Below are positions 1 to 39,112 of a stretch of 39,112 bases of DNA, one piece after another; the stretch's first letter is position 1; every line of letters starts with the position of its first letter. The notes below the pieces were generated by a model. It was not told the origin of the DNA and made no database searches. It saw only the letters and a list, made by a program, of their open reading frames with translations. This DNA comes from a virus. Position numbers and translations under genes: made by a program. The stretch is from IMG/VR virus record IMGVR_UViG_3300042887_000364, positions 1-39,112 of that record. One strand, given 5' to 3'.

Positions 1-306
1 GTGCTGAATCAACATCGTTAAATGAAGTTAGGTTTAACTTCTTTGTTGTTGTAACTGCTGAACCGTATTCGTTCAGTGTTACTGTAACCTGTGATGGGTT
101 ACCTAGTGCAATGCTTGAAACATCTGATGATTCTGTCAATGTAGATGTAGCCTGAGCCAAATCTGAATAGATTGAGAATACAACTGATGATCCTGGCATT
201 GCCTGTTGCACTGGCTTAACATCTGCAAGTGAACGCATAACAGGAATGGAACGTAGTGCCATTCTTACATACTGATCGTATGCTGCTTGTACGAGGTTGC
301 TGATGC
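1..306. repeat. Left copy of the imperfect terminal overlap
   Basis: Positions 1-306 align without gaps to 38807-39112. Seven positions differ (20, 23, 119, 130, 146, 167, 179) and the last 127 bases are identical. Both copies lie inside the major capsid gene. Six of the seven differences are silent and one changes Thr to Ser. This is what a circular or circularly permuted genome gives when the two contig ends come from two closely related strains; it is not a packaged exact terminal repeat. Confidence 0.95.
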
Positions 307-343
307 TAGACGTGGTGGTAGGGGTACCTGTTGGGATAGCCAT
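1..343 (-). CDS. Major capsid protein, N4-gp56 type: N-terminal piece
   Basis: This is the beginning of the coat-protein gene, cut by the window edge; the rest is at 37971-39112. The true start is the ATG at 343, preceded by AGAAAGG about nine bases upstream. It adds 27 residues (beginning MAIPTGTPTTT) before the MALRSIPVMR that starts the longest frame in the right-hand piece. The segment includes the GSSVVFSIYSDL and LTE..DV patterns typical of the N4-gp56 capsid family (HK97 fold). It follows the scaffold gene with 32 bases between them, the usual scaffold-capsid order. Confidence 0.9.
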   Translation of the reverse strand, partial: MAIPTGTPTTTSSISNLVQAAYDQYVRMALRSIPVMRSLADVKPVQQAMPGSSVVFSIYSDLAQATSTLTESSDVSSIALGNPSQVTVTLNEYGSAVTTTKKLNLTSFNDVDSA

Positions 344-375
344 TTGTGGTCTAGCCTTTCTGTTTTAGGATCGGA

Positions 376-843
376 TTAGAGTCCAGACATCCTAATGACA
401 TCATCCAGTTCTTCTCTGCTATTTGCATTCATAAGTTTCTGCATAATGTTGTCGTTGTGTTCAGGAGAAACTCCTGTTTCGACAGTATTAGTCATACGCT
501 TATATGCAGCAGCATCGGCTGGATTTACATTAGGTGTTGCCTGGGTTTGGTTAGATTCAATTCCGAATACATCGGAGTAATCCTCTAGCCATTTAGATAC
601 AGACTCTTCAGTTGGGTCTATATCCTGTGGGATAAATGCAGCAATTTTGCTGTTTACCCCGCGACTTGCGAGGGCATCTTTGATTGCTCGTTCTCTTTGC
701 GCTTTGTTAAGACTTTCAAACTGTGCTTTTAGTTCAGCCAGTTCCTTGTCTTTTTGCTTAGTAGCCTTACGCAGTTGTTTTACAAGGTCATTGCCTGATG
801 AGTCCGTATCGAAGTCATCATCCTCGTAGTCATAATTGGACAT
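376..843 (-). CDS. Probable capsid scaffolding protein
   Basis: A 155-residue, very acidic and helical protein (from MSNYDYEDDD) lies directly upstream of the major capsid gene. It has an Asp/Glu-rich N-terminus, a charged coiled-coil-like stretch at about residues 20-55 (QLRKATKQKDKELAELKAQ), and a C-terminal helix (NSREELDDVIRMSGL). Size, composition and position fit a phage scaffolding protein that guides procapsid assembly and then leaves. An ATG at 858 would add five residues, but the ATG at 843 has GGAGAAGG just upstream and is preferred. The assignment rests on context and composition, not on a catalytic signature. Confidence 0.75.
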   Translation of the reverse strand: MSNYDYEDDDFDTDSSGNDLVKQLRKATKQKDKELAELKAQFESLNKAQRERAIKDALASRGVNSKIAAFIPQDIDPTEESVSKWLEDYSDVFGIESNQTQATPNVNPADAAAYKRMTNTVETGVSPEHNDNIMQKLMNANSREELDDVIRMSGL

Positions 844-971
844 AGGTCCTTCTCCCATTCTTATTAGATTGACGCAAGCCTCACATTCACCTTGGGGAAA
901 GTGGTGTGGCTCTTGCTACTGGTTTTAGTCTCACTCCAACGGACCAGTCGTCCCATTGGCAGGCTTGTTAT

Positions 972-2396
972 TTAGTAAGCGCCAGCACGTTCCTGGGATA
1001 GCGCTCCTGTTGTTAGACCAGTTTGACCACCGAAGGTAGCCTTTTCTAGTCCAGTAAGTTTTTTGCGTTGCTTCTCTGCTTCTGTTTTTCCAGCAAGTCC
1101 AAAGACTTCTGTCTCTGCAATTGCTTGGCTATATGGATCTTCTCCATAGATAGATGCAAGTTGTGAACCACGTTGTAGTCCACCAGCAATAGTTCCAAAT
1201 CCCTGTTGTGCTTGTTGCTTGGTAATACCAGCAGCACCAAGTTCTTCAGCACGTGCCATACCAGTTCTTAGCCCTGATTGGATTGCAGCGCCACCGATTT
1301 CAGCAGCAGTTACCTTGCGCTTGATTTGTTCGATAGCATTGGTTGGATCTAGTACATAAGCCAAGATATCTCCATTAGAGATACCAGGATAAAATTCTTT
1401 GAGTGCCTTAGAAACTTCTGGGTTAGAGTTAACTACACGATTCTGTGCTGTCTGGATGCGGTCTTCTAGTTCTACTGCAGATACATCTCCTGCTAGGAAC
1501 TTCTCAAATCCGCTTTGGATACCAAGTTCACCCTTTGTATAGTAGGACTCAGGCATACCGTAGCGACGCATTACATCTTGATACTGGTCCTCAGTACCGA
1601 TGTACTCAGCCTCAGATAATGCACGAAGACCCTTAGCCACACGTTGTGCGTTAGCAGCAAAGCGCTTCTTGTAGGCATCTGTTTCACGTAGACGAAGTGT
1701 AAACTCTGATGGAGATACGCCTTCTTCAATCAAAGACTTCAGTGGTGTCACTAGTGCTTCGAGTCCATAGTTCTTAAACTCTGATAGCAATAGGTCATAT
1801 GCTGAACGACGCTCTGCTTTGTTTTGATCTGCAATAAGTTTTGCTTGGGTACCAGTCTCACGAAGGTTTACTTCGTAATCTACAAATGCTTGTTGATCTG
1901 TAAATGTCTGACCATCTGATGCGGTGTAAATCCTTTTACCAGTAACACTATCGGTGCTGGCGGTGCCATCGCCCTCGTCAAATTGAAAACCGTCTCCACC
2001 AGATGCAGCATTTGTTGCTGCAACATTAAAGTTTAATGGACGTATCTTACGGTACTCACCTTTACCACCAGCACCTGTGCGTACAAACTGAACCTTGAAT
2101 CCAGCAGCCTCTTCTTCTGGCGTTAATTCAATAAGATTTCCAAAGTCTTTGTAACCCTGTACTACACGCTTATTAAAGTCAGCATTAGATTCGGTAGGCA
2201 ATTTCTTGAATGTTGCAGGATCATCTTTGCCTGCTTCAATTTCTTCATCATTCAAACCAAGAGTTTCTGCAGCATCTTTAAGTGCTTGGTCAATCTCTTC
2301 TTTGGTTGCTTTTTTAGGTGCATCTGCACGAACTCGGCGCTGGGTAGCGCCTTCACCATCATCTAGTTGCATTAAGTCTGGATTAAAGTTAAACAT
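972..2396 (-). CDS. Large virion-associated protein of unknown function (474 aa)
   Basis: I do not recognise a named family. The 474-residue protein is charged at the N-terminus (DDGEGATQRRVRADAPKK) and mostly helical. The last third is rich in Gly, Ala and Gln (GMARAEELGAAGITKQQAQQ). It sits between a block of larger unknown proteins and the scaffold-capsid pair, and starts two bases after the preceding stop. In short-tailed phages this interval often encodes internal or ejection proteins, so an internal virion role is a reasonable inference. No membrane segment or enzymatic motif is visible. Confidence 0.6.
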   Translation of the reverse strand: MFNFNPDLMQLDDGEGATQRRVRADAPKKATKEEIDQALKDAAETLGLNDEEIEAGKDDPATFKKLPTESNADFNKRVVQGYKDFGNLIELTPEEEAAGFKVQFVRTGAGGKGEYRKIRPLNFNVAATNAASGGDGFQFDEGDGTASTDSVTGKRIYTASDGQTFTDQQAFVDYEVNLRETGTQAKLIADQNKAERRSAYDLLLSEFKNYGLEALVTPLKSLIEEGVSPSEFTLRLRETDAYKKRFAANAQRVAKGLRALSEAEYIGTEDQYQDVMRRYGMPESYYTKGELGIQSGFEKFLAGDVSAVELEDRIQTAQNRVVNSNPEVSKALKEFYPGISNGDILAYVLDPTNAIEQIKRKVTAAEIGGAAIQSGLRTGMARAEELGAAGITKQQAQQGFGTIAGGLQRGSQLASIYGEDPYSQAIAETEVFGLAGKTEAEKQRKKLTGLEKATFGGQTGLTTGALSQERAGAY

Positions 2397-2398
2397 TA

Positions 2399-4072
2399 TT
2401 ACCCCTGGAATCCGAAGTCACGTAGGACTTTAAGTACTGAATCTGATGCTTCTTGACGAGCATTGTCTGTGTACTGCCAACGTGCATCCTTGCGAAGCGT
2501 ACGCTGGAAATCATAGATAGACATTTCCTTTTCTGGTCCAATTGCAGAACGCAATGTTGCATCATTAAGGTTAATGGAATCAGGTGCTACTTCTAGCACA
2601 GATGCCATAACATTTCGGTATGGTGCGTAGATGTTTGCTAGATCAAGGCCCTGGTCTAATAGGTTTGCTACCTTGTCTGGTAGACCTAACTTAGCCTGGC
2701 TTCTAATAACATTCTGGAATGTTCCTACTGACTCACCTACAGCAAGACGTTGCAACCAAGTGTTTATCTGATCCTTGAATGTAGTATCCAAATCAAATCC
2801 ATTAGCACGTGCTGTTGCACGTAGCGATGTTAGATCTGCTCCAACTGCACCACCTAGTGTTGAGCCAGGCTTATAGGAGATAAGTGCTGCCAATTCACGA
2901 TTGATTATGTTTGGATCTTTGTCATTGGCTGAGTCATACATACGCTTGACAAAAGCATCGAGTCGTGTTGGATCCATAGTTCCAGTAAGACCTGATGCAG
3001 TTGCTTCAATAAATGCCTTAGCAGATGCAAGACCACGAGCATAAGAAGATGTAGTCTTTAACTGACCAATCTTTGCAAGAATCTCGTCTTTCTTTTGCTG
3101 TGTATCAGCAAGTTCTAACTGCTGGTTATACTTATCAAGAGTTTCTGTATATTGTCTACGTTCTGCATCGCGCTTTGCGTATGTAGTAGCATTGCGAATA
3201 GCCCAGTCAGATGCTGCTACACGACGAATAAATTCGTCAGGTTCCATATCATCTTCAGAAGTGGCTGGATCCTTAACGGCTTCAATAAGAAGTTTCTTAA
3301 GTTCATCATCATATAAGAAGATAGAATCTACGTTGCCGTACTTAGACCTAGCAAGAGCATAGATAGCATTGATATCTTCAGCACCAGTAGCAGTCTTAGT
3401 ACCAGTTGGAGTCTTAGGGGCGGTTGCTATACCAGCATTACGCTGAGCATAGTCTGATGCAACAACGCCTTCCTTAGAAACAGCGCCAAGTTTTTTAGTC
3501 CTTGCTGCCTCTTTCTTGGCTAGTGCAACTGCATCTCCAGTGCTAGGAATATCTTCCACAACAACTTTTGGTTTTGTTTCTCTTTTAACTGCTCCTGCTT
3601 TAGATGCAGTAGTTTCAGCAACAGTAGTACCAGTAGTCATCTGTACATTACCCATTGGTCCAGGCTTTGCTGCTGCTGCTGCAGGCTTTACCTTGATATC
3701 AGGAAATGCTTCCTCAACCTTTGGCGCAATGGCATTAAAACTATCGGTCAAATCTTTTTGATCGGACTTTAGTTGGGTTGTGTCTTCTCCGCGAGCCTCA
3801 GCCTTAGCAATTGCTATCTGCTTTTCTCTTATTTTGGTTTGAAGATTGTTGTAATCTTTTGCTGTCTTTTCTAACTTCTGTAACTTAGCAAGTTCTTTGA
3901 AGTCTTTTTCAGCATCAGCGGTAAGTTGATTGATCTCTTGATTTGCTAACTTAACTTCAGCATCGGTTGCAAAAGGCTTCTTCTTCTTTGCCTCAAGTTC
4001 TTTAATTCTTTTTACTTTATTGCTGTATTGGTCGCTGACTGCTTTTAATCTAGCGGTGACTGGATTAGCCAT
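2399..4072 (-). CDS. Large coiled-coil structural protein of unknown function (557 aa)
   Basis: The first 130 residues are strongly heptad-like and Lys/Glu-rich (YSNKVKRIKELEAKKKK), predicting a long coiled coil. A low-complexity Ala/Thr/Lys linker covers about residues 130-225, and a helical C-terminal domain follows. The stop and start overlap by one base with the 251-aa gene upstream, so translation is probably coupled. No family is recognised. The coiled coil, late-operon position and co-expression with portal and capsid suggest an internal virion or ejection protein. Confidence 0.6.
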   Translation of the reverse strand: MANPVTARLKAVSDQYSNKVKRIKELEAKKKKPFATDAEVKLANQEINQLTADAEKDFKELAKLQKLEKTAKDYNNLQTKIREKQIAIAKAEARGEDTTQLKSDQKDLTDSFNAIAPKVEEAFPDIKVKPAAAAAKPGPMGNVQMTTGTTVAETTASKAGAVKRETKPKVVVEDIPSTGDAVALAKKEAARTKKLGAVSKEGVVASDYAQRNAGIATAPKTPTGTKTATGAEDINAIYALARSKYGNVDSIFLYDDELKKLLIEAVKDPATSEDDMEPDEFIRRVAASDWAIRNATTYAKRDAERRQYTETLDKYNQQLELADTQQKKDEILAKIGQLKTTSSYARGLASAKAFIEATASGLTGTMDPTRLDAFVKRMYDSANDKDPNIINRELAALISYKPGSTLGGAVGADLTSLRATARANGFDLDTTFKDQINTWLQRLAVGESVGTFQNVIRSQAKLGLPDKVANLLDQGLDLANIYAPYRNVMASVLEVAPDSINLNDATLRSAIGPEKEMSIYDFQRTLRKDARWQYTDNARQEASDSVLKVLRDFGFQG

Positions 4073-4827
4073 TAGCCCCTCCCAATAAACTTGTTGAATG
4101 CTTCATAGAATCCCATTACGCTGCTTGCCTTAGCAGGATCACCCTTAGATACTTCTTCGATAAGGTATGCCTCTGGATTAAACGCAGCCTCAGTTACAAT
4201 CTGGCGCTGTACTCCACCGCCCATATCCTTGTACTCTGTTTGTCCAAGGTTCTTTGGGTTGGCTAATTGCTTCTCAATGTTCTTTGTATACTTAGCAATC
4301 TGCGCTTGAGACGCACCGCTTCCTGTTAGATCACGGAACACCTTGTCAATAGTTGCTTCGATAGTGTCAGGGCTGAACTTGCGCTGTTGCTGGATTACAT
4401 TGAATCCACCATCGCCACCGCCACCATCACCTGTTGTTTGATTAGAAAGAAATGTTTCAAGGTTATCCACAGGTGTAGTCTGCTGTGCTGCACCAGGAAG
4501 ACGTGTGAACTTGTCGCGTGTGTAAGCATTAAGATCTTCATAAGCATTGAAGTATGCTTCTTGCAGTTTAAGAGTTGGCTTGCCAGTAACATCACCACGG
4601 TAATATCCAGCAGCCTTTAATTTCTGTGCCAAAGACTTGCGGTAGTCAGGAGTAAATCCTTCAAAATCTGCAAGCAATTGATTTGGATTTGCAAATGTTG
4701 GCTCAGATACAACGACATCTACAAGGGTAGAACCTTGGTATTGCTTAGTCTTTGTTGTTGTGCCACCTGTGATAATGGATGTTGCTGGTACCTTCTTTGG
4801 GTCAAAAGGTATAAACGTCTCTGCCAT
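4072..4827 (-). CDS. Unknown structural-module protein (251 aa)
   Basis: A 251-residue soluble protein. The segment PDYRKSLAQKLKAAGYYRG (about residues 59-77) resembles peptidoglycan-binding or virion-associated helical repeats, but the match is too short to name a domain. A Gly-rich hinge (GDGGGGDGG, about residues 133-141) separates two parts. The gene overlaps its neighbours by one base on each side, showing tight coupling with the 1611-aa and 557-aa genes. I infer that these three form one assembly group, possibly ejected proteins. Confidence 0.55.
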   Translation of the reverse strand: MAETFIPFDPKKVPATSIITGGTTTKTKQYQGSTLVDVVVSEPTFANPNQLLADFEGFTPDYRKSLAQKLKAAGYYRGDVTGKPTLKLQEAYFNAYEDLNAYTRDKFTRLPGAAQQTTPVDNLETFLSNQTTGDGGGGDGGFNVIQQQRKFSPDTIEATIDKVFRDLTGSGASQAQIAKYTKNIEKQLANPKNLGQTEYKDMGGGVQRQIVTEAAFNPEAYLIEEVSKGDPAKASSVMGFYEAFNKFIGRG

Positions 4828-7800
4828 TATTCACCAATCAATCTGCTAAATAGAACGCTGTATGTGGATACTGCACTAGGATCTCCTGCTGCAATCTCCT
4901 GCAAACGTAGTCTTAATGATTCTTTGTAGGACTTGCGGATTCTAATATCGCGGTCTGAACTTGAGTTGTACTGAGTAGTAGTAAGTATCTCGTACTCATC
5001 GTACTCACGTACCATCTCACGCAAACGGCTGATAGTAGGACCTGTAAGGTTTGGTTCTTTAATCATCTCACGTAAATCAGAAAATGCTGCGTCACGCTTG
5101 ATGGTGTTTTCTGCTGCACTAGCAAACTCCATACGAAGTAATGGACGTGCTGCTAGAAATTCCTTTGACCACATCTGCCAGTTGTCATTGATAATGGTAC
5201 GTTCACGATCTGTAAAGGCACCAGTTAATGCCTCATCGCGTGTAGCCTTTTGTGAGTAATAGAGTTGCTCATCCTTGGCTACTGATACTTCCTTGAGGTA
5301 ATCACCGATCAACTTCTTCTGGCGATAGCCTTCATTCATCAATGTCTGGTAGGCATCGTAGGTAAACTCACCAGTATTTGGAATCAAGAATGCTGAACCC
5401 TGTGGATATCTTTTAACCAAAGCACGGTTATCTTCTACCCACTTTGATGCTGAGTTGCTGGACTGGAAGTATGGTAATACCTGTGGATCTGACTCATTAA
5501 CAGTAAATGGAATCTGATTAGGGAAGTACTTCACCCAATCTGCCATAGCCTCACCATATGGATCCTCAGATCCCTGCTCAGCGTACTTGTTAATTAACTT
5601 GTTCCAGGTCTGCTTGAAGTTAACACTTCCATTATCCCGTGCCCACTCAGCCATATCTGACTTTAAGGTTACAGATGGGCTTGCTGGAGCAAAGAATCCT
5701 GCAACGAAACGAATACCAAGAATACTTTGGACTGTTGCTTCTAGTGCTTCTTGATATGTCTTCATCTCACCTGGAGATGCGTCAGCACCTGGTGTCTTAC
5801 CTGCTGCTTCTAGGTATGTAACAGCCTTACGGAATGCTGATGCATACTGAGACTCACGTTCATCCTTGTTCATAGCAGCAAGTAATCTATTAACGTGTGC
5901 TGGTAGCAATGCGTTAATAAACGGCTGATCTTGTCCAATAGGACCTAGAGTTGCACGTTCTGCTGTACCTAGTTCCTTGCCAATACGAGCAACGATTGCG
6001 TTCTCTGACTTGGCAAGGCTTGGTACTAGAGAATAGATAGTGTTTAGCGGTAATGCTGCTAACGGACCAGAGAATGTTGGCATCCAAGACTCAGGATCAA
6101 AGGATGGTGTAAGCATCTTTAACTTTGCACTGAACTCTAGTGGTAGTGGTGCTACGAACTTGTCTCCAAGACCGAATACATCTAGTGCTTTCTTCATTGC
6201 GCCGTACACTGGAGCCAATCCAGGGTAAACAAAGTACGCTTCTCCCTGGTCATCCTTCTGTACAAACCCAGAATGGCTTACGCCTTCATAAGTTAGTGCT
6301 GCTTTCTGTATAGCCTCTGGGTTATACTTAGCAGTGCGGTACAAACGACGATAGAAGTCCTCAGTTGCACGGTAGAAACGAGCAAAGTTACGTGCAGACC
6401 ACGCTAATTGTGTGCGAAGTGCAGGGTTATCCACAAATGCAAGCGTAGATTCCAGTGCAAGTTCCTCAGATATGCGTACAACCTGTGATTTTGCTGCATC
6501 TGTTGCAGCCTCACGTGCTACTGGGTCTGTAATTCCCTTGGTGTACTGCTTAATCAAGTCTTCTGCGTAGCCACCAGGTGCATTAAGGTCATCGTAGTAG
6601 CGAACTGCTGCGTTAATTACCAATGGTTCACGTGAGAAACGTGCGTTTGACTCACCTAACCAGGTCCATCCACGCTTAGATAGGTCAGTAAGGATGTTCT
6701 TGCTTTCCATTACTGGCATAAATGCAGGTCCTGCTACAGATGCTGGAAAATCTTCAATGTTTGTTGGTAGGTCTTCTAGGTTAAAATCCTCTAAATCAAT
6801 GAATGCTTTACCATCTGCATCTACTTTACGGATCTTACCTAGTAATTCCATATTGATAGACTTGCCATCTTGACGACTAAAGAGATTTCTTAGGTCATCA
6901 TAGATTGCTGCAGCGTGTTGCTGTGGTGTGTAGCCTTCTTTTGTATATCGCATAAAGGTTGTCAGTTGATCGCCAAATGACCCGATATATGGTGCTAGTT
7001 CGTTAACAAAATCTTCTTGTGTAATCTTATCGTCAAACAGTTGGATAGCACGCTCACCGAGATCATCAGTTCCGCGAATAATAATGTTCCAACCCCAGGC
7101 AAGTTTACCCTGGTCATCAATAAGAGACTTCTGTGTAAAGCCACTGCCACCGATTGGACGCATTGCCTTGTCATTAAATGTAAGTGCAACAGTCTTTCCA
7201 TTACGATCTGCAGTTGCTATCGCACGTGATGATGCGTTAAGCCCACTGATTGCGTTAGATGCGCCTTCGCCTGCTCCACGTAGTAGAGCATCTAGGTTGC
7301 CGTACTTAACAAAGTCTTTGATATGGCTTGGTAGTTTTTCCAAGATATCTACGTTAGCAGCGTCATTGATTTTAGAACTTAGCAAAGCCTCTGCCATAAT
7401 AATACGGCGCTGTTGCAATCTTTGCTGTGAAGTTAAACCACGATATGAAGCAACATCTTCGTTCTTGAGGATTCCTTGCTTAATCAATTGCTTGATTGCT
7501 TCGACTTCACCATCAACTGCAGCAAGGCGAGTCTTGAAGTACTCTTGATCCTTGCGCTTAACAACACGGTTAATCATACCTAGGTCTTGTCCAGAACCTA
7601 AGCGAATCTTAGTTGCTGTACGACGTGAACGAGCAGTCTTGAGAATTGATTGACCATTGAGAATACCCATTGTGTAATCTTCAATAGCATTACGTACTGG
7701 GAAACGTGGACCTGCGATAGTTCCAAATGTCCAAGCATCTACTATACGTTCAGCACCTTCTTTGTATTGCATACCTAATACACGGCTGAGCCAAGATTCA

Positions 7801-9662
7801 CGTCCTGCAAAGCGCTGCATATCGCGTAGACCAATAACACGAGAAACATTCGATGTCTGTGCAAAGTACAATGCGCTATCAATGCCATCAACTTCTGATG
7901 GAATAGAACCATCTGCGCTACGTGCTGAGTAGGTAGCACCTGTAAAAATTTCATCTGAGATAGCCCTGAGTAACTTACGTCCACCCTCAGTCTTATCTAA
8001 TCCGATAAGGTTTCCAACTGTTGCCTGGATACCCTTCATCATTAACTTGCGTTGACCCACATCAGATGATGCGTAGATCTCAGTAAACGCTTTAGCGTGG
8101 TATGAACCTAGCGCTTGACGTGAGTAACGGAAAAAATCTTGTGGCGCTGTTTTTGATGTATGGTCAAATGCTTCATCATCCACCAATGAAGCAATAGGTG
8201 TGAACTTGGCCTTGATACGATCAAGACGATCAGCAAAATACTCTGGAGTAAATCGCTTAATGTTCTGACGGCCTTCGATAATCTTGCCTGCAAACGCTGT
8301 GCCTGCTTCTACTGGAGATAGTGTTTCACTACCTACAATAGCCTGAAGCAATGCTGAGTCGTCCGTCATTTCCATTGTCTGGATAAGAGCGCGAGAGTCT
8401 TTATCAATATCAAATATACGTCGTCCTGTAGTTAACGCAAGTACTCGCGCCTTGCGTGCAGGAGACATACGTGGTGCTAACTTGATACGTGCACCAGCCT
8501 GACCGTAGAGCATAGGCTCAACCTTTGAGGCATCTGATAGGAAAGCCTTAGCAGTATCTAGGTCCCACTTGCTACCAAACTCTTTGTCGCCAAAAGACTT
8601 GAAAGAAACAATAAAGTCATCGCTTAGTTCTGGTGCAAGATCGTTAAGTGCAGTACGTGCTGCAACAATATCCTCAGTTACTCCTGAGTTCTTTGCAGCA
8701 ACATACTTTGTAAAACGATCTGTGTAATCTGTCCATAGGTTCTGTACATTCTTTGTACCGAAGATGTCTGTAGTATCAAAATACTTAGATACCTTCTCAG
8801 CACTACCAAGTTTTGCAGTTGCTGCATACTTGCCAGTAATTTTAAGAGCCTGTGATCCACCAAGGTAAACCTTACGTGCCTTGCCTAGAGCAAGTGTTGG
8901 ATCCATAAAGATTCGATAGGTTGCATCTGTTGCACCTGAAATCCAAGAGTAGAGCATTCCATCACCCTCAAGATCACGAGGTAAGAATAGGTTTGCTAAC
9001 TGACGACCTGGAGAATACTTAGCAGCGTTTACTTCTGCTACTGCATCACGAAGTAGCGGATCAATAATCTCGCGTGTTTCGCTCTGCTGTGCTTGTGCAG
9101 CAATACGCTTTTCTTCTTCGTTCTGTGCTTCTGCAAAAATAATAGCAGGATCAACACCTGCTGAAATACGCTTGGCTACGTTTACACGTGCTGCGCCATA
9201 GCGAGACACTGCAGTGTTAATGCGGTCTTGGATAAATACGTTCTCACCGTCACGACCTGCTTTGCCCCAGGCATCACCAAAGTTAATGTTTTCATTTGCA
9301 GCAATTGCACCAGTACGGTAGACGCGAGTCATAGTATCGGATGCGTAATCGAGTGCATCAAACAAAGTCTTTGCTGCTACCTTAAAAGGAGTAAAGGCGT
9401 AGTGAGCACCAGTTTCTAACCAAGAACGGTTAGGCTCATCTGAGTCTGGCTTGTTAGTACCAGTCAGTGCTACTAGCGACTGCTTCTTGTTGTTAGGTAA
9501 CTTGTTAAACTCATCGTAGGCATACTGCTTAGGTAAATCCGATAAGCGCTGGTGTGTAGATAGCGCTGATGCAAGACCATCAATCTGACGAGTCTGTGAC
9601 GGATTAAGACCTGCACGAAATGCAGCCTGCGATAAGTTAGAGTTCTTTGGCGTTTCTGCCAT
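4827..9662 (-). CDS. Giant virion protein (1611 aa), putative internal/ejection protein
   Basis: This single frame takes up one eighth of the genome. The translation is largely helical and charged, with no signal peptide. I see no Walker motif, no polymerase signature and no lysozyme motif. A notable region at about residues 1130-1180 is aromatic- and Arg-rich (WSARNFARFYRATEDFYRRL). It lies four genes downstream of the portal, where N4-, T7- and P22-like phages keep internal core or ejection proteins, which is the basis for the call. It overlaps the genes on both sides by one base. A carried virion enzyme, as in N4, cannot be excluded by eye. Confidence 0.6.
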   Translation of the reverse strand: MAETPKNSNLSQAAFRAGLNPSQTRQIDGLASALSTHQRLSDLPKQYAYDEFNKLPNNKKQSLVALTGTNKPDSDEPNRSWLETGAHYAFTPFKVAAKTLFDALDYASDTMTRVYRTGAIAANENINFGDAWGKAGRDGENVFIQDRINTAVSRYGAARVNVAKRISAGVDPAIIFAEAQNEEEKRIAAQAQQSETREIIDPLLRDAVAEVNAAKYSPGRQLANLFLPRDLEGDGMLYSWISGATDATYRIFMDPTLALGKARKVYLGGSQALKITGKYAATAKLGSAEKVSKYFDTTDIFGTKNVQNLWTDYTDRFTKYVAAKNSGVTEDIVAARTALNDLAPELSDDFIVSFKSFGDKEFGSKWDLDTAKAFLSDASKVEPMLYGQAGARIKLAPRMSPARKARVLALTTGRRIFDIDKDSRALIQTMEMTDDSALLQAIVGSETLSPVEAGTAFAGKIIEGRQNIKRFTPEYFADRLDRIKAKFTPIASLVDDEAFDHTSKTAPQDFFRYSRQALGSYHAKAFTEIYASSDVGQRKLMMKGIQATVGNLIGLDKTEGGRKLLRAISDEIFTGATYSARSADGSIPSEVDGIDSALYFAQTSNVSRVIGLRDMQRFAGRESWLSRVLGMQYKEGAERIVDAWTFGTIAGPRFPVRNAIEDYTMGILNGQSILKTARSRRTATKIRLGSGQDLGMINRVVKRKDQEYFKTRLAAVDGEVEAIKQLIKQGILKNEDVASYRGLTSQQRLQQRRIIMAEALLSSKINDAANVDILEKLPSHIKDFVKYGNLDALLRGAGEGASNAISGLNASSRAIATADRNGKTVALTFNDKAMRPIGGSGFTQKSLIDDQGKLAWGWNIIIRGTDDLGERAIQLFDDKITQEDFVNELAPYIGSFGDQLTTFMRYTKEGYTPQQHAAAIYDDLRNLFSRQDGKSINMELLGKIRKVDADGKAFIDLEDFNLEDLPTNIEDFPASVAGPAFMPVMESKNILTDLSKRGWTWLGESNARFSREPLVINAAVRYYDDLNAPGGYAEDLIKQYTKGITDPVAREAATDAAKSQVVRISEELALESTLAFVDNPALRTQLAWSARNFARFYRATEDFYRRLYRTAKYNPEAIQKAALTYEGVSHSGFVQKDDQGEAYFVYPGLAPVYGAMKKALDVFGLGDKFVAPLPLEFSAKLKMLTPSFDPESWMPTFSGPLAALPLNTIYSLVPSLAKSENAIVARIGKELGTAERATLGPIGQDQPFINALLPAHVNRLLAAMNKDERESQYASAFRKAVTYLEAAGKTPGADASPGEMKTYQEALEATVQSILGIRFVAGFFAPASPSVTLKSDMAEWARDNGSVNFKQTWNKLINKYAEQGSEDPYGEAMADWVKYFPNQIPFTVNESDPQVLPYFQSSNSASKWVEDNRALVKRYPQGSAFLIPNTGEFTYDAYQTLMNEGYRQKKLIGDYLKEVSVAKDEQLYYSQKATRDEALTGAFTDRERTIINDNWQMWSKEFLAARPLLRMEFASAAENTIKRDAAFSDLREMIKEPNLTGPTISRLREMVREYDEYEILTTTQYNSSSDRDIRIRKSYKESLRLRLQEIAAGDPSAVSTYSVLFSRLIGE

Positions 9663-10066
9663 TACAGACCTCTGGATACGGCTTGCTGATAAAGGATTGC
9701 TATTTCACCGTCTGTATCGTATGGAAGCATCTGAGATAAAATGTCAGATAGTTTTTCTGACTGACCTGCATAACCCATTACCTCTGGTCCTGGGCCTGGT
9801 CCTACTGCAACACCTGATGTGATTGGTTCATCTGGACGTTGTGTTGGTGCAAACAATTCTGTGACAGGTGGTTGTGGCGCAGCCTGTGCTGCAGCCTGAA
9901 CTTGACCTGTAGGTAATCCGCGAACATCTGGTGTTCTAGCGGTAGGTGCTCCTGCTATTTGTTCTGCCATAGCCTTACGGTCACCGTAATTTTCTGATGC
10001 TGGTAAATCTGTACGAACGGAGAATTTGCCAGGACCTGATACGCCCCTGATTGGGTTATCTACCAT
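9662..10066 (-). CDS. Proline-rich small structural-module protein (134 aa)
   Basis: A 134-residue protein with a disordered Pro/Ala/Gln-rich centre (AAAQAAPQPPVTELFAPTQ) and a short helical C-terminus (SEKLSDILSQMLPYDTDGEI). No family is recognised. It overlaps both neighbours by a few bases, so it is part of the portal-to-giant-protein block. The low-complexity core suggests a linker or assembly factor. An enzymatic role is unlikely. Confidence 0.55.
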   Translation of the reverse strand: MVDNPIRGVSGPGKFSVRTDLPASENYGDRKAMAEQIAGAPTARTPDVRGLPTGQVQAAAQAAPQPPVTELFAPTQRPDEPITSGVAVGPGPGPEVMGYAGQSEKLSDILSQMLPYDTDGEIAILYQQAVSRGL

Positions 10067-10280
10067 CGGTTTCCTCCTGTATCTTTTCTAAATCATTTGT
10101 AAATTGCTCCCAAGCCTTATTGACTTTGGAGTTTCTATTAGCGTTGTAGATTGCTATTTCCATTATCTCTTCTGTAAATGTAGATACAGATGATGCAATG
10201 TTGTGTGCAAATCCTGAAAGGGTAACTAAAAAGTCAGCGAAGTGTACTGGACGCGGAACATCATTGTTATTATTCTCCAC
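10056..10280 (-). CDS. Small acidic protein (74 aa)
   Basis: A 74-residue protein beginning MENNNNDVPRPVHFADFLVT, amphipathic in the middle and charged at the end (WEQFTNDLEKIQEETDG). It starts at GTG 10280, preceded by GAAAGG nine bases upstream, and its last bases overlap the 134-aa gene. No homology is recognised. A TATAAT hexamer lies about 20 bases upstream. Confidence 0.5.
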   Translation of the reverse strand: MENNNNDVPRPVHFADFLVTLSGFAHNIASSVSTFTEEIMEIAIYNANRNSKVNKAWEQFTNDLEKIQEETDGR

Positions 10281-10300
10281 GCCCAGTACCTTTCATTAGA

Positions 10301-10306
10301 ATTATA
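10301..10306 (-). promoter_or_regulatory. Possible internal late promoter (-10 hexamer)
   Basis: On the minus strand the sequence reads TATAAT, a perfect -10 box, in the short gap before the GTG at 10280. No convincing -35 hexamer lies 16-18 bases upstream, so this could be chance in an AT-rich spot. Confidence 0.25.
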
Positions 10307-10447
10307 TTAACCCTTTTTTACCGCGTTGCCGCGACGACCTGCTGGCATCATTGATGGTACTACCTTGCCACCTGCTGGCTTAGAAGTATCCTTCTTGCCC
10401 TCGACTGGCTTTGACATTGGTGCTGCTGCACGTGATCCTTTGTTCAT
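10307..10447 (-). CDS. Tiny basic protein (46 aa)
   Basis: An ATG at 10447 preceded by GAGGGGG opens a 46-residue frame rich in Lys, Arg, Pro and Gly (KPVEGKKDTSKPAGGK, ending RRGNAVKKG). It fills the space between the portal and the 74-aa gene. Basic disordered small proteins recur in this phage near the portal and downstream of the capsid gene. I infer nucleic-acid or scaffold contact but recognise no family. Confidence 0.6.
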   Translation of the reverse strand: MNKGSRAAAPMSKPVEGKKDTSKPAGGKVVPSMMPAGRRGNAVKKG

Positions 10448-10462
10448 ATTTACACCCCCTCT

Positions 10463-12217
10463 TTATGCTGCCCCGCCAATGGCGGCTAGTAGTTGGCCTA
10501 TATCTGGACGTTGAGCAGCAGCGGGTGCGCCTCCTGGTTGTTCTGGAGTTGGCTGCGAGGCAGGGGCAGGGAGTGCTCCCGCTGCTGGAACTTGAGGTGC
10601 ACCTGGCATTAGTTCTGGTGCTACTGGCATCTCTGGCGCAGGTTCTGGCGCAAATGCCTTACCAATAATAGTTTCTAGTTGAAGTCCCTTTTGGCGACCT
10701 TGGATAACTTCTGCGATACGCGTAATGATTTGCGAAGGATCCTGACCTTGCGCTGCAAGGGCTGGAATGGCTTGAGCATACTGAGCAACAGCCACCCGCA
10801 AAGAATCGCGCATTTCTTCGATATCAACACGTTGTTCCTCCTGCGTTACGTTTAACTCCATTGGAATCTCACGACGTACATAGTCACGAGATACGAGTTT
10901 ATCTGAACGCATTTGTAGTAAAGCAATGATGGCACGGTTAGGATCCATACCAGACATAATGCCGTAGCGAACATCTACACCGTAATTGCCATCAATCTGC
11001 TTTGATGGAATGTACTTCATATTAAACGGAGTACCATCATCTACGCCCTTGATTTCCTTTTGCATAGAACCAAAGATCTTCTCATCTACTTCAAAGCAAA
11101 GAGAAGCAAGGTCTGTAAACATACGAGCAAACTGTGCTTGTGCTGACTTAATCTGTGTATCAAAGCCTGCTTGTAGTGCTTGTACACCGCGACCTGTAAC
11201 GATAGATGCATCAATGTTACCTGAGCGAACCTCTGGGTAACGAGAACCTAAACGCAATTCACGCTCTAGTACACCTGACTCTGTAAAGACTCCAGGTGGT
11301 AGTTCCAAAGGAACACGGCGGATACCTTGTGGATTAGCAGAACGCATAATTGCATCTGGACCAAGTGCCAACTCTTGCACATCCTGTGGGATAGCAATAG
11401 GTGCTTGGATAGACTTTTCTGCTGCTTGAATCTGCAATACTGCAAAGCGAGCACGAGCAAGTTGAACTGATAACACATCATCAAACTGTCCACGTGCTTC
11501 ACCATCAATAGATGAGCGCATAGCAACGTATGCCATACACTTACCAATAGGGTTTGGAATGTTTGAGAGTACTAGGTTCTTACGCTCTGGAATAAAGATT
11601 AGATCCTGGTCTTTGTCGTGGTAGCGAACTAGTGACACATAAGGTGAGCCAGGAGAATAGACATTCTTTGGCATAATCTGGTCATAGAACTCTGGGTACT
11701 GCATTGCAAGTGTCTCAGCATCAGATGCCATTACCTGCGTGAGCGAGACGGTACGACCAAATCTATCAATCTCAGGATAAGTACCAAAAGGATTAAGCAA
11801 ACGTATTCTCGGATTATTGGTTTCATAGTCCATCTCCACCATACCTGGCAACATACCGTAGGTGTTAAACCAATCAGCACCAGTATACATTTGAATTTGT
11901 AGTTCAGATGCGCTGATGTAATGGTTAACAATACGAGTACGTGTGTCTGCTGCTTTACGTGCTGAGTCTGAAACCATATTGGTTGCAGCGCAGTTAAATG
12001 ATGGTAGCGGTGCCATTGCTTCTGCAAGGTCACGTGCTGCTACGTCAATAAAGTTAGCAACTAGAGGCTTTGGGTATTCCTCTGAAAACATTGCAGGGTA
12101 AACCTTGCTAATGTCTCCCTGACGTACAGAGAGCACATCACGCATTCTCTGGTCACGTGCGGAGTAGCGCGTCTGTAGGCGATTAACCTTGGCTACTACC
12201 TCTTTAGTTGATAACAA
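10463..12217 (-). CDS. Portal protein
   Basis: A 584-residue protein directly downstream of the terminase, with portal-like order: an N-terminal helical region (RLQTRYSARDQRMRDVL), a beta-rich clip/wing section (NPRIRLLNPFGTYPEIDRFG) and long C-terminal helices. The tail is a Pro/Ala/Gln-rich low-complexity segment (about residues 500-584). Portals form the dodecameric ring at the capsid vertex through which DNA is packaged and ejected. The start is TTG at 12217, with AAGGA six bases upstream. The family match is from overall pattern and position; no single diagnostic motif exists. Confidence 0.8.
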   Translation of the reverse strand: MLSTKEVVAKVNRLQTRYSARDQRMRDVLSVRQGDISKVYPAMFSEEYPKPLVANFIDVAARDLAEAMAPLPSFNCAATNMVSDSARKAADTRTRIVNHYISASELQIQMYTGADWFNTYGMLPGMVEMDYETNNPRIRLLNPFGTYPEIDRFGRTVSLTQVMASDAETLAMQYPEFYDQIMPKNVYSPGSPYVSLVRYHDKDQDLIFIPERKNLVLSNIPNPIGKCMAYVAMRSSIDGEARGQFDDVLSVQLARARFAVLQIQAAEKSIQAPIAIPQDVQELALGPDAIMRSANPQGIRRVPLELPPGVFTESGVLERELRLGSRYPEVRSGNIDASIVTGRGVQALQAGFDTQIKSAQAQFARMFTDLASLCFEVDEKIFGSMQKEIKGVDDGTPFNMKYIPSKQIDGNYGVDVRYGIMSGMDPNRAIIALLQMRSDKLVSRDYVRREIPMELNVTQEEQRVDIEEMRDSLRVAVAQYAQAIPALAAQGQDPSQIITRIAEVIQGRQKGLQLETIIGKAFAPEPAPEMPVAPELMPGAPQVPAAGALPAPASQPTPEQPGGAPAAAQRPDIGQLLAAIGGAA

Positions 12218-12226
12218 TTTAAGTCC

Positions 12227-12529
12227 TTATCCCTTGTATACGTTTGCGCCGTATTTCTTCTTAAGAATCTTAAGCATTGCTGCATCTTGTGGAGTCATCT
12301 TTGTTTTAGCAGGTGCCTTAGTTGTTGTAGGCGTAGGAGTCTTAGTGGTCTTTGAAACTGCTGGGGCCTTTGGCTTTGTAGTAGTCTTTGGTTGAGACTT
12401 AATCATTGAATTAGAAACTTGTGGCTTACTAGAAGCAGAGCCAGTAATAACTACCTTTGCTGCTTGCTTTGCCTTTTCAGTTGTCTTTTTTAACATTGAT
12501 GCAGGTACTTTCTTTTCCATATTTGGCAT
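12227..12529 (-). CDS. Lys/Thr/Pro-rich basic protein (100 aa)
   Basis: A 100-residue low-complexity protein. The middle repeats Lys, Thr, Pro and Ala (KTTKPKAPAVSKTTKTPTPT) and the C-terminus is a short helix (DAAMLKILKKKYGANVYKG). A longer frame exists upstream, but the ATG at 12529 has a strong AAGGAGAT and is preferred. The same 5' context (TTTGGCATTGTTATCTCCTT read on the plus strand) recurs at the gene starting at 37301. The protein is probably disordered and DNA-binding; the function is unknown. Confidence 0.65.
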   Translation of the reverse strand: MPNMEKKVPASMLKKTTEKAKQAAKVVITGSASSKPQVSNSMIKSQPKTTTKPKAPAVSKTTKTPTPTTTKAPAKTKMTPQDAAMLKILKKKYGANVYKG

Positions 12530-12542
12530 TGTTATCTCCTTG

Positions 12543-14402
12543 TTAGATGAACGTACGATCTTTTTCTGCGAGCAGTTCATCTATGTTGATAACTGTTCGT
12601 TTGCCTATCTCACTACGAGACAGGAATGGATTCTTCATATGGTGTGTCTTGTGCATACCTTGGTTGAGCATTTCACGGGCGCGGATCTCACAGAACCATA
12701 ACGCCATCACCATATCGGTCTTACCCTTAGTAGTAGGCGACCAGGTAATTAGTTGCTCGATGAGCGCCTTAATGTTTTCAGTTTGGTCAGAAGGTAAATG
12801 AATAAGGTTGTCTCTGTGGTGTTTACCGTCGTGCTGCTTGGTGCCGAACAAAGTTGACATTGATGCAACACCGAAGCCTGAGTCCCACTTGTTGGATCCA
12901 GTATGGTGTTCCCGCAGTAGCACTCCTCTGGAGGCCAGGTTCTGACGGATTCCCTCATCTTGCGTAAGGAATGATTGGAATGCATTCTTTTCTACAATCC
13001 ACTCGGTGGGCTGGTATAGCGCAGTCCAGTCAAAGATTATCTGACGGATTGCAGCAGGCGTAGGACGAGTAATCTTAATAGCATCAACGATATAGCGTTT
13101 ATGACTAACCCGATCAATAGCGTAACAAACGACGGCTGTATCACCAACCATAGCGGGATCAAGACCACAAATAATTGAAAAGCCGCTAAGGTCACGCGGA
13201 TGGCCTGGGTTACCAGGAACCAAGCGACCTGCTTTACGCATACCATCTATAGAACCTCGCACACATACTGGGTCAAAGATTGCATCATCTGATATATCCT
13301 GCTGCTGGTAAACCAGCGCCCAGGTAGAAGCATCCATTGCTTGTCGTTCGTTGTAAAGGTTACGACCATTCCAGCGTGGGTATAGTCCATCCTCATTCAA
13401 ATCTGATTCCATCTGCCCATCAAAGGGAGCATCGGATGCTGGCCACAGGGTAACCCACTTGTCGGGGTCTTCGTGTGTCTCCAGTAATGCTGGCATTGCC
13501 AAGTACTTCCACGGTACTAGACCTCCAGGGTAGCGGTCCTCGGAGCGTAGTTCTTTGTAGAGATCAATTGCTGTAACGCGGGTACCGATAATGATTAACT
13601 TACCAGTAGGGTTAAGACGAGAACGCACATCCTGGGTTAACCAGCGGATTTGCTTCTCAAACTCGTTGGCGTTCTTTAATGTCACCGCATCGTCTACGAT
13701 AATCATATCTGCACGCTTACCGTAGATCTGACCACCGATACCGACGGCTTCGATGTTTGGATCCTTTTCTGAGGATTCTCTCAGTTCATCACCAAAGGTC
13801 ACACGGGTTGCTTGCCAAGAAGCGGTCTTAGAGTTAAACCCTACGCCAGCAGCGTAAGCCTGTTGCAGTGCTTCATAGTTAGGATGAGTCAGGCGTTGCT
13901 TGATGGCGTAGAGAAAGTCTGCTGCTAGTTGCTGAGTCTGAGAGACAATCAGCACACGAAAGTTAGGGTTCTGACATACCTGCCAGGTAACGTAGTCAAT
14001 AGTTACCGTCATTGACTTGGCGTGGTTGGGCGGGATATTGATAAGAATACGGTTACTAGCCAGCCCAGGTTCGTACTTCATACTGGGATGTAGCCAACCA
14101 GGTTCTCTGCCTTCGATTACATCGATGAGGTTCTGCTGGTGTGGAAAAGTCTTGGAGTGTAGGTAGCGTTCACGGAACTCTGCAAAGGTCAAATCGTGGA
14201 CATCGGATGAGGCAAAGTTCTTGTCCTTGAGTCCTAGGCGTGTTCGGTCCATCTTGTCTGCAAAGACCTTATCGGTCCTGCGGTAGTACTCGTAGGTCTT
14301 GTAGGATTTACCAGCAGCAGCCGTGGCTGCTTCGATGGTTAGGCCTTCTGCTACACCTGAAAGGATCAGACGCTTGGCGATGTCACTGGACTTCTCGGAC
14401 AT
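12543..14402 (-). CDS. terL: Terminase large subunit
   Basis: A 619-residue DNA-packaging motor. The ATPase half has a Walker A variant, PPNHAKS, at 124-130 and a Walker B, MIIVDD, at 233-238. The C-terminal half has the RNase H-like nuclease pattern: GLDPAMVGD with Asp at about 415, an acidic strand WIVEKNAF, and a later Asp in KTDMVMALWF. The first 60 residues look like a helix-turn-helix (TIEAATAAAGKSYKTYEYYR), as in small terminase subunits, and no separate small subunit is seen. The ATG at 14402 has GAGGAG upstream. It is the first gene of the leftward late operon. Confidence 0.95.
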   Translation of the reverse strand: MSEKSSDIAKRLILSGVAEGLTIEAATAAAGKSYKTYEYYRRTDKVFADKMDRTRLGLKDKNFASSDVHDLTFAEFRERYLHSKTFPHQQNLIDVIEGREPGWLHPSMKYEPGLASNRILINIPPNHAKSMTVTIDYVTWQVCQNPNFRVLIVSQTQQLAADFLYAIKQRLTHPNYEALQQAYAAGVGFNSKTASWQATRVTFGDELRESSEKDPNIEAVGIGGQIYGKRADMIIVDDAVTLKNANEFEKQIRWLTQDVRSRLNPTGKLIIIGTRVTAIDLYKELRSEDRYPGGLVPWKYLAMPALLETHEDPDKWVTLWPASDAPFDGQMESDLNEDGLYPRWNGRNLYNERQAMDASTWALVYQQQDISDDAIFDPVCVRGSIDGMRKAGRLVPGNPGHPRDLSGFSIICGLDPAMVGDTAVVCYAIDRVSHKRYIVDAIKITRPTPAAIRQIIFDWTALYQPTEWIVEKNAFQSFLTQDEGIRQNLASRGVLLREHHTGSNKWDSGFGVASMSTLFGTKQHDGKHHRDNLIHLPSDQTENIKALIEQLITWSPTTKGKTDMVMALWFCEIRAREMLNQGMHKTHHMKNPFLSRSEIGKRTVINIDELLAEKDRTFI

Positions 14403-14420
14403 CTGGTCTCCTCTAATAGA

Positions 14421-14433
14421 GCGCCGAAGGCGC
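14421..14433 (-). promoter_or_regulatory. terL leader hairpin
   Basis: On the minus strand GCGCC-TTC-GGCGC forms a perfect 5-bp stem that can close as a C(UUCG)G tetraloop, just upstream of the terL ribosome-binding site. It may protect or modulate the 5' end of the late transcript. It is not a terminator, because the T-run lies on its 5' side. Confidence 0.45.
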
Positions 14434-14494
14434 GTAAAAAAATTTTACTGGGGAAGAGATCTCTATACTGGAGATAGAACTATCCCCACTAAAA

Positions 14495-14640
14495 GCGGTG
14501 CCGTGCACCGCACAGTTCGGGCTTGACGCCCGAGCAAGCCGAGAGCGCAGCGAGGGGTAAGTTGGTGCTCGTCCTAGGGGGACTCGCGTAGTGCCAACGT
14601 AGCGAGTATCGGTCGTAAAACTAGTACTGGTTCGTTTTAC
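14495..14640. other. Hairpin-dense non-coding block
   Basis: Several perfect inverted repeats are packed into 146 bases: GCGGTGC/GCACCGC (14495-14511), TCGGGC/GCCCGA (14517-14533), ACTCGC/GCGAGT (14582-14607) and GTAAAAC/GTTTTAC (14615-14640). GTTGG/CCAAC (14561-14598) and GCTTG/CAAGC (14521-14539) offer alternative pairings. Much of it is visibly more GC-rich than the flanks. It could be a structured RNA, a recombination site, or single-strand hairpins of the origin. I cannot tell which. Confidence 0.55.
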
Positions 14641-14707
14641 TCCCTACTATATATAAGGCAGAAAAAATAACCGATTTCCCGTCTACGGTAGATTTTATTT
14701 ACGTTTT

Positions 14708-14721
14708 GTGACCAAGGTCAC
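14708..14721. promoter_or_regulatory. Palindromic operator candidate
   Basis: GTGACC-AA-GGTCAC is a perfect 6-bp dyad with a 2-base spacer in AT-rich DNA, the form of a dimeric repressor site. It lies between the leftward promoter candidate and the DnaA boxes. Confidence 0.5.
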
Positions 14722-14860
14722 TAAGAATATGTGTACAAATTAGGACATTACGGGTGGTCTCACTTTAGCGTATATTTTTTGTTGGGGAGTATGTATGTAG
14801 TGGTGTCGGAACTTAACACCTAGGGGAGGGCTTTTGCGACACGCCCGACCGCGTTGCCAA

Positions 14861-14893
14861 CTGTCCACAGCCTGTGGATAACCCTGTGGATAA
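14861..14893. other. Putative origin core: DnaA boxes
   Basis: TGTGGATAA, the reverse complement of the consensus DnaA box TTATCCACA, occurs twice in tandem (14873-14881 and 14885-14893), with starts 12 bases apart. A third box, CTGTCCACA (14861-14869, 7 of 9 matches), faces them and forms the inverted repeat TCCACAG-C-CTGTGGA. AT-rich DNA follows. Single perfect boxes also occur by chance inside genes, but only here are they clustered in non-coding DNA. I infer a DnaA-dependent origin. Confidence 0.7.
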
Positions 14894-15044
14894 CTTTATA
14901 GAATAAAAGAGGGCGGGCAGTACTTTCGGCGGGTCTACATATCAATCTATTCTGTCCAATAATAAACTCTTTCCATAGACTTAGACATTCAAGGCTCAAC
15001 TGTCTACCTTGTTGAATCCACTATGTTACCGACGAGTAATAAAG

Positions 15045-15062
15045 TAGTTGAACATTCAACTA
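15045..15062. promoter_or_regulatory. Perfect 8-bp dyad
   Basis: TAGTTGAA-CA-TTCAACTA is a perfect inverted repeat with a 2-base spacer. Related TTGAA/TTCAA half-sites occur nearby. It is probably a protein-binding site of the origin or promoter region. Confidence 0.5.
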
Positions 15063-15079
15063 TCGAACACCCTTTGAAT

Positions 15080-15095
15080 TGTCGACATATCGACA
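15080..15095. promoter_or_regulatory. Perfect 6-bp dyad
   Basis: TGTCGA-CATA-TCGACA lies about 80 bases upstream of the rightward promoter. Its half-site resembles the GTGTCG arm of the dyad at 25406-25425. It is an operator or iteron-like candidate. Confidence 0.45.
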
Positions 15096-15171
15096 CGGCT
15101 ATCCCTTAACATTCTCAGGATTCACCCAGCCAAACGTTACCAAACTGTTATCAAAAAACCCTTGTTTCGTG

Positions 15172-15200
15172 TTGACATACGGTAGACAACCGTATATTGT
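15172..15200 (+). promoter_or_regulatory. Rightward promoter with operator in its spacer
   Basis: A consensus -35 TTGACA (15172-15177) is followed after 17 bases by TATTGT (15195-15200). The spacer carries a perfect inverted repeat ATACGGT-AGACA-ACCGTAT (15177-15195), so a bound dimer would block RNA polymerase. It precedes the first small gene by about 50 bases and should drive the 15250-18794 operon. Confidence 0.75.
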
Positions 15201-15249
15201 TTCTCTTATCAAGCACACCGCTTGAATTGACCTAAGAGGAGTAACAAGA

Positions 15250-15423
15250 ATGACACGTAAAGACTATGTAATGATAGCAGAAGTATTTGCATACTTCTCA
15301 CGCATTTGCGACTTAGAAGAGACGATAGGGGCAGATATAGCCCGCGATTTGGGAACGGCATTTCAAGAGGATAACCCTAGATTCGACCGCGCCCGATTCC
15401 TTACCGCTTGCGGGGTGAAGTAA
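15250..15423 (+). CDS. Small conserved phage protein (57 aa)
   Basis: First gene of the rightward operon: ATG at 15250 preceded by AAGAGGAG. The 57 residues start MTRKDYVMIAEVFAYF and end NPRFDRARFLTACGV. I know that ending as a common pattern in small phage proteins of unknown function. It is helical and soluble. The stop overlaps the next ATG (TAATG). Being first after the strongest promoter suggests early, high expression. Confidence 0.8.
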   Translation: MTRKDYVMIAEVFAYFSRICDLEETIGADIARDLGTAFQEDNPRFDRARFLTACGVK

Positions 15424-15590
15424 TGATTTACAACCCAGACGAGCAAGCAGGGCACCTTGTCCTAGATTTGATTGACCATATGCAGAATGAGCAAGAGTTC
15501 GACAATGTAGTGAGCCTGCTAGTGGAATGGGGCTTAATCGGGGCAGGGCTAGGGGCTATCGCCCCCGAGATGTGGAAGGAGGGGAAGTAA
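15423..15590 (+). CDS. Small acidic protein (55 aa)
   Basis: The ATG overlaps the preceding TAA. The 55-residue product starts MIYNPDEQAGHLVLDLIDHM and is helical, with a Gly/Ala-rich stretch (LIGAGLGAIAPEMW) near the end. No family is recognised. It is translationally coupled on both sides. Confidence 0.7.
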   Translation: MIYNPDEQAGHLVLDLIDHMQNEQEFDNVVSLLVEWGLIGAGLGAIAPEMWKEGK

Positions 15591-15757
15591 TGGACAAGTG
15601 TGACAAGTGCGAGAATATGGCGCGGGTTACCGTGTCAGGCTATATTGTGGCGCGGTACCTATGCGCCAAGCACGCGGGGGAATTGTGCCTAAGCGTGGGA
15701 GATATTGCGGGGCGGGATAAGTTCCTAGCCTTGGAGGAAGGCGACAGGGTAGCGTAA
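15590..15757 (+). CDS. Small zinc-finger-like protein (55 aa)
   Basis: The 55-residue product starts MDKCDKCENMARVTVSGYIV. A CxxC pair at residues 4 and 7 and a later C..H pair (LCAKHAGELC) could bind one zinc ion, as in small treble-clef-like phage proteins. The ATG overlaps the preceding stop, with GGAGGGG as ribosome-binding site. Its codons favour GCG and GGG, unlike the late genes. A structured gap follows. Confidence 0.7.
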   Translation: MDKCDKCENMARVTVSGYIVARYLCAKHAGELCLSVGDIAGRDKFLALEEGDRVA

Positions 15758-15765
15758 GCAAGACC

Positions 15766-15835
15766 GCCCCCGCACCGTATAGACGGCGCAGGTTCACGAC
15801 CTAGCGGGGGCACAAGGTAAGGGGCACACCGCCCC
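15766..15835 (+). ncRNA. Candidate structured RNA (three-way junction plus hairpin)
   Basis: In the 104-base gap between two genes, GCCCCCGC (15766-15773) pairs perfectly with GCGGGGGC (15804-15811). It encloses two 4-bp hairpins, CCGT-ATAG-ACGG (15775-15786) and AGGT-TCACG-ACCT (15790-15802). This is a compact three-way junction of 46 bases. A second hairpin, GGGGC-ACACC-GCCCC (15821-15835), follows. No T-run is present, so it is not a classical terminator. It may be a processed small RNA, an attenuator or an mRNA-stability element. Confidence 0.5.
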
Positions 15836-15861
15836 GCCTTAGGCTCAGGAAGGGGCTTAGA

Positions 15862-16089
15862 ATGTTAATTTATATCGGCACAACCAATACGACAACGGGA
15901 AACCCTCGGCGCGGGTGGATTCGCACAACCGCAGCGGGTCAGATTCTCGGTTGGATAGAAGAAGGATACGAAGGGCGCGGGGCTATTTGTGGATACGACG
16001 ACGGCGAATCTATGAAGATTACAGTTGCGCCCGCTGAATTCAAGCGTCTTAAAGGTCTTGCACTATCTCACGAGAAAGCGGGCAAGTAA
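15862..16089 (+). CDS. Unknown protein (75 aa)
   Basis: ATG at 15862 with GGAAGGGG upstream. The 75 residues begin MLIYIGTTNTTTGNPRRGWI and are beta-rich, then turn helical with a basic end (EFKRLKGLALSHEKAGK). No family is recognised. It is the first gene after the structured gap, and its stop overlaps the next ATG (TAATG). Confidence 0.7.
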   Translation: MLIYIGTTNTTTGNPRRGWIRTTAAGQILGWIEEGYEGRGAICGYDDGESMKITVAPAEFKRLKGLALSHEKAGK

Positions 16090-16181
16090 TGGATAACTTA
16101 GACGAACTCATCCACGAAATTGAAATGAATGAATGGCGCAAGTTAGGCGCACAACGGGCGAAAGAGAGAGAGGGAAAGTAA
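16089..16181 (+). CDS. Tiny charged protein (30 aa)
   Basis: A 30-residue frame (MDNLDELIHEIEMNEWRK at the start, AKEREGK at the end) sits exactly between two coupled genes. It overlaps the upstream stop and abuts the downstream ATG. It is a single amphipathic helix. Its purine-rich 3' end serves as ribosome-binding site for the next gene. Confidence 0.55.
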   Translation: MDNLDELIHEIEMNEWRKLGAQRAKEREGK

Positions 16182-16520
16182 ATGGGAGCAAGGGTTATAT
16201 TCAACATCAAGCAAGAAGAGGGCAACTATATATGCCTTTACTCACATTGGGGGGAGATGACGGCATTGGAGGATGCGGGCAGGGCAATAGCAAAAGCCCG
16301 TCCACGCTGGGGAGATGACTCTTATGCCACCCGCATCATTGTCAGCCAGTTAATCGGTAACGAGTGGGACAGCGAGACAGGTTTTGGGTTATGGGTATCG
16401 GCTGAACCTTGTATGGATGAGGCGTGGGTCTTGATTGACTTACAGGAGCAGACGGTGACAGCGATAGACGGTACACATTCATTCGAAGGATTCGTTAACT
16501 ATCACAGCGTGGCTGTGTAA
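16182..16520 (+). CDS. Conserved phage hypothetical protein (112 aa)
   Basis: A 112-residue alpha/beta protein with YICLYSHWGEMTALEDAG and RWGDDSYATRIIVSQLIG. To my recollection this pattern (LYSHWG, then a Tyr-x-x-Arg helix, then FGLWV) is seen in small proteins of many actinobacterial phages; the function is unknown. It starts at ATG 16182, directly after the preceding stop. It is the best-conserved-looking member of this small-gene operon. Confidence 0.75.
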   Translation: MGARVIFNIKQEEGNYICLYSHWGEMTALEDAGRAIAKARPRWGDDSYATRIIVSQLIGNEWDSETGFGLWVSAEPCMDEAWVLIDLQEQTVTAIDGTHSFEGFVNYHSVAV

Positions 16521-16530
16521 GGAGGATAAG

Positions 16531-16602
16531 ATGAAAGATTATTGCGAGGATTGCGGGCAGGTTATGTGGCTATGTATATGTGAGAAGGAGGAAATGGCGT
16601 GA
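16531..16602 (+). CDS. Mini zinc-knuckle peptide (23 aa)
   Basis: ATG at 16531, preceded by AAGGAGG, opens a 23-residue frame MKDYCEDCGQVMWLCICEKE. The CxxC and CxC pairs could hold one metal ion. Its stop overlaps the GTG of the next gene. It is small, but strong ribosome-binding sites at both ends support real translation. Confidence 0.45.
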   Translation: MKDYCEDCGQVMWLCICEKEEMA

Positions 16603-16865
16603 GATTCTTAATCCAATGGAAGGATAGTAAAGAAGAAGAGGTGCACCGTTTTGCGGTGTTAGATGAGGGACAGATAGAACCAAACGCACAGCAACTAGAA
16701 GATGAAGATGACGACACCTTCTTCTGGCTCACGCGAGAGGAATACCTAGCGATAGGAGAAGGATACGACGGCGGGGATTGGGTGGTCTTGCGGTGTGCTT
16801 GTGATGAGTGCGAGGATTACGAAGTAGAAAATAAGGGCTACCAACTATCACAAGGGAGAGCGTGA
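16599..16865 (+). CDS. Acidic unknown protein (88 aa)
   Basis: GTG start at 16599, after AAGGAGG. The 88-residue product opens MRFLIQWKDSKEEEVHRFAV and has an acidic centre (EDEDDDTFFWLTREEYLAIG) and a CACDEC cluster near residues 67-72. No family is recognised. Acidic, single-domain early proteins like this are often host-protein inhibitors or nucleic-acid mimics, but that is only a possibility here. Confidence 0.65.
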   Translation: MRFLIQWKDSKEEEVHRFAVLDEGQIEPNAQQLEDEDDDTFFWLTREEYLAIGEGYDGGDWVVLRCACDECEDYEVENKGYQLSQGRA

Positions 16866-16975
16866 TGAATGATGCGATAGTTTTGTGGGGCTTGCTGTTA
16901 GTATATGGAATCCCAATAGTCACCGTGGCATATTGGTTGGAGAAGATGATGCACAAAGGAGAAGATGATGAGTAA
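16865..16975 (+). CDS. Single-span membrane peptide (36 aa)
   Basis: ATG at 16865 overlaps the previous stop (TGATG). Residues 4-26 (AIVLWGLLLVYGIPIVTVAY and following) form one hydrophobic span, with a short charged cytoplasmic tail ending KGEDDE. That ending is written by the next gene's ribosome-binding site and ATG pair. No family is recognised; a small inner-membrane modulator is possible. Confidence 0.6.
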   Translation: MNDAIVLWGLLLVYGIPIVTVAYWLEKMMHKGEDDE

Positions 16976-17222
16976 AGTACACCACTTTGTGGTTAGTTAT
17001 GATGAAGCAATGAAAGCGTGGGTCTGGGATGTTTCAGTAGAAGAGGCACGCTTTGAGGAGGGAACTATCTACGACTACGAGACAAGCGAGTGGTCTAGTG
17101 GTTACTTAGGAGACGGAGAGTACGAACCCGCAGAAGAAGGGTTGATTGAGCAGTTGAAGCACGCATTAAGCGTAATGAATGTAGTCAATGGAGCATACCC
17201 ACAAGGAGAAGATGATGAGTGA
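16968..17222 (+). CDS. Acidic unknown protein (84 aa)
   Basis: The start is the second of two adjacent ATGs (16965 and 16968); GGAG lies closer to the ideal distance for 16968. The 84 residues begin MSKVHHFVVSYDEAMKAWVW, continue with a beta-rich, Tyr/Glu-rich core and end QGEDDE, the same C-terminus as its neighbour. No family is recognised. Confidence 0.65.
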   Translation: MSKVHHFVVSYDEAMKAWVWDVSVEEARFEEGTIYDYETSEWSSGYLGDGEYEPAEEGLIEQLKHALSVMNVVNGAYPQGEDDE

Positions 17223-17460
17223 GCAGGATAAGATGGCGCAGTTTGTATTCACCGTGGTGATTGCACCCGCCAACAAGCAGTATGACGTGGAACTGTGGGA
17301 TTTTGCAGGTGATGAGCCTAAGCAGTTATCCACAGGGCAGGCAACCAACTGGCGCACCGCGCTAGGTGAAGCCCTATCTAAGATTGAATTACCAACAGAC
17401 AAGGTGGAGAAGACCATCAATGATGTAATCAAGGAAGGTGTAGAAGATGAAGGAGTTTGA
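17215..17460 (+). CDS. Unknown protein (81 aa)
   Basis: A longer frame begins at 17188, but the ATGs at 17212 and 17215 follow GGAGAAG and repeat the junction used upstream. The product begins MSEQDKMAQFVFTVVIAPAN, a beta-rich domain with a helical tail (TDKVEKTINDVIKEG). A perfect DnaA box at 17326-17334 lies inside the gene and is probably coincidental. Confidence 0.65.
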   Translation: MSEQDKMAQFVFTVVIAPANKQYDVELWDFAGDEPKQLSTGQATNWRTALGEALSKIELPTDKVEKTINDVIKEGVEDEGV

Positions 17461-17620
17461 GATAAAAATTGCCAAGGTTGTATACCGTACACGAGATGAG
17501 TTTAAGACTGAAGAAGAAGCCCGTATGTGGGCTGCTAATATGCGTGACAAGTTAAGCGAAATAGAAGACAACAAACTGGTGGAATACTTCCACGAAGTAG
17601 AGGAGATTGATAATGTCTGA
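17447..17620 (+). CDS. Small coiled-coil-like protein (57 aa)
   Basis: ATG at 17447 overlaps the end of the upstream gene by 14 bases. The 57 residues begin MKEFEIKIAKVVYRTRDEFK and form a short strand plus a long charged helix (EEEARMWAANMRDKLSEIED). GGAAGG lies upstream of the start. No family is recognised. Confidence 0.6.
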   Translation: MKEFEIKIAKVVYRTRDEFKTEEEARMWAANMRDKLSEIEDNKLVEYFHEVEEIDNV

Positions 17621-17786
17621 GCCTACGGTAGACTACTGGAAAGCCAAAGCGGAATTGTGCCGTGACCTTGCGCTGATACAGATTGAAGATGAAGCAACAG
17701 AGAAGGAGGCAGGTATGAACCTGATGCGTATGGTGCACGCTCTGTCTATGGTAGATACATTCAACGAAGGAGGAAGTGATGAGTAA
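17613..17786 (+). CDS. Small helical protein (57 aa)
   Basis: ATG at 17613 overlaps the upstream gene by eight bases. The 57-residue product begins MSEPTVDYWKAKAELCRDLA and ends FNEGGSDE. It appears all-helical. The codons for Pro-Thr-Val-Asp contain the 9-mer TACGGTAGA that also occurs twice in the control region. Confidence 0.6.
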   Translation: MSEPTVDYWKAKAELCRDLALIQIEDEATEKEAGMNLMRMVHALSMVDTFNEGGSDE

Positions 17787-17901
17787 GTATACGATTACGG
17801 CAGAGTTAGACCAACGCTGGTTTAATATCTTAGGTGAACTCAGCAAGGACACCAAGGGTTTCGTGTGGGTTGATGTGAAAGTAGGAGAAGATGACAACTG
17901 A
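17779..17901 (+). CDS. Tiny unknown protein (40 aa)
   Basis: ATG at 17779, with GGAGGAAG upstream, overlaps the previous gene by eight bases. The 40 residues begin MSKYTITAELDQRWFNILGE and end VGEDDN, again shaped by the next gene's GGAGAAGATGA. No family is recognised. Confidence 0.55.
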   Translation: MSKYTITAELDQRWFNILGELSKDTKGFVWVDVKVGEDDN

Positions 17902-18145
17902 TAACGTGGTGGGATTCCACCCAAAGAATAAACTGGTAAACTTCTACGAGATAGCAACGGCAGAAGGTAATGCAGTATGGGGCGGGGAAGATCCGCATAG
18001 CGCAGTCCAATGGCTACGCCAATCACCTCTCAACTCACGCCTATTAGTCTCTTGCTGGGAAGCAGGGGAAGAGGATGCGCGATTGATAATTGAACCCATT
18101 GACATCACAAAGATTGTCTTTGCAGTAATGGCAGGTGCACAATGA
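17891..18145 (+). CDS. Unknown protein (84 aa)
   Basis: ATG at 17891 after GGAGAAG. The 84 residues include NKLVNFYEIATAEGNAVWG and AVQWLRQSPLNSRLLVSCWE, an alpha/beta layout. It closely resembles nothing I can name. It overlaps both neighbours by a few bases. Confidence 0.65.
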   Translation: MTTDNVVGFHPKNKLVNFYEIATAEGNAVWGGEDPHSAVQWLRQSPLNSRLLVSCWEAGEEDARLIIEPIDITKIVFAVMAGAQ

Positions 18146-18234
18146 GTCTAGTAGTGGGAATTGTTATCGTGATGCTGATAGCCTATGTTCTAATCGTATG
18201 GGAGGATAAGACAAACAATGGAGGCGGAGAATAA
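18142..18234 (+). CDS. Single-span membrane peptide (30 aa)
   Basis: ATG at 18142 overlaps the upstream stop (ATGA). Residues 2-21 (SLVVGIVIVMLIAYVLIVWE) form one membrane span, followed by a short polar tail ending NNGGGE. With the 36-aa gene at 16865 and the transglycosylase, it is one of three membrane-targeted products of this operon. Confidence 0.55.
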   Translation: MSLVVGIVIVMLIAYVLIVWEDKTNNGGGE

Positions 18235-18523
18235 GAGATTGCGCGGTGCTGCTAATCAAGCAGTGCGCCAACGTAATTACAGAAGGGCAAGAGATCGTGC
18301 GTTAGTACGCCTTGCTCATCTATACCCTGATACCTATAAGCAGTTGCTCGAAATGGAGAAGAAGACAGATGAACAAGAAGGCAAAACGTGGCTTGACCTT
18401 AGCGGTAATACTGTTCCTGTTGTTGGTGTTCGTGTCCGCACAGCAGACGGACGAGGTGCACCTGTCCTCAAAGAAAACATTCATAGAAGCACGGACGAAG
18501 GCAACAATGGAGGAGAAGCGTGA
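18218..18523 (+). CDS. Basic helical phage protein (101 aa)
   Basis: ATG at 18218. The 101-residue protein has an Arg-rich N-terminal helix pair (RLRGAANQAVRQRNYRRARD, then RALVRLAHLYPDTYKQLLEM) and a C-terminal EGKTWLDLSGNT. I recall the sequence type from many actinobacterial phages: conserved but uncharacterised, with basic helices that suggest nucleic-acid binding. Its 3' half overlaps the start of the transglycosylase gene by 155 bases in another frame, an unusually long overlap. Confidence 0.7.
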   Translation: MEAENKRLRGAANQAVRQRNYRRARDRALVRLAHLYPDTYKQLLEMEKKTDEQEGKTWLDLSGNTVPVVGVRVRTADGRGAPVLKENIHRSTDEGNNGGEA

Positions 18524-18794
18524 GAACAAGGCACTTGCAGTTAGTTACGCACGAGCACTCGGTTACAATCAAAACCAGATCAGATGTCTTGTCACCTTAT
18601 GGACCCGTGAGAGCAGGTTTGACCACCTCGCAGACAACCCACGAAGTACGGCTTACGGAATTGCTCAACTCCTTAGAGAGCGTAGTGGACAACCTGAACT
18701 ACAAATCCTTCACGGTCTACGATACCTTGAACACCGCTATGGAAAATCTGCGTGTCGCGCTCTCCAACATAGCGACAGAAGAGGATGGTACTGA
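18369..18794 (+). CDS. Secreted lytic transglycosylase (SLT domain)
   Basis: The start at ATG 18369 gives 141 residues with a textbook signal peptide: a KKAKR basic end, a hydrophobic core at 9-22 and a cleavage-like site after VSA (24). A later domain reads RCLVTLWTRESRFDHLADNP, with the catalytic Glu of the SLT fold at about 81. It is followed by AYGIAQLL and GLRYLEHRYGKSACRALQHS, ending GWY. It cleaves peptidoglycan glycan strands outside the membrane. It is the last gene before a terminator. As an early-type enzyme, distinct from the late endolysin, it may aid lysis or remodel the wall. Confidence 0.85.
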   Translation: MNKKAKRGLTLAVILFLLLVFVSAQQTDEVHLSSKKTFIEARTKATMEEKRENKALAVSYARALGYNQNQIRCLVTLWTRESRFDHLADNPRSTAYGIAQLLRERSGQPELQILHGLRYLEHRYGKSACRALQHSDRRGWY

Positions 18795-18830
18795 TACACT
18801 ATAAGTGCATCCTCCTTTCGGGCGACTAGG

Positions 18831-18866
18831 ACCTCACCGCAAACCCTTCCTGCGGTGGGGTTCTTT
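18831..18866. terminator. Terminator between convergent operons
   Basis: ACCTCACCGCA (18831-18841) pairs with TGCGGTGGGGT (18851-18861): 11 bp with one G-U wobble and a 9-base loop, followed by TCTTT on the plus strand. It separates the rightward small-gene operon from the leftward replication operon. The short T-run makes it a moderate terminator. Confidence 0.7.
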
Positions 18867-18867
18867 G

Positions 18868-19038
18868 CTATCCGCCTGTGGAGTAGAAGCCTTTGCCCTT
18901 AAATGTAATAGATGGTGCATCCCACTTACGTATCATAGGTATGTGGCACTCAAAGCAGGATGGTTCACGTGGTTCTTCGTGGATGCTACGTTCAATAGTT
19001 AGTTCTGCCTTGCACTCAGGACAGTTATAGTCATACAT
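18868..19038 (-). CDS. FmdB-like zinc-ribbon protein (56 aa)
   Basis: ATG at 19038 overlaps the sigma-like gene's stop (ATGA). The 56 residues start MYDYNCPECKAELTIERSI, with CxxC at 6/9, a second CxxC (CFEC) at 28/31, and the ending ITFKGKGFYSTGG. That tail and the two CxxC pairs are hallmarks of FmdB/CxxC_CXXC_SSSS zinc ribbons, small proteins common in Actinobacteria and their phages. The role is unknown but likely regulatory. It is the last gene of the leftward early operon. Confidence 0.85.
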   Translation of the reverse strand: MYDYNCPECKAELTIERSIHEEPREPSCFECHIPMIRKWDAPSITFKGKGFYSTGG

Positions 19039-19685
19039 CATTGGTAAGGCGACTCTCCTCCCATAAAGTTAAGTATCTTACGTAATGCATTGCCACATCT
19101 GCGATCAGCAGTAGAGATAGCACACTCTGTTGCTTCACTTAACTGTTGCAGTGTGTAGTTCTCGTGGTATCGAAGACGCAGGATGTTCTTCTCATCTTCT
19201 TCTAGTAACTCATAAGACTTCTTGATGTCAATGAGTGTGGCTAATAGGTTGCCACCTTCTGCTGGGGCTGCGGGCTTGCGTGGTGTGCCATCATTGACTA
19301 AGTTCTGTGCTTGTTCAATGGCAGTATCATTGACCACGCTTGCGATAACGTATGGTAACAACTGTGCAATGGTAGTAACATCATAGAAGGACTCATCATT
19401 GGTCTGATACCCAGACCTAGTAGCCTTCTCCTTGCGGGCATAGCGTTCAATGCCACGCCTCATCTGAAATGCAATACGCTTCTGATTGATAAGGCGTTTA
19501 GTATCATCCTCTTCATTGAGTAACCCATTGAAGTAGGACACACGTGTCATCAACCAAGCGTATGCTTCTTGCGTGAGGTCAGCACGATCTACATACTTAC
19601 GATAGCGACGGTGCACAATGGTGACCACGCTAGGTACAAGGTCGTTGAGTATTGGGTGTGGCTTAGTCACGAGGCCAAGTTCCAT
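19038..19685 (-). CDS. RNA polymerase sigma-like factor
   Basis: A 215-residue protein with a two-domain sigma-70/ECF plan. The N-terminal region includes DRADLTQEAYAWLMTRV (region 2-like). The C-terminal helix-turn-helix EKNILRLRYHENYTLQQLSE followed by ISTADRRCGNALRKILNF is region 4-like. It would redirect host RNA polymerase, probably to phage promoters such as those of the late operon, which lack clear host-type -35 boxes. Region 2 is less canonical than in host ECF factors. It overlaps the DUF1599-like gene by 23 bases. The ATG at 19685 has only a weak ribosome-binding site. Confidence 0.75.
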   Translation of the reverse strand: MELGLVTKPHPILNDLVPSVVTIVHRRYRKYVDRADLTQEAYAWLMTRVSYFNGLLNEEDDTKRLINQKRIAFQMRRGIERYARKEKATRSGYQTNDESFYDVTTIAQLLPYVIASVVNDTAIEQAQNLVNDGTPRKPAAPAEGGNLLATLIDIKKSYELLEEDEKNILRLRYHENYTLQQLSEATECAISTADRRCGNALRKILNFMGGESPYQ

Positions 19686-20079
19686 CTAATACCATCAGTG
19701 CAATAGCACTGTAGTTCAGTAGATCAATAAAGGAATCACGCAGTGACTCGTTCTCTGGTGTTGCACCGCTATCAATCAAGTGGTTGATGCGTGCAGTCTT
19801 ATCGTGCATACGCACACGCAAACCATTGAGAGGTCCACCTGGAGACAGACTTATGTTAGTAGGACCGTAGTCCTTGTGCTTCTTGATGAGCAGGTTGCCC
19901 GCTGCATCTAATACTTCCCACATATCAACAACAAACTTAACGTGCTGGTGATCTATCTTGTCGGCAATGGCCTTATTAAGACTGTCTCCTGTGATAGATC
20001 GTGGCTTAGGATTTGGAAGCCCAAATGCTGCAAAGTTTGTAGCATCGTGACCCATTCGCTCTCGGTCATTGTCATACAT
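19663..20079 (-). CDS. DUF1599-like (nucleotide-modification-associated) protein
   Basis: 138 residues from ATG 20079, which has GGAGG six bases upstream; a TTG one codon earlier is less likely. The core KKHKDYGPTNISLSPGGPLN, then RMHDKTARINHLID and SLRDSFIDLLNYSAIALMVL, matches the DUF1599 / Nmad1 pattern, an all-alpha NTP-pyrophosphatase-like (MazG-related) fold found in phages. It may act on nucleotide pools or modified nucleotides. It overlaps the primase TOPRIM gene's stop (TGATG). Confidence 0.75.
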   Translation of the reverse strand: MYDNDRERMGHDATNFAAFGLPNPKPRSITGDSLNKAIADKIDHQHVKFVVDMWEVLDAAGNLLIKKHKDYGPTNISLSPGGPLNGLRVRMHDKTARINHLIDSGATPENESLRDSFIDLLNYSAIALMVLDGTWPRD

Positions 20080-20720
20080 CAAACGCCTCCAAATAATTTC
20101 AATGCCTCATCTTTACCGTGTGTAAGGTAGAAGTCATTGATGTCCATTGATGGTGGTAAGGATACTATACGTGAGTTCATTACCTCTTGTGACACACGAC
20201 GAGAGAACTCTGCACCAGGGTTGGTGCCATCCTCTTTGATGTCGTTGTCACCTACTATGTACACGGTGTCATAGCCTGTAAATAACTTATTAAAGTGTGG
20301 CTTCCAAGCCTGCACTCCTGGTACTCCAACCGCTGGTAGGTTCAAGATACCTGATACAACTACCGCATCTAACTCACCTTCACATACAACTACAACAGAT
20401 GAATCAATGGTGATGTCAGCAACGTTATACAGGTGACCCTTCTGTCCTGCTGGTGCACCATATCTAGGCTTGCCATCATCTAACCTGCGAAACTTTACTC
20501 CCACACACATACCAAGTGCCGTCAGATAGGGCACAGAAAGCCAGCCCGTGTGGGTTTCGTGACCATTGATGGGATCAGTTACAACACCCAACGAAAACTG
20601 TTGGGCAACATCTTCAGAGATTCCACGTCCTTCGAGGTAGGCCAGCGCCTTTTCGTCCAGGTTTTTGCTGTAATGTGTGACCGCTTCCAGCAGCGATTTC
20701 GATTGCTCTTTTGAGTGCAT
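20079..20720 (-). CDS. DNA primase, TOPRIM-containing half
   Basis: A 213-residue protein with primase layout: LAYLEGRGISEDVAQQFSLG (YL..RGI..D....F.LG), then VCEGELDAVVVSG with the catalytic Glu at about 114, and VYIVGDND with the metal-binding Asp pair at 158/160. The zinc-binding domain is encoded by the overlapping upstream gene in another frame, so the primase is split. The TOPRIM domain provides the nucleotidyl-transfer site for RNA primers. The overlap with the zinc half spans 107 bases. Confidence 0.85.
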   Translation of the reverse strand: MHSKEQSKSLLEAVTHYSKNLDEKALAYLEGRGISEDVAQQFSLGVVTDPINGHETHTGWLSVPYLTALGMCVGVKFRRLDDGKPRYGAPAGQKGHLYNVADITIDSSVVVVCEGELDAVVVSGILNLPAVGVPGVQAWKPHFNKLFTGYDTVYIVGDNDIKEDGTNPGAEFSRRVSQEVMNSRIVSLPPSMDINDFYLTHGKDEALKLFGGV

Positions 20721-20991
20721 CCTTAAACTCCAAGTTCTCTATAATACCGACAACATTTACTGCGTTGCCACCCTTTCCACAGGTGTGACAAAAGAATAGG
20801 TTGTCATATGTATTGATGACAGCACTACGCCTTTTGTCTGGGTGGATGCAGCATCTAACAGATGCGCTCCTACCTTCTCTTACTTCCCCACCATAGTGAA
20901 GAACGATTGCTCCTATGGGGATTGTGTTTGCATCAACGGGACCTTTGAACCCTCCCGCTTTACGTACCCTGGACCAGTCTTGTGCTGGCAT
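20614..20991 (-). CDS. DNA primase, CHC2 zinc-finger half
   Basis: 125 residues from ATG 20991 (GGGG upstream; the frame continues to 21012 without a better start). CCIHPDKRRSAVINTYDNLF followed by FCHTCGKGGNAVNVV is a CHC2-type zinc finger (Cys/His at about 47-50, Cys68, Cys71), the template-recognition domain of bacterial and phage primases. It ends after a short basic tail, while the TOPRIM half starts inside it in the +1 frame. The two probably act together, or are fused by frameshifting. Confidence 0.8.
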   Translation of the reverse strand: MPAQDWSRVRKAGGFKGPVDANTIPIGAIVLHYGGEVREGRSASVRCCIHPDKRRSAVINTYDNLFFCHTCGKGGNAVNVVGIIENLEFKDALKRAIEIAAGSGHTLQQKPGRKGAGLPRRTWNL

Positions 20992-21092
20992 ACACACCCC
21001 TTGTCGTTGCACTTGTCGTGATACTTAGCAGCACGTTTGTAATGGGCTAGTGAATTTTCTACACCTGCATCCATACAGTTATTACAAATCAT
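20913..21092 (-). CDS. Small Cys-rich zinc protein (59 aa)
   Basis: ATG at 21092 overlaps the upstream stop (TAATG). The 59 residues start MICNNCMDAGVENSLAHYKR and continue CNDKGCVCQHK. CxxC plus C..C.C.H could bind one zinc ion. The C-terminal part is a basic tail that overlaps the primase zinc gene by 79 bases. The function is unknown. It is adjacent to replication genes. Confidence 0.65.
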   Translation of the reverse strand: MICNNCMDAGVENSLAHYKRAAKYHDKCNDKGCVCQHKTGPGYVKREGSKVPLMQTQSP

Positions 21093-21574
21093 TAGAACTC
21101 CTTCAAATCTGTTACTGGTACACGCCATCCACCGATGGCTTCATCCCTGTACTGGGACTTTGCATACTCTTCAGGGTTGCACCAACCATAGACTTCAACC
21201 TGTGAGTAGTAATCTTCATCAAGAATCTTTGTACCTACTATGATCTTGCCGTTATCCTTATTCCAAAATGGAATTGAATCACGTGTACGTACCGTACGTA
21301 CCTCAAAATTATTACCCACATCAGGCAACTTAGCCCGACGAGGATGTAGTTCATTAGGATACCACGGTACATTCCAAGCAGTATCAGTAAGAGATGCAAC
21401 CGCCCACTCAGAGACGTTGGCTCGCACATTGGCAAGAAGTTCGTGCTCTAAGTAGCCGTTCTTCTTACCCTCTGCATAGTTAGGTCTATCTACTGACCCA
21501 TACTTAGCAAGCCAACGCTCTGTAGCAAGCAGCGTACAAACTCTTACTTCATCCCTACTCAGGCGTACTATCAT
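21092..21574 (-). CDS. Conserved phage protein (160 aa), function unknown
   Basis: 160 residues from ATG 21574 (AGAGG upstream; a TTG ten codons earlier is weaker). The N-terminal helix LSRDEVRVCTLLATERWLAK is followed by a beta-rich domain with DVGNNFEVRTVRTRD and YSQVEVYGW. I recognise the pattern as a recurring actinophage hypothetical. The acidic strand and the EVR motif could suit a nuclease-like fold, but I do not see a complete catalytic set. Confidence 0.65.
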   Translation of the reverse strand: MIVRLSRDEVRVCTLLATERWLAKYGSVDRPNYAEGKKNGYLEHELLANVRANVSEWAVASLTDTAWNVPWYPNELHPRRAKLPDVGNNFEVRTVRTRDSIPFWNKDNGKIIVGTKILDEDYYSQVEVYGWCNPEEYAKSQYRDEAIGGWRVPVTDLKEF

Positions 21575-21665
21575 CTGCCTCTTCTTCAGTAGTTGATTCT
21601 TCAACCACTTCTTCTACTGGTACTAGTATCTCTGTCGTTGTTATTTCTCCACCTGGTACTGGCAT
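21555..21665 (-). CDS. Very acidic peptide (36 aa)
   Basis: ATG at 21665 has a strong AAAGGAGA eight bases upstream and overlaps the preceding stop (TAATG). The 36 residues start MPVPGGEITTTEILVPVEEV and the second half is mostly Glu, Asp, Ser and Thr. It overlaps the next gene's start by 20 bases. It may be a DNA-mimic-like or leader peptide; the function is unknown. Confidence 0.5.
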   Translation of the reverse strand: MPVPGGEITTTEILVPVEEVVEESTTEEEADDSTPE

Positions 21666-21829
21666 TATTCGTTCTCCTTTATCCACTCTAAATGAATGGG
21701 TCCTTTTTCTATGTGTCGTTTGATTAGAGACTGTAAACCTTTTTCAGAACTCCCTATGACTGTGACACCGCAGTTACAAACCTTCGAGTAATGCGGTGGT
21801 GTCTGAAAGTAACCAGCCTGTTCGTTCAT
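21665..21829 (-). CDS. Small zinc-finger-like protein (54 aa)
   Basis: ATG at 21829 overlaps the resolvase-like gene's stop (ATGA). The 54 residues contain VCNCGVTVIGS, then a basic helix KGLQSLIKRHIEKGPIHLEW. The CxC plus two later His residues can form a C2H2-type single finger. It is placed between a nuclease and a small acidic gene in the replication operon. Confidence 0.6.
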   Translation of the reverse strand: MNEQAGYFQTPPHYSKVCNCGVTVIGSSEKGLQSLIKRHIEKGPIHLEWIKENE

Positions 21830-22176
21830 TGCTTCTCCTTAAGCCACTGCGTCAGGTCTTGGATTACCCAAGCCTGATCTATTGATGCGTTGCGACGCTT
21901 AACTACAACATATGACAGAGGGACTTCCCCGATACCTCGTGCCTTTGCGTAGTTAAGCGCCTCAACTTGTGCTTCTCTCCAGAACTCAGGCAGGGAAAGG
22001 GTCTGCCTGTTCTTGAGTTCAAGGATGTAGGTTTCTCCCGATATGATAACAACCATATCGCCCTCATCCTTTGCCCCAGCCTTAGTCAAACGTTCTGCCA
22101 TAACTCCCGCATTGCGTAGCCATTTCATTACATCTGTCTCAAACTGAGAACCTTTACGTCCGTTCTTGTTAGCCAT
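21826..22176 (-). CDS. Holliday-junction-resolvase-like PD-(D/E)xK nuclease
   Basis: 116 residues with the compact Hjc-like layout: Glu13 in GSQFETDVMKWLR, Asp40 after GAKDEGD, and Glu53-x-Lys55 in ILELKNR, with a later Gln/Glu helix. This is the full PD-(D/E)xK active-site set. These enzymes resolve branched recombination or replication intermediates before packaging. It overlaps the ATPase gene's stop by one base. A general endonuclease of the same fold is the alternative. Confidence 0.8.
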   Translation of the reverse strand: MANKNGRKGSQFETDVMKWLRNAGVMAERLTKAGAKDEGDMVVIISGETYILELKNRQTLSLPEFWREAQVEALNYAKARGIGEVPLSYVVVKRRNASIDQAWVIQDLTQWLKEKQ

Positions 22177-23000
22177 CAGACTCGCAAGTATGCTCTGCCT
22201 TGTGCATCTTGATCTCCAATCTGACAGGAAGCAAAGTTAACAAATAGTGTAGCCCATTGTGATGCATCCGCAGTGTGAGGACCGAAGCGATTCTTCACTG
22301 CAGCAACCCGCAACATCCCTTGTCCTGGGTCATAGCCTAATGTAAGTATCAGTGCTGGTAACTGACTGACCTTACCGTGGATAGCACGTCGTGGTGGTGG
22401 CATCATTGGAGATCCATACTCACTCTGTTCTGATACGTGATGGAGCACTAAGACACAAGCCTCTGTCTTGCGTGCCATATCGTGCAACTCCATCATAATT
22501 GCACGTAGCCCAGCCCATTCATTGTCTGTTTCGGCAGCAACATTCATTAAGTTATCAATGATAATTAACTCAGGTGCTATGCCATAGAGTTCAACGTAGG
22601 CTTTGATTTCTAATTCAATGTCATCTAGTGATGGACTTGAATCAAACACCCATTGTATGTGCGACATCTTAGATAGATGCTGTGCATAATAGTCAGGTTT
22701 GTAATCCATATTGGTTTCAACTGTTAACTGTGAGTGCCCTGAGATCTGCGCTGCAGATCGCATCAACACGGTAGCAGTATCAGTATCTGCGGAAAAGAAA
22801 AGTGTAGGTACCTTTGCCTTGATTGCATAGATAAGTGCAAACATACTCTTACCAGCATTAGGTGCAGCAGCAACCATACATACTTGCCCTCGTCTAAACT
22901 TGATGGACTGAGCAGATAGCCCTGTCCATACATCAGGCAATGGCACAGCCTTAATAGTGCTGGTACCTAGCGCCCTCTTTAGATCAAGCAACTTCCTCAT
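22176..23000 (-). CDS. RecA/DnaB-type ATPase, probable replicative helicase
   Basis: 274 residues from ATG 23000 (a TTG three codons earlier is possible). Walker A AAPNAGKS lies at about 45-52 and Walker B LIIIDN at about 145-150. A downstream LVLHHVSEQSEYGS segment fits motif 3 and the hydrolysis switch, and AAVKNRFG is like the arginine-finger strand of DnaB-like proteins. It lacks the N-terminal DnaB domain, so it is a short core. It likely unwinds or loads at the fork with the split primase. Overlap with whiB is 17 bases. Confidence 0.75.
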   Translation of the reverse strand: MRKLLDLKRALGTSTIKAVPLPDVWTGLSAQSIKFRRGQVCMVAAAPNAGKSMFALIYAIKAKVPTLFFSADTDTATVLMRSAAQISGHSQLTVETNMDYKPDYYAQHLSKMSHIQWVFDSSPSLDDIELEIKAYVELYGIAPELIIIDNLMNVAAETDNEWAGLRAIMMELHDMARKTEACVLVLHHVSEQSEYGSPMMPPPRRAIHGKVSQLPALILTLGYDPGQGMLRVAAVKNRFGPHTADASQWATLFVNFASCQIGDQDAQGRAYLRV

Positions 23001-23250
23001 CCCCTCCAAGATTTATTCTGCGAACTCTTCTTATCGCAAGGCGCTCACGTGGAGCAAGCCCACCCCATATACCGAACTGTTCTTTGTGGATTCCCCACTC
23101 AGCGCATTCGATCTTATGAGTACAACCCTTGCAGATTGATTTCGCATACTGACTTTCACCAAAACTTACTGTTCCCTCTTTGTCAGGGAACCAGAAGTCT
23201 CCACCTATCTGTGCACATAGCGGGTTCTCGTACTCACGAGGTTCCCGCAT
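22984..23250 (-). CDS. whiB: WhiB-family transcriptional regulator
   Basis: 88 residues with all WhiB hallmarks: Cys12 in LCAQIGGDFWFPD, Cys40-x2-Cys43 and Cys49 (CKGCTHKIEC) for a 4Fe-4S cluster, the GIWGG turn at 60-64, and a basic C-terminus (PRERLAIRRVRRINLGG). WhiB proteins are confined to Actinobacteria and their phages and bind the primary sigma factor. This gene is the strongest single host clue. It has no visible Shine-Dalgarno, and starts four bases after the upstream stop, so translation is probably coupled. Confidence 0.95.
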   Translation of the reverse strand: MREPREYENPLCAQIGGDFWFPDKEGTVSFGESQYAKSICKGCTHKIECAEWGIHKEQFGIWGGLAPRERLAIRRVRRINLGGDEEVA

Positions 23251-23254
23251 TTAA

Positions 23255-23638
23255 TTATCGCAAGAAGATAGGGTCGCACTTATCTACTGCACCCTTTGGT
23301 GCAGAACACATCCACGCTTTCCACGGTCCACGTGCTGATGTTCCAGTACGGAAAGTCATATTGCCGTGCTTACAGGTAGGTGCCTGTCCTTCTGTAACTA
23401 CTGGAGCAGGTGCTGCAACTGGTGTTGCATTAAATGACTGAGCGATTGCCTCTACGCTTGGGGACGGTTGTGTTGGAACGCCGCCAAGTTCTTTTCCCGT
23501 TGACTTAATAAGTGCTGCAACCATAGATAGATCTGTTAGACCTGTCTCTAGTTCTTTCACATCTGCTGCGTAAAGATTGATGAGTGTACCGTCGTGCAAC
23601 TTGTAGTTGATCTGATACTTAGTTCCCTCTGTAGCCAT
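23255..23638 (-). CDS. Zinc-binding conserved phage protein (127 aa)
   Basis: Residues 1-50 form a small beta/alpha domain (KYQINYKLHDGTLINLYAAD), followed by a Pro/Ala linker (TPVAAPAPVV). The C-terminal domain contains CKHGNMTFRTGTSARGPWKA, then MCSAPKGAVDKC, which fits a zinc ribbon. It lies between the Cas4-like nuclease and whiB. A single-strand-binding or recombination-partner role is plausible but unproven. Confidence 0.65.
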   Translation of the reverse strand: MATEGTKYQINYKLHDGTLINLYAADVKELETGLTDLSMVAALIKSTGKELGGVPTQPSPSVEAIAQSFNATPVAAPAPVVTEGQAPTCKHGNMTFRTGTSARGPWKAWMCSAPKGAVDKCDPIFLR

Positions 23639-24580
23639 TTACTTTCCTCCAGTTTGTTTGATTTGTAACCGCTGTGATTCACTGCCAAACTTCCTAGGTA
23701 CAAACCCAAGTAGTTTTTCTACCTCTTCACTGTCAATACTTTCACGACCCTTGACAGTTGTCCAACTGACTTCTACTCCACTAGGTGTTGTACCTAGTAG
23801 TCCTTCAAAAGAAGTCTTCAAAGAATCTTGATGCTTTTCTAACTCTCTAATCTGCGCTGCTAATTGTAAGTACAGCAGTGCATTTCTGTCAATATCAGCA
23901 TCATCAATGATTACATCACTGACTGCCGTATGTTCTTTTTTTATACCAACGCATCCCATCTCACCTGATGCATCGTAGAACTTGCAATAGAACTTACAGT
24001 AACTACTATCTCGTTCTGGATCTGGTGCCTCTGTTGCTACCTTGATTGCTTCCAGCCAGTTCAATGCTTGCAGTGCAACTGTCTCATCATAATCTTCTGT
24101 ATGTACCTTGATGTCTCGCTCATCACCATCACGTGCAATGGCAACTAGTGACACACGCTTTACATCGTGACCGTTCTTTGCTAGTAGGTAGCCGTATGTC
24201 TGTACCTGCCAACGCTGTTGTGTTGTTGGGAAGTATGAAAGGTTCTTCACCTTACTTGTCTTCCAGTCAATGACATCTCCAGTACCAGGTACGAAGCAGT
24301 CAATGTGCGCTTTCATTCCGTTGTACTCAACTGCAGTTTCAATCAGCACATCTGGGTTATCTGCTAGTGCTCGCTCAATCTCTGCGTGGATAGCAGTACC
24401 CATAATGGCTGCTAACTTCATCTCGTTCTCATTGGTTTCAGGTTGATCGTTTAATCTGTACCAGACCTTACGACGACAGCCACCTAACTCTGATGGTCCT
24501 ATCTGTACCTGTGTAGATCGTGAACGCTTAGCATCACCTGCACGTAGTGCGGTCAGTAATAGTTCTTTGGGATCTGTCAT
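23639..24580 (-). CDS. Cas4/RecB-like PD-(D/E)xK exonuclease with Fe-S cluster
   Basis: 313 residues. His65 in GTAIHAEIE, Asp94, and the catalytic strand DVIDWKTSK (Asp105, Lys107) followed by QVQTYGYLL make the RecB/Cas4 nuclease core. Cys35, Cys195, Cys199 and Cys210 are spaced like the cysteines of the 4Fe-4S cluster in Cas4/AddB. No CRISPR array or other cas gene is present, so it is a phage recombination nuclease. It starts at ATG 24580, overlapping the upstream stop. Confidence 0.9.
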   Translation of the reverse strand: MTDPKELLLTALRAGDAKRSRSTQVQIGPSELGGCRRKVWYRLNDQPETNENEMKLAAIMGTAIHAEIERALADNPDVLIETAVEYNGMKAHIDCFVPGTGDVIDWKTSKVKNLSYFPTTQQRWQVQTYGYLLAKNGHDVKRVSLVAIARDGDERDIKVHTEDYDETVALQALNWLEAIKVATEAPDPERDSSYCKFYCKFYDASGEMGCVGIKKEHTAVSDVIIDDADIDRNALLYLQLAAQIRELEKHQDSLKTSFEGLLGTTPSGVEVSWTTVKGRESIDSEEVEKLLGFVPRKFGSESQRLQIKQTGGK

Positions 24581-24816
24581 AGTCCATTCCTTATTGTGTC
24601 GAGTACTCGTTCCTTAAACATAACTGTAGCCCCAGTATCATCTGTCCAGTTCTGTAAGGTTGCTACTTCTAATGCAATTTTCTCACGTAATTCTTTTTCA
24701 ATCCTCTTTGCTTTGAGATCGCCCCAAGTTTGTTGCTCTCTCATTACTTCTAGTCTGCCCCACATCCAACCCATTTTGTGGAAGTGTTGTGCAGCATACT
24801 CATCTGTCATATGCAT
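24577..24816 (-). CDS. Unknown helical protein (79 aa)
   Basis: 79 residues, mostly helical and charged (WGDLKAKRIEKELREKIALE), with Met/His/Trp near the N-terminus (AQHFHKMGWMWGRLE). AGAGGA lies upstream of ATG 24816. It is located between the peptidase and the Cas4-like nuclease, with a four-base overlap with the latter. No family is recognised. Confidence 0.6.
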   Translation of the reverse strand: MHMTDEYAAQHFHKMGWMWGRLEVMREQQTWGDLKAKRIEKELREKIALEVATLQNWTDDTGATVMFKERVLDTIRNGL

Positions 24817-24821
24817 CTTTG

Positions 24822-25379
24822 CTACATCCTCTCCTGGACTACTAACTGTATGGGCTTACCAGTATTAGAGTCAAGGACCGAAGCAATCTCTACGGCTTTA
24901 CGGGCGTGTCTCTTTGCATAGGCTAACTCTATATCAGGTTTGACAATTGAATACAGGTAGCCAAGAGCAAACTGCCCACCACTACCAATAGCGTACGCTC
25001 CGACATTACTTTGGAAAAAAGAGAGATCACAAGCAATCCTAAAGACATTGCCGTTAAAAGCCACGAGATAATCAAAACCGCCATCTTTGTCCACCTTGTT
25101 GTAGTCGTAGTTGTTGTCTGTAAATGCTTGGTTGATACTGGGTATAACTTTCTTACCCATAAATTGTGCTGGTTCTTCGCCACGATACAACGGTGGCTTC
25201 CAGTTGTACGACAGGATATCTCCTGGTCGTGTATCACCTGAGATACCGATGAGAAACTTACCAACCTCAACGATCTTAGGTGTACTGGTTGCTAACGTGA
25301 CGAGATTATCTTCTGTGATCTGTGAATCTGCCACGAGTACTGCATAGTCAATACCCTCTATCGCTGCGATTGTTGTCAT
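24822..25379 (-). CDS. Proteasome/HslV-like Ntn-hydrolase peptidase
   Basis: 185 residues from ATG 25379. After removal of Met, the N-terminus reads TTIAAIEG like HslV. Counting Thr2 as Thr1, Asp falls exactly at 17 (VADSQIT) and a Lys (TPKIVEVG) near 33. GISGDT, then YAIGSGGQFALG (the Ser129 turn) and Asp near 169, complete the Ntn set. These enzymes degrade proteins in ring chambers; no HslU or ARC partner is seen in the window. An ATG four codons upstream (MIVSM) lies inside the -10 box and is disfavoured. It is the first gene of the leftward early operon. Host-protein turnover is my inference. Confidence 0.85.
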   Translation of the reverse strand: MTTIAAIEGIDYAVLVADSQITEDNLVTLATSTPKIVEVGKFLIGISGDTRPGDILSYNWKPPLYRGEEPAQFMGKKVIPSINQAFTDNNYDYNKVDKDGGFDYLVAFNGNVFRIACDLSFFQSNVGAYAIGSGGQFALGYLYSIVKPDIELAYAKRHARKAVEIASVLDSNTGKPIQLVVQERM

Positions 25380-25449
25380 ACTGACAATCATACTGGGTTA
25401 ACGGCGTGTCGTCGCGTAGCGACACCTACTGGTTACTACAATATGAGCC
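25380..25449. promoter_or_regulatory. Divergent promoters, both candidate leaderless
   Basis: On the minus strand TATGAT (25387-25392) ends seven bases before ATG 25379. On the plus strand TACAAT (25437-25442) ends seven bases before GTG 25450. Transcription starting about seven bases after each -10 would begin at the start codon itself. Between them lies a dyad, GTGTCG-N8-CGACAC (25406-25425), which also contains GTCGC-GTA-GCGAC. Neither promoter has a canonical -35, so the dyad is a likely activator or repressor site. Confidence 0.6.
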
Positions 25450-25746
25450 GTGAGGCGAATAAAACAGGGTGCCCCGAGGGGGCACGATGGTGCAGTACTG
25501 ACTTTGCGGTTCCGTCTACCAAGGCTGCCAAAATTTAGGGCTAAACTACCAGATAAATTTGGTACTGACCTGCGTGGCTTAGGTCCAGTACACGTCTGTC
25601 CTTGTGGCTCACAAGTCTTTTCTATAATGGCATCCTTTGAAGATTACGAACTAGTCTGGTACTTCCTTGACGGTACCTGTGTTAACTGTGGCAACATCGT
25701 AACTGTCCCCTGTCCAGTAGATAAAGATGAATCACAGACTCTCTGA
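25450..25746 (+). CDS. Zinc-ribbon protein (98 aa)
   Basis: GTG at 25450 gives 98 residues. The first 35 are basic (RFRLPRLPKFRAKLP) and the C-terminal half has VCPCGSQVF, then FEDYELVWYFLDGTCVNCGN, a four-Cys zinc ribbon. It may be DNA- or protein-binding. The start is uncertain, because no Shine-Dalgarno is seen. The -10 placement suggests leaderless initiation. It overlaps the HNH gene by 20 bases. Confidence 0.65.
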   Translation: MRRIKQGAPRGHDGAVLTLRFRLPRLPKFRAKLPDKFGTDLRGLGPVHVCPCGSQVFSIMASFEDYELVWYFLDGTCVNCGNIVTVPCPVDKDESQTL

Positions 25747-26077
25747 GATCAATGAAGAAGAACGCACAGGATTGTGCACAGTTTGTGGTCCTACCAGAAT
25801 AAAGATGCGGGATAAGTCTAAGCCATTATCAGGTAGGTACAGGTGCAATACCGTATACAAAGTCAATCAAATGAAACTGCGTTCTCCTTACCACGCATAC
25901 CGTAAGGACCACTGCGAGCAGTGTAACTTCAAGCCAGTACATATCAGTCAACTAGATGTAGACCACATAGACGGTGACCGTTTCAACAATGACCCAGACA
26001 ATCTAAGAACCCTCTGTGCTAACTGCCACAGACTCAAGACCCACCTGGCAGATGATTACAACTCAGGTATCAATTAG
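25727..26077 (+). CDS. HNH endonuclease
   Basis: 116 residues with the HNH core LDVDHIDGDRFNNDPDNLRT followed by LCANCHRLKTH: Asp79-His80, Asn92 and His101. The Cys pairs CEQC (63/66) and CANC (97/100) bind the structural zinc. An extra CTVC pair near residue 17 may form a second zinc site. It cuts DNA using one metal ion. It is plus-strand, apart from the late genes that hold terminase, so it is either a packaging-type HNH moved away or a free-standing homing-like nuclease. It ends just before the strong terminator. Confidence 0.9.
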   Translation: MNHRLSEINEEERTGLCTVCGPTRIKMRDKSKPLSGRYRCNTVYKVNQMKLRSPYHAYRKDHCEQCNFKPVHISQLDVDHIDGDRFNNDPDNLRTLCANCHRLKTHLADDYNSGIN

Positions 26078-26087
26078 TTTTATGGCA

Positions 26088-26124
26088 TAAAAAAAGAAGC
26101 CCCTCCGAAGAGGGGCCTCTTTCT
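26088..26124. terminator. Strong bidirectional terminator
   Basis: AAGAAGCCCCTC (26094-26105) pairs with GAGGGGCCTCTT (26110-26121), one mismatch in 12 bp, around the tetraloop CGAA. On the minus strand it is followed by a run of seven T's, so it should end the 27-kb late transcript after the holin-like gene. The plus side (TCTTTCT) may also stop the HNH transcript. Confidence 0.9.
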
Positions 26125-26140
26125 GCCTCGCATTAGTGGG

Positions 26141-26326
26141 TTACTTAGACCCACGTCCAAACTCTGGTGCTGATGCGTCTAACCACTTAAGTAGTGGACC
26201 AGCAAAGCCAGCGATTGCTGCCATTGCTAGTGTCTTAGGGTCTGACTCACCTGCAAGGAATAGTGCTACAGCAGATGCTGCTGCTGCACGAAACCAAGTT
26301 AGTCCGAGTTGCTTGAATTGTTCCAT
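26141..26326 (-). CDS. Holin-like membrane protein (61 aa)
   Basis: 61 residues with two short hydrophobic segments at about 9-26 (LTWFRAAAASAVALFLAG) and 32-49 (TLAMAAIAGFAGPLLKWL), and a charged C-terminus (PEFGRGSK). This layout fits a small class II-like phage holin that permeabilises the membrane. It lies directly after the M15 endolysin gene and before the late terminator. Confidence 0.75.
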   Translation of the reverse strand: MEQFKQLGLTWFRAAAASAVALFLAGESDPKTLAMAAIAGFAGPLLKWLDASAPEFGRGSK

Positions 26327-26344
26327 TGTTTCCTCCTATGGGGA

Positions 26345-26845
26345 TTACTTTGCACCGTGCACTTTGCAACAGGTACAAACTTCGGTCTTGTATGCCTTCT
26401 TAGCAGGCACTGGTGTTACCTTTGCGATAACTTGACTAATGATCTTTGGTTGGTTTAACCACCAGAACCAAGGTGATGTGTCCTTGCCCATACCATCATT
26501 GATGGATATATGCAGATGCTTATTGTGTGGATTACTTCCAGTATAAACTCTGTTGCCTTGCTTGGCCTTTTCTTTAGACCAGATCTTTCCCTGGAATATC
26601 AGGTACTTAACTCGTGCATCTTCTTTTAACTTCTCAAAGATATCAAAGCAATCAATGCCGTGCTTAGGATCGTGCGTTAGGTCTACTGCAAAGCCTGTGT
26701 TGTGGTCTGAGTTAGGACTCTGATTGATGTGTGCCTTGCTTGGTAGTAATCCATCTGAGGCTTTCTTCCGAGAAGGCGATATCGCTGTGGCTTGTCGAAG
26801 GACAGCAATAGCGGCAGGTGTGGCTCTCTTGGCAACAGGTTTCAT
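26345..26845 (-). CDS. Endolysin, M15-type peptidase
   Basis: 166 residues. The zinc-peptidase motif SDHNTGFAVDLTHD (His48, Asp55) and the second NPHNKHLHISI (His107, 110, 112) are those of M15/VanY-like D-Ala-D-Ala and L-Ala-D-Glu peptidases used as phage endolysins. No signal peptide is present, so it relies on the adjacent holin-like proteins for release. The C-terminal ~30 residues are basic and end CTCCKVHGAK, perhaps a wall-binding tail. It is followed within 20 bases by the holin-like gene. Confidence 0.9.
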   Translation of the reverse strand: MKPVAKRATPAAIAVLRQATAISPSRKKASDGLLPSKAHINQSPNSDHNTGFAVDLTHDPKHGIDCFDIFEKLKEDARVKYLIFQGKIWSKEKAKQGNRVYTGSNPHNKHLHISINDGMGKDTSPWFWWLNQPKIISQVIAKVTPVPAKKAYKTEVCTCCKVHGAK

Positions 26846-26851
26846 CGTTAC

Positions 26852-27046
26852 TCATTTCTCTGCAACTAATCGGTACAGGTCATCTATGCGTTCTTCTAAT
26901 CTTGTGACTGAATCTTTAATTGATGAACCACCATTAGGCTTGAGTTCATTGAGGTAATGCTTAACCATCCAGCGCACTGCTGCAGCAAAGCCACCTACTA
27001 TTGTGCATACTGCAACAGCAACTGTTGCGTAGTCTTGTGCCTGCAT
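26852..27046 (-). CDS. Membrane-anchored coiled-coil lysis protein (64 aa)
   Basis: 64 residues. There is one hydrophobic span at about 7-29 (ATVAVAVCTIVGGFAAAV within it), then a basic linker and a coiled-coil end (SVTRLEERIDDLYRLVAEK). The layout is like XhlA-type lysis proteins, which assist holins. It overlaps the start of the upstream tail gene by one base and precedes the endolysin by six. Confidence 0.7.
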   Translation of the reverse strand: MQAQDYATVAVAVCTIVGGFAAAVRWMVKHYLNELKPNGGSSIKDSVTRLEERIDDLYRLVAEK

Positions 27047-28956
27047 TAGACCGTCCTAATTGTGACTAGAAGTAAACCGCCATACCCTGAAAACCTTTTA
27101 TCTGATGGTGTGTTGTTTCTAAAATCCATTTCCTCAATGATGCCAAGGTATGACTCACCAGTTCTAAAGTCTTGAATCTGGATGGTGTCTCCATTGTTTT
27201 CTATTAACTCTAGTTGTGACATACGATCATAGGCTGCACCTTCAAAGCCAACTTCAACTCCGAAGTGATCTGTCTCGTGGTCAAAGCAAGACAATGGATA
27301 CTGGATGAGTCGCTGACGTGGTGTTGCAGGTAGTGAACGTAATTGGTAACCAGTAAACAATGGTCCCTTAGTTGAATCAGTACTAGAGCGAGTCAGTGTA
27401 AACTTAAAGCCAAGATACTCTTGGGCAGTTTGTGGATAGTTAATGTTGATCTGAGGTACTGCAGACTCTTGACCAAAGACACCGATAGTGTAGAAGTTAT
27501 TAGAAGCATCTACTGATTGGATAGTAACGCCACCATTGGTAGTATCTACACGAGCCTGCATCAACTTAAAGATCTTAGCCTCTAGTGTGTTGTATCGGAT
27601 ATAACCAGTACGCAAGTAGCCACTTGGTACTAGGTTAGTTGTAGATTCTGCCCAGGTATTATTGCCATTGGTAAATGCAATCCTGTCTGAGTTACCAAAG
27701 AAAGCAATCTGGCTGGCAGTAGTAGTAGTTCCAGTTGCAACCAAGTCCCAAGCCCAAGGAAAGAACAGAGAATTAGCAAGGACTATTGTAGATAGATCTA
27801 CTCGTACAAGTCCTGCTGCTCCATCTACTAAAGTTGTAAGGTAGGCAAAGCGGTCTTTGAAAGCAATAGCATTACACGGTGCATCATCAAAGAGCACTGG
27901 TCCATACTGGATATCTCCATTGTTATCTGCCACACCTACGCGAAATCCTGCACTTGTTGCAAGGACTGCATAGACACCAAGGTAGACATCAAAGTCATTG
28001 ATGCGCTCACCATTAGGCATATCAATAATAACTGTAGGAGTATTAAGTGTTGGGAAACCAAGAGTATTAGGAACTGCGGCATCTAAAGTAATCTTAAAGA
28101 CTGCAGATGATGAACCGTTAGGTGCATAGCCTGAGACATAGATAGCCTGTGGACCTTCTGCAATAGATGACCAGACCCAGTTAGGATTAGGGTGTGTATA
28201 CAAAGCAGTAGGTAAGGCTGCAGCACCTGTAGCGTTAGCGTTTAATTCATACAAAACATTTTCTTTAGCCAGGATAAGGCGCTGCTTAACAAAGCGAATG
28301 GTTGCCCTTGTTGTAGCCGCTGCTGCATAGATCTCAGCATCGGCAGGAGATGCACCTACTGAACCCTTATGAACGTGTGTGCCATTGATAAAGTAATAGT
28401 TAGAGCCATCAGTTGTAAGGCTAAAGATAGTCGAAGCCGTACCAGCCTGAGAGATAGTTGTGTTGGTACCACCACTTGTAATCTTCTTGAGTGCAGTGCC
28501 ATCTGTCACAAAGATGCAGTCATTGGTACCATCATTGACACCGATCAACTGGGCAGGTGCAGCACCAGCATAGAAACTGGCTGTGTCATAGAGCAGGGTA
28601 GCCTGTCCTCTAGTCCAGACATCTAAGCCCTTAGACTCTGTGTACTGGAAGCGTAGCGACTCTTCCTGCTGTGGTTCAAAGAACTTAATACCAGCGCCAA
28701 GGTGAAAGGATGATTGGCTGCGTAGCCACCAACCAGTCAGAGTCTGTTCTCCAGCCTCACGTGTCTGGTCAATCTGTTGCTTGCGATACTGGGCTGTAAC
28801 ACGACGATAAGGTGCATCATCAGAGTTAAGCAAGAAGAACGGTAAACCTGCAATAGCCACATCGTATGCCTCAGTGGTGCCTGCATAAGTAGTAGCACCT
28901 GAAGGATTGGATAGTACGTAGGGTATTCCCTCGGTTATATCGTCACCGTATGGCAT
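27046..28956 (-). CDS. Large beta-rich tail protein (636 aa)
   Basis: A 636-residue protein with repeated short beta motifs (TTISQAGTASTIFSLTTDGS, later LIGVNDGTNDCIFVTDGT-like blades), suggesting a beta-propeller or multi-sheet tail component. The C-terminus has a strand-rich module ending GGLLLVTIRTV. It lies between the recombinase and the lysis genes, in the tail and receptor-binding part of the late module. I infer a tail tube or nozzle-associated role; no enzymatic motif is seen. Confidence 0.65.
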   Translation of the reverse strand: MPYGDDITEGIPYVLSNPSGATTYAGTTEAYDVAIAGLPFFLLNSDDAPYRRVTAQYRKQQIDQTREAGEQTLTGWWLRSQSSFHLGAGIKFFEPQQEESLRFQYTESKGLDVWTRGQATLLYDTASFYAGAAPAQLIGVNDGTNDCIFVTDGTALKKITSGGTNTTISQAGTASTIFSLTTDGSNYYFINGTHVHKGSVGASPADAEIYAAAATTRATIRFVKQRLILAKENVLYELNANATGAAALPTALYTHPNPNWVWSSIAEGPQAIYVSGYAPNGSSSAVFKITLDAAVPNTLGFPTLNTPTVIIDMPNGERINDFDVYLGVYAVLATSAGFRVGVADNNGDIQYGPVLFDDAPCNAIAFKDRFAYLTTLVDGAAGLVRVDLSTIVLANSLFFPWAWDLVATGTTTTASQIAFFGNSDRIAFTNGNNTWAESTTNLVPSGYLRTGYIRYNTLEAKIFKLMQARVDTTNGGVTIQSVDASNNFYTIGVFGQESAVPQININYPQTAQEYLGFKFTLTRSSTDSTKGPLFTGYQLRSLPATPRQRLIQYPLSCFDHETDHFGVEVGFEGAAYDRMSQLELIENNGDTIQIQDFRTGESYLGIIEEMDFRNNTPSDKRFSGYGGLLLVTIRTV

Positions 28957-28965
28957 CTATTCTCC

Positions 28966-29772
28966 TTATTCTAAAAGGTTCACCAGAGATCTAGTGCGTC
29001 CTTGTGCTAACTGTGTATAAATCTGGGTTGTTGCTACGCTTGTGTGGCGCATAAGTTCTTTAACAGCAATCAAATCTCCGCCTGATTTCTCAAGCATCGT
29101 CGTTGCAAAGTAATGTCGAAGGCTGTGGAAATGCTTAGCGTCTGGTCCAAGGATGCGACGCATCTCATTGGCTGCTCTACTGGATAACTTATTAGGCGTT
29201 ACCTGCCATAGTCTGCCAAGAGTTCCGTATGACCTAATCATATCTGAGACTATTGGAGATACTGGGACAATTAGATCTGTTCCACCTTTGCCCTGTACTC
29301 GTAGAGAGTACCCGTCCTCGTGCTCTATTAGGTCTGAGCCTTTGATGTTGGCTACTTCCATAGCACGAAGTCCTGCTGTGCCACCCAAGATAAACCAGTT
29401 GCGTAGCGTTGGGTTCTTGGCTTCTGCCAGCAACTTCTGGTATTCACCCTTGGTTACAGGCTTAGGCACACCACGCCCTGGCTTGACCTGTGGCAGTTGT
29501 TCAGCAGGGTTGTGACCACCTACCAACCCCATCTTATTCAGGGACTTGTAGATGCTTCTAAGCCTTGCTACATAGGTAGCCTTGGTAGACTGCCTGGTAG
29601 CCTGGAGTATCACCCGCTCTAGGTCCTCGTAAGTTGCTAGAGCAGGGTGAACACCCAGCCGTCTAATGATCTGCATATCCTGCTTGAACAACTGCTCAGA
29701 GTACCCACTTGTGCGGTACCTGTTGTGCAACTGCTCGGCGATCTGTTCCATAGGTATGATTTCCATACCCAT
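28966..29772 (-). CDS. Tyrosine recombinase (integrase family)
   Basis: 268 residues with an N-terminal SAM-like core-binding domain (about 10-95) and a complete catalytic set: Arg136 (GTAGLRAMEV), Lys162 (GKGGTD), His216 and Arg219 (HFHSLRHYF), His243 (LMRHTS) and Tyr252 (QIYTQ). It should cut and rejoin DNA at a paired att- or dif-like site. It lies inside the late operon among tail genes, with no adjacent intergenic attP, no excisionase and no repressor recognised, so lysogeny is uncertain. The start is unclear: ATGs at 29772, 29766 and 29751 all lack a good ribosome-binding site. Confidence 0.9.
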   Translation of the reverse strand: MGMEIIPMEQIAEQLHNRYRTSGYSEQLFKQDMQIIRRLGVHPALATYEDLERVILQATRQSTKATYVARLRSIYKSLNKMGLVGGHNPAEQLPQVKPGRGVPKPVTKGEYQKLLAEAKNPTLRNWFILGGTAGLRAMEVANIKGSDLIEHEDGYSLRVQGKGGTDLIVPVSPIVSDMIRSYGTLGRLWQVTPNKLSSRAANEMRRILGPDAKHFHSLRHYFATTMLEKSGGDLIAVKELMRHTSVATTQIYTQLAQGRTRSLVNLLE

Positions 29773-29783
29773 AGATTACCACA

Positions 29784-29924
29784 CTACGACAGGTTCGGTG
29801 TGGATTGTTCTGCTTGCATAGCATCGTAGGTTGATTTGAGCATTGAGGTAAATTGTTCGTTGCCGTGGTCAATGATGATGTGTTCAACGCCGTCTGTGTC
29901 TGTAATTGTTTTGATGTTATCCAT
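29784..29924 (-). CDS. Tiny tail-module protein (46 aa)
   Basis: ATG at 29924 has GGAG eight bases upstream. The 46 residues read MDNIKTITDTDGVEHIIIDH at the start, with a short helix in the second half (FTSMLKSTYDAMQAEQ). It is located between the fibre gene and the recombinase. Similar short proteins follow tail fibres in other phages; the function is unknown. Confidence 0.6.
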   Translation of the reverse strand: MDNIKTITDTDGVEHIIIDHGNEQFTSMLKSTYDAMQAEQSTPNLS

Positions 29925-29926
29925 TT

Positions 29927-31039
29927 TTATAACTCCGCACTAAATCCGATGTAGCCTGATGCTGAATTGTTGTTGTTTAATCCATAAGGTCTAAACTGGG
30001 TTAAACCTGATGTCGTACCCAATACTGTTCCCCAATCGCGGCTAACTCCAGTTGATTCCAAAGTGACCGCACTTAATGATGCAGCAGTGACATTGTAAAT
30101 ATGAGCACATAAAGTTGAATAATCTACTGAAGTTGGCTTCACTCTCATAGATACTGGCAATTTAACGCTTGCATAAAGTGAAGTGGTTTGGTCAGCGTAG
30201 CCCATACCATAGTTAGCAAATGAACCTGTGTCAGATGTGCGGAAGTAATACCTTTGACAAGCGGCTAATTCTCCTTGAAGTGTGCCACCAGCGCGAGTGA
30301 AAGAAGTAGCAACGCTGCCTACCTCTAATTGTACCTGTGAAAAATCAACGGTATAAGTGTCATTAAGTGGCATTTGTAAATAGATTTGCGTCATAGAACT
30401 TGTGCCAACGGTCAAACTTGAAACAGACGGCATAGCAAAAGTATAGGAAAGTCTTGTCCAACTGGTAGTTGCATTACCAATAACTGTTGGTGATAAGCCT
30501 GTTTGTGATGTTCCACCTGAACCACCGTTTTGATAAGCAAATAATGAAATTGCGATAGTTTTGCTTGCTTTAACGTATAAAGAAAGCGTTACTGTCTGAC
30601 CAGCAAAAGTACGAACATCCTCAATGTTTTGCACAATGTTTGGTGCGTAATCTGTTGCCGCGGTTGATTGGTTAAAAGAAAGAAAGTTAGGTGCAGAGTT
30701 AGGCACGGTACTGCTATCTACAGGAAATGACTTTCTGGTTACTGTTCCTGCTCCATTTTGGCGAGTTGCTGCCCATCTATCTGAGGTGTATGTACCACCA
30801 GCGGTTAGCGTGAAACTTGTACCTCGTTGCCAGTAATCAAAAGCACCATTGATAAGTGCGTTCTTACCACCAGCCATTGAACCTTGATAGCGCAAGCCTG
30901 TTGAAGTGGAACTATCTGCTACGAGAGTTTCCCCATCGTTGCCCACAGGCACTCTAGCCTGGGTAGTGGAGTAACCGAATAGGTCACCCTTTGCTGTTAA
31001 CGGCGAGTTAGCCGTTGTTGGAACTCTACCTGTAGCCAT
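29927..31039 (-). CDS. Putative tail fibre / receptor-binding protein (370 aa)
   Basis: The N-terminus reads LTAKGDLFGYSTTQARVPVG, then a GETLVADSS stretch, the same pattern as the 201-aa protein two genes upstream. A long beta-rich carbohydrate-binding-like region (NALINGAFDYWQRGTSFTLT) with repeated Trp/Tyr/Ser follows. This is the layout of variable phage fibres. The stop of the small upstream gene overlaps its ATG (TAATG). Binding target and host range are inferred, not seen. Confidence 0.75.
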   Translation of the reverse strand: MATGRVPTTANSPLTAKGDLFGYSTTQARVPVGNDGETLVADSSTSTGLRYQGSMAGGKNALINGAFDYWQRGTSFTLTAGGTYTSDRWAATRQNGAGTVTRKSFPVDSSTVPNSAPNFLSFNQSTAATDYAPNIVQNIEDVRTFAGQTVTLSLYVKASKTIAISLFAYQNGGSGGTSQTGLSPTVIGNATTSWTRLSYTFAMPSVSSLTVGTSSMTQIYLQMPLNDTYTVDFSQVQLEVGSVATSFTRAGGTLQGELAACQRYYFRTSDTGSFANYGMGYADQTTSLYASVKLPVSMRVKPTSVDYSTLCAHIYNVTAASLSAVTLESTGVSRDWGTVLGTTSGLTQFRPYGLNNNNSASGYIGFSAEL

Positions 31040-31206
31040 TAGTTCTTACCTACTTTCATACCGTTTGGAATTGGTTTTGTATAATCCCATCGCGCAATAA
31101 AATCTATGCCATCTCCGTCATCGTGTAACTCAATGCTGCCATTTCTGCCAAAATCATTATCCGTTAATTCAGGATAAGTTGCGACAATTGTTGCCCATTT
31201 AGTCAT
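31039..31206 (-). CDS. XkdW-like small tail protein (55 aa)
   Basis: ATG at 31206 opens a 55-residue frame ending in the TAATG shared with the next gene. It reads TIVATYPELTDNDFGRNGSI and later IDFIARWDYTKPIPNGMK. The YP, D-F, W-x-x-x-x-P-x-P spacing resembles XkdW-type proteins found next to phage tail fibres. It sits exactly between the two fibre genes, supporting a tail-assembly role. Confidence 0.6.
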   Translation of the reverse strand: MTKWATIVATYPELTDNDFGRNGSIELHDDGDGIDFIARWDYTKPIPNGMKVGKN

Positions 31207-31207
31207 T

Positions 31208-31813
31208 TTACGCCCCCAAATACTGACACTGGAAAATTGAATAACTTTTTACGTCTAATGAACCGCCACTGGATTGTTCAACCCTTATGTCAACATAATC
31301 GCCAACACTGCAATTCAAAATTGTTGTGATAACTGTGCCCGCTTCGCCTGTTGGTGTGGCTGCAATGTTTGCATAACTTTGTGCAGTGCCATTTCTGGTA
31401 AATCTTGCTTCCCTGTAACCGCTAGCACTGTTGTTCCAATTGATGATTGCGGTGAAAAGATACTTGCCGCCTTTACCTGTTGGAATTGTTATGCGTGAAT
31501 TGTTTGTCACGTTGTCGTGAAAACCGTCCGTGTCAAATGTTTCTGAATCCCAAGTCATAGTAGTCAAAGTGTTATTTGCTGTTGATTGACTTGCTGTTTT
31601 TGTTAATGCACAACCAACAAACGCTGGAGCACTAGGCGTAGCCCAAATAACTCCATCTGCTTGAGTCGAGTCAGCAGTTAAGACCTGTCCATTTGTACCC
31701 ACTCCCTGGCGAACCAGGGTGGCGTTACCAGTAGCGACAATAATATCGCCCTTGGTTGTCAATAGCGTTGGTTGAATACCACCTTCAACCGAAGGTATGC
31801 GTCCAACTGTCAT
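31208..31813 (-). CDS. Tail fibre with C1q-like C-terminal domain (201 aa)
   Basis: N-terminal residues 18-58 (TTKGDIIVATG, VGTNGQVLTADS) match the second fibre's N-terminus, so both likely attach to the same tail part. The rest, about residues 70-201 (TTMTWDSETFDTDGFHD, GKYLFTAIINWN, GDYVDIRVEQ), fits a C1q/TNF-type jelly-roll. Such trimeric domains bind surface sugars or proteins. It is one of two fibre genes in tandem. Confidence 0.7.
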   Translation of the reverse strand: MTVGRIPSVEGGIQPTLLTTKGDIIVATGNATLVRQGVGTNGQVLTADSTQADGVIWATPSAPAFVGCALTKTASQSTANNTLTTMTWDSETFDTDGFHDNVTNNSRITIPTGKGGKYLFTAIINWNNSASGYREARFTRNGTAQSYANIAATPTGEAGTVITTILNCSVGDYVDIRVEQSSGGSLDVKSYSIFQCQYLGA

Positions 31814-32143
31814 TTATGATAACTCGCTTCCGAAAGCATTGAATGAGAATGTTGCTGCTGAGGCATAGACTGTGATCACATCTGCTGCTCCCAGAGTCAC
31901 ACCTAGAGTCAGGGTGTCTGTAGCGTTACCAGGTAGAGATACGTCATAGGCGATGTACTGGTTTGCAGCCAAGGTAGCACCTGCCACACGGACCGCAATA
32001 CGGTATGTGCCAGCAGTTGCTGTCTGGTTGGTTACAGTGATTGTAGAGACGATTGCTTGTGTTGCAGATGGTACGGTGTAGAGCGTTGTTGCAGTCGTTG
32101 CCGATGGGTTAGATTGCCCTAACACCTTGTAATTTGTTGGCAT
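31814..32143 (-). CDS. Minor structural protein (109 aa)
   Basis: A 109-residue beta-rich protein (YKVLGQSNPSATTATTLYTV, VSTITVTNQTA, GTYRIAVRVAG). No charged or catalytic motif is visible. The layout is that of small virion-surface or baseplate beta-sandwich proteins in phage genomes. It precedes the C1q-like fibre by one base pair of spacing. Confidence 0.6.
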   Translation of the reverse strand: MPTNYKVLGQSNPSATTATTLYTVPSATQAIVSTITVTNQTATAGTYRIAVRVAGATLAANQYIAYDVSLPGNATDTLTLGVTLGAADVITVYASAATFSFNAFGSELS

Positions 32144-32177
32144 TTATTTTTTTCCTTTACTGTAGTGTTTTGGTTTC

Positions 32178-32558
32178 TTATCCACCCATTAAAAGCAGAC
32201 TACTGACAGTTCCACCAGAACTACCTGTTAGCCCATTCTCAAAGTTGGTTAGATCATATGATGAGAGTACGTGCTTGACCGATGCACCTGCGGTGTGCGC
32301 CACTGCAGACGTACCAGCACGGCCACGCACAATGGTCATCGTATCAGATGACTGGTTAGTGATAAATACAATTTCTTCGTTGATAGTGTCAACATCAATA
32401 GCAACGGTAAAGATGTCCGTGTTGCCTGGAGCAAGAGTTATACCACCCATAAGAGCAGTACCTGTACCACTGGCAACAAGCATAGATGTCGCACCACTGG
32501 TAGTAATAGCATTTTGTAGTGTTGTTTCAACGCTAGTAGATGAATAGAGACTGGCCAT
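32178..32558 (-). CDS. Minor structural protein (126 aa)
   Basis: 126 residues, Ser/Thr/Gly-rich with beta strands (FTVAIDVDTINEEIVFITNQ, DTMTIVRGRAGTSAVAHTAG). The EEIVFIT...TIVRGRAGT pattern also occurs in the 300-aa protein next door (DELIWIDNF...GFGRGYQGT), so both may carry the same small beta module. No family name is certain. It is part of the tail cluster. Confidence 0.6.
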   Translation of the reverse strand: MASLYSSTSVETTLQNAITTSGATSMLVASGTGTALMGGITLAPGNTDIFTVAIDVDTINEEIVFITNQSSDTMTIVRGRAGTSAVAHTAGASVKHVLSSYDLTNFENGLTGSSGGTVSSLLLMGG

Positions 32559-32567
32559 TGGTTTTCC

Positions 32568-33470
32568 TTATCGGGTGTAGTGAATACGGATCGGGTACTT
32601 GTCTGCCAACTTGAGTGCTTCTTCATTGAGTCGTTGCTGGTATAGAGCAAAGATGTAACGAGATGCAGCAGCACCTGCAGATGATGGTAACTTACTGTCG
32701 TTTAGATCAGCCTCAGCACTAGAGAGATTGATTCGTCCAGCGTCAAGATAAGACAGTAACTTGTATGATGCTCCGAGTACGACAACATCCTTACAAGAAT
32801 CAGGTAGACCAGTAACGTCAGCAAAATCATCTGTGTTGGCATCAAGAGTATTGGGCGTTGCTGTGTACCATACTTGAATTGTACGACCAGGCTGTACGTT
32901 CTCATAGATATTGATTGTATTGTTTGTGTTAAAGGTAGCAGCATTTGCCATACCATCTAAGCGCCAGCGATTTACTGGTAGCCATTCTTGGCTAGAACCT
33001 GTTGTCTGCCAAGAGATAAATAAGACACCTTCAACATCATCTGGCAATGGGTATGTAACCTGAGATGCGTTAAAGGTAAATGTATAAGAGTTAATAATCC
33101 ATAACTTAGGATAGAAACTGTTGATCGTATCGTTGATAGCCTTCTTGATGTTATTACGTGGGAAGGTAGGAGATAGTGTTACCTGTGCATACTGTGCGTG
33201 AGGTGATGCTGTAGTTCCTTGGTATCCACGACCAAAGCCTGGGATAACATTGAGTGTATTGCTTGCTGGTGCGAAGTTATCAATCCAGATTAACTCATCA
33301 TCAATTTCGATGATGCCTTTAGCAAGGTTACCTCCAGAGCCAACAGTAATCTGTGTGCTAGTGGTGGTTAGACCAGAAGGGTTTGCAACGTAAGTGATGC
33401 GATCTTGGCGCAGGGCGTAGCCTTGCAGGTTAGCCTTGACCTCATCTACTAGGTCGTTTAGTGTTGGCAT
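32568..33470 (-). CDS. Conserved actinophage structural protein (300 aa)
   Basis: A short N-terminal helix (LNDLVDEVKANLQGYALRQD) is followed by a beta module (about 25-105) with IDDELIWIDNF and GFGRGYQGTTASPHAQ. A second part (about 110-300) ends in helices (RYIFALYQQRLNEEALKLAD). It is probably a tail-adaptor or head-tail connector component; the assignment is from context. It shares a one-base overlap with the glycosyltransferase. Confidence 0.6.
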   Translation of the reverse strand: MPTLNDLVDEVKANLQGYALRQDRITYVANPSGLTTTSTQITVGSGGNLAKGIIEIDDELIWIDNFAPASNTLNVIPGFGRGYQGTTASPHAQYAQVTLSPTFPRNNIKKAINDTINSFYPKLWIINSYTFTFNASQVTYPLPDDVEGVLFISWQTTGSSQEWLPVNRWRLDGMANAATFNTNNTINIYENVQPGRTIQVWYTATPNTLDANTDDFADVTGLPDSCKDVVVLGASYKLLSYLDAGRINLSSAEADLNDSKLPSSAGAAASRYIFALYQQRLNEEALKLADKYPIRIHYTR

Positions 33471-34531
33471 TATTTCCTCTCATACCAGCCATCTCCCCAC
33501 AACGTAAGGAGTCTTGCAAAATATTGTTCATACTGTGGTGCTATAGCATCTAGCGAATACAAGGACACTGCTCGCTTATGTATTGCTACTGGGTCTAAAC
33601 TCTTTACCCACTCTGTTGCTACTGCAAACTCCATTGCATTTCTGCAACGGTATCCAGTAACACCTTGTGGATTAGTTTCTGTAAATGCTCCCCAGTCTGT
33701 GGTAATCGTTGGAGTTCCACAGGCTTGTGCTTCGATAACAACGTTACCGAAAGGTTCTATGTATAGCGTTGGTGCAAACAAGGCAATAGCCCCGCCCATT
33801 AACTTTGCTCGCTCTTCAGGACCGACAGGTCCTACCCATTCGCCATACTCAACTTTAGGATCTTTACCAGGACCTGCAAGGATAAGTTTCAAACCCATCT
33901 CTTTGCATACGTGCTGGGCAATCCCAATACCTTTGCGATCTACCATACGTCCTACGTATAGGTAGTAATCTTCTTTCTTTTCTTGCAGCGGAAACATCTC
34001 TGGTTCTAAGTAACCAGGTATAACCGCATCATAGAAGTTACCATCTACCATCGTTGGGTTCTTAAACATTGCATAGATACTGTGCATCCAAGCGTATGAT
34101 TCAAAAACTTTGTACTTACTAAATACTCCACCGTAACCCACACCAAACTCTACGCTGATGTGGTTGGGGTAAGCCTTAGCGATTGGTTCTTGTGATGCTC
34201 CACCGATAAGACAGATGAAATCTTTTTGCTCTAGGCGTTTTCCTAGTTCTTCGATAACCTTGCCATTAAAGATCTGCCAATGTGGTAATTCATTATTAAA
34301 CTCAGCCTCTGTAAAGTGTTTACCTGCTAGGGCTTCTTGCTGTTGCTCCTTGGTGATGCAGGTAATCAACTCATCTACTGGTGCTTCGTTATCCTCGCTT
34401 GCATACAGGTAGACCGTATGACCAAGGCTTTTCATCATTATGCAAAAGCGTCTAACCTTTTCGGTATAGGCGCAGTTGACGTAATCTTTAGTTGTTTGTG
34501 TATGGGGCAGACTGATAACGTGGAATCTCAT
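33470..34531 (-). CDS. Glycosyltransferase, GT4-like (GT-B fold)
   Basis: 353 residues with two Rossmann-like halves. VGRMVDRKGIG (about 193-203) is the nucleotide-sugar domain entry. EPFGNVVIEAQACGTPTI (258-275) is the Glu-x7-Glu motif of GT4-type retaining enzymes. The sugar donor and acceptor are unknown. It lies directly downstream of the collagen-like Thr-rich fibre gene, co-transcribed, which suggests it modifies the virion or fibre. It could instead modify host surface sugars. Confidence 0.85.
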   Translation of the reverse strand: MRFHVISLPHTQTTKDYVNCAYTEKVRRFCIMMKSLGHTVYLYASEDNEAPVDELITCITKEQQQEALAGKHFTEAEFNNELPHWQIFNGKVIEELGKRLEQKDFICLIGGASQEPIAKAYPNHISVEFGVGYGGVFSKYKVFESYAWMHSIYAMFKNPTMVDGNFYDAVIPGYLEPEMFPLQEKKEDYYLYVGRMVDRKGIGIAQHVCKEMGLKLILAGPGKDPKVEYGEWVGPVGPEERAKLMGGAIALFAPTLYIEPFGNVVIEAQACGTPTITTDWGAFTETNPQGVTGYRCRNAMEFAVATEWVKSLDPVAIHKRAVSLYSLDAIAPQYEQYFARLLTLWGDGWYERK

Positions 34532-34540
34532 ACGAGAAGT

Positions 34541-36152
<1,612 letters not shown>

Positions 36153-36156
<4 letters not shown>

Positions 36157-36437
36157 GATGACACCGCTCTGAGAGCCTGCGCTGCAGGTAGTTGAAAAGT
36201 ACCAGCGATGAGGTTACATACACCATTGTAATCGAGACGATTAGTAGTAGTCGTACCCGCAATCGCATTTAATACTCCCACTGTGTCTGTTAAGTTTGTT
36301 GATACTGAGCGTTGCGTTGCCCATTGCTTTGCAGCAAGTGCTTCACCCACCATCTCGCCTGGTGCTCTATAGGTGCCACCATTAGCCAAACGGTTAAGTT
36401 CATCTAATAACGTTGTGCCGTATTCTCCTAGTGCCAC
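36153..36437 (-). CDS. Conserved small structural protein (94 aa)
   Basis: Start GTG 36437, with GGAG nine bases upstream. It is helical at the N-terminus (GEYGTTLLDELNRLANGGTY), with a middle EALAAKQWATQRS and a C-terminus FQLPAAQALRAVSS. I recognise it as a recurring phage hypothetical. It overlaps the following gene by four bases. Confidence 0.55.
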
Positions 36438-36447
36438 CTTATATCTC

Positions 36448-36612
36448 CTACTTCTTCTTAGTTCTCTTGACTGCAGCGTTATCTACTAGATTGGGGTATG
36501 GTCGCCCTGCTGCTTTGGCTCTTGCCTTTGCTGCTGTTTTCTGTGCAGGTGTTAAAGGCTTTGACTTCTTATTAGGATTCTTTGTATCCCAGAATGCTAC
36601 TTTCTTTTTCAT
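36448..36612 (-). CDS. Lys/Ala-rich small protein (54 aa)
   Basis: ATG at 36612. The 54 residues include WDTKNPNKKSKPLTPAQKTA and GRPYPNLVDNAAV, a pattern I recall from small basic proteins in environmental phage genomes. It ends TKKK. It is one of five basic proteins in a row after the capsid-side genes, perhaps DNA-contacting head proteins. Confidence 0.7.
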   Translation of the reverse strand: MKKKVAFWDTKNPNKKSKPLTPAQKTAAKARAKAAGRPYPNLVDNAAVKRTKKK

Positions 36613-36887
36613 TTGCAACTACAATCCCAAGCACGAAGTGACTTGTTAATTCTTGAGTTCGGATCTCTAGCAGTCTTACTAGAAGTGTTCTTTGCCTTCA
36701 TCCCACACATACGACCACAGAAAGACTTGCGTCGTCCTGCAGACTTAGGAGACTTAGCAGCCTCAGCCTTTTTGACTGGAGGCTTGAGGTTCATCCCCTG
36801 CGCTTTGGCAGAGGCACGGCCCTTTGCGTTGAGGCCACCCTTTGGGTTCTTGCCCTCTGCTCTTTGCCACGCTGGAGACTTAGCCAT
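36609..36887 (-). CDS. DUF6321-like basic protein (92 aa)
   Basis: 92 residues: PAWQRAEGKNPKGGLNAKGR at the start, then RRKSFCGRMCGMKAKNTSSK, and DPNSRINKSLRAWDC. This W-QR-EGKN-GGLN-KGR ... KSFC-RM-GMK ... DP-SRIN-SLR order is the pattern I associate with DUF6321, seen in many aquatic phages. The ATG overlaps the upstream TAA. The function is unknown; it is highly basic and co-expressed with capsid genes. Confidence 0.8.
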   Translation of the reverse strand: MAKSPAWQRAEGKNPKGGLNAKGRASAKAQGMNLKPPVKKAEAAKSPKSAGRRKSFCGRMCGMKAKNTSSKTARDPNSRINKSLRAWDCSCK

Positions 36888-37057
36888 TACTTCTTCTTAC
36901 CCATTTTCTTCTTAGCCATCTTTGCCTCAGATAGAGCAATAGCAACTGCTTGCTTCTTGTTCTTTACTACTGGGCCTTTCTTGCCAGAGTGAAGTGATCC
37001 ACCCTTAAACTCGCGCATTACCTTGGCGACCTTAGCCTTCTTCTCTGCCTTGTTCAT
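36887..37057 (-). CDS. DUF6496-like basic protein (56 aa)
   Basis: ATG at 37057; 56 residues. KVAKVMREFKGGSLHSGKKG and VKNKKQAVAIALSEAK are the core of DUF6496. The tail KKKMGKKK is encoded by a purine-rich run that is also the ribosome-binding site of the next gene (TAATG overlap). The function is unknown. Confidence 0.8.
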   Translation of the reverse strand: MNKAEKKAKVAKVMREFKGGSLHSGKKGPVVKNKKQAVAIALSEAKMAKKKMGKKK

Positions 37058-37179
37058 TACTTGGCAGCCTTGCCTGGAGCACCTGTCTGGACTGATTCGT
37101 AAGTCTGAAACTTCATAGCACCTTCGTATTGCTTGTCAGGTGTTGGGTACTTCGTGATGTCTTCTTCGTAGTTTTCCAT
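37057..37179 (-). CDS. Tiny protein (40 aa)
   Basis: ATG at 37179 overlaps the upstream stop (TAATG) and its own stop overlaps the next ATG. The 40 residues start MENYEEDITKYPTPDKQYEG and end GAPGKAAK. Unlike its neighbours it is not strongly basic. No family is recognised. Confidence 0.6.
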   Translation of the reverse strand: MENYEEDITKYPTPDKQYEGAMKFQTYESVQTGAPGKAAK

Positions 37180-37301
37180 TACTTCTTCTTTCCCATCTTC
37201 TTAATGGCTGCCTTCTTCATCATCTTCTTCTTCATTTCTTTCTTTGCATCCATCTTACCTTTTGCTGTGTATGGAAACTTCTTTCCGTCTACGTTTGGCA
37301 T
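37179..37301 (-). CDS. Extremely lysine-rich small protein (40 aa)
   Basis: ATG at 37301 with AAGGAGAT upstream. It starts MPNVDGKKFPYTAKGK; nearly half of the residues are Lys, mixed with Met and Ala, ending MGKKK. The opening MPNV-GKKFPYT recurs in many phage genomes. It is likely to bind DNA or RNA, or the inner capsid. Confidence 0.7.
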   Translation of the reverse strand: MPNVDGKKFPYTAKGKMDAKKEMKKKMMKKAAIKKMGKKK

Positions 37302-37311
37302 TGTTATCTCC

Positions 37312-37584
37312 TTAGTTCTTGAAGGTCATTGAGATCCCATCGAAAGCCTTACCAGCCTCGTTGGAAAGTTGGACTGCTGCATCTATGTCTTTGCTCTTTG
37401 TTGAGCGTGGTTCTATCCCTTGACGTGTTGCGTCATAATAGGACTGTAGTTCTTTATCGTGCTGCTTTGCAGTAGGTATACCTCTGTGGTTTGCAACACC
37501 AACGCTTAGTTCTAAGTCGCCTACCTTGCAACCAAAGCATCCTTCGACATACTCAAGGTGCGTTGTGCGTCTATGTAAACTCAT
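37312..37584 (-). CDS. Conserved small phage protein with CxxC (90 aa)
   Basis: 90 residues beginning MSLHRRTTHLEYVEGCFGCK, with a CFGC pair at 16-19, then HDKELQSYYDATRQGIEPRS and EAGKAFDG. This is a common actinophage hypothetical pattern (VegCfGCk ... KELdaYrdArrqGi.P). It overlaps the 108-aa gene's stop by four bases. It may be a head-associated zinc or disulfide protein. Confidence 0.75.
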   Translation of the reverse strand: MSLHRRTTHLEYVEGCFGCKVGDLELSVGVANHRGIPTAKQHDKELQSYYDATRQGIEPRSTKSKDIDAAVQLSNEAGKAFDGISMTFKN

Positions 37585-37907
37585 ACTATCGGTGTCACAT
37601 AATCGCCGTAGCCAGCATCAATAAGAACTTGTGCTTGGTAATCACTGATCTCGTACTCGTGTCCACCAAGGAAGTAGTAACTTGCTGCTGCTAGATCATC
37701 TTGGCTTGGAGTCAAAGTTAAAGTAACAGTAGTTCCATTAACAATGATTGTTTGACCTCGTGCTACATCTGTAAGGCTTGGAGCAATAGGTCCATCAATA
37801 GTGCCACCGATAAAGCGACGACCTGCAAGGCGTGAGTATGGAGTGAACTCGTTATAGTCCGTTCCCCAAGTTTGCCACTGGTACGGAGTTACTAATGTGT
37901 ATGCCAT
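37581..37907 (-). CDS. Conserved structural protein next to capsid (108 aa)
   Basis: 108 residues. The C-terminal part (ASYYFLGGHEYEISDYQAQV, then LIDAGYGDYVTPIV) looks like a small alpha/beta domain. The N-terminal part (YTLVTPYQWQTWGTDYNEFT) is aromatic-rich. It is located immediately downstream of the capsid gene, where decoration or head-completion proteins are expected. No family name is certain. Confidence 0.6.
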   Translation of the reverse strand: MAYTLVTPYQWQTWGTDYNEFTPYSRLAGRRFIGGTIDGPIAPSLTDVARGQTIIVNGTTVTLTLTPSQDDLAAASYYFLGGHEYEISDYQAQVLIDAGYGDYVTPIV

Positions 37908-37931
37908 ATCTAACCTTTCCTAAGTGACAGA

Positions 37932-37949
37932 GGGTAGGTTTCCCTACCC
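37932..37949 (-). promoter_or_regulatory. GAAA-tetraloop hairpin after the capsid gene
   Basis: On the minus-strand transcript GGGTAGG-GAAA-CCTACCC is a perfect 7-bp stem with a GNRA loop, 22 bases past the capsid stop and 25 bases before the next ATG. There is no T-run, so it is more likely an mRNA-stabilising or processing hairpin than a terminator. It may raise capsid mRNA level. Confidence 0.55.
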
Positions 37950-37970
37950 CCTGCCGTTGCACTAGCGGAA

Positions 37971-39112
37971 TTATCCGTTTGTTGCTGCAGACTCAATGCG
38001 ATAGAGCGCTGCTTCACGAAGGCGTGCAAAGCCTCCGAAGTAGTACCAACCGATTGTGCGGAAACGACGTAGTGCGTCAATCTCTGGACCGATAACGGTT
38101 GAGATGTCTGCAGCCTGTGCTTCAGCCAATGCTTCACGACCAGCGACGATTGCGCGGTAGTTGTTGGTAAATGTAACAGTACCTGTGTCAGCAACTGATG
38201 TAATGTTAGATGCTGTAAGTGCATAGGTAAATGTTGTTGATGTTGTACCTGTGATGGTATATGTGCCGTTAACACCTGTGTTAGTTGTAGCAGCAACTGT
38301 TACAACCTGACCTGTTCCGAGGCCGTGAGCAACTGCTGTAGTAATTGTTACTACGTTAGATGTCAAAGCAACGTTGGTGATAGCAACTGTAGGTGTGATA
38401 CCTGTAGACAACTTTAGACCGTTAAGAACGCGAGGTGTCTCAACGATGAAAGCGCCTTCGATAACGCCTACTGCACCAGCAACGAACGGTGTACGCTCAA
38501 CGTACTTTGTTAGTTCCTGGAAGCCACCTGTACCAGTTTCAGCGCGAAGATCGGCTGACTGACGTGGGTGTAGGTATGCAGCATATAGTTCACCCATACG
38601 AGGCAATGCCTTGTTTGTGCGTAGTGATACAACAGCGTTACGGATGTCCGCAACTGTCATTGTGTCTACTGGGAGGATTCCTGATGATGCAGTTGGAACA
38701 GTTCCTGATGGACCGTTTGAGTAGATCACGTTAGTTCCTGCTGAGAGGACCTGACCTACAACGTTGTCAATAGAATCTGCTGCGTTGTACGCGATGATGT
38801 CAGCAAGTGCTGAATCAACATCGTTGAAAGAAGTTAGGTTTAACTTCTTTGTTGTTGTAACTGCTGAACCGTATTCGTTCAGTGTTACTGTAACCTGTGA
38901 TGGGTTACCTAGTGCAATGCTTGATACATCTGATGTTTCTGTCAATGTAGAAGTAGCCTGAGCCAAATCTGAGTAGATTGAGAAAACAACTGATGATCCT
39001 GGCATTGCCTGTTGCACTGGCTTAACATCTGCAAGTGAACGCATAACAGGAATGGAACGTAGTGCCATTCTTACATACTGATCGTATGCTGCTTGTACGA
39101 GGTTGCTGATGC
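37971..39112 (-). CDS. Major capsid protein, N4-gp56 type: main piece
   Basis: This continues from 1-343 on the closed circle; the full protein is 392 residues. N4-gp56 hallmarks are GSSVVFSIYSDL, LTETSDV, VTLNEYGSAV, the helical AYNAADSIDNVVGQVL, LHPRQSADLRAETGTGGF and GVIEGAFIVETPR. An extra beta-rich module (full-length residues about 251-329, bases 38163-38399) containing VAHGLGTGQVVTVAA and GTYTITGTTSTTFTY interrupts the C-terminal third. The fold resumes at NNYRAIVAGREALAEAQ. It forms the icosahedral shell. Confidence 0.9.
   Translation of the reverse strand, partial: ISNLVQAAYDQYVRMALRSIPVMRSLADVKPVQQAMPGSSVVFSIYSDLAQATSTLTETSDVSSIALGNPSQVTVTLNEYGSAVTTTKKLNLTSFNDVDSALADIIAYNAADSIDNVVGQVLSAGTNVIYSNGPSGTVPTASSGILPVDTMTVADIRNAVVSLRTNKALPRMGELYAAYLHPRQSADLRAETGTGGFQELTKYVERTPFVAGAVGVIEGAFIVETPRVLNGLKLSTGITPTVAITNVALTSNVVTITTAVAHGLGTGQVVTVAATTNTGVNGTYTITGTTSTTFTYALTASNITSVADTGTVTFTNNYRAIVAGREALAEAQAADISTVIGPEIDALRRFRTIGWYYFGGFARLREAALYRIESAATNG
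38807..39112. repeat. Right copy of the imperfect terminal overlap
   Basis: This is the partner of 1-306, with a constant offset of 38806 and no insertions or deletions. Joining the ends across it restores an uninterrupted capsid reading frame, so it marks the circular junction of an approximately 38.8-kb genome. Confidence 0.95.

Follow-up and report, generated by a model that had tools for sequence, protein, structure and literature searches.

A proteasome/HslV-type peptidase gene in two genomic positions, with a putative metalloprotease substitute, in viruses related to freshwater actinophages

For BPH (betaproteobacterial proteasome homologue) and Anbu, the bacterial proteasome homologues that lack an unfoldase, structures exist, and we know of no substrate or in vitro activity for either. 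As a rule, the rings of proteasomes and of HslV cooperate with AAA+ partners. Across the family, Thr1 is established as the nucleophile, with Asp17 and a lysine residue as helpers (PMC5777263, PMC8665760). The BPH proteins were inert on standard substrates, yet their Thr1 bound epoxomicin (PMC5777263). Proteasome homologues encoded by phages are already known, both as the sequence family PHROG_1040 and as the PPH and AAH described in 2021 (PMC8665760). The window analyzed here (the complete stretch of 39,112 nucleotides from the IMG/VR virus record IMGVR_UViG_3300042887_000364) encodes one more viral homologue. The reading that we prefer, with a probability of about 0.55, is that its product is an active, probably ring-forming, unfoldase-independent accessory protease that acts early on some protein.

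The initial annotation reported a proteasome/HslV-like peptidase at 24822-25379; the coordinates are correct, and the gene runs on the minus strand, from 25379 to 24822, whereas the plus strand of this interval contains stop codons throughout. The 185-aa product, which starts with MTTI (MTTIAAIEGIDYAVLVADSQIT...PKI...YAIGSGGQFALG...SVLDSNTGK), matches Pfam PF00227 (Proteasome) with an E-value of 5.5e-12 and a score of 46.2 bits, where 22.4 is the cut-off; its match to PHROG_1040, “peptidase HslV family”, has an E-value of 8e-30. The latter family is matched alike by the window protein, by the homologues encoded next to portal genes and by those of large phages. Together with a confidently predicted Ntn fold, these matches confirm that the gene product is a proteasome/HslV-type Ntn peptidase. 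Homologues were confirmed in at least 592 IMG/VR stretches, and predicted structures of viral proteasome-like proteins, some of them labelled HslV or proteasome subunit, are present in BFVD. An alignment of 14 phage homologues is too diverse to contain a stretch conserved enough for scanning.

The AlphaFold2 model of the peptidase, built with 42 sequences (the window protein and homologues from IMG/VR and from genome contigs), has a mean pLDDT of 90.3 and a pTM of 0.86, and shows sandwiched sheets with flanking helices, as in the Ntn hydrolases of PF00227. A Foldseek search started with this model identifies BPH (5ovs) as the top match, with an E-value of 4.5e-12 and a TM-score of 0.77, followed by HslV and 20S beta subunits, and VIA-align yields Z of about 20 over 164-173 residues against 20S beta and BPH chains. 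A profile made only from phage members reaches BPH (5ovu) at 5e-9 and HslV at 2.5e-7; a BPH E-value of 1e-44 was discarded, given that the underlying alignment included BPH-like rows, and the value from the phage-only profile is the fair one. The fold, on which the initial annotation had made its assignment depend, is thus that of an Ntn hydrolase in the model and in both structural comparisons.

The start of the gene is accompanied by a conserved promoter signature (Table 1). A longer reading frame starting at 25391 (MIVS-) was rejected: its ATG lies within the -10 box TATGAT, and most relatives lack the extension. All 74 distinct upstream sequences of the clade to which the window belongs (hereafter, the early clade) contain TANNNT 5-8 nt before the ATG, against a background of 2.6% of the ATGs in the window at large with TANNNT 6-7 nt ahead. 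In 73 of these 74 sequences, there is also a GACACGCC-type box, usually 28-31 nt ahead of the ATG and matched exactly in the window, and a Shine-Dalgarno-like stretch is found in only 3; a scan of the rest of the window for further CGACACGCC promoters found no more of them than expected by chance. TANNNT located about 12 nt upstream is a published mark of leaderless genes, which are common in Actinobacteria (PMC3160421). Since the signature matches this rule, we infer that the peptidase gene is the first reading frame, located at the extreme 5' end of a leaderless operon mRNA.

Table 1. Features of the peptidase locus and of the corresponding head-module site (window coordinates)
Feature	Position	Strand	Remarks
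Interval behind the portal gene (10463-12217)	10067..10462	-	Site of the peptidase in sister phages; here two small ORFs, no peptidase
Cas4/PD-(D/E)XK-type exonuclease	23639..24580	-	One flank of the protease slot
79-aa ORF, no family assigned	24577..24816	-	Follows the peptidase gene in the operon; varies among relatives
HslV/BPH-like Ntn threonine peptidase	24822..25379	-	185 aa; assigned by Pfam, PHROG, structural model and conserved residues; predicted removal of Met would expose Thr1
-10 box TATGAT	25387..25392	-	7 nt before the ATG; leaderless promoter signature
Conserved promoter element CGACACGCC	25403..25411	-	About 30 nt before the ATG; within a larger inverted repeat
p98, divergent 98-aa gene	25450..25746	+	Borders the protease slot on the other side; no PHROG match

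Downstream of the peptidase gene, the operon consists of the 79-aa ORF and genes for the Cas4-like exonuclease, WhiB, DnaB-like helicase, RusA-like nuclease, primase and a sigma factor, so that the earlier description of the peptidase as the first gene of the replication operon is correct for the window. The primase (20079-21012) is encoded by two overlapping ORFs, one for the zinc-ribbon part and the other for the Toprim part, and this split is kept in relatives. The inverted repeat that encloses the promoter element (GTGTCGC..GCGACGACAC) is located at 25393-25425, occupies the same place in the window-like loci L001-L080, and seems to retain pairing via paired changes in relatives (e.g., GTTGC..GCAAC in L008). 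It may serve as an operator for p98 and the peptidase gene, which are divergent.

The WhiB gene points to an actinobacterial host. Phages E7 and F5 (OX376640 and OX376641), which are relatives of the window phage, were cultured on LanE-43, a ‘Ca. Planktophila’ strain that belongs to the freshwater order Nanopelagicales (PMC10202952). The F5 record encodes capsid, scaffold, helicase, primase, endolysin and tail proteins related to those of the window; at the nucleotide level, the part of OX376640.1 that was compared shares less than 1 kb with the window, at about 79%. The window phage likely infects Nanopelagicales as well. A single scan of genome contigs, which could have fixed the host through an integrated copy, identified no close relative in integrated form, and its homologues were all distant ones from proteobacteria, planctomycetes and archaea; a plasmid search gave only distant rhizobial and Paraburkholderia matches, and a literature search found no report naming a proteasome in ‘Ca. 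Planktophila’. Among the structural genes of the window, the capsid query (37971-39068) matches a stretch inside the tail protein gene (27046-28956) in many relatives (e.g., L007 and L013), and therefore the capsid and tail proteins probably share an inserted domain. The region 34541-35818 encodes a collagen-like protein with Gly-X-Y repeats, which cause a long open frame on the opposite strand.

Wherever the flanking genes are visible in the window-like group (L001-L080), the peptidase gene lies between p98 and the exonuclease, and the loci selected with the helicase have it in the same slot whenever both flanks are shown, with the exception of L304, where a 111-aa HExxH protein (L304:1991-2326) takes its place. 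A search started with this protein identifies 44 loci, in 41 of which (among L425-L465) the gene is located exactly between p98 and the exonuclease, and a similar promoter precedes it in 25 of 34 distinct upstream sequences. The HExxH gene is absent from all 306 peptidase loci, and a search that detected both positive controls did not find it in 20 phage records (the window and 19 other contigs); conversely, none of the 14 HExxH contigs of 28-44 kb contains the peptidase, which the same search finds in other contigs. In the genomes tested, the two genes are mutually exclusive.

The HExxH protein is a probable metalloprotease. Across 24 sequences, His53, Glu54, His57 and one Glu further downstream do not vary, and the model has a pLDDT of 87.7; the assignment goes no further than probable because the best fold matches, abylysin and IrrE, are weak (E-values of 0.02-0.04) and the Pfam matches to DUF6782 and M78 fall below the respective cut-offs. 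The metallopeptidases of the IrrE/PprI and minigluzincin type, which have in common with this protein the HExxH motif and the downstream Glu, are relatives of the replacing protein, not of the peptidase, and all its matches to them are sub-significant. The position of the HExxH gene suggests that its product shares the role of the peptidase. The virus seems to require a protease as such, not specifically one of the proteasome type, because sister viruses either carry the enzyme gene next to the head genes or have the HExxH gene in its place. It is possible, although we propose this tentatively, that these freshwater actinophages reserve the first slot of the replication operon for a protease. 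An unfoldase-free chamber of the proteasome type and a metalloprotease of the minigluzincin/IrrE-like type could then stand in for each other because each eliminates, within minutes of the start of infection, one and the same host factor, either a defence protein or a regulator of the repressor type.

The second position is seen in the E7/F5-like group (L084, L085 and L093-L172), in which the peptidase gene always lies directly behind the portal gene. The portal-linked copies have Shine-Dalgarno-like starts in 45 of 48 distinct upstream sequences and no TANNNT at 6-7 nt, and these starts, combined with the location in the head module, suggest late expression in the sister phages. None of the 80 loci fetched with the portal of the window carries the peptidase behind the portal gene, and each of the 18 long contigs tested contains exactly one copy. 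In a tree rooted on BPH, the early copies group together (100/99) and are nested within the portal-linked ones, the head position is spread across several deep clades, and a single clade of portal-linked copies is rejected (p-AU 0.03); the linking branches have moderate support (90/84 and 94/99), and long branches are in play. This topology makes the early-operon position of the window a derived one under the BPH root, and the simplest history would be a single transfer of the gene, out of the head module and into the early operon. In the large actinophage DSL-LC01 (L083, an Actinomycetia phage), the peptidase comprises 229 aa and is directly followed by a WhiB gene.

These positions raise the alternative of a head-linked protease that processes or removes the scaffold or internal proteins of the virion, or that is itself packaged and then ejected into the host, with the window clade having moved the gene and kept the job. 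All 80 loci fetched with the homologue from a cultured phage, and most of those fetched with that phage's portal, have the gene directly behind the portal (11 portal-selected loci have no peptidase there), the nesting in the tree agrees with a head-module origin, and the late expression of one group could be squared with the early expression of the other if the enzyme were packaged and ejected. We nevertheless regard this explanation as doubtful: in the window clade, the gene has its own promoter and heads the replication operon, the metalloprotease replaces it in that slot, and the capsid protein, on inspection of the sequence, has no obvious long N-terminal delta domain. In particular, an obligatory capsid protease is unlikely because relatives with similar head genes have neither protease, namely two contigs of 37-40 kb, G020 and G025, whose portal is 86% identical and whose scaffold and capsid belong to the same families; a third protease of unrecognized type, or missing sequence, is possible in these two. 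G020 and G025 (L469/L470 and L471/L472) have a different early module, with a protein of about 330 aa (MTIATKHKSAWVRGG..) encoded upstream of the nuclease and helicase. The initial suggestion that the gene, lying outside the head module, is unlikely to encode a head protease is weakened by the location behind the portal in sister phages and by the derived position in the window; the relatives without the peptidase and the metalloprotease swap still speak against an obligatory role in the head.

The window protein resembles BPH and differs from E. coli HslV in the stretch that corresponds to the BPH pore loop. This stretch consists of 15 residues with a net charge of -2 in the window protein; among the rows of the early clade and the portal-linked group, its length is 13-19 residues and its net charge acidic. 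In the same columns, E. coli HslV has 6 residues and the BPH-like rows have 20 or more, with a net charge of -4 or lower. The window, as noted in the initial annotation, contains no recognizable unfoldase gene: searches with AAA (PF00004) and AAA_2 (PF07724) found no match, with 14 of 14 controls detected, in a record that may be incomplete, and there is no match to Pup (PF05639) in the window either. Folded substrates would accordingly require a host unfoldase, and this bears on the proposal that the peptidase ring binds to an AAA+ unfoldase of the host and thereby redirects the degradation of proteins in the cell. That reading is rather unlikely, considering that BPH, the nearest structural relative, has a similarly long acidic pore loop but no known unfoldase partner (PMC5777263).

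A non-degradative task of the Ntn enzyme, e.g., as a connectase-like ligase or an amidase, has a precedent in connectase, a monomeric protein ligase of the proteasome superfamily (PMC8665760), but is improbable here. The window protein has the compact beta-type fold with both helix pairs, whereas connectase lacks the first pair and contains an insertion at the active site (PMC8665760); the slot swap with another protease-like gene is also at odds with such a task.

Counted from Thr2, the window protein contains Asp17, Lys34 (the equivalent of Lys33, shifted by one inserted residue), SGG at 132-134 and Asp169. Among 215 distinct homologues, the Thr1 position is occupied by Thr in 211 and by Ser in 4, all of which are bacterial proteins; the Asp17 equivalent is Asp in all 215, the Lys33 equivalent is Lys in 214, with the exception of E. 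coli HslV, which is most likely a one-residue misalignment, and the equivalent of the oxyanion Gly47 is Gly in 210. The full catalytic set proposed from the single sequence is thus retained in the relatives; its loss there would have refuted the assignment. The residues listed at that stage are all in place in the window protein, but Asp169 is not a defining residue because Asp is found near this position in 135 homologues and varies in the rest. The median dN/dS of the window gene against 112 relatives is 0.10, and this value, combined with the conservation, is the pattern expected of an active enzyme rather than a decoy. An inactive decoy that poisons the host proteasome or HslV through co-assembly, one of the roles envisaged initially, is compatible with homology as such but highly improbable, because Thr1/Ser1, Asp17 and Lys33 are essentially invariant under purifying selection (dN/dS about 0.1).

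The preferred reading, an early-acting accessory protease, would involve the following mechanism. After removal of the start Met, Thr1 would attack the peptide bond, assisted by Asp17 and the Lys33 equivalent. By analogy with BPH, the protein most likely forms a closed homo-oligomeric ring, with the active sites inside and the acidic pore loop at the entrance, which would work without a phage-encoded unfoldase; the parsimonious assumption is that such a ring accepts unfolded or flexible substrates without ATP. Of the roles envisaged initially (a rival, a decoy or an independent chamber), a putative independent chamber thus fits best. In the window clade, the replication operon would yield the peptidase first, from a leaderless mRNA, and the enzyme therefore should appear at the onset of operon expression. 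It would then cleave or clear some host or early phage protein, with host defence or regulatory proteins as candidate targets as infection begins. A narrow substrate specificity is plausible given that BPH is inert on standard substrates. The function is best described as accessory and replaceable, because the HExxH metalloprotease can occupy the same slot.

For this viral member of the family, the place in the genome is defined and the moment of action is likely known from it; a natural catalytic substitute occupies its slot in other phages, and the cultured phages E7 and F5 encode relatives. What such chambers do can therefore be tested directly, and this in phages of bacteria that are dominant in freshwater. 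A proteasome-like peptidase, which may or may not be an AAH, is encoded by hundreds of IMG/VR contigs from putative actinophages, whereas no AAH was reported for Actinobacteria-specific phages in the 2021 survey (PMC8665760).

Among the described systems, BPH (PDB 5ovs, 5ovt and 5ovu; PMC5777263) is the best Foldseek and profile match to the window protein, and the two have in common the Thr1-Asp17-Lys set, the lack of a propeptide, the elongated acidic pore loop and no known partner unfoldase. They differ in that identity is only about 22-24%, and BPH is chromosomal and the window gene viral. BPH forms a tetradecameric double ring, an assembly that the window protein may share. In the tree rooted on them, the two solved BPH fall outside all phage rows on a long branch (100/100), and with midpoint rooting BPH groups with the bacterial rows, not with the window protein. 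HslV (ClpQ of HslVU) has the same fold, the same MTTI- start and catalytic residues in register, but the window protein does not reach the cut-offs of the HslV equivalogs (22.3 against 157.75 bits for TIGR03692 and 23.1 against 137 bits for NF003964), its pore loop is longer, and no HslU-like gene was found in the window. As to the beta subunit of the Pup-proteasome, the window protein gives no TIGR03690 match, and there is no Pup match in the window. The AAH and PPH (Fuchs, Alva and Lupas 2021, PMC8665760) are compact group I homologues encoded in phages without an associated AAA+ gene, as in the window; PPH, however, comprise about 140 residues and lack helix H2 (PMC8665760), whereas the window protein has 185 residues and both helices in its model (50-58 and 70-88). 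PHROG_1040 is a sequence family named by homology, to which gene position, promoter and protease swap do not belong. What is new in the present locus and its relatives is the polymorphism of position, the leaderless-type signature of the first gene, the mutually exclusive HExxH substitute, and the abundance of the peptidase in putative freshwater actinophages.
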